A stretch of 34,205 nt of DNA, from the NCBI GenBank assembly GCA_013695475.1, contig JACDAJ010000023.1, forward strand, positions 1 to 34,205, read 5' to 3'. The DNA comes from Rubrobacter sp. GTDB lineage: Bacteria > Actinomycetota > Rubrobacteria > Rubrobacterales > Rubrobacteraceae. The notes under the pieces are model-generated. The model saw nothing but the letters and a program-made list of their open reading frames with translations, had not been told where the DNA came from and ran no database searches. This document shows, one piece after another, positions 1-34,205 of the stretch (its first letter is position 1; each line of letters starts with the position of its first letter). The position numbers and the translations under genes were made by a program.

Positions 1-2143
1 CGTGTGTCGCGCTCGCGGCCCGGAACGCGAAGCGGCTGAGAGCCGTCCGGTCTTCGATGGTGTCCACCCTCGCGGAGAGTATGCTCACGCTCGCGTCGGA
101 GATGACCGAGGTTATGTCGCGGAGGAGGTGCATCCGGTCGAGCGCCTCGACTTGAAGCTCGACGGTGAAGAGCTTCCCATTCTCCACCGACCACTCGACT
201 TCCACGAAGCGGTCCGGGTCGCGTCCGCGGAGGGCGCGGGCGTTCGCGCATCCCGCGTCGTGGACGACGACACCGCGCCCGAGCGAGACGTATCCCACTA
301 TTTCGTCGCCCGGCATCGGCGTGCAGCAACGGGCGAGCCTCGTCAAAATGCCGCTCGACCCGATCACACGCACACCCGTCTCGGTGTCGGCGCGGCCTTC
401 GCTGTCGTCCGGGAGCGGGAGCGGCGTGAGAGCGGGACTCCGGCTCTTCTTCTCCTCTTCCTCCGGCGGCTTGAGCCGCTCGGATACTCGGTGGACGACG
501 TTGTCCGCCGAGACGACCCCCGCGCCGACGGCGGTGAACATGTCCTCCGCGTCGTCGTGGTTGAGTTCCGCGGCGATGTCCTCGAAAACGCCGTTGGCGA
601 CCTTCCCGCCGCGCCGCTTTTTGAGGAGCGTCATGACCTTTTCCCGTCCGAGCGAGAGGTTGTCTTCGCGGTCGGCTTTGTTGAAGTATTGGCGGATCTT
701 GTTCCGGGCGCGACCGCTTTGGACGACGGTGAGCCAGTCGCGGCTCGGCGTGCCGTTCTTCCCGGTCAAAACTTCGATGCGGTCGCCCGAGACGATCTCC
801 GAGTCGAGTGGGACGATCCTCCCGTTCACCTTCGCCCCGATGGTGTGATGCCCGACCTCGGTATGGACGTGATACGCGAAATCTATCGGCGTCGCCCCCG
901 AAGGAAGGCTCACGACATCGCCCTTCGGCGTGAAAACGAAGACCTCGTCGGCGATGAGTTCGCCCTTCAGAGACTCCATGAAATCGGTCGCGTCGGTGGT
1001 TTCACGCTGCCACTCCATCATGCTCTTCAGCCACGTGAGGCGGTCAATGCCGTCCTGTTTCTTGCCTTCCTTGTACATCCAATGCGCCGCGATGCCATAG
1101 TCGGCGGTCGTGTCCATGTCGGAGGTGCGAATCTGGATTTCGAGGAGCTTCCCCTCGTTCGACATGACCGTCGTGTGGAGCGACTGGTACATATTGAATT
1201 TCGGCATCGCGATATAGTCTTTGAAACGGCCTGGAATCGGCTTCCAGATCGAGTGGATGACCCCGAGTACGCCGTAGCAATCTCGCACCGAATCCACGAC
1301 GACCCGGAGTCCGGCGAGGTCGTAAATCTCGTTGAATTCTTTGTTTCTTTGGATCATCTTGTTGTAAATCGAATAAAAATGCTTCACTCGGCCATGCACA
1401 TCGGCCTCGATGCTCGTCTCCCCGAGATGCGCTTTGAGTTCCTCTCCCGTCGTGTTTATGAACGACTCCCGGTCGTCCCGACGCGCCGCGACAAGCCGCT
1501 TTATCTCTTCATAACGCCGCGGATGGAGCGTCGCGAAAGCGAGATCCTCGAGTTCCCACTTCACCGAATAAATACCGAGCCGATGCGCGAGCGGCGCATA
1601 TATTTCAAGCGTCTCCGTCGCCTTTTTCAATTGCGTCTCGCGCTTCAAATACGCGAGGGTACGCATATTGTGGAGGCGGTCGGCGAGTTTGATGATTATG
1701 ACGCGGACATCGCGGCTCATGGCCACGATCATCTTCCGCAAACTTTCCGCCTGCGTGTCCTCGACGCTGTCGGACGGGAGCCGGGTGAGCTTTGTGACGC
1801 CGTCCACTATCTCGGCGACCGACTCGCCGAACTGCGCGGCTATCTCCTCTTTCTCGACCTCGGTGTCTTCGATGACATCGTGGAGGAGGGCGGAGGTTAT
1901 GGTCGTCGAGTCGAGCCGGAGATCCGCGCATATGTCCGCCGTCGCCAGCGGATGGTACACGAAGGGTTCGCCGGATCGTCGAGTTTGGCCTTTGTGGGCG
2001 TCGTGGGACATGCGGTACGCGCCCGAGATCATCTCCTCCGCACCTTCGGGGCTGTACGAGCGAACCTTCTCGAGGAGAGAAGAAATCGTAACGGGCGGAG
2101 CCGACACATCTTGCAAACGCTGTTCTGAACGGGCGATCTCCAT
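1..2143 (-). CDS. rsh: RelA/SpoT family (p)ppGpp synthetase/hydrolase, C-terminus cut by the window edge
   Basis: Reverse-strand reading from ATG at 2143 gives MEIARSEQRLQDVSAPPVTISSLLEKVRSYSPEGAEEMISGAYRMSHDAHKGQTRRSGEPFVYHPLATADICADLRLDSTTITSALLHDVIEDTE... (HD domain), then YNKMIQRNKEFNEIYDLAGLRVVVDSVRDCYGVLGVIHSIWKPIPGRFKDYIAMPKFNMYQSLHTTV (synthetase), TGS and the start of ACT. Absent from the ORF track because its stop is outside the window. Confidence 0.96.
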   Translation of the reverse strand, partial: MEIARSEQRLQDVSAPPVTISSLLEKVRSYSPEGAEEMISGAYRMSHDAHKGQTRRSGEPFVYHPLATADICADLRLDSTTITSALLHDVIEDTEVEKEEIAAQFGESVAEIVDGVTKLTRLPSDSVEDTQAESLRKMIVAMSRDVRVIIIKLADRLHNMRTLAYLKRETQLKKATETLEIYAPLAHRLGIYSVKWELEDLAFATLHPRRYEEIKRLVAARRDDRESFINTTGEELKAHLGETSIEADVHGRVKHFYSIYNKMIQRNKEFNEIYDLAGLRVVVDSVRDCYGVLGVIHSIWKPIPGRFKDYIAMPKFNMYQSLHTTVMSNEGKLLEIQIRTSDMDTTADYGIAAHWMYKEGKKQDGIDRLTWLKSMMEWQRETTDATDFMESLKGELIADEVFVFTPKGDVVSLPSGATPIDFAYHVHTEVGHHTIGAKVNGRIVPLDSEIVSGDRIEVLTGKNGTPSRDWLTVVQSGRARNKIRQYFNKADREDNLSLGREKVMTLLKKRRGGKVANGVFEDIAAELNHDDAEDMFTAVGAGVVSADNVVHRVSERLKPPEEEEKKSRSPALTPLPLPDDSEGRADTETGVRVIGSSGILTRLARCCTPMPGDEIVGYVSLGRGVVVHDAGCANARALRGRDPDRFVEVEWSVENGKLFTVELQVEALDRMHLLRDITSVISDASVSILSARVDTIEDRTALSRFAFRAASATH

Positions 2144-2150
2144 GCGGAAA

Positions 2151-2156
2151 ATTATA
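2151..2156 (-). promoter_or_regulatory. Candidate -10 hexamer (TATAAT) for rsh, 7 nt upstream of its ATG
   Basis: Minus strand reads TATAAT-TTTCCGC-ATGGAG; no Shine-Dalgarno-like sequence fits between; -35 is weak. Confidence 0.45.
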
Positions 2157-2345
2157 ACAGCCGCGATTTCGCGGGAGTCGGGAGCGCGGGTCGGCGCACT
2201 CGCCTTTCCCGACCCCCGAAGCCACGGGGCGTGGAGCCGTCCGCCCGGATCACGCACGAGCCGATCGAGAGTGGAAGCGAAGCATCGAAGAAGGAGCCGA
2301 GGACACCCCCGGCTCCCGGGATATTCCGGTTTCTGAAACCCGGCT

Positions 2346-2654
2346 TTAGTTTGGGAGCTTCGATGCGAGAACGTCGAGCTTCTCGATGGACGGCTCCTCG
2401 GAGAAGAGGTCGGGGGCGTTCGCCATGAGGGCTTCGGCGACGCGGCCCGAGAGGTGCGCGTCGCGGCCGGACTCGCCGGGGAAGGTGTCGAAGATGCCGA
2501 ATGTCGAGGAACCGAGCCTCACGCCGAACCACGTGTTCGTGTCCGGCTCCTCGTTGACGAGCGCGAGTCCGCCTTTCAGGAACTCCTCGACATCGCCCTC
2601 CTTGCCGGGCTTCGCCTCCATACGAACCCAGAGGCCCACGTTCACGTCAGCCAT
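2346..2654 (-). CDS. Antibiotic biosynthesis monooxygenase (ABM)-fold protein
   Basis: 102 aa MADVNVGLWVRMEAKPGKEGDVEEFLKGGLALVNEEPDTNTWFGVRLGSSTFGIFDTFPGESGRDAHLSGRVAEAL; typical ABM layout. Confidence 0.8.
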   Translation of the reverse strand: MADVNVGLWVRMEAKPGKEGDVEEFLKGGLALVNEEPDTNTWFGVRLGSSTFGIFDTFPGESGRDAHLSGRVAEALMANAPDLFSEEPSIEKLDVLASKLPN

Positions 2655-2707
2655 GCTTTCTCCTTCCGGTCGGTTTATCCGATTACGAGAGAGGGTCCGC
2701 TCGTGGA

Positions 2708-3121
2708 TCAGAACGCCTCGGCTGCGGCTTCGGCGACGGCGATGTCCTGTTCGCCGAGACCGCCGCTCACACCGACCGCTCCGACGACTTTGTCGTCTTT
2801 ATGGAGCGGGATGCCTCCGGCGAAGACCATGATCCGCCCTTCGTTCGAGGCTTGAATCCCATAAAATTGCTGGCCGGGCTGGGAGTTGTCGGCGAGGTCC
2901 TCTGTCGTTATGTCGAAGGCGCGAGCCGTGAAAGCCTTGTTTATCGAGACGTCCACGCTCCCGATCCACGCCCCGTCCATCCGCGCATGGGCGACGAGAT
3001 TCCCCCCGCCGTCCACAACCGCGATGTTCATCGGCTGCTCGATTTCGTTCGCCTTCGCCTCTCCGGCGGCGATGACGCGGCGCGCGCCTTCGAGCGAAAC
3101 ATTCTCTATTTGAATCGTCAT
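2708..3121 (-). CDS. GlcG/HbpS family heme-binding-like protein
   Basis: MTIQIENVSLEGARRVIAAGEAKANEIEQPMNIAVVDGGGNLVAHARMDGAWIGSVDVSINKAFTARAF...GGIPLHKDDKVVGAVGVSGG; characteristic GlcG/HbpS motifs. ORF track start is upstream; MTIQ preferred. Confidence 0.88.
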   Translation of the reverse strand: MTIQIENVSLEGARRVIAAGEAKANEIEQPMNIAVVDGGGNLVAHARMDGAWIGSVDVSINKAFTARAFDITTEDLADNSQPGQQFYGIQASNEGRIMVFAGGIPLHKDDKVVGAVGVSGGLGEQDIAVAEAAAEAF

Positions 3122-3307
3122 GGTGGTTCCTCCTTCGTGTACGTTTTTCGGGGTCTCACAGAGGGCTTCATTGCGGTGGCTCCAAGCTGCCGACGAATGA
3201 GGCTCGATTCCGCCACCCTCCATCCGGTACTGTATTCCCCGGCGCCCGAAACGCGAAACCCATGGAGCCGGATCGCGGATATGTCAATCCTCGCGCGAGA
3301 TCCGCTT

Positions 3308-4141
3308 TCATAGTATTTCCAACGGCTGTTTGCTGTTCGGGGCGGGAAACGCCTCGTCGAGGGCGGCGAGGCTCTCCTCCGGCAATTCGAGGTCGAGGGC
3401 GGCCCGATTCTCCCGGACGTGATCCTCCGTCCCGGCCTTCGGGATGGCGATGATGTCTTCCCGCCGGAATATCCACGCGAGCGCGGCCTGCGCCGGGGAG
3501 ACTCCGTGGGACTCGGCGACTTCTCCGAGCGCCTCGTCGCCGAGCATCCTTCCCTGTTCGATGGGCGAGTACGCCATCGCCGGAACGCCGCGCTCCCCGC
3601 ACCACGGAAGGAGATCGTACTCGACCCCCCGCCGAGTGAGGTTGTACAAAATCTGGTCGGTCTGCGCGGCATCCCCGCCCGGCAGCGAGGCGAGTTCTTC
3701 CATGTCCGACACGTCGAAATTGCTCACACCCCAATGGCGTATCTTCCCCGAATCCACAAGCTCCTCGAACGCCTCCATCGTCTCGTCGAGTGGATGCCGG
3801 CCGCGCCAATGGAGGAGATAAAGATCGAGGCGATCCGTGCCGAGCCGCTCCAGACTCCTCTCACACGCCTCTTTCGTCCCCTCCCGCGAAGCATTGCCCG
3901 GAAGGACTTTGCCGACGAGGAAAACCTCGTCGCGCCGACCTGAGATCGCCTCCCCGACGACCTCTTCCGCCCCGCCGTCGGCGTACATCTCGGCGGTGTC
4001 AACGAGCGTCATCCCGAGTTCGAGGCCGAGCCGGAGCGCGGCCACCTCGCCGCCGCGGCGCGAAGCGTCCTCGCCCCACCCCCACGTTCCCTGCCCGAGA
4101 GCGGGAACCTCCTCGCCGGACGGAAGCCTTATTTTCCGCAT
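3308..4141 (-). CDS. Aldo/keto reductase
   Basis: 277 aa with LGQGTWGWGEDASRRGGEVAALRLGLELGMTLVDTAEMYADGGAEEVVGEAI and IRHWGVSNFDVSDMEEL; AKR signature. Confidence 0.95.
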   Translation of the reverse strand: MRKIRLPSGEEVPALGQGTWGWGEDASRRGGEVAALRLGLELGMTLVDTAEMYADGGAEEVVGEAISGRRDEVFLVGKVLPGNASREGTKEACERSLERLGTDRLDLYLLHWRGRHPLDETMEAFEELVDSGKIRHWGVSNFDVSDMEELASLPGGDAAQTDQILYNLTRRGVEYDLLPWCGERGVPAMAYSPIEQGRMLGDEALGEVAESHGVSPAQAALAWIFRREDIIAIPKAGTEDHVRENRAALDLELPEESLAALDEAFPAPNSKQPLEIL

Positions 4142-4419
4142 GTCATCATCCTTTCCAAGCCGACGTCACATAGGATTACGCGGAGTGCGATCGGCCGCCA
4201 TCCCTTTTGCGATCGATCCGGCCTCTCCGCGGAGACGCGCCGATGGCGAGTCTTCGGAGCGCCCCGCCGAAACGTCCTTACGACAAAGCGGAGCCGTGAG
4301 CCGTAGCCGCGAGGCGAACAACGACCCCTTCTCCCGGACTCGGCGTGGCACGGACTTCGGTCGGAGATTTCGTGGCCTTCTTCATCCGGGACTCCCCGCC
4401 CCGGTAAGGTCAGTCGCGC

Positions 4420-4995
4420 CTACGCGCTGCGCGACTGCTCGCGGTGCTTCCCTTCGCCGATCTCCTCGACGACCTTCGCGCAAAACGCCGGGATATCGTC
4501 GGGATTGCGGCTCGTGACGAGTCCTTCGTCCACGACGACTTCCTCGTCCACCCAATTTCCGCCCGCGTTCCAAACGTCGGTCTGGAGCGTCGGGAACGAG
4601 GTGAGGGTGCGGCCGCGAACCACATCCGCCTCGACGAGCGTCCACGGGCCGTGGCAGATCACACCGACCGGCTTCGACTGCTCGAAGAACGACCGGATGA
4701 ACCCGACCGCCTCGGGGTTGCCGCGAAGCGTGTCCGCCCCGACCGTCCCACCCGGAACGACGAGTCCGTCGTAGTCGTCGGCGGAGACTTCGGAGAAAGT
4801 CTTGTCAACGGAGAACTTGTCGGCGAGGTTGATGTCGCCGTTCATCGCCTGCGCTTCGCCGGACTCGATGCTGATTACGTCCACGCTCGCTCCGGCGTTC
4901 TCGACCGCCTTCTTCGGCTCGGTGAACTCGACCTGTTCGGTTCCGGCCGGGGCTATGAGGATCGCAACTTTCTTTCCCTGCAATTCGTTCGCCAT
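4420..4995 (-). CDS. DJ-1/PfpI family protein (type 1 glutamine amidotransferase-like)
   Basis: MANELQGKKVAILIAPAGTEQVEFTEPKKAVENAGASVDVISIESGEAQAMNGDINLADKFSVDKTFSEVSADDYDGLVVPGG...PVGVICHGPWTLVEADVVRGRTLTS; nucleophile elbow VICHGPW. Confidence 0.94.
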   Translation of the reverse strand: MANELQGKKVAILIAPAGTEQVEFTEPKKAVENAGASVDVISIESGEAQAMNGDINLADKFSVDKTFSEVSADDYDGLVVPGGTVGADTLRGNPEAVGFIRSFFEQSKPVGVICHGPWTLVEADVVRGRTLTSFPTLQTDVWNAGGNWVDEEVVVDEGLVTSRNPDDIPAFCAKVVEEIGEGKHREQSRSA

Positions 4996-5181
4996 GAACG
5001 GCTCCTTTCGACGATTCCGGCTGCGGGGATTCGTTACCCGCATTGGGGGAGCGACGAATCACGATAGCGTGACCGGAATCGAAATTGGCCCGAAAGGTGC
5101 ATGTGGCTTCGCTTTGCTTCGCGCTTGTCAGCCTGTCACAGCGAGTTGCTTGTAGATTGAGCCTCGTGGATACTTCCGAGC

Positions 5182-6137
5182 ATGAAACCGTATTCGAAGG
5201 ATCTCAGGCTCAAGGTGTTGAATGCAGTCGATCGCGGCATGGATCGCAGGGAGGTCGCCGGGGTTCTCGGCGTCTCGCTTGCCTCCATAAAACGCTGGCT
5301 GAAGATGAGGAGGGAGCGCGGGGATGTACAGGCGCGCCCGACCCCCGGCCCTCCGGCGAGGAAGAGGGCGGCGCTCTTGGAGTGGCTCCCCTCCCAACTC
5401 GAGGACAATCCCGACCTCACGCTCGACGAACACTGCGAAGCGTTCGAGGAGGACTCGGGGGTGAAAGTGTCGAGGGCTACGATGTGCCGCGCCATACCGC
5501 GCCTTCCGGGCGGCTGGCCGCTCAAAAAAAGTCTCCCATAGCCTCCGAGCGCGACGAGGAGAAGCGCTCTCTATGGAAATGGCTGGCTTCCCGTTTCGAC
5601 GCGAGAAGGCTCGTGTTCGTGGACGAGAGCGGCTTCCAAATCTCGATGATGCGGCTCAGATCGCGTGCGCCGAGGGGAAAGCGGGCATACGGCACGGTTC
5701 CGAGGAACCGCGGCAGGAACCAGACGCTCATCGCCTCGATGACCCTCGAAGGGGGCATGGGCGCGTGCATGTGCGTGGCGGGGAGCACGGACGCCCCGGT
5801 GTTCGAGGCTTATGTGGAGAAGGCGCTCGCGCCTAACCTCGTCGAGGGTCAGGTGGTGGCCCTTGACAATCTGGGGGCGCGCCAGCCGGCCAGGGTGCGC
5901 GAACTCATCGGGGCGCGTGGTTGCGAGCTTGTGTACTTGCCGTCGTACTCGCCGGATTTGAACCCGATAGAAGAAGCGTTCTCGAAGATAAAGAACATCG
6001 TCAGGAAGGCCGGGGAGCGCACTCGGGAGGCATTGAACCGAGCCATAGCCGAGGCGCTCGGGGCGGTCACTTTGCACGACGTGGCGGGATGGTTCGCGCA
6101 CTGCGGCTGCTGCGAGTCGCGGGGTCAATACTTATGA
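5182..6137 (+). CDS. IS630-family transposase made by -1 frameshift (orfA 5182-5541, orfB in the overlapping frame to 6137)
   Basis: orfA MKPYSKDLRLKVLNAVDRGMDRREVAGVLGVSLASIKRWLKM (HTH) ends ...GGWPLKKSLP*; -1 frame continues KKSPIASERDEEKRSLWKWLASRFDARRLVFVDESGFQ...VALDNLGARQ...LPSYSPDLNPIEEAFSKIK (DDE). A7 run at 5524-5530. Confidence 0.88.
5524..5530 (+). promoter_or_regulatory. A7 slippery run, probable -1 frameshift site of the IS630 transposase
   Basis: CTC AAA AAA AGT in frame 0; -1 slip gives AAG TCT CCC ATA joining orfA to orfB without loss of homology. Confidence 0.7.
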
Positions 6138-6146
6138 ACTTCGCTG

Positions 6147-6587
6147 TCAGTCCTCCATGCCGGTTCCGGCGCTTTGATGCACGATAGTCTGGCGCTCGGG
6201 GACGATCCACATCATCACCCGCTCGCTTTTTATGTTGTTCGGCGGATAATCCTCCCCGGTGTACTTCCGGGCGAGTTCGTCTATGTGGTCGCGGGCTTCC
6301 TGCCCCGTCACGGTCTCGACGACGCGGCCGCGGGTCTCGGCGTACCGGTACGGGTCGCTCTCGTCACGGATGGTGAGCGTGATGCGCGGGTCGCTCTGGA
6401 TATTCGTGTGCTTTTTGCGATGAACCTCAGTGTTCACCACGAGGCGCTCGCCGTCGGTGTCAACCCAAATAAGGTGCGTCTGCAAATGCCCGCTCGGAAA
6501 CACCGTCGTGATCGAGCCGTAATTCACCCCCCGCGCCAACTCGACCGTGTCCGGATGAAGCTCTGGGCCATTCCTCGTGTCCGCCAT
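6147..6587 (-). CDS. Pyridoxamine 5'-phosphate oxidase (PPOX)-class protein
   Basis: 146 aa MADTRNGPELHPDTVELARGVNYGSITTVFPSGHLQTHLIWVDTDGERLVVNTEVHRKKHTNIQSDPRITLTIRDESDPYRYAETRGRVVE; classic PPOX pattern. Confidence 0.88.
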   Translation of the reverse strand: MADTRNGPELHPDTVELARGVNYGSITTVFPSGHLQTHLIWVDTDGERLVVNTEVHRKKHTNIQSDPRITLTIRDESDPYRYAETRGRVVETVTGQEARDHIDELARKYTGEDYPPNNIKSERVMMWIVPERQTIVHQSAGTGMED

Positions 6588-6649
6588 GTCGTTCCTCCTC
6601 TTTCGCTTTTCGTCGCTTCTCGCCGTAAAACCGTTTTATCCCCGTCGTC

Positions 6650-7254
6650 TCAAAGCCGTATATAACCCGCCTTCTTCGCCCACTCGCTCTCGGGGAAACC
6701 GTCGAGGAGCGGCTCCCACCCCCCGGTGAGATCCCCACGGTCGCCCGACACCTCGAACGCGGCGACCGCCTTCCAATAAAGCGACTCCGGCTCGCGGTTC
6801 GGGTCGCCCGCCGTGTTTTCGAGGGCTTCCCCGGCAAGCCCGACCGCCGCCTCATACTCATGTCCGTCGAGGGCGGCTATGAGACGGGCGAGCGAAAGCT
6901 CACCGATGAAACGCCGCACATCGAGGTATCCCTGGCTGCGGCGATGCTCCGGCCATCCGCGTCCTCGAAGATGAGCGTCGGAGTCCACCCGGACGAGAAG
7001 CCCGCCTCGACCCTCGGCTCTTCGATGGTATTGAAACGAACCGGGGCGAAGTGGCTTTCGAGAAACGACTTCGCCGCCTCGTCGGGATACGTCCTCTCGC
7101 CCATCGTCTTCGAGCCGCCGCATTTGTGGTGCCACAGATAAACGAGGACGAGCCTCCCGTCGCGCCGAGCCTCCTCCCGCGCTTCTTCGAGGGACGACCG
7201 CCACGAGATGTTCGGGGCGGAGCCTATGGGCGGCTCGGTGTTTTTCTGCGTCAA
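6650..7254 (-). pseudogene. Thioredoxin-fold protein with a frame disruption near 6935-6942
   Basis: Frame 1: LTQKNTEPPIGSAPNISWRSSLEEAREEARRDGRLVLVYLWHHKCGGSKTMGERTYPDEAAKSFLESHFAPVRFNTIEEPRVEAGFSSGWTPTLIFEDADGRSIAAA; frame 2: GYLDVRRFIGELSLARLIAALDGHEYEAAVGLAGEALENTAGDPNREPESLYWKAVAAFEV... Together they make one protein. Start proposed as TTG at 7254. Confidence 0.65.
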
Positions 7255-7267
7255 ACCCTCTTCCTCT

Positions 7268-7315
7268 CCGTGAAACGGCTTTCCCGTGAAACGGCTTTCC
7301 CGTGAAACGGCTTTT
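7268..7315. repeat. Three tandem 16-bp repeats (CCGTGAAACGGCTTT[C/T])
   Basis: Direct read of ccgtgaaacggctttc x2 then ccgtgaaacggctttt; each unit contains the inverted repeat CCGT-GAA-ACGG. Confidence 0.9.
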
Positions 7316-7492
7316 CCGAAATGTTCATTTCGAGTCCGGTGGATCGCACGTCCTCCATGTTCCCGCGGGCGACGAGCCGCTCGGCGAATATCCGTTTCTT
7401 CCACCGGATCCGGCATCATCCGTCGGCGCCGGGCGAGAATCGGGAGCCTCGGGCGGTGTTCCGTCCGAGGCTCCCTCGCCGCCTTCGATGGC

Positions 7493-9595
7493 TTACGAGA
7501 TGAGCTTGTCCGGTGTGATCGGGAGTTCGCGGACCCGCGTTCCGGTCGCGTGGTATACCGCGTTTGCGACGGCGGCGGCGGAGCCGACTATGCCGATCTC
7601 ACCGATCCCCTTCGACCCCATCGGGTTCACATACGGGTCGTCCTCCTCGATCCACGATATGTCGAGTTCACCGACATCGGCATTTGTCGGAATATGGTAT
7701 TCGGCGAAGTCATGGTTCACGACATGACCGAAGCGCGTGTCGAGGACGCTCTCCTCATGAAGAGCCGCCGAAAGCCCCATCACCATCCCGCCCATGAACT
7801 GCGAACGGGCGGTCTTCGCATTTATTATCCGCCCGGCGGCGAACACGCTCGTCATGCGAGGCACACGGACCTCCCCGGTGTCCTCGTCCACCCGAGCCTC
7901 CACGAAATGCGCCCCGAAAGCGTACATCGCGTACTCCTTCCGGTGCGGGTTCTTCGGCATCTTCGCCGAGGCTTCGACGCCTTCGTCCGGGATGTTTCCG
8001 CCGTGTTCGGCTTCGATCTTCTCCCGGAGGCTCCGGGCCGCCTCGACGAGGGTCGAACCCCACGAGGTTATGCCCGAGGAGCCTCCCGCGCCGGATGCGT
8101 TCGGGAACTTTGTGTCCCCGATCTTCATTTCGACATCCTCGAAGGAAACGCCGAGCTCGTCGGCGGCGATTTGCCCGAGCGTCGTCCACGTACCCGTCCC
8201 GATGTCCGCCGCCCCGATCTCGACCACGTATTTCCCGTCGGAGTCCGCCCGGATCGTGGCCGCGTTGCCGCCCATCGAAAAGACGGGATACACCGACGAC
8301 GCGACGCCCGTACCGACGAGCCACCGTCCGTCGCGCTCAGAGCGGGGCGTGGGGTTCCGCCCGTCCCACCCGAAACGCTCCGCCCCTTCGCGGAGGCACG
8401 CGACGAGGCCGCGGCTCGAGAAAGGAAGCCCGCTTTCCAGGTCTTTCTCCGGCTCGTTCATGATCCGGAACTCGACGGGGTCGAGATCGCATTCAATCGC
8501 CATCTCGTCCATCGCGGATTCGAGAGCGAACATCCCCGGAGCCTCGCCGGGCGCGCGCAACCACGACGGCACCGCCACATCGAGCGCCGCAAGGAGATGC
8601 GTCGTCTGAATGTTCGACGAATCGTACATCATCCGCGCCGAAGTCCCGGTCTGCTCGGCGAACTCTTTTATCTTCGAGGTTTGCTCGACGACATCGTTGC
8701 AAATCGCCGAAAGCTTTCCCTCCGCGTCCGCTCCGAGGCGGATTCTTTGTATCGTCGGGGTGCGGTATCCGGCGACCGAGAACATCATGTGCCTCGTCAG
8801 CGCGAACTTCACCGGACGACCTTCGACGAGCATCGCCGCCAACGCCGCGAGCACGACGTTCGCGTGCGGAAGCCCCTTCGACCCGAACCCTCCACCGACG
8901 TGCGGAGAGATGACATGCACTTTCTCCGCGTCGAGCCCGAAGAGCGGCGCGATGGTGTTTTGCGTCCAATAAACGCCCTGTGTGGATTCGTAAAGCGTGA
9001 GTTCACCCTCGTCCCACACCGCAATGCTCGAGTGCGGCTCCATCGGATTGTTGTGTTCGCGGGGCGTCGTGTACGTCGCGTCGAACTTCACTGCGGCGGA
9101 GGCGAGCGCGCCGTCCACATCGCCCACCGACGTGTCTGGCTCGAAGCCCGCGTTGAGTTGCTCGGGAGTGTACAAATCGTCGCGGTCGGGGCGGAAATCC
9201 GCGTCCGTCTCGCGTTCTTCGTACTCGATCTCGACGAGGCCCGCCGCATACCGGGCCGCCTCGAAGGTGTCGGCGATGACCGCCCCGATGAACTGCCCCC
9301 GGAACCCGACTTCGCCGTTTTGGAGGATCTCGAGTTCCGCGTCCCCGACGGCCTCGAGCTTCGGCGCGTTCTCGTGGGTGAGGACGGCGACGACACCCGG
9401 CTCGGCCTCGGCGCGGCTCGCGTCTATTTTCGCGACCCGCCCGTTGGCGATGGTGGATTGGAGCGGATGGAGGTATGCGGGTTCGTCGAGGCGATGCTCG
9501 TATGCGTATGTCGCGGCGCCCCGCACTTTCAAATGTCCTTCGACGCGGCTGATCGGTGCCCCGACGGATTTGCCGGGCGCTTGTGTGGCAGTCAT
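7493..9595 (-). CDS. Molybdopterin-binding subunit of xanthine dehydrogenase/aldehyde oxidase family (PaoC/YagR-like)
   Basis: [78 protein letters not shown]...[13 protein letters not shown]...[21 protein letters not shown]...[24 protein letters not shown]. Confidence 0.94.
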
Positions 9596-10581
9596 CGTCC
9601 CTCCCCCGAAAGATCGCTCAAAGTCCGAACCATGACGTTCCGGGCGAGCGGAACTTTGTATGCGTTCTCCGACAAAGGCTCGGCCTCGGAAAGCTCGATT
9701 TCGGCGGCGGCCCGGAAATTCTCCTCGCTCACCGGCTCGCCCCGAAGAGCCTCCTCGACCTTCGTCGCCCGCCACGGTTTATGCGCGACCCCGCCGAGCG
9801 CGACGCGAACGTCCCGCACAACGCCATCCTCGACATCCATCGCCGCGGCGACCGACACGAGGGCGAAGGCGTATGAAGCCCTTTCTCGCACCTTCCGGTA
9901 CTTCGAGTTCGAGGAGAAACCCATCGGCGGAAGTTCGACAGCCGTGATGAGTTCGCCGTGTTCGAGGATCGTATCCCGCTCCGGCTCGTCGCCGGGAAGC
10001 CGATGAAGCTCCTCGATGGGGATGCGGCGTTCCCCGTTCGGGCCGTGCGTCACGACGAAAGCATCGAGGGCGGCCATCGCGACGGCCATGTCGGACGGGT
10101 GGGTGGCGACGCAATGCTCGGAGGAGCCGAGGATGGCGTGGTTTTTGTTGTATCCATCGAGAGCCGAGCATCCACTCCCCGGCTCGCGTTTGTTGCACGG
10201 CGTCGTCGTGTCCTGAAAATACACGCACCGCGTCCTTTGGAGGAAGTTCCCGCCCGTAGTCGCCATGTTCCGAAGCTGTCCGGAGGCTCCGGAAAGAAGA
10301 GCTTCGGAGAGGGCAGGGTATCGGGTCCGGATCGTCGGGTCGGCGGCGAGGTCGCTGTTTGGAACCGCCGCCCCGATGCGGACTCCGCCGTCTTCAGTCT
10401 CCTCGATGTCATCGGACATGAGGCGCCGGACATCCACGAGAACGTCCGGCGTACTCACGCCGAGCTTCATGAGATCCACGATGTTCGTGCCGCCGCCGAG
10501 GAATGCCCCCTCCGGCTCGTCGGCGAGGGCGGATATGGCGCCGGAGATGTCTTCGGCCCGTTCGTATCGGTACGGCTTCAT
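9592..10581 (-). CDS. FAD-binding subunit of aldehyde oxidoreductase (PaoB/YagS-like)
   Basis: [54 protein letters not shown]...[46 protein letters not shown]; Cys-rich insertion as in PaoB. Overlaps neighbours by 4 nt. Confidence 0.94.
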
Positions 10582-11081
10582 CGGTCGGAGACCTCCTTTA
10601 TGGCCGGGAGCATGTTCGCGTATGCGGCGCATCGGCAAAGGTTCCCGCTCATCCGCTCACGTATCTCCTCGTCGGAGAGGGAGACGTTCTCTCCGTCCTC
10701 GGTGGCGTGGCTCGTCCATCCCGCCTCGACCTCGTCGAGCATCCCGACCGCCGACACTATTTGCCCCGGCGTGCAATATCCGCATTGGAAAGCGTCATGC
10801 TCCATGAACGAGCGGTGCATCGGGTGGAGTTCGCCGTTCTCCGAAAGACCTTCGCTCGTCGTGACCTCCGCCCCGTCGTGGGCGACGGCGAGGGTGAGGC
10901 AGCTATTCACGCGGCGACCGTCGAGGAGGACGGTGCATGCCCCGCATTGGCCGTGGTCGCACCCTTTCTTCGGGCTTGTGTTCCCGATGCTTTCGCGCAA
11001 AGCGTCGAGGATCGTGGTTCGCGTGTCAACGGTGAGGCGATGCTCCTCGCCATCCACGCGAAGTGTGATCTCCGCGTCCAT
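10578..11081 (-). CDS. [2Fe-2S]-binding subunit of aldehyde oxidoreductase (PaoA/YagT-like, no Tat leader seen)
   Basis: [66 protein letters not shown]...[19 protein letters not shown]...[18 protein letters not shown]. Confidence 0.95.
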
Positions 11082-11330
11082 AAAACCATCTCCCTTCAAA
11101 TAGTGGGACGGAAAAGCGAACATCCGCCCTTCCGCAAATTGCCGGTCACCGAACATATGCTTTTCCTGAAACTCGAAGCCCGAAACCATGCCGGGCGGGA
11201 GGAATGGCACGGAGTGTCCGGCCAGCCGCTGCCGCATCCATCCGGCGGCGTGAACGGTGAGAGAACCGCGGATCGTGAAATGAAAAATACGACTCGCGAT
11301 TCGTGGCTCTCCCTCGGTTCGGGGGCTTTT

Positions 11331-11365
11331 CCACACCCGACTGGGTGTCTCCGAGTCGGGTGTGG
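11331..11365. repeat. Perfect 12-bp inverted repeat (hairpin)
   Basis: CCACACCCGACT - gggtgtctccg - AGTCGGGTGTGG between the SnoaL-like gene and the 2Fe-2S gene; no clear U-tract. Confidence 0.8.
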
Positions 11366-11462
11366 CGGATGCGGACGTATTCCGGGGGCGTGGGCGTCCG
11401 CCTCGCGGTGCGCCCCCCGGAGAAAATCGTTGTCCGGATCCACATTGGAGATACTTGTTTCG

Positions 11463-11927
11463 CTATCCGGTGAGCTTGTCTCTTATTTTGTCCATGAGTC
11501 CTTTGTCGGCGTCCGGGTCGCCGTCGGCGAGGAGTTGTTTGAGGATGCCGAGCTCGTCGGAGCTTCCCCACCTTTCGGCGAGCTTGCCGTCCTCGAAGCG
11601 CCCGATCTGGCACCCCCGAACCTTTATCTTCTTCCCGGTCGGCGAGATTCCCTGAAACTCGCCCTCATGCGTCCCGGTCGCCGTGTACGCGATGGCGACA
11701 TCGTCTTCGGTCGCGGTCATATGCTCGACCTCGACGGCGAAATCCGGGAAAGCGGTCCGCATCGTCGAGAAGAAGCTGCGGAAGCCGTCCGGGCCGCGGC
11801 CTTGTCCGGGGGCGGGGTCATGGTCGAGAGCGTTCTGCGCGACGACCTCGTCGAATACGTCGAGGTTTCCGGTGTTCACGGCCTCCCCGAATCTTTCCTG
11901 CGCTGCGATGTTTTGTTCACGTGCCAT
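11463..11927 (-). CDS. SnoaL-like ester cyclase family protein
   Basis: 154 aa MAREQNIAAQERFGEAVNTGNLDVFDEVVAQNALDHDPAPGQGRGPDGFRSFFSTMRTAFPDFAVEVEHMTATEDDVAIAYTATGTHEGEFQGISPTGKKIKVRG; SnoaL pattern. Confidence 0.9.
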   Translation of the reverse strand: MAREQNIAAQERFGEAVNTGNLDVFDEVVAQNALDHDPAPGQGRGPDGFRSFFSTMRTAFPDFAVEVEHMTATEDDVAIAYTATGTHEGEFQGISPTGKKIKVRGCQIGRFEDGKLAERWGSSDELGILKQLLADGDPDADKGLMDKIRDKLTG

Positions 11928-12074
11928 GTGTTTCTCCCTTCAAAATTCACGTTCCACACGAAGGATTTTGGTCGTGCTTTCCCGATAAGAAAGTACCCAC
12001 ATCACCGCCCCCGAACGCCCGCCCCGGCCTTCACGCAATGAATATGGCCCGAATTATGCAAACCATAAACCAGA

Positions 12075-12175
12075 CTATTCGACCCGGAAAACGGCCTTCC
12101 CGTTCACTCGGCGGTTTCGCAAATCCTCGGCGACGGCGGGGAGTTCGCGCCACCCGGACTCGGAGCCGATTTGCG
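12075..12175 (-). pseudogene. Possible C-terminal fragment of an MDR-family (quinone oxidoreductase-like) dehydrogenase
   Basis: Minus strand reads PQIGSESGWRELPAVAEDLRNRRVNGKAVFRVE*, resembling MDR C-termini (...LENRRVxGKxVV); no complete ORF upstream. Confidence 0.35.
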
Positions 12176-12296
12176 GCGAGGATGGAGAGATCATCCCAGA
12201 TCCACGGGACTCTCTCGTTCGTTCCTTTCGGTCGGTGGTGACGGGAGGCATGTTTCCCGGAGCTTCCGAGAAGAAAACCCGCGCCGCTTTACGAGA

Positions 12297-13970
12297 TCAC
12301 AGTCTCCCGCCGCGGAATATGGCGACGAACAAGAGGGCGGCGAGGAGCATCGAGAGCATGAACCCGATGAACGGGACGACCGCGATCCCGATATACGGTA
12401 TCGAAGGCCCGCCGAGATCGAAAGCCCCGAGCATGGAAGACCCGACGAGGAGAGCCGACGTCACGACCGCGAACACAAGGCGGTTCGCGAGAATATCCAC
12501 GTGTCCGACGAGGTCGTCGAGGCCGCCATGTCGAAGCTGAACTTCGAGCTCGCCATCCGACAATTCCCCGAGAACTTGCCGTAATTGCTCGGGATATTCC
12601 TCGACGTACCGGGCGTACTCGAAGGCGCGTTCTTCGGCGGCCGCCCGGAGCGCGTTCGGGGAATACCGCTCCGCGAGAAGCTGGCGCGCATACGGTCGGG
12701 CGACCTCGTATACGTTTATGGTCGGGTCAATGGAGCGGGCGAGTCCCTCGGCGGTCACGAGAGCCTTCGCGAGGAGCGGGAAGACGGGCGGGAGTCGAAG
12801 CCGATACCTCCGGGCGATAGAGATGAGGTCGGAGAGGGCTTGCCCGAGCGTCACCTCCCCGACCGAAAGCCCGGAGTATTTATGGAGAAACTCGCTGATG
12901 TTTTGAACGAGGTCGTCGCGGACATCGGTCGAATATTGAACGCCGAGACCTTCGAGGCTCCGGAGGGCGGCGGCCGCGTCGCGGTTTATGACCGAGATGA
13001 AGAGCCGCGAAAGCGCTTCCACGTCGCCCCGCGACAAGAACCCGACCATCCCGAAATCGAGGAGGGCGAGGTTCCCCTCGGGGGTGAGAATGAGGTTTCC
13101 GGGGTGTGGGTCGCCGTGGAAAAAGCCGTGTTCGAAGGCCATGCGGAAGATCGCGTCCGCGCCCATCTCGGCGACGCGGCGGCGTTCGGACGGCCTCAAA
13201 GTGAGTGGCCGGATGTCGTGGAAGCGCGTGCCTTCGATGTACTCCATCGTGAGGAGGCGCGGACTCGAAAGCTCCTCGTAAATCTTCGGAATCACGACCT
13301 CGGAGGTTCCCTCGAAGTTTATGGCGAAGCGGCGGGCGGCGCGGGCTTCGGCTGAATAGTCGAGTTCGCGCCGGATGACCCCTTCGAATTCGGCGACGAG
13401 TCCGGGTACGTCCACGACGATGTTCGCCCCGAAGCGTCGGTCGAGGAAGGAGGCGAAGTCGCGCATGATCTCGAGGTCGGACTCGACCCGGCTCCCGGCC
13501 TCCGGCCTTTGAATTTTCACGGCGACCGTCTCGCCGGTGTGGAGGACGGCTCGGTGGACTTGGCCGATGCTCGCCGCCCCGAGGGGTTCCGGGTCGAAGT
13601 CGGAGAAGATCTCATCCACCGAAGAACCGAGTTCCTCCTCGGCGATGCGAAGCGCGGAGCCGGGCGGCATCGGGGATGCGGTGTCTTGTAATTTCTGAAG
13701 CTCGAAGAGGACACCCTCGGGGATCACATCCGGTCGGGTGGACAAAAGCTGTCCGAACTTCACGAACGTCGGGCCGAGGTCTTCGAGCGTCCGCCGGAGC
13801 CGAATGCCGAAGTTCGGGGCGAGCATTTCCTGCAAACCGCGCTTTTCGCGCCTCCCTCGCCGGGTGTCGAATACGAAACCGAAGCCGTGCCGGAAGAGGA
13901 CGCGTCCGATCTGGGAGAACCTCCGGAGGTTCCCGGTGGAGACGGGCAGCGTCGAGTTCGATTCAGTCAT
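12297..13970 (-). CDS. ABC1/UbiB (AarF) family atypical kinase
   Basis: 557 aa with LRRTLEDLGPTFVKFGQLLSTRPDVIPEGVLFELQKLQD, PLGAASIGQVHRAVLHTGETVAVKIQRP, FHGDPHPGNLILTPEGNLALLDFGMVG and a C-terminal hydrophobic region. Confidence 0.96.
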   Translation of the reverse strand: MTESNSTLPVSTGNLRRFSQIGRVLFRHGFGFVFDTRRGRREKRGLQEMLAPNFGIRLRRTLEDLGPTFVKFGQLLSTRPDVIPEGVLFELQKLQDTASPMPPGSALRIAEEELGSSVDEIFSDFDPEPLGAASIGQVHRAVLHTGETVAVKIQRPEAGSRVESDLEIMRDFASFLDRRFGANIVVDVPGLVAEFEGVIRRELDYSAEARAARRFAINFEGTSEVVIPKIYEELSSPRLLTMEYIEGTRFHDIRPLTLRPSERRRVAEMGADAIFRMAFEHGFFHGDPHPGNLILTPEGNLALLDFGMVGFLSRGDVEALSRLFISVINRDAAAALRSLEGLGVQYSTDVRDDLVQNISEFLHKYSGLSVGEVTLGQALSDLISIARRYRLRLPPVFPLLAKALVTAEGLARSIDPTINVYEVARPYARQLLAERYSPNALRAAAEERAFEYARYVEEYPEQLRQVLGELSDGELEVQLRHGGLDDLVGHVDILANRLVFAVVTSALLVGSSMLGAFDLGGPSIPYIGIAVVPFIGFMLSMLLAALLFVAIFRGGRL

Positions 13971-13992
13971 TTTCGCGGGAGCGGGGAGAAAA

Positions 13993-14040
13993 CGCGAATT
14001 GGGAAGCGTGAAATAGACAATTCACACTTCCCAATTCGCG
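13993..14040. repeat. 20-bp near-perfect inverted repeat with 8-nt loop
   Basis: CGCGAATTGGGAAGCGTGAA - atagacaa - TTCACACTTCCCAATTCGCG, one mismatch; sits between the phasin-like gene stop and the ubiB-like start. Confidence 0.9.
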
Positions 14041-14067
14041 GAGTGCCAGCGACACGCCTCCCGGCGA

Positions 14068-14484
14068 TTAAAGTCCCGGAGGGGTTTCGGGTCGTTCGCC
14101 CGGAGATTTCGTTCCCGGCTCGGACACGCCTCCCGGGCTTCCGGCGGGCGGGGGCGGGCCGGCGGGGCGGTCTTCGAGCATCCGGACGCGGTGTTCGAGT
14201 TGTTCGACTCGGAAGACCATGTCTTCGTAGTCTTCGCGGGTCGGGAGTCCGGCGGAGCGGAGGGCTTGCTGCGTGGATGCGTCAACGAGGGAGCGTGCCC
14301 CGGACGACCGTTCGCGGGCCCGGTTCATCACCTCGTCCACGACGGTGCGACCTTCTTCTCGTTGGACGCGACCTTGTTCGATGAGTCCCTCGACGACGTT
14401 CTCGACCCGGTCGCGGGTGGCGGCGGCCGCGCCTATTTGCAAAAGAACCAGCCGTTCCATCGTCTCGCCTATCGTTCCACGCAT
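14068..14484 (-). CDS. Phasin-like / coiled-coil small protein
   Basis: 138 aa MRGTIGETMERLVLLQIGAAAATRDRVENVVEGLIEQGRVQREEGRTVVDEVMNRARERSSGARSLVDASTQQALRSAGLPTREDYEDMVFRVEQLEHRVRMLED; PhaF/PhaI-like. Confidence 0.6.
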   Translation of the reverse strand: MRGTIGETMERLVLLQIGAAAATRDRVENVVEGLIEQGRVQREEGRTVVDEVMNRARERSSGARSLVDASTQQALRSAGLPTREDYEDMVFRVEQLEHRVRMLEDRPAGPPPPAGSPGGVSEPGTKSPGERPETPPGL

Positions 14485-14528
14485 ACAAACCTCCTGTGAA
14501 TTTCAGTCCCCACAATGATACCCCACGG

Positions 14529-14858
14529 CTATTCCTCCGTTTTTTGTTCGAGGTGCGCAATGCCTGTGATCTCCTCGACGGCGAGGACGAAGGCTATGCC
14601 CTTCGCCGGCTCGTCGAGCTTCCCGGCATCCACAACGGCATCGAGAACCCCTCGAACCTTCTTCGGCTCGACGAGGATGAGGACGACCTCCCGCTCGGAG
14701 CTTATGGAGATGCCGAAGAACTTCCGGGCCTCCTTCGCCCCGGTGCCGCGGGCGAGGAGAATGGTGCCTCCTTCGGCTCCGGCTTCGCGGGCGGCGTCGA
14801 TGGCTTCCCCGGTCGTTCCTTTGGGGAGTATCGCGACGATGAGCTTGTATCCCTCCAT
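14529..14858 (-). CDS. PII-like (P-II family) regulator
   Basis: 109 aa MEGYKLIVAILPKGTTGEAIDAAREAGAEGGTILLARGTGAKEARKFFGISISSEREVVLILVEPKKVRGVLDAVVDAGKLDEPAKGIAFVLAVEEITGI. Confidence 0.87.
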   Translation of the reverse strand: MEGYKLIVAILPKGTTGEAIDAAREAGAEGGTILLARGTGAKEARKFFGISISSEREVVLILVEPKKVRGVLDAVVDAGKLDEPAKGIAFVLAVEEITGIAHLEQKTEE

Positions 14859-14871
14859 GTCCCCTTCCTCT

Positions 14872-15582
14872 CTAACTCGGCTCCCCGAGAATTATGCCCA
14901 GCAAAAGAACGCACAACACCGGCCCGAGCGCGGCGAACGCCACAAGCCCGAAGCCGTATATGAGGATGTCCCCCCGGTCGAGCGCGGTCGCAAGCCCCGC
15001 CCCGAGCGCGATGGCGAGCGGAACCGTCACCGGCCCCGTAGTCGCCAGCGCGGCATCGAATGCGAGGCCGGTATACCGCTCAGGCGCGAAGAAAGTCAAA
15101 GTCAAAGCCAGCGCGAGAGCCGGAATAATGAACGGCGTCGTCTCGATCCCGAGAACTATCCGCGATGCCCCCACGGCGATGCCGAGCGAAACCCCGACGG
15201 CGACGGTCTGGATGAAGAGCGTCCTCCCGAGTGCGCCCGCCGTCGCGTTCTCGACCCTATCCGCGAGAACCTGAAGCGCCGGCTCCGCGAGTGTCGCGCC
15301 GTATCCGAGCGTGAGTCCGAAAAGAATGACGAGGATGAGCGAGCCGCGCTGCGCGAGCGCGGCGGCCGCCTGCTCCCCGAGCGGCGTCAGTCCGATATCC
15401 AAACCCTTCATGAAGATGACGAGTCCGAGGGCCGTGAGTCCGAGTCCGATGGATATTTCACGCCAGTTTTGAAGAGGTTCGCGGAAGATGATGAGTTGAA
15501 ATACGAGGAGGATGCCGATGACCGGGGCGACGCTTCGGAGTCCCTCGCCGAGGATCTTGAGAAGCTCGACGACCGCCCCCAT
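14872..15582 (-). CDS. DUF1538 integral membrane protein (copy C)
   Basis: MGAVVELLKILGEGLRSVAPVIGILLVFQLIIFREPLQNWREISIGLGLTALGLVIFMKGLDIGLTPLGEQAAAAL...LGYGATLAEPALQVLADRV; shares GLxxGLxPLGE and TxAEPxxxxL with its two neighbours. Confidence 0.85.
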   Translation of the reverse strand: MGAVVELLKILGEGLRSVAPVIGILLVFQLIIFREPLQNWREISIGLGLTALGLVIFMKGLDIGLTPLGEQAAAALAQRGSLILVILFGLTLGYGATLAEPALQVLADRVENATAGALGRTLFIQTVAVGVSLGIAVGASRIVLGIETTPFIIPALALALTLTFFAPERYTGLAFDAALATTGPVTVPLAIALGAGLATALDRGDILIYGFGLVAFAALGPVLCVLLLGIILGEPS

Positions 15583-15660
15583 CACACCGAGTCCGTCCGG
15601 TCGCCGGGGCGAGCCATGATCGAACGCCGGACCGGTGTCCGAGGCGAGCCGGGGAAATCC

Positions 15661-15775
15661 CCGAAAACCTTCCGGGGGCGTGGGCATGCGCCCCACGGCT
15701 CGACGCGCCCTCGGAGGCTCACGGGACAATTCACGAAAACCTTCCGGGAGCGTGGGCATCTTGCCCGCATGCGCG
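15661..15775. repeat. Two direct copies of CGAAAACCTTCCGGG[G/A]GCGTGGGCAT
   Basis: Copies at about 15662-15686 and 15734-15759; a related TTCCGGGGGCGTGGGCGTCCGC lies at about 11380-11400. Confidence 0.8.
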
Positions 15776-15853
15776 GAGCGAAGCCGCCGTATCCGTCCGA
15801 ATCCAATGTGGAGATTTTCGGTTTCATGCCTCGCGTCCCCGGTGGTGCGATGC

Positions 15854-16189
15854 TCACTCCATTGCCTCGATGAGGTGGTTTATGCCGACGATTTTCTTCG
15901 CGTCGAGGACGAAGCCGACCCCCGTGCCGGGCTTGTCGAGTTCCCCGGCCTCGACGATGGCTTCCAGAATCTCGTCCGTTTTATGTTCGGGGACGAGGGT
16001 GAGGATGATCTCCTTCTCCGGCTCGATGGCGAGGCCGAAGAGCTTTTTATGCTCGTGGATGCCCGTGCCGCGCCCGTAGATAATTGTGCCTCCCTCGGCC
16101 CCCGCCCGCTTCGAGGCTTTGACGATTTTGTCGGACTGGCCTTTCGGGATGATGGTAACTATGAGGTCGAGCTTCGCGAGAGGTTCCAT
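15854..16189 (-). CDS. PII-like (P-II family) regulator, second copy
   Basis: MEPLAKLDLIVTIIPKGQSDKIVKASKRAGAEGGTIIYGRGTGIHEHKKLFGLAIEPEKEIILTLVPEHKTDEILEAIVEAGELDKPGTGVGFVLDAKKIVGI. Confidence 0.88.
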   Translation of the reverse strand: MEPLAKLDLIVTIIPKGQSDKIVKASKRAGAEGGTIIYGRGTGIHEHKKLFGLAIEPEKEIILTLVPEHKTDEILEAIVEAGELDKPGTGVGFVLDAKKIVGINHLIEAME

Positions 16190-16190
16190 C

Positions 16191-16943
16191 TCACTCCTCC
16201 TTTTCACGTTTCGAGTCATTTCTTATTTCTTGAATTCTATAGATGATTCCGAGTATGAGGACGGAGAGTATCGGGGCGAGGGCGACGAGCGCGACGAGGC
16301 CGAACCCCTCGACTGCGGGATCCCGGCCCTCGAGACCCGTCGCCGCCCCGACCGCGAGAGCCAATATGAACGTGACCGTCATCGGCCCCGTCGCCACCCC
16401 GCCGGAGTCGAACGCGATGGACGTGAAAGTGTCCGACGAGAAGCGGGCGAGAACGAAGACGAGCAAATATCCGGGAACCACGATCCACCACAAAGGAAGC
16501 CCGTAAAGAATTCTCGCCATCGCCAGCGCGACCGCGAAGCCGACTCCGAACGCGAGCGTGATGAGTATCGGGGTGCCGCGGATCGAGCCGGTGGAGAGCT
16601 TCTCGACCTCGTAGTTGAGGACGCGGACGGCCGGCTCGGCGATGATCGAGGCGAACCCGAGCACAAACCCGACCGGAATGAGAATCCAGTTATACGGAAG
16701 CTCGCTCAAAACCCTCCCGGCGAACTCCCCGAACGGGAGGAACCCGACGTGAACTCCCTGCAAAAACAGGGAAAGTCCGAAGATGCTGAAAGCGATGCCG
16801 ACGAGAACCCTCGGCAAATTCGGGAGAGCCGACCGTCCGGCGAAAATCTGGAAGATCGCGAGAAGGAGGAGGAGCGGGGCGAGCGCGAAGACGACTTCGA
16901 GGAGCGTTTCGGGGTATCCATCGAGGACGCGGAGGGGGTTCAA
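16191..16943 (-). CDS. DUF1538 integral membrane protein (copy B)
   Basis: MNPLRVLDGYPETLLEVVFALAPLLLLLAIFQIFAGRSALPNLPRVLVGIAFSIFGLSLFLQGVHVGFLPFGEFAGRVLSELPYNWILIPVGFVLGFASIIAEPAVRVL; next gene starts about 1 nt downstream. Confidence 0.86.
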   Translation of the reverse strand: MNPLRVLDGYPETLLEVVFALAPLLLLLAIFQIFAGRSALPNLPRVLVGIAFSIFGLSLFLQGVHVGFLPFGEFAGRVLSELPYNWILIPVGFVLGFASIIAEPAVRVLNYEVEKLSTGSIRGTPILITLAFGVGFAVALAMARILYGLPLWWIVVPGYLLVFVLARFSSDTFTSIAFDSGGVATGPMTVTFILALAVGAATGLEGRDPAVEGFGLVALVALAPILSVLILGIIYRIQEIRNDSKREKEE

Positions 16944-17629
16944 TTAAAAAGCACCCCGAGGAGCATGACGGCGATGATCGGGCCGATGGAGGCGAGTGCG
17001 ACGAGTCCGAATCCTTGCGAGACCTCGTTCCGCCCCGCCAAAACCGAGACGACTCCGACGTTGAGGGCGATGAGGAATGGGACGGTGATCGGGCCGGTCG
17101 TCACCCCTCCGGCGTCGAGGGCTATCGAGAAAAATTCCTCCGGCACAAAATAGCCGAGGGCGAAGACGGCGGCGTAGCATGGGATGAGGACGTGGATCAA
17201 GCGCAGTCCGAAGACCGTGCGGAGCATCGCGAGAACCACGGATATGCCGACCCCGAGGGATATCGAGTATATGAGCAGATTCTGCGAGGCGACGCCCCCG
17301 GCGGCGGAGTCAACCTGCGAGGCGAAGATGCGGACGTCCGGCTCGGCGACCGTGATGACGAACCCGAGGAGGAAACCGAAAACGAGGATGAGGGCGAAGC
17401 CCCGGCTTGGCAAATACGAGCCGAGCGACTCGCCGAGCGGCAAAAGCCCGAGCTTCACGCCGAAAAGGAAGAGAGCGAGACCGACTATCGTCATCGCGGC
17501 GGCGAGGAGGAACTGGATGAAGTCGGCGAGCGGCATCCGGATCAAGGCGATCTGCAAAATCACGATCACCGCCGTCACCGGGAGGACGGCGTAAAGCACG
17601 TCGAGAAATTCCTTCGTAAGTTCCCTCAA
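16940..17629 (-). CDS. DUF1538 integral membrane protein (copy A)
   Basis: MRELTKEFLDVLYAVLPVTAVIVILQIALIRMPLADFIQFLLAAAMTIVGLALFLFGVKLGLLPLGESLG...FGFLLGFVITVAEPDVRIFASQVD; 4-nt overlap with copy B. Confidence 0.87.
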   Translation of the reverse strand: MRELTKEFLDVLYAVLPVTAVIVILQIALIRMPLADFIQFLLAAAMTIVGLALFLFGVKLGLLPLGESLGSYLPSRGFALILVFGFLLGFVITVAEPDVRIFASQVDSAAGGVASQNLLIYSISLGVGISVVLAMLRTVFGLRLIHVLIPCYAAVFALGYFVPEEFFSIALDAGGVTTGPITVPFLIALNVGVVSVLAGRNEVSQGFGLVALASIGPIIAVMLLGVLFN

Positions 17630-17734
17630 TGAAACCTTTCGCTCGTCTCGATCCGGATGGCGGCTCCGGCGATATTAATACATGGAACGGAGCCGAGGCG
17701 ATTCACGCCGCCGAAGAACTTCGGCGAACTTCGA

Positions 17735-18655
17735 TTATGAAGCCGTCTCCGACGTTCTCTCCCTCTCCTCGGCGGCCTTCGCCCGCTTCGACTGCCACGT
17801 TTTGAGGAGCGCGAGGACGGGTGAGGCGATGAAGATCGAGGAATACGCGCCCGCCGCGATCCCGACGAGGAGCGCGAAGGCGAAGTCGGCGAGGGTGGAC
17901 ACGCCGAATATGAGGAGTGCGGTCACCGGTATGAGGGTCGAGATGGTCGTGTATATCGAGCGCCTCACGACTTGCCGGATGGACTGGTTGACCATCTCGT
18001 TGAAGCGCCTTCGGTTGTATCCGACCTCCGGCGTGTTCTCCCGGATGCGGTCGAAAACTATGATCGTGTCATACACCGAATACCCGAGGATGGTCAAAAC
18101 CGCGACCACCGTGACGAGGCTCACCTCCCGTCCGACGATGGCGTAAATGCCGACCGTCACCACGATGTCGTGGGTGAGCGCCGCCATCGCCGCCAGCGCG
18201 AAGATGAACTCGTAGCGAAGCGTTATGAAGAGGATGATGACGAGGAGAGAGGCCGCCACCGCCCCGAGCGCGTCGTTCCGGATCTGCTCCCCGAAGCTCG
18301 GGCTGATGCTCGTCGCGCTTATCTCCGCCTCGAGAGCACCGGACATCGCGTCCCGGATATCGGACGCTTCCCCTTCGCTGACCACCGGGGTTCGCACGTC
18401 GAAGCCGTTTTGGCCGAGGCTTTGAATTTGTGCGTCCTGGCGGATGTCCGGCGGAAGGGCTTCTCGAAGCTCGCCCTCGCTTATCTGATTTTGCGCGTTC
18501 GTCGCCGTGAACTGCGACCCTCCCTGGAAATCCAAGCCGAAATTCAAGTTCCCGAGAGCTATCGTAACCAATCCCACCGCGAGGAAAATCCCGGAGAAAG
18601 TGAACCACGTTTTCCACTTCCCCACGAAGTCTATGTTTTGAATCCTCGCGATCAT
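17735..18655 (-). CDS. secF: Protein translocase subunit SecF
   Basis: 306 aa MIARIQNIDFVGKWKTWFTFSGIFLAVGLVTIALGNLNFGLDFQGGSQF...LTHDIVVTVGIYAIVGREVSLVTVVAVLTILGYSVYDTIIVFDRIREN. Confidence 0.97.
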   Translation of the reverse strand: MIARIQNIDFVGKWKTWFTFSGIFLAVGLVTIALGNLNFGLDFQGGSQFTATNAQNQISEGELREALPPDIRQDAQIQSLGQNGFDVRTPVVSEGEASDIRDAMSGALEAEISATSISPSFGEQIRNDALGAVAASLLVIILFITLRYEFIFALAAMAALTHDIVVTVGIYAIVGREVSLVTVVAVLTILGYSVYDTIIVFDRIRENTPEVGYNRRRFNEMVNQSIRQVVRRSIYTTISTLIPVTALLIFGVSTLADFAFALLVGIAAGAYSSIFIASPVLALLKTWQSKRAKAAEERERTSETAS

Positions 18656-20131
18656 TTATTTCACCTCCCACTGCGCCGAGGCGATGCTCTTTTTCGAGAC
18701 GCCCATCATGGCGGGGGAAAGCTGGAAATTGCGACTGGCGACGACCCCGAGGAGCGCCCTCGTAACGACCACCGCCGTCAGCATCGAGAGTCCGACCCCG
18801 AGCGCGAGAAGCACCGCGAAGCCCCGAACCTGCGCGCTCGCCAGAGCGAAGAGGATGAACGCCGTGATGAGCGTCGTCGCGTTCCCGTCCAAAATCGCCC
18901 GGAAGCCTTTTTCATAGCCGAGCCTCACGGCGGTTCGAGGTGTTTTACCCTTCCGAACCTCCTCCTTCACCCTCTCGAAGATGACGATGTTCGCGTCCAC
19001 CACCACCCCGATGGAAAGCACGATGCCCGCGATCCCCGGCAGCGTCATCGTGACCGGGATCGCGACGACAAGCCCCCAAAGAAGGACGGCATATATCCCA
19101 AGCGCGAGCGCGGCGACGACCCCGAGCGCCCGATAAATGAAGAGGAGGAAAAGAAGAACGAGACCGAAACCGACCGCCGCCGCCGTCAGCCCGCTCCGAA
19201 GCGAGTCCGCCCCGAGCGTCGGCCCGATGGTCTGCGTCGAAAGTATCTCCATGTTCACGGGAAGCGCGCCGGTTTGAAGCACGACTTCGAGTTCCTCGGC
19301 CTCGTCTTGCGGCAGCCCTTGCGGATTGCTCCGGTTCTCGATGATGACCTGCCCGCCGGATATCGGCTGACTCACCACGGGCGCGCTCACCACCTCCTCA
19401 TCGAGGACGATCGCGAGTTGCCCCGAGTCCGGCTGCCCGGAGGCGAGCGCGTTTTGGGAGATCTCACGCGAAAGGTCGAGGAATTGCTGCCCGCCTTGAT
19501 TCGTGAGATCCATTTGAACCCCGAGCCGCCCCGTCTCGTCGCGGGTGAGGATGGCGTTATTCAACGCCTCTCCCGTCATGTCCGGCTCTTCGCTCACGAT
19601 GTACCCGGTGACGAGGATGCCTTCGATCCCCGGGTCCCGTTGTTCCCCGAAGAGGATTTGCGTCTCGCCCTCCTCGAAGTCACTGTCGCCTCGCAAATCT
19701 TCGCGAAGCTCCTCCCGAACCTCCTCGGCCTCCTCCGGCCCGGCGGCCTGTTCCTGGTCAATGGTGACGACCTCATAAAAATACAACTGCGCCGTCCGCC
19801 CGATCACCTCGACGGCCTGCTCGGTGTCGGTCAGGCCGGGGATGTCAACGAGGGCTTGATCGGCGCCTTGCTGCCGTATCTCCGGCTCCGTGACCCCCAA
19901 ACTGTCCACCCGGTCGCGGATGACCTCGATGGCCCGCTCCATCTCCTCGGTCGTGACCTCGCCCCCGTCCTCCCGGAACCCTTCCATCTGAACGCGAACC
20001 CCGCCTTCGAGGTCGAGGCCGAGTTGCGTCGCCTCGGAGACGGGCTGGCGCAGGAAGATCAAATACGCCGCCGCCCCGAGAAGCACGACCACAAGCCCGA
20101 GAATGATGAGGTTGTTCCGCAAACTATTCAT
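18656..20131 (-). CDS. secD: Protein translocase subunit SecD
   Basis: 491 aa with LGLDLEGGVRVQMEG, RVDSLGVTEPEIRQQGADQALVDIPGLTD and TLPGIAGIVLSIGVVVDANIVIFERVKEE; adjacent to secF. Confidence 0.97.
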   Translation of the reverse strand: MNSLRNNLIILGLVVVLLGAAAYLIFLRQPVSEATQLGLDLEGGVRVQMEGFREDGGEVTTEEMERAIEVIRDRVDSLGVTEPEIRQQGADQALVDIPGLTDTEQAVEVIGRTAQLYFYEVVTIDQEQAAGPEEAEEVREELREDLRGDSDFEEGETQILFGEQRDPGIEGILVTGYIVSEEPDMTGEALNNAILTRDETGRLGVQMDLTNQGGQQFLDLSREISQNALASGQPDSGQLAIVLDEEVVSAPVVSQPISGGQVIIENRSNPQGLPQDEAEELEVVLQTGALPVNMEILSTQTIGPTLGADSLRSGLTAAAVGFGLVLLFLLFIYRALGVVAALALGIYAVLLWGLVVAIPVTMTLPGIAGIVLSIGVVVDANIVIFERVKEEVRKGKTPRTAVRLGYEKGFRAILDGNATTLITAFILFALASAQVRGFAVLLALGVGLSMLTAVVVTRALLGVVASRNFQLSPAMMGVSKKSIASAQWEVK

Positions 20132-20151
20132 AAACCGCCCGTCATTCTAGC

Positions 20152-20478
20152 TTATTTGGGTTTCAGGCTACAGGCGTGGAGCTTTACCTTTTCGACATCG
20201 GAGTGATTTCGATTCCACGAAAACCGAAGCCGATGCGACGCGCGGGCGATGCGGTACGCGGGTCGGGAAGCGCCGTCCGGCCCCACACGCAAAATAAAGG
20301 ATCTCGCGCCCGGCCGCCTCCCTTCCATGCGCTCGGAAACCTCGTAGTCCCCGCTCTCGACATCCACGACCACGAACTTTCCTTTGTGTTCGGAGCCGAG
20401 CTTCGGACGTATCTCGCGCTCGTATACCTCCTCGCCGCGAGGCGTGATCTCGTTTTCCGGTATACGCGATTGGCTCAT
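20152..20478 (-). CDS. Hypothetical protein (109 aa) upstream of secD
   Basis: MSQSRIPENEITPRGEEVYEREIRPKLGSEHKGKFVVVDVESGDYEVSERMEGRRPGARSFILRVGPDGASRPAYRI; resembles a small soluble family with an EHxGKFVxxDVExGDYEV motif. Confidence 0.65.
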   Translation of the reverse strand: MSQSRIPENEITPRGEEVYEREIRPKLGSEHKGKFVVVDVESGDYEVSERMEGRRPGARSFILRVGPDGASRPAYRIARASHRLRFSWNRNHSDVEKVKLHACSLKPK

Positions 20479-20519
20479 GATCCACATTTTACCCACAACC
20501 GAAAATGTCCGATGAAACC

Positions 20520-21635
20520 TCATTCCCCACCCGAGAAACGCCGCTTGAAATTCTCCATCCACCCCTCAAAATCCCCCGCCGATATATGCTCCCGCGCCTC
20601 CCGGCAAAGCTCGGTGACGAAATGGACGTTGTGATGCGTGAGCATCCGATGCCCGAGAAGCTCGTCCTCCCGGACAAGATGCGAGAGATATGCTCGGCTA
20701 TACTCCGAACACGCCTCGCACCCGCACTCGGAGTCGAGCGGAGAAAAATCCCGGCGGAACATCGCGTTCTTCAAATTCATCCGCCCATCCTTCGTGAGAA
20801 CGGAACCGTGGCGAGCCAATCGCGTCGGGAGAACGCAGTCGAACATATCCACCCCGAGCCGGATAACTTCGAGGATGCCCACCGGGTCGCCAATGCCCAT
20901 GAAATACCGTGGCTTGTCCGATGGCAAATTCGGGGAGACGAGCGAGAGCATACTGAGCATCTCCTCGCGCGACTCCCCCACCGAAAGCCCCCCGACCGCA
21001 TATCCGTCGAAGCCGATGTCCGTCGTCAGCGAAAGGCTTTCCTCCCGGAGGTCGGGGAATAATCCACCTTGAACGATCCCGAAAAGCGACTGGCTTTCCC
21101 TCGTATGAGCCGCTTTGCATCGCTCCGCCCACCGCGCCGTCCGGCGCAAAGAAGCCTCGTGATATTCCCTTTCCGCGTTCGGGGGCGGGCATTCGTCGAG
21201 AACCATCGAGATATCCGCGCCGAGGTCTTCTTGAACGCGCGTTGTGAACTCGGGGGTGAAAGCGTGGATCGAACCATCGTAAACCGACGCGAACTCGACC
21301 CCCTCCTCGTTTATCTTCCGCGTCTTCGCCAGCGAAAAAACTTGGTATCCACCGGAGTCCGTGAGCATCGGCCCGCCCCACCGCGAGAACCCGTGAAGTC
21401 CTCCGGCCTCCTTCACGATCTCCACTCCGGGCCGGAAATACAAATGGTACGTGTTCCCGAGGACGACCCCCGCCCCGATGTTTTCGAGATCCCCCGGAGT
21501 CAGCCCCTTCACCGTCCCCTTCGTCCCGACGGGCATGAATGTCGGGGTCGGCACCGAACCATGCGGCGTATGAAGAACCCCGGCCCGAGCCTCGCCATCG
21601 CGGGAAGTTATCTCGATGGAAACCGCCCCGCTCAT
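20520..21635 (-). CDS. tgt: tRNA-guanine transglycosylase (queuine tRNA-ribosyltransferase)
   Basis: 371 aa with TPTFMPVGTKGTVKGLTPGDLENIGAGVVLGNTYHLYFRPG, MLTDSGGYQVFSLAKTRKI, FGIVQGGLFPDLREES, RYFMGIGDPVGILEVI. Confidence 0.97.
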   Translation of the reverse strand: MSGAVSIEITSRDGEARAGVLHTPHGSVPTPTFMPVGTKGTVKGLTPGDLENIGAGVVLGNTYHLYFRPGVEIVKEAGGLHGFSRWGGPMLTDSGGYQVFSLAKTRKINEEGVEFASVYDGSIHAFTPEFTTRVQEDLGADISMVLDECPPPNAEREYHEASLRRTARWAERCKAAHTRESQSLFGIVQGGLFPDLREESLSLTTDIGFDGYAVGGLSVGESREEMLSMLSLVSPNLPSDKPRYFMGIGDPVGILEVIRLGVDMFDCVLPTRLARHGSVLTKDGRMNLKNAMFRRDFSPLDSECGCEACSEYSRAYLSHLVREDELLGHRMLTHHNVHFVTELCREAREHISAGDFEGWMENFKRRFSGGE

Positions 21636-22693
21636 CTCCCCCGCCCCCGAATTTCAGAGTCGCGGGCAAGAAAGCCGGAAGCGGATCCCCCCCGGCGCCT
21701 TCCCCCGTTCAAAACGAGCATCGCATCCCCGAAAGAATAAAAACGATACTCCTCCCGGACGGCCTCTTTATAAGCCTCCCGGACGAGTTCCTTCCCGCCG
21801 AAGCTCATCACGAGCGCGAGGAGCGTCGAGCGCGGCAAATGGAAGTTCGTCACGAGCGCATCGAGAACCCGCCACTCGTATCCGGGGTATATGAAAATGT
21901 CCGACTCTCCTTCGTCTTTTCCGCTCGCAGCCCGGCTTTCGAGCGTCCGGGCGACGGTCGTTCCGACGCCGACGACCCGATTCGCGCCTTCGACGACTCG
22001 CGCCGTATCCTCGGGAACGGAATAATACTCGGAGTGCATCCGGTGTTCTTTGAGCTTCTCGGAGCGGACGGGCGTGAAGGTTCCCGTCCCGACGTGGAGC
22101 GTGACTTCCGCCACCTCCGCTCCGGCCTCCCGAACCCCGTCGAGAACGCCTTCGGTGAAGTGGAATCCGGCGGTCGGGGCGGCGGCGGAGCCGGGGTTTC
22201 TCGCATATAAGGTTTGATAAAGCCCCTCGGCCTCATCGTTCGCCTCGATATACGGCGGAAGCGGCATATGCCCGAGTTCGTGGAGCGTGGCGAGAATATC
22301 CCCCCCCTTTATCTCCCATCTTCCGTCGCCGATCATCTCCCCGACTTCGAGTTCCGTGCCGTTCGCGGAGAGCTTCATCCCCGGCTTCATGCGTTTGCTC
22401 GGGCGGGCGAGTGCTTCCCATGAACCTCCGCCGCCGAGTTCCCTCAAAAACAAAAGCTCGACCGCGCCTCCGCCGGGACGCTTCGCTTCGAGGCGAGCCG
22501 GGATGACCTTCGTCTCGTTCACGACGAGCGCGTCGCCGGGAAGGAGGGACTCCGGGAGATCGCGGAAAGTGTGGTGCGAGATGCTCCCTTCCTCCGCGTC
22601 CACGACCATGAGGCGGGACGAGTCTCGGGGCGAGGCGGGTTTTTGCGCGATGAGCCTCTCCGGCAATTCATAGTCGAGTTCGGAAGTCAGCAA
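21632..22693 (-). CDS. queA: S-adenosylmethionine:tRNA ribosyltransferase-isomerase
   Basis: 353 aa MLTSELDYELPERLIAQKPASPRDSSRLMVVDAEEGSISHHTFRDLPESLLPGDALVVNETKVIPARL...PTAGFHFTEGVLDGV...TNFHLPRSTLLALV. Confidence 0.97.
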   Translation of the reverse strand: MLTSELDYELPERLIAQKPASPRDSSRLMVVDAEEGSISHHTFRDLPESLLPGDALVVNETKVIPARLEAKRPGGGAVELLFLRELGGGGSWEALARPSKRMKPGMKLSANGTELEVGEMIGDGRWEIKGGDILATLHELGHMPLPPYIEANDEAEGLYQTLYARNPGSAAAPTAGFHFTEGVLDGVREAGAEVAEVTLHVGTGTFTPVRSEKLKEHRMHSEYYSVPEDTARVVEGANRVVGVGTTVARTLESRAASGKDEGESDIFIYPGYEWRVLDALVTNFHLPRSTLLALVMSFGGKELVREAYKEAVREEYRFYSFGDAMLVLNGGRRRGGSASGFLARDSEIRGRGR

Positions 22694-22824
22694 ACCGAGG
22701 CTCCGCGAAAGATCATCGAGCCGGAACCTCCGTCGCCGACGAACGAGAAGGAGTCGCCGAATCCCTCATCACTCCATCCCGAACACATCGGAAGCGCATC
22801 GAGGAAAAGCGAGCCGAGCGCGTC

Positions 22825-22910
22825 CCGACTCCCGAAACGAGCGAAGCGAGTGCCTCCCGACTCCCCACTCCCGCGGAGCGAAGCGACCAAACTCCCGGTT
22901 TCTCTCATCG
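22825..22910. repeat. Heptamer-type repeat tract (CGACTCCCGA / CTCCCGACTCCCCACTCCCG) with GCGAGCGAAGCGAG palindromic core
   Basis: Read directly: cccgactcccgaaacgagcgaagcgagtgcctcccgactccccactcccgcggagcgaagcg; related tracts at about 23415-23550, 24660-24785, 27850-27870, 27998-28020. Confidence 0.7.
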
Positions 22911-23123
22911 GCGGAAGAGGATATTCAAAACGATGGTTCCGACGATGGAAAGCACGATCATGAGTCCGATCGGGAAATACAAAGAGAAGTTCCCCCGCCG
23001 AAAGGTGAGATCCCCCGGCAACCGGTCGAAGCCGAACCGCCCGAGAAGGAGAAATATCCCACCGACGACGAGAAGAACGACCGCCCCGCCGATGAGAAAT
23101 TTTCCGATGCCTTCGAGTCCCAT
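22905..23123 (-). CDS. DUF2905 small membrane protein
   Basis: MGLEGIGKFLIGGAVVLLVVGGIFLLLGRFGFDRLPGDLTFRRGNFSLYFPIGLMIVLSIVGTIVLNILFRR; classic DUF2905. Confidence 0.93.
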   Translation of the reverse strand: MGLEGIGKFLIGGAVVLLVVGGIFLLLGRFGFDRLPGDLTFRRGNFSLYFPIGLMIVLSIVGTIVLNILFRR

Positions 23124-23671
23124 GCGATCTATTTTAACCCGCATGGGACTCGAAACCCCGAAACCCCGGACCACCGGAGCTCCCCCGAAAGCCGGATCGC
23201 CGAGCCGCGCCTCGCCGCGGAATCCATGAAGATTTCTCCGCCTCATCGTCGAAGTTTCATGCCACACCACACTCTGTGCGCGACGGCATTTCCCGACGCC
23301 CCGCTCGCGGGATGGCCGCTCCCCCGCAAGCCGCCGCAGCGGATCCCATAACCCGGATCCCTCACGAGACTTCCGTTTGAAAAGCCGGGGGTCGGGAGGT
23401 CGCGTCGCTTCGAACTCCACTTCGCGTCCCGCTTCGCTCGCTTCGGGAACCGGGGCGAACTTCCCTCCCCCGACGGCTTCGACCGGACGCATGCGTGGCG
23501 CGACCCTCGCCCCCACGCCCCTCCCCGACTCCCCACTCCCGCCCCATCGGGGGTTCGAAGCCGCTATTTTTCGATGGCGGTATACGGTATGCTGTTCGCG
23601 TAGGGAAATTGAAAGGCGGCATCCGGCATTGTCCGGCGTCGTCGGGGAAAAGTGGAGAGGTGGTGGCGTGC

Positions 23672-24655
23672 ATGTCGCGCAGGCTCATCGTTATTTGTTC
23701 ATCGGTGGTTTTAGCTATGGCCGTTACCGTCGGTTGCCAGCCGCCGGGCGGCGGTGGAGGCGGCGAGGGTGGCGAAGGAGGGGGCGACGGCGAACTCTTC
23801 GTTACGTTGGCGACGGGTGGTCAGTCGGGGAATTATTATCCCATCGGGGCGGCGCTCGCGGGTGTTTATGAGGACGAGCTTGGGGCGACGACGACTGTGG
23901 AGGCGACGGGGGCATCGGTTGACAACATAAACCTCCTCGATCAAGGCCGGGTCGAGATGGCTCTGATCCAGGCCGACGCCGCCGATCAAGCATACAACGG
24001 CGAGGCTCCATTCGAGGGCACGGTTGATTCTTTCTCGACGGTCGCGTCTTTGTACCCACAGTACGTTCAAGTCGTCGCGACCGCCGCATCCGGCGTCGAG
24101 ACGATGGAAGACCTCGAAGGCGCGACGGTCTCCGTCGGCGCCCCAAACAGCGGGGTCGAACTCAACGCGAGAACGGTGACGGACGCTTTCGGGCTTTCGT
24201 ATGACGACTTCTCGCCGGAGTATCTTTCGTACAGCGAGACCATCGAGGGGATGCAAAACGGGAACATAGACGCCGGGTTCTTCACCTCCGGCCTCCCGAA
24301 CCCGTCGGTCACGGAGCTTTCCACGAGCGAGGATATAGTCGTCGTCCCGATTGAGGGCGAAGGACTCGACACCCTCCTCAGCGACTACAACTATTTCGAG
24401 GAGACGACGATCCCCGCCGACTCATATGACACCGACGGCGACATTCCGGGTGTCTCCTTCGGGAACCTTCTCGTCGTGAGCAACGAGACGGACGAGGAAA
24501 CCGTCTACGATCTCACGTCCGCGCTGTGGGACAACGTCGAGGAAATCCAGGGAACGAACTCCGCCGCCGAGGAAATATCCCTCGACACCGCGCAAGAATC
24601 CGTCCCGATCGACATGCACCCCGGCGCCGAGCGATATTACTCGGAGAACGAGTGA
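23672..24655 (+). CDS. TAXI-family TRAP transporter solute-binding lipoprotein
   Basis: MSRRLIVICSSVVLAMAVTVGCQPPGGGG (lipobox) ... LFVTLATGGQSGNYYPIGAALAGVYEDELGATTTVEATGASVDNINLLDQGRVEMALIQADAADQAYNG. Confidence 0.94.
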   Translation: MSRRLIVICSSVVLAMAVTVGCQPPGGGGGGEGGEGGGDGELFVTLATGGQSGNYYPIGAALAGVYEDELGATTTVEATGASVDNINLLDQGRVEMALIQADAADQAYNGEAPFEGTVDSFSTVASLYPQYVQVVATAASGVETMEDLEGATVSVGAPNSGVELNARTVTDAFGLSYDDFSPEYLSYSETIEGMQNGNIDAGFFTSGLPNPSVTELSTSEDIVVVPIEGEGLDTLLSDYNYFEETTIPADSYDTDGDIPGVSFGNLLVVSNETDEETVYDLTSALWDNVEEIQGTNSAAEEISLDTAQESVPIDMHPGAERYYSENE

Positions 24656-24661
24656 GTATTT

Positions 24662-24785
24662 TTCGGTCGTGAGGTCGGGAGGTCGTGAGGTCGTGAGAAC
24701 GCTTCGCTTCGTGAGGTCGGGAGAATATGACTCACCATCCCACGAAGCGAGCGAGCGCCTCACGAAGCGAACGAGCGAGGCCGGG
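24662..24785. repeat. Direct/inverted repeat tract (GTGAGGTCGGGAG units; TTCGCTTCGTGAGG / CCTCACGAAGCGAA)
   Basis: Read directly; perfect 14-bp inverted pair within the tract, which overlaps the N-terminus of the supplied DUF1850 ORF. Confidence 0.75.
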
Positions 24786-24794
24786 AGGACGGGC

Positions 24795-25289
24795 TTGCGA
24801 GCGAGAGGCGGAGCCGCCCTCCTCGCGGCGATGCTCGTCGCGGCGACAGCGTGGCTCCTCGCCCCGCAAACCTACGTGGAAGTGAGAAACGGCGAAACCG
24901 GAGAGGGATACTTCGCCCCGGAGGCCGGAGAGGGCGACACCGTGCGCCTCTCGTGGACGCACTCGATGGAGAAGACGCCGTGGGTGGAGGAGTATGAGGT
25001 GTCGGGCGGTGAGCTTCATTTGCGCGAGGTGCGGATAAAGTCGTTCGGAGCGGGCGTGAATCAAATCGCCCCGAAGGTCGAGAACGCCGACGGATGGGTC
25101 GTCATGAGCGGATACGAAAGATCGTTCCCCACCCTCCGCTTCATCCACTCCCGCGACGTGGAAAGAAAGCTCGCGATAGCCGGAAAAAACGTGGCGCTCG
25201 ACGCGGACGTTCCGCAATATGCTTCGGTGGAGGTGGGCGTGGAGAATACTCCGCGAATAATGGCGTGGCTCGGCCACGGAAAGGGGTGA
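24795..25289 (+). CDS. DUF1850 protein, TRAP-associated (start uncertain; ORF opens at 24669)
   Basis: LRARGGAALLAAMLVAATAWLLAPQTYVEVRNGETGEGYFAPEAGEGDTVRLSWTHSMEKTPWVEEYEVSGGELHLREVRIKSFGAG; DUF1850 motif W.HS.E..PW.E.Y. TTG at 24795 follows GGGAGG. Confidence 0.85.
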   Translation: MRARGGAALLAAMLVAATAWLLAPQTYVEVRNGETGEGYFAPEAGEGDTVRLSWTHSMEKTPWVEEYEVSGGELHLREVRIKSFGAGVNQIAPKVENADGWVVMSGYERSFPTLRFIHSRDVERKLAIAGKNVALDADVPQYASVEVGVENTPRIMAWLGHGKG

Positions 25290-25293
25290 GGAG

Positions 25294-27252
25294 ATGGCGA
25301 CGGGGCAAGTCGGAGAAGAGCGCGAAGTAAACTTCGAAGAGGCCGAGAAGTTCGACAAGGAACTCAAATACCGGAGCTTCGCCTCGCGGTGGCCGACGAT
25401 GCTCGTGGCGGCGATCGCCATTTCGCTCGCTTTGTATCATCTTTATACGGCGGCCTTCCCGCTTTTCAGCGCGCATCAGCATCGCGCGCTCCACCTCGCG
25501 GGGATCATGGCGCTCGGCTTCCTCCTTTATCCGGCGGGCGGGTGGAGTTCCCGAACCCGACTCCCGTGGTACGACTTCCTCCTCGCGGGCGTCGCCGTCG
25601 CGGTCAATTTGTACATCGTCATCGGGTTCGCCGGGATCGTCGAGCGCGGAACGAGCGCATTCAACCAGACCGACCTCGTCATGTCCATCGTCCTCCTCGC
25701 GCTCGTCCTCGAAGGGACGCGCCGGATCCTCGGATGGGGACTCCCGATCCTTTGCGCGGCCTTCGTTCTCTACGGATACCTCGGACGCACCATTCCCGGC
25801 GACATCTTCGGGCATCGCGGGTACGCGCTCGACGACATGGCGACGTACATGTACATGGGTTTGCAGGGAATTTTCGGGACGGCGCTCGGGGTTTCGGCGA
25901 CGTACATCATCCTCTTCATAATCTTCGGCGCGATCATGGCGAAGACCGGACTCGGACAGTTTTTCAACGACTTCGCGATGGCTCTCGCCGGGAAATCCAA
26001 AGGCGGCCCGGCGAAGGTCGCGGTCATATCGAGCGGTTTCATGGGGTCGATAAATGGATCGGCGCTCGCCAACGTCGTCTCGACGGGGGCGTTCACGATA
26101 CCGCTCATGAAGAGAATCGGGTACCACCGGAACTTCGCGGGGGCGGTCGAGGCGAGCGCGTCGGTGGGCGGGCAAATAATGCCCCCGATCATGGGCGCGG
26201 CGGCGTTCATCATGGCCGAGACGCTCGGGATATCGTATACGACGGTCATCCTCGCGGGCATCCTCCCCGCGCTCCTTTATTACGTCGGCATCATCGCGCA
26301 AGTACACCTCCGCGCCGATCGCGACGAACTCACCGGGATGTCGAGTGAGGAAGTGCCGGGCGTTTTGGAGGTGATGAAGGAGCGGGGGCATATGCTCCTC
26401 CCGATCGTGCTTCTCATATACCTCCTCTTCTTCGCCGGGACTTCGGTGACATACGCGGCGTTTTGGACGATCATCGCAACGCTCCTCATCGCGCAAATAC
26501 GAAGCACGACGCGCCTCGGTCCGCGGGCGATACTCGAAGCCCTCGAAAACGGGGCGAGGCTCACGATCGGGGTCGCCCTCGCGTGCGCGTCGGTCGGCAT
26601 CATCGTCGGAGTCGCCGCCTTGACGGGCTTCGGCCTCAAACTCGCGGACGCCATAGTGAGCGTCGGGGGTTCGACTTTGATCTTCGCCCTCTTCTTCACC
26701 ATGATCGCCGCGATCGTCCTCGGCGTCGGACTCCCTTCGATCCCCGCGTACATCATAACCGTGACGGTGGCGGCCCCGGCGATAATCCAACTCGGCGTGG
26801 AGCCGCTCACGGCGCACATGTTCGTCTTTTATTTCGGGATCTTCGCGAACCTCACGCCCCCGGTCGCGCTCGCCGCCTTCGCCGCCGCCGGACTCTCGGG
26901 GGGCGACCCGATGCGAACGGGCTTCCAATCCATGAAGCTCGCCATCGCGGGCTTCATCGTCCCGTACATGTTCGTCTTCTCCCCTGTTCTTTTATTGAGC
27001 AACGCCGAGCCTTTGGAAGTCATCCCCGTCGCCGCCACCGCGCTCGTCGGGGTGCTCATGCTCGCCGTCGCCGGAGAAGGCTTCCTCTTCGCGAAAGTGA
27101 ACTGGGTTTTCAGGATCATATTAATCGCCGGGGCGATCCTCATGCTCAATCCGAGCTTCCTCTCCGACGGCATCGGACTCGCCGTGGCGGTCGCGATCTC
27201 ACTCTGGCAATGGCGGAACCGCCGGGACAAAAAAGAAGCCGCGCCCGCCTGA
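25294..27252 (+). CDS. TRAP transporter fused permease (4TM-12TM, TAXI type)
   Basis: 652 aa with FGAIMAKTGLGQFFNDFAMALAGKSKGGPAKVAVISSGFMGSINGSALANVVSTGAFTIPLMKRIGY and EASASVGGQIMPPIMGAAAFIMAE; classic signature. Confidence 0.97.
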   Translation: MATGQVGEEREVNFEEAEKFDKELKYRSFASRWPTMLVAAIAISLALYHLYTAAFPLFSAHQHRALHLAGIMALGFLLYPAGGWSSRTRLPWYDFLLAGVAVAVNLYIVIGFAGIVERGTSAFNQTDLVMSIVLLALVLEGTRRILGWGLPILCAAFVLYGYLGRTIPGDIFGHRGYALDDMATYMYMGLQGIFGTALGVSATYIILFIIFGAIMAKTGLGQFFNDFAMALAGKSKGGPAKVAVISSGFMGSINGSALANVVSTGAFTIPLMKRIGYHRNFAGAVEASASVGGQIMPPIMGAAAFIMAETLGISYTTVILAGILPALLYYVGIIAQVHLRADRDELTGMSSEEVPGVLEVMKERGHMLLPIVLLIYLLFFAGTSVTYAAFWTIIATLLIAQIRSTTRLGPRAILEALENGARLTIGVALACASVGIIVGVAALTGFGLKLADAIVSVGGSTLIFALFFTMIAAIVLGVGLPSIPAYIITVTVAAPAIIQLGVEPLTAHMFVFYFGIFANLTPPVALAAFAAAGLSGGDPMRTGFQSMKLAIAGFIVPYMFVFSPVLLLSNAEPLEVIPVAATALVGVLMLAVAGEGFLFAKVNWVFRIILIAGAILMLNPSFLSDGIGLAVAVAISLWQWRNRRDKKEAAPA

Positions 27253-27254
27253 AA

Positions 27255-27755
27255 TTATTCGCCGCGCGCGGCGAGAAGCCCTTCGACATCGAGGGGCTTC
27301 GTGTCCATCGCGAGTCCGCCGTTCCCGTCACGGGGCCATTCGTCCTCGGGGCGATCCCACGCGAGTTCGATGCCGTTTCCGTCCGGGTCGCGGAGATAAA
27401 GGGCCTCGGATACGCCGTGGTCGGAGGCTCCGTCAATCGGATGTTCGGCTTCGAGGAGCCACCGGAGAGCCTGTGCGAGATCCCGCCTCTCCGGATACAA
27501 AATCGCGAGGTGGAAAAGCCCGGCGGCATTGTGCGGCGCGGGCGGCGCGCCTTTCGAGTTCCACGTGTTCAACCCGATATGGTGATGGTATCCCCCCGCC
27601 GAAAGAAACACCGCGTCCTCACCGTACCATTGCATAACCTCGAAGCCGAGGATGTCGCGGTAAAAAGCGAGCGCACGCTCGATGTTCGCCACTTTCAAAT
27701 GGACATGCCCGATGCGCGTCCCGGCACTCACCTTATTTTCCTGCCCCGTCTCCAT
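27255..27755 (-). CDS. VOC-family (glyoxalase/dioxygenase-like) protein
   Basis: IGHVHLKVANIERALAFYRDILGFEVMQWYGEDAVFLSAGGYHHHIGLNTWNSKGAPPAPHNAAGLFHLAILYPERRDLAQALRWLLEAEHPIDGASDHGVSEALYLRDPDGNGIELAWDRP. Confidence 0.95.
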   Translation of the reverse strand: METGQENKVSAGTRIGHVHLKVANIERALAFYRDILGFEVMQWYGEDAVFLSAGGYHHHIGLNTWNSKGAPPAPHNAAGLFHLAILYPERRDLAQALRWLLEAEHPIDGASDHGVSEALYLRDPDGNGIELAWDRPEDEWPRDGNGGLAMDTKPLDVEGLLAARGE

Positions 27756-28064
27756 GAGAATCGCCTCTCTCCCGCTTCGTATTTTTGGAGACGTAATTTT
27801 AGCCCGGATCGTCCATAAAGCACCCCTCCGAGCGCATCCACCGATGGTCGCTCGGGAGTCGGGAGTGCGGTTCGTCTCCGGGGGCTTCCCTCATGGCATC
27901 GTCTTCTCCGAAGGATTTTCGCCTTCCGAACGGAGGGAATTTTCGGCGGTGGCGAGGTATGTCGGCGGTGAGAGAGTCGTCCTCGGGCTTTCCCTCACTC
28001 CCGGCTCCCCACTCCCGGTCTTTCCTCGGCGGGCGGCTCCGTGCATGGGTCGCCGATTCTCCCG

Positions 28065-28070
28065 TATAAT
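28065..28070 (+). promoter_or_regulatory. Candidate -10 (TATAAT) for ilvD
   Basis: cccgTATAATtttccgaacgg, about 37 nt upstream of the ilvD ATG, with GGGGAG Shine-Dalgarno-like site; -35 weak. Confidence 0.4.
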
Positions 28071-28106
28071 TTTCCGAACGGAACAAACAATTAGCGGGGA
28101 GCGCAT

Positions 28107-29804
28107 ATGCAAAGCACGGACACTCGCCATAACAGCCGAACCATCCTCGAAGGGAGGGATCGCGCCGCCGCCCGCTCGTACCTCCTCGGAATGGGGTTTT
28201 CGAGGGAGGATTTGAGTAAACCCATCGTCGGGGTCGCGCACTCGTGGATCGAGACGATGCCGTGCAATTTCAACCACCGGTATTTGGCGGAGAAAGTGAA
28301 GGACGGCATCCGCGAGGCGGGCGGAACCCCGATGGAACTTAACACCATATCCATCTCCGACGGCATCACGATGGGTACGCAGGGAATGAAGACGAGCCTC
28401 GTCTCCCGCGAGGTCATCGCCGACTCCATCGAGCTTGTCGGGCGCGGGCATATGTTCGACGCCATCGTCACTCTCGTCGGGTGCGACAAAACGATGCCCG
28501 CCGCCGCGATGGCTCATGCGCGGCTCGACATTCCGGGAGCCATCGTGTACTCCGGCTCGATCATGCCGGGGCGCTTCCAAAACCGCGACGTGACGATTCA
28601 AGACGTATTCGAGGGCGCGGGCGCGAACGCCGCCGGGAAAATGTCCGACGAGGATTTCCAGGAACTCGAAGCGTCGGCGTGTCCGGGAGCCGGGGCGTGC
28701 GGCGGGCAATTCACCGCGAACACGATGGCGATCGCACTCCAATTCCTCGGCCTCTCCCCCATGGGTTCCGCCGACCCGCCCGCCCTCGATGGACGGAAAG
28801 ATGAAGTTTGCGCCGACGCCGGAAAGCTCGTCATGAAGCTCCTCGAACGCGACCTCAAACCGTCCGACATCCTCACGAAGCGAGCCTTCGAGAACGCCAT
28901 CGCCTCCGTCGCCGCGACCGGCGGCTCGACGAACGCCGTCCTCCATTTCCTCGCCATCGCGAGGGAAGCCGGAATTCCGCTCGACATTGACGACTTCGAC
29001 CGAGTGAGTTCCCGAACCCCGATCATCGCGGACCTCAAACCGGGCGGTCGTTTCGTCGCGGCGGACATGGATAAAGCGGGCGGATCGAAGCTCCTCGGCA
29101 AAAAGCTCCTCGACGCGAACCTCCTCGAAGGCGGCGAACTCGCCGCGAACGGAAACACCCTCGCCGAAGAAGTCGAGGACGCGGAGGAGGCTCCGGGGCA
29201 AGAAGTCATCGTCCCGGTCGAAAGCCCGCTCCGGGCGACGGGCGGACTCGTCATTTTGAAAGGGAACCTCGCGCCGGAGGGATGCGTCATAAAAGTCGCC
29301 GGACACACGAGGGCGGATCACACCGGCCCGGCTCGCGTCTTCGACTCGGAGGAGGAGGCGATGGAAGCTGTTCAAGCCGCAGGAATTTCTGCGGGCGACG
29401 TCGTCGTCGTCCGGTACGAAGGCCCGAGGGGAGGGCCGGGGATGCGCGAAATGCTCGGGGTGACGGCGGCTCTCGTCGGACAAGGTCTCGGCGACACCGT
29501 CGCGCTCCTCACCGACGGGCGTTTCTCCGGGGCGACGCGCGGCCTCATGGCGGGTCATGTCGCGCCGGAGGCGTCGCACCGCGGCTCCATCGCCGCGCTT
29601 CGCGACGGCGACGAAGTCTCCTTCGACATCGAGGCTCGGACACTTTCCGTCGCCCTCTCCGACGAGGAAATAGAAAGCCGCCTCGCATCGTGGGTCGAGC
29701 CGGAGCCGCGTTTCAAAACGGGTGTGATGGCGAAATACGCCGCGCTCGTGTCGTCGGCATCCGAGGGTGCCGTCACGAATCCGGAGCTTTCGCCGAACGG
29801 ATAA
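28107..29804 (+). CDS. ilvD: Dihydroxy-acid dehydratase
   Basis: 565 aa with [129 protein letters not shown]. Confidence 0.97.
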
Positions 29805-29986
29805 TCGGAAAACCGAGGGGGGTCGCGCCGCTTTCGGCTCCCTCGCCTCCCTTCGGGCTTCCGGCAAATCCGGACTCTCGAACATTCATATGGAGTACGG
29901 GAGATGACTTCCCGAAAACCGCGTCCGCCGTCGTCGGTCGGCGACTCGCCACTCCCGAAGCCGCCGCCAACCGGGTTCGGAACCGT

Positions 29987-30021
29987 TCGACCGGACTCCA
30001 TATCGTATCGAGTCCGGTCGA
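29987..30021. repeat. Perfect 12-bp inverted repeat in the ilvD/app1 intergenic region
   Basis: TCGACCGGACTC - catatcgtatc - GAGTCCGGTCGA; a third, inverted copy (CCGGACTCGATACGAT) lies near 30190-30208. Confidence 0.85.
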
Positions 30022-30313
30022 GGAGATCGCCGTTCGCTGAAACTCGTATGGGATGGGTGGTGGGAGTCGCTCGCTTCGTGATTCGGGAATCGCCGACCGA
30101 GGAACACGGCTTTCGGAAAGCGATGCCGAGTCCGGCAAAAGAATCGAGCATCCGGTTGTCGTCCGCCCCGTGGAGAAGCGAGAGCGATCCACCGGACTCG
30201 ATACGATTATCCGGATTCCGTATCATCCGCGGCAACGAGCCATCCACCGCGAAGCACGGAAAAGCTCGCTCCGAGATTGAAGCGGGGCTTTCGTTTTTGG
30301 CGGGCGGAGCGGG

Positions 30314-31417
30314 CTATTCCGCCGCGAAAACTTTTCTCACGCTTTCTCTCGACACGAGGCCGAGCGAGAGCGCGTGTTCGGCGGCGGCGGCGGAGTCTTT
30401 CGCGAGCTTCATCGGGACGCCGGAGGGCGCGAGACGAGCCGATATACGCTCGATCTCTTTCGCTCGCCTGTCGCCGGACACGTCGCGGATGTATATGGCT
30501 TTTATGCGCGATGCGTTCTTTTCGGCGGCTTCGGCGTATATTTCGGGGTCTTCCTGGCCGGAGTCGCCGAGGAGGATGAAGGGGAGGTTCGGGTATGTTT
30601 CGAGGAGGGTTTTTATGAGGGTGAGTTTGTGGTCTTCGTGTTTTCCGAGGACGGTGGGCGACCAGTCTTTGAGGAAGATCGGGCCGGGCGGAAGGCCATG
30701 CACGTCCATGAAATCCACGAGGAGGTCGTAAATATTCCACGGGCTGCTCGATACATAAAAGACCGGGTTCCGAGAAGCCTCGTCTTTGCCGCGCCGAAGA
30801 GCCTCATAAAAAGCTCCGACGCCGGGGAAGGGGATTCGCGAGAATGCGTTTCCGACGGCGACGATCCACGCCATCCGCATCACACTCGCCGCCTTCGAGA
30901 GCATGATAGTGTCGTCCACATCGCTTATGACGGCGAATTCCGTGGCGTCGTCCGGGACGAGAACCCACCCCTTCGAACTCTCGCCGCGCTGCCCATCAGC
31001 GAGCGGAGAGACGAGCCGAAGCGAGACGGGATGCCACTCGAATTCCTCCGGGAGATCTTCTCGGACGTCGAAGCGCATGTCGAAGAAGCCCTCCTCGTCG
31101 GCGGTCGCCTCGACTTCCCCGCCCTGGAAACTCGCCCGGACGACGGCGTGCGGGGCTTCGGAGCTGAAAAAGCGGCGGGCCATGTTCTTCACGTTACGGA
31201 GGATATGATCGGTGTGGGTCGAGGGCTTCACGCCGCTCTCTTCGAGGACGCGGCCTTTCAGGAAAACCTCCGAGTCGTTGCCGTGGCCGCGGTACGGGAG
31301 GATTTCGATGCGCTCGAGCCTCCCGAGCCGGACTTTCAGCCGGAACCTCGCCGCGTCGAAGGCCGCCTCGAAGCGCCGTCCGAGCGAGACGAGGAGGCGT
31401 TTCGAGGCCGCAAACAC
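30314..31417 (-). CDS. App1-type phosphatase domain protein (DUF2183-like)
   Basis: GTG start at 31417; VFAASKRLLVSLGRRFEAAFD...EVFLKGRVLEE...GWVLVPDDATEFAVISDVDDTIMLSKAASVMRMAW...NPVFYVSSSPWNIYDLLVDFMDVHGLPPGPIFLKDW...LPFILLGDSGQEDPEIYAEAA. Confidence 0.92.
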   Translation of the reverse strand: MFAASKRLLVSLGRRFEAAFDAARFRLKVRLGRLERIEILPYRGHGNDSEVFLKGRVLEESGVKPSTHTDHILRNVKNMARRFFSSEAPHAVVRASFQGGEVEATADEEGFFDMRFDVREDLPEEFEWHPVSLRLVSPLADGQRGESSKGWVLVPDDATEFAVISDVDDTIMLSKAASVMRMAWIVAVGNAFSRIPFPGVGAFYEALRRGKDEASRNPVFYVSSSPWNIYDLLVDFMDVHGLPPGPIFLKDWSPTVLGKHEDHKLTLIKTLLETYPNLPFILLGDSGQEDPEIYAEAAEKNASRIKAIYIRDVSGDRRAKEIERISARLAPSGVPMKLAKDSAAAAEHALSLGLVSRESVRKVFAAE

Positions 31418-31728
31418 TACGGGAGGGACTTCACCCGGCGTTGCTCGACCTCCCCGATGCGGACGTGGCGCACGCTCGACCACAGAACGAAGAGGTATCC
31501 GGACTCTTCGGCTTCGTCGAGGAGGATCCCGGCGTCCTCCCAGTCGCACACGAGCCCCGAGACGTCGTCGCTCCACGTCGAGACCGTGACGAAAGTACCC
31601 CTCTTCAGCGCGTCGGAGACCTTCGGAGCTTGGGACATCCACTCCACCGATCCGTTCTCGCTTCTTCCTTCACTATCCATGCCGCTCCCGTCGCTCATGC
31701 CGTTTTCATACCCGCGACCGCGCTTCAC
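31417..31728 (-). CDS. Small protein, possible Sm/Hfq-like fold, coupled to the App1 gene (start may be internal)
   Basis: ...MSQAPKVSDALKRGTFVTVSTWSDDVSGLVCDWEDAGILLDEAEESGYLFVLWSSVRHVRIGEVEQRR; stop/start overlap TAGTG with App1. Confidence 0.6.
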   Translation of the reverse strand: MKRGRGYENGMSDGSGMDSEGRSENGSVEWMSQAPKVSDALKRGTFVTVSTWSDDVSGLVCDWEDAGILLDEAEESGYLFVLWSSVRHVRIGEVEQRRVKSLP

Positions 31729-31844
31729 TCAACCTCCAAACTCCCCCACTCGAAGATACGAGAGAACCGCCGAAATCGTTCACGCTCCCCGGCCTCGCCC
31801 TTCTCCAAAAAATACGAAACGAACACGAAAATGAGATCACAGCC

Positions 31845-32126
31845 TCACCCGTAAATCCCTTGCCGATGACCGACATCGAGGATAAACACAGTGCCGAACG
31901 AATCGCCCGATTCCCCGGCCTCCGGCTCCTCGACGAAGTATATGATCCGGTAATCCCCGACGCGAAGCCTCCGGTTCTCCGTGTTTTGGAGAATGCGACT
32001 GTTTCGAGGATACGGGTCTTCGGCAAGGGCGGCGAGAGCTTCCCGGATGCGTTCCGCATGGTCGGGGCGGACTCGCTTTTTGAGGGCCTTCTCCGCCGCC
32101 CGCTCGAAAACGAGCCGATACGCCAT
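31845..32126 (-). CDS. RelE/ParE superfamily toxin
   Basis: MAYRLVFERAAEKALKKRVRPDHAERIREALAALAEDPYPRNSRILQNTENRRLRVGDYRIIYFVEEPEAGESGDSFGTVFILDVGHRQGIYG; RLRVGDYRIIY motif. Confidence 0.93.
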   Translation of the reverse strand: MAYRLVFERAAEKALKKRVRPDHAERIREALAALAEDPYPRNSRILQNTENRRLRVGDYRIIYFVEEPEAGESGDSFGTVFILDVGHRQGIYG

Positions 32127-32131
32127 GCGAA

Positions 32132-32380
32132 TTAACGTCCGTTTCCGGGCGTAAGGTCGGGAGCCTCGTCCGGAGCTTCGTACTCCGAGCCGATCGAGTC
32201 CCGCACCTCCTCCCACGGGAGAAACTCCGCCTCGCCACGGCGCATCCTCTCGCGCGCCTCCTCGGCGAGTCGGAGGTCTTCGAGCTCCTCCGCCGCGCCC
32301 ACGAGCCGCTCGTACTCCTCGACGGTGAGGATCACACGCCTCCGGTTTCCCGCCTTGTCCACTATGAACTCCACCGCCAT
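32132..32380 (-). CDS. Antitoxin of the RelE-type toxin (RelB/Phd-like)
   Basis: [70 protein letters not shown]; 5 nt upstream of the toxin start. Confidence 0.88.
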
Positions 32381-32556
32381 GAATGACCTCCGAAATACGC
32401 TCGAAAAACGCCTCGCCCCGATTTTACCCCGGCTCGCGAAAGTTCGGTGTCATGACTCGATGCGAGCGGGGAGTTCCGGCGGGGCGAGGACTTCGACATC
32501 GAAGGGGAGCGTCGCGTCGAGACACTTTTCGGGTATTCGTTCAAGCCGTCCCGCGG

Positions 32557-32952
32557 CTAGCTTTTCGGACTCGACACGGCTCGGGAAAACAGCACGACTC
32601 CCCCGATATTCTCGTCGTCCATGAGGTATGTTCCCATCGCCTCCATCACGCGGTATGTTCCGTCCGAACACCGGAAGCGGTACACCGCCCGGTTCGACAC
32701 CGGGCCGGAGAATTCAGCCGAACTCTCCAAAGCGGCCTCGGTCTCGCGGGCGATGCGGTCTATGTCGCCCCGGTGGACGCACTCCATGATATTGCTCCCG
32801 AGCACCCGCTCGACCTCCCACCCGTACGTGTCGCGGAAGGCCGGGTTCGCGTATGTGAGGGTTCCGTCCGGGAGGCAGACTTTCACCACCTCGGCGGTCT
32901 TCTCGACTATGGATCTGAAAAATCCCTCGTCCCACTCCGGCGTCTCCGGCAC
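32557..32952 (-). CDS. Stand-alone PAS-domain protein, possibly truncated
   Basis: GTG start; MPETPEWDEGFFRSIVEKTAEVVKVCLPDGTLTYANPAFRDTYGWEVERVLGSNIMECVHRGDIDRIARETEAALESSAEFSGPVSNRAVYRFRCSDGTYRVMEAMGTYLMDDENIGGVVLFSRAVSSPKS. Confidence 0.85.
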   Translation of the reverse strand: MPETPEWDEGFFRSIVEKTAEVVKVCLPDGTLTYANPAFRDTYGWEVERVLGSNIMECVHRGDIDRIARETEAALESSAEFSGPVSNRAVYRFRCSDGTYRVMEAMGTYLMDDENIGGVVLFSRAVSSPKS

Positions 32953-33023
32953 GTAAACTCCTTCGTTTTCTGATTTTCATCGGCTTCTCGCTCCCGAAAT
33001 GTGAATACTAAATCATCTCCCCG

Positions 33024-33072
33024 CCGCGAACCGGGAGTCGCGAATCGGGGAAATGCGACTCGCTATTCGCGG
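33024..33072. repeat. Imperfect inverted repeat (hairpin)
   Basis: CCGCGAAccggGAGTCGC - gaatcggggaaat - GCGACTCgctaTTCGCGG; two 7-bp helices. Confidence 0.65.
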
Positions 33073-33092
33073 CGAAGCATCCACGCTCCGGG

Positions 33093-33262
33093 CTACGCTT
33101 CGCCCCTCCCGGAACGCTCCACGTTGAGCGCGAGAAGCTCTTTGAGAATGTCGTCGTCGGTGATGGAGTCCGTCCCCGTACGCCTCGAACACGGCTTCGT
33201 CGAAGGCGCGGGGCGCGTTCTCGAGCCACCCTCCGTCGTGTATGGTGTGGGGATTGTGGAGC
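33093..33262 (-). pseudogene. Frameshifted C-terminal remnant of a type II/BREX-like DNA methyltransferase
   Basis: One frame: DGGWLENAPRAFDEAVFEAYG; other frame: DSITDDDILKELLALNVERSGRGEA*. Together they match the LDxAVFxAYGWPxxxSDEDILxxLLALNxER tail of large class I DNA MTases. Confidence 0.7.
33116..33216. repeat. Direct repeat copy 1 (about 100 bp)
   Basis: GCTCCACGTTGAGCGCGAGAAGCTCTTTGAGAATGTCGTCGTCGG...CCCGTACGCCTCGAACACGGCTTCGTCGAAGGCGCGGGGCG; matches 34091-34192. Confidence 0.85.
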
Positions 33263-33266
33263 GGAT

Positions 33267-33716
33267 ATGGCGGTGGATGAAGTCGGTCTCGAAGTGAGCG
33301 GCGATTCGGAGCTTCGCGCAAGGCGTTTGGAGCAGTTGCGGGCGATGTCTTCGGAAGAATTGGACGAGTGCATACGTCGCATGCGCCTTGAACAGGATCT
33401 TCCGGAATTGCTGTACCATTTTCGGACGCACCGCGCCGAGTTCGACGCCGATACTCCGGAGGCATATCATGCTCTTTTCAAGGAACACATCCGCAGAGAC
33501 GGCCTGATATTTCTCACGTACATCCGACCGAGGGGTTCGGCCACGATGTGGCACCTCGTGGATTTGGATCTCGGCAACGTCGCGCAGTATAATGAAACCC
33601 GGCGAGAGTATTGGAGTTTCTTCAGGCCGAGAAACCTCGATAGCTTCGTGGAGGCGAGTTTGAGGCGTTCGGTGGAAGTCCGCCGCGCGACGTCGGGTTG
33701 GGAGACGCTGGCATAG
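33267..33716 (+). CDS. Hypothetical protein, first gene of an unrecognised two-gene cassette
   Basis: 149 aa MAVDEVGLEVSGDSELRARRLEQLRAMSSEELDECIRRMRLEQDLPELLYHFRTHRAEFDADTPEAYHALFKEHIRRDGLIFLTYIRPRGSATMWHLVDLDLGNVAQYNETRREYWSFFRPRNLDSFVEASL. No family recognised. Confidence 0.75.
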   Translation: MAVDEVGLEVSGDSELRARRLEQLRAMSSEELDECIRRMRLEQDLPELLYHFRTHRAEFDADTPEAYHALFKEHIRRDGLIFLTYIRPRGSATMWHLVDLDLGNVAQYNETRREYWSFFRPRNLDSFVEASLRRSVEVRRATSGWETLA

Positions 33717-34027
33717 TGGCTTACATAGACACCCCCGAAGGCAAGCTCCATCAATACGAAATCTACGTCACCGAGGCGTTGGACGACCTCGACCGCTCCG
33801 ACACGAATTCCCTGCTCGCCTTGACCTTGCGGGACGACATCGAGGATCACCTCGGCGACTTCGACCCTCCGGGGCTTGGCAAACTGCGAAATCTGGATTC
33901 CATCCTCGCAAAGAAACACGAAATCGTCTCGGAGGTTTTGCCAAACCCCGCCGAGACGGACCGCCGCCGATGGTGGTGGTTTTTGCACGAAGGCCCGCAC
34001 GTCCGCCAAGAAAGGCAGTCAGCCTAA
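33716..34027 (+). CDS. Hypothetical protein, second gene of the cassette
   Basis: GTG start overlapping the previous stop (TAGTG); VAYIDTPEGKLHQYEIYVTEALDDLDRSDTNSLLALTLRDDIEDHLGDFDPPGLGKLRNLDSILAKKHEIVSEVLPNPAETDRRRWWWFLHEGPHVRQERQSA. Confidence 0.75.
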   Translation: MAYIDTPEGKLHQYEIYVTEALDDLDRSDTNSLLALTLRDDIEDHLGDFDPPGLGKLRNLDSILAKKHEIVSEVLPNPAETDRRRWWWFLHEGPHVRQERQSA

Positions 34028-34070
34028 AACTCGCCGCCGTTCCGAAGACATCCGATGCCCCGCTCCGCCT

Positions 34071-34194
34071 TCACCGCCCGCTTTCCGCCCGCTCCATATT
34101 CAACGCGAGAAGCTCTTTGAGAATATCCTCGTCGGAAATTCCGTCCGGCCACCCGTACGCCTCGAAGACGGCTTCGTCGAGGGCGCGGGGCGGT
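34071..34194 (-). pseudogene. C-terminal fragment of a DNA methyltransferase (second copy), in-frame stop just upstream
   Basis: PPRALDEAVFEAYGWPDGISDEDILKELLALNMERAESGR*; reading upstream on the minus strand gives TCC GCC GGA TAA, an in-frame stop, so the intact gene is not continuous here. Confidence 0.65.
34091..34192. repeat. Direct repeat copy 2 (about 100 bp)
   Basis: GCTCCATATTCAACGCGAGAAGCTCTTTGAGAATATCCTCGTCGG...CCCGTACGCCTCGAAGACGGCTTCGTCGAGGGCGCGGGGCG; matches 33116-33216. Confidence 0.85.
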
Positions 34195-34205
34195 TATCCG
34201 GCGGA

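What the first reader, a model, noticed from the sequence alone, without database searches (positions are those of the whole stretch)
33093..34205. Unrecognised two-gene cassette bracketed by direct repeats that encode a DNA-methyltransferase tail
Seen: two tightly coupled ORFs (TAGTG overlap) lie between about 100-bp direct repeats, and both repeats encode, on the opposite strand, ...DEAVFEAYG(WP)...DDILKELLALNxER. Known: this tail is typical of large MmeI/type IIL and PglX-like methyltransferases, which sit in defence islands. Inference: the cassette was inserted or captured at the 3' end of a methyltransferase gene, duplicating the end, or arose by recombination between tandem methyltransferases. 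Neither protein resembles a family I know, so it may be a small defence, toxin-antitoxin or mobile cassette.
Basis: partly seen in the sequence, partly recalled or inferred. Interest (0 to 1): 0.82.

Follow-up and report, generated by a model that had tools for sequence, protein, structure and literature searches.

The report
Toxin-immunity pair between broken methyltransferase ends
Two overlapping genes in a Rubrobacter-like bacterium most likely make an RNA-cutting toxin and its protective partner, and they sit among leftover tail ends of a DNA-modifying enzyme gene that has been replaced several times at this spot.

Summary
In detail: two coupled ORFs (33267-33716 and 33716-34027, +, sharing the G of TAGTG) lie between two ~100-bp direct repeats that encode, on the minus strand, the C-terminus of a MmeI-like (type IIL) methyltransferase. 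Both repeats are truncated relics. The left has a 2-bp deletion; the right abuts the 3' end of a DUF2283 gene at the contig edge. The only full MmeI-like gene found in the genome is on contig C222, which synteny places next to this contig. The repeats are 84.5% identical, no closer to each other than to the C222 tail, so they are not a recent target-site duplication.

The pair is conserved in three genomes. In Rubrobacter taiwanensis the first protein is the C-terminal domain of a phage MuF-like protein, followed by the second gene; in a more distant genome the two stand alone. Predicted fold, active-site pattern and a profile match linking to a CdiA-CT toxin (PDB 8ey4) identify gene 1 as a BECR-fold RNase toxin. 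Gene 2, acidic and helical, is its likely immunity protein. Neither is tied to methyltransferases elsewhere. A second genus (G008) shows MmeI tail relics alternating with toxin-antitoxin genes, so this arrangement recurs; its mechanism is unknown.

The parts
33267..33716 (+). gene 1: stand-alone BECR-fold (CdiA-CT 8ey4 / colicin D-like) RNase toxin domain, 149 aa; GGAG Shine-Dalgarno-like at 33258-33261
   Evidence: [quoted passage not shown] taiwanensis (38-39%) and to a stand-alone G286 protein (E 2.5e-14); AF2 model pLDDT 75, pTM 0.73; colicin D heads the PDB fold hits; profile match to a relative of 8ey4_A, E 1.2e-7
33716..34027 (+). gene 2: cognate immunity (antitoxin) protein, 103 aa, acidic (pI 4.8), predicted all-helical
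   Evidence: Always directly downstream of or overlapping gene 1 in three genomes, invariant WWW motif; AF2 all-alpha, pLDDT 72.5; pI
33093..33229 (-). left repeat: MmeI-like methyltransferase 3'-end relic (from codon ~882 of the C222 protein), 2-bp deletion
34071..34192 (-). right repeat: MmeI-like methyltransferase 3'-end relic (from codon ~888), 92-93.5% identical to the tail of the G001 methyltransferase
34193..34205 (-). last bases of the contig: TCCGCCGGATAAC (S-A-G-stop), same as the 3' end of the DUF2283 gene in G001
   Evidence: 13-mer occurs once in G000 (here) and once in G001 (end of the DUF2283 gene); DUF2283 E 2.8e-18
32557..32952 (-). PAS-like gene next to the array; orthologue sits beside the methyltransferase in G001 (82% DNA identity)
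   Evidence: PAS name from reading the sequence, not tested in a library
31845..32216 (-). ParE-type toxin of a neighbouring toxin-antitoxin pair
   Evidence: PF05016 E 1.3e-8
32132..32380 (-). antitoxin of the ParE pair (RelB/Phd-like)
   Evidence: PF18506 1.2e-4, PF02604 3.9e-4, both below curated cut-off

Best explanation
Genes 1 and 2 are an orphan toxin-immunity cassette of the polymorphic-toxin kind. Gene 1 is a BECR-fold endoribonuclease domain, probably cutting tRNA, using H51, H55, T84 and S117. Gene 2 is a small acidic helical protein that binds gene 1 and blocks it. The domain belongs to a pool that is also mounted on phage MuF head proteins; here it has lost any carrier and has its own start and Shine-Dalgarno, so it would act inside the cell like a toxin-antitoxin pair (addiction or growth arrest), or serve as a stored module with immunity against MuF phages carrying the same toxin. 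It lies in the variable stretch between a MmeI-like methyltransferase and the APP1/ilvD genes, where methyltransferase alleles and small toxin cassettes have repeatedly been swapped, each swap leaving the last 90-150 bp of an older methyltransferase behind; the two flanking repeats are two such leftovers. Shown: the pair and its conservation, the active-site pattern, the MuF fusion, the relic state of both repeats; predicted: the fold. Inferred: RNase activity, neutralisation, adjacency to C222, serial replacement.
For: Pair conserved in three genomes in the same order and spacing. R. taiwanensis: MuF head-morphogenesis domain (phrog_2468 E 7.6e-13) fused to the gene 1 domain, then the gene 2 homologue. 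Purifying selection: dN/dS ~0.43 for gene 1; gene 2 dN 0.51 with dS saturated. Model has the BECR order (helices, then four strands) and a conserved S/T in strand 4, as defined in PMC3482391. Colicin D structures make up 5 of the top 15 PDB fold hits, probability up to 0.89. hhalign of the 3-member family with L094 E 1.2e-7, above all 150 shuffles; L094 matches 8ey4_A E 2e-11; shared H-x3-H, Y, T, G, N, F, P. Relics. Locus order ruvCAB-methyltransferase-APP1-ilvD in relatives. Second array in G008.
Against: Foldseek E-values are weak (best 0.16), and the link to 8ey4 is transitive (direct hhalign E 0.012-0.017). Gene 1 here is not basic (pI 5.6), unlike the R. taiwanensis domain (pI 11.1). Only three loci are known. 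No promoter or expression evidence. The C222-C64 junction is not sequenced, and the full DUF2283 gene was not found in G000 outside the contig edge. Relics of other methyltransferase parts also occur in the family, so plain gene decay accounts for part of the pattern.
Confidence: 0.75

Rival explanations
1. The cassette is a minimal mobile element that integrates at the 3' end of MmeI-like genes by site-specific recombination, replacing the end and displacing the old one; the repeats are att sites.
For: Direct repeats are gene 3' ends. In three of four array relics the homology starts at about codons 882, 883 and 888 of a ~927-codon gene. A second genus shows tail-cassette-tail-cassette-tail.
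Against: No recombinase in the cassette; repeats only 84.5% identical; no intact gene joined to either repeat; the pair occurs without methyltransferase tails in R. taiwanensis and G286. Tyrosine integrases found near MmeI-like genes in relatives sit beside tRNA genes, not at the methyltransferase end.
Confidence: 0.12
2. A classical type II toxin-antitoxin (addiction) module unrelated to polymorphic toxins.
For: Small overlapping genes in a stretch that holds ParE, and in relatives PIN and RHH, pairs; BECR includes RelE/ParE (PMC9086364).
Against: Toxin comes first; gene 2 has no DNA-binding family; the homologue is a MuF C-terminal domain; sequence pattern matches CdiA-CT 8ey4, not RelE.
Confidence: 0.1
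3. A dead remnant: expressed little or not at all, left over from a prophage or methyltransferase island.
For: Surrounded by pseudogene pieces; the R. taiwanensis MuF part is also truncated.
Against: Both frames intact, dN below dS, own Shine-Dalgarno-like sequence, conserved in a distant family as a stand-alone pair.
Confidence: 0.1

Closest known systems
CdiA-CT toxin of PDB 8ey4 (PT-VENN) and colicin D-like BECR tRNases
   Same: H-x3-H, T, G, N and [ST]xFxP pattern; helices then four-stranded sheet; cognate immunity gene directly downstream
   Different: No CdiA, colicin or other delivery part here; direct sequence link only through an intermediate; RNase activity untested
MuF phage polymorphic toxins (Jamet et al. 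2017, PMC5576092; Zhang et al. 2012, PMC3482391)
   Same: R. taiwanensis homologue carries the same toxin domain on a MuF domain, with a small downstream gene (89.4% of MuF toxin genes have one)
   Different: The window gene has no MuF domain and is not in a prophage
Orphan toxin-immunity modules of CDI and Rhs loci (PMC4927057)
   Same: Stand-alone toxin-immunity pairs left beside a locus where allele replacement happens
   Different: Here the constant gene is a MmeI-like methyltransferase, not the toxin carrier, and the scars are methyltransferase tails
MmeI / type IIL restriction-modification
   Same: Both repeats are the C-terminal end of this family; full gene on C222
   Different: Only 3'-end relics in the window

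Membership tests
BECR-fold RNase toxin (CdiA-CT 8ey4 / colicin D-like) | N-terminal helical segment followed by a four-stranded meander | tested here: met
   H64-75 E81-86 E93-99 E104-109 E117-119 in a pLDDT 75, pTM 0.73 model
BECR-fold RNase toxin (CdiA-CT 8ey4 / colicin D-like) | Sequence or structure match to a solved member | tested here: inconclusive
   Colicin D prob 0.89 but Foldseek E 0.16; transitive profile link to 8ey4 strong at each step, direct link E 0.012-0.017
BECR-fold RNase toxin (CdiA-CT 8ey4 / colicin D-like) | Conserved His in the helical part and S/T in strand 4 | tested here: met
   H51, H55 invariant; position 117 S/S/T
BECR-fold RNase toxin (CdiA-CT 8ey4 / colicin D-like) | RNA cleavage | not testable with these tools
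   needs an assay
MuF polymorphic toxin | N-terminal MuF domain | tested here: not met
   Absent in the window protein; present in the R. taiwanensis homologue
MuF polymorphic toxin | Encoded in a temperate phage or prophage | tested here: not met
   Neighbours are methyltransferase relics, PAS, ParE pair, APP1, ilvD; no phage hit for either window gene
Polymorphic toxin-immunity cassette | Small immunity gene directly 3' of the toxin, conserved as a pair | tested here: met
   Three genomes
Type II toxin-antitoxin | Antitoxin with DNA-binding domain, usually first gene | tested here: not met
   Toxin first; no family for gene 2 in Pfam, NCBIfam, PADLOC, PHROGs
Known defence system | Match to a PADLOC model | tested here: not met
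   No match
MmeI / type IIL enzyme (the repeats) | Nuclease, methyltransferase and TRD domains in one gene | tested here: not met
   Only 3'-end relics in the window; full gene on C222
Integrative element at a gene 3' end | Recombinase gene and near-identical att repeats, with the target gene restored | tested here: not met
   No recombinase between the repeats; repeats 84.5% identical; right repeat not joined to a methyltransferase body

The most novel reading that the evidence does not exclude
The last ~120-150 bp of MmeI-like restriction-modification genes act as a recurrent capture point: toxin-immunity and toxin-antitoxin cassettes enter there, each event leaving a displaced methyltransferase tail, so the locus grows as an array that records past restriction-modification alleles.
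Probability: 0.2. Interest if true: 0.75.

Novelty: new variant of a known kind. Interest (0 to 1): 0.48.

Why it matters
It adds an unrecognised BECR-type toxin with a new immunity family (no match in Pfam, NCBIfam, PHROGs or PADLOC) that links phage MuF toxins to stand-alone chromosomal cassettes in Rubrobacter-like bacteria and a more distant relative. The relic tails give a readable record of methyltransferase allele turnover coupled to toxin cassettes, making it testable whether restriction-modification replacement and toxin capture are one event.

Tried and rejected
Pfam, NCBIfam, PHROGs and PADLOC on both genes: nothing significant. The first genome-contig scan, and the viral, phage and plasmid searches, found no true gene 1 or gene 2 relatives apart from the L094 toxin domain that led to 8ey4; gene 2 'viral' hits L083/L084 are out-of-frame readings of another gene; phage hit H25 lies in a TadC-like protein; the G303 hit for gene 2 lies on a peptidase-like gene. 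Gene 2 fold search gave nothing. The right repeat as the end of an intact resident methyltransferase was my first reading after G001; rejected when its upstream edge matched the DUF2283 gene end, a 13-mer unique in both genomes. The methyltransferase end as an integrase attachment site: integrases near such genes in G017 and G035 sit beside tRNA genes instead. A wider search for further tail arrays (396 genomes of the phylum) found only the window and G008.

Full report
Where it is. The window is the complete contig C64 (34,205 bp) of a 318-contig, 92%-complete genome. The closest named relative carrying the pair is Rubrobacter taiwanensis (G011, whose contig matches NZ_SKBU01000016 in length and match position), placed in the same family by the genome tool.

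The observation. Gene 1 (33267-33716) and gene 2 (33716-34027) are on the + strand; the stop TAG and the start GTG share one G. Two direct repeats flank them. Both encode, on the minus strand, the last ~40 codons of a MmeI-like methyltransferase. The full gene is on contig C222 (L003) behind ruvC-ruvA-ruvB and carries MmeI_N, hel, Mtase, TRD and C domains. The left copy has a 2-bp deletion. Homology to the methyltransferase starts at codon 882 (left) and 888 (right) of the C222 protein.

The repeats are relics of different alleles. Over ~100 bp, left/right identity is 84.5%, left/C222 83.9%, right/C222 82.1%, and right/G001 92.4%. A duplication made by inserting this cassette should make left and right the most similar pair, unless it is old. 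In the same-genus genome G001, contig C34 has the orthologous PAS-like gene (82%) beside a methyltransferase whose tail matches the right repeat at 93.5%, with a DUF2283 gene and a second small ORF in between and no cassette or left relic. The last 13 bases of the window, read on the minus strand, equal the 3' end of that DUF2283 gene, and the 13-mer occurs once in each genome. So the right repeat is also cut off, by the end of a DUF2283 gene, although the gene itself lies beyond the contig and was not found elsewhere in the assembly. In relatives the order is ruvB - methyltransferase - small genes - APP1 - ilvD, each genome showing part of it (L064, L069, L070, L072), which places C222 next to the right end of C64 (inference). 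The C-terminal half of the C222 methyltransferase is only 66% identical to that of G001, while the N-terminal part is 81-83% identical, as expected if the specificity half has been exchanged.

It happens elsewhere. Contig C284 of G008 (another genus) has three tails in one orientation: 3069-3193, 4036-4116 and 4799-4923. Between the last two are an RHH-like antitoxin (below its Pfam cut-off) and a PIN_3 toxin (2.3e-9); between the first two are a dodecin and what reads as a PIN remnant. Control: searching with the whole methyltransferase also finds N-terminal fragments in other genomes, so decay is general; but the four array relics all begin in the last 5% of the gene. No further arrays were found in 396 genomes of the phylum.

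What the genes are. Gene 1 matches residues 173-306 of a 310-aa R. taiwanensis protein (39%) whose front part is a MuF head-morphogenesis domain (phrog_2468, 7.6e-13); the gene 2 homologue follows. A third pair, stand-alone and overlapping, is in G286, a different family. Selection keeps both proteins. The AlphaFold2 model of gene 1 (pLDDT 75, pTM 0.73) has helices followed by four strands, the BECR layout described in PMC3482391. Colicin D entries lead the PDB fold list, with modest statistics. A protein from the phage collection (L094, an unannotated record) aligns with the three-member profile at E 1.2e-7 (score 48.7 against a maximum of 19.8 in 150 shuffles) and itself matches the CdiA-CT toxin 8ey4_A at 2e-11. 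All five share H-x3-H, Y, T, G, N, F and P. Most BECR CdiA-CT toxins studied cleave tRNA, and their immunity proteins vary in fold, one being fully helical (PMC9086364). Gene 2 is acidic and predicted helical. I conclude: an RNase toxin with its immunity protein, probably tRNA-directed (inference).

How it likely works here. Without a carrier or delivery domain, the pair most likely acts inside its own cell as an addiction or arrest module, or gives immunity to phages carrying the MuF-linked version. Neither is shown. The pair is not bound to methyltransferases: its other two sites lack them.

Limits. Draft assembly with the contig ending in the array; three family members only; AlphaFold alignments of two sequences; the toxin link is partly transitive; genome samples, not all genomes, were searched.

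Noticed in passing
L031 (G008:C284) 3069-4923: Three MmeI-tail copies in one orientation separated by RHH/PIN toxin-antitoxin genes and a dodecin gene plus an apparent PIN remnant: a second tail-cassette array.
   Followed up: partly
L010 (G011:C7) 1-1114: Array of CRISPR-like repeats directly upstream of the MuF-toxin gene in R. taiwanensis; the MuF part is N-terminally short.
   Followed up: no
L065 (G035:C411) 1049-3620 and L068 (G017) 919-6901: MmeI-like gene or relic next to an XRE-like regulator and a tyrosine integrase beside tRNA-Leu or tRNA-Arg/His: methyltransferase as cargo of tRNA-integrated elements.
   Followed up: partly
window 31845-32380: ParE/RelB-like toxin-antitoxin pair in the same variable stretch between APP1 and the methyltransferase.
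   Followed up: partly
window 33022-33074: Imperfect hairpin (20-nt arms, 85% complementary, 13-nt loop) between the PAS-like gene and the left relic; possible terminator or small mobile repeat.
   Followed up: no
G015:C183:7464-7982, G025:C377:3385-3933, G029:C55:10191-10778: N-terminal pieces of MmeI-like genes, about 172-196 codons long, in three genomes; a similar stopping point each time.
   Followed up: no
L003 2517-5267 versus L030 1964-3157 and G001:C24: Methyltransferase N-terminal part 81-83% identical but C-terminal half 66% between same-genus genomes, suggesting specificity swapping.
   Followed up: partly
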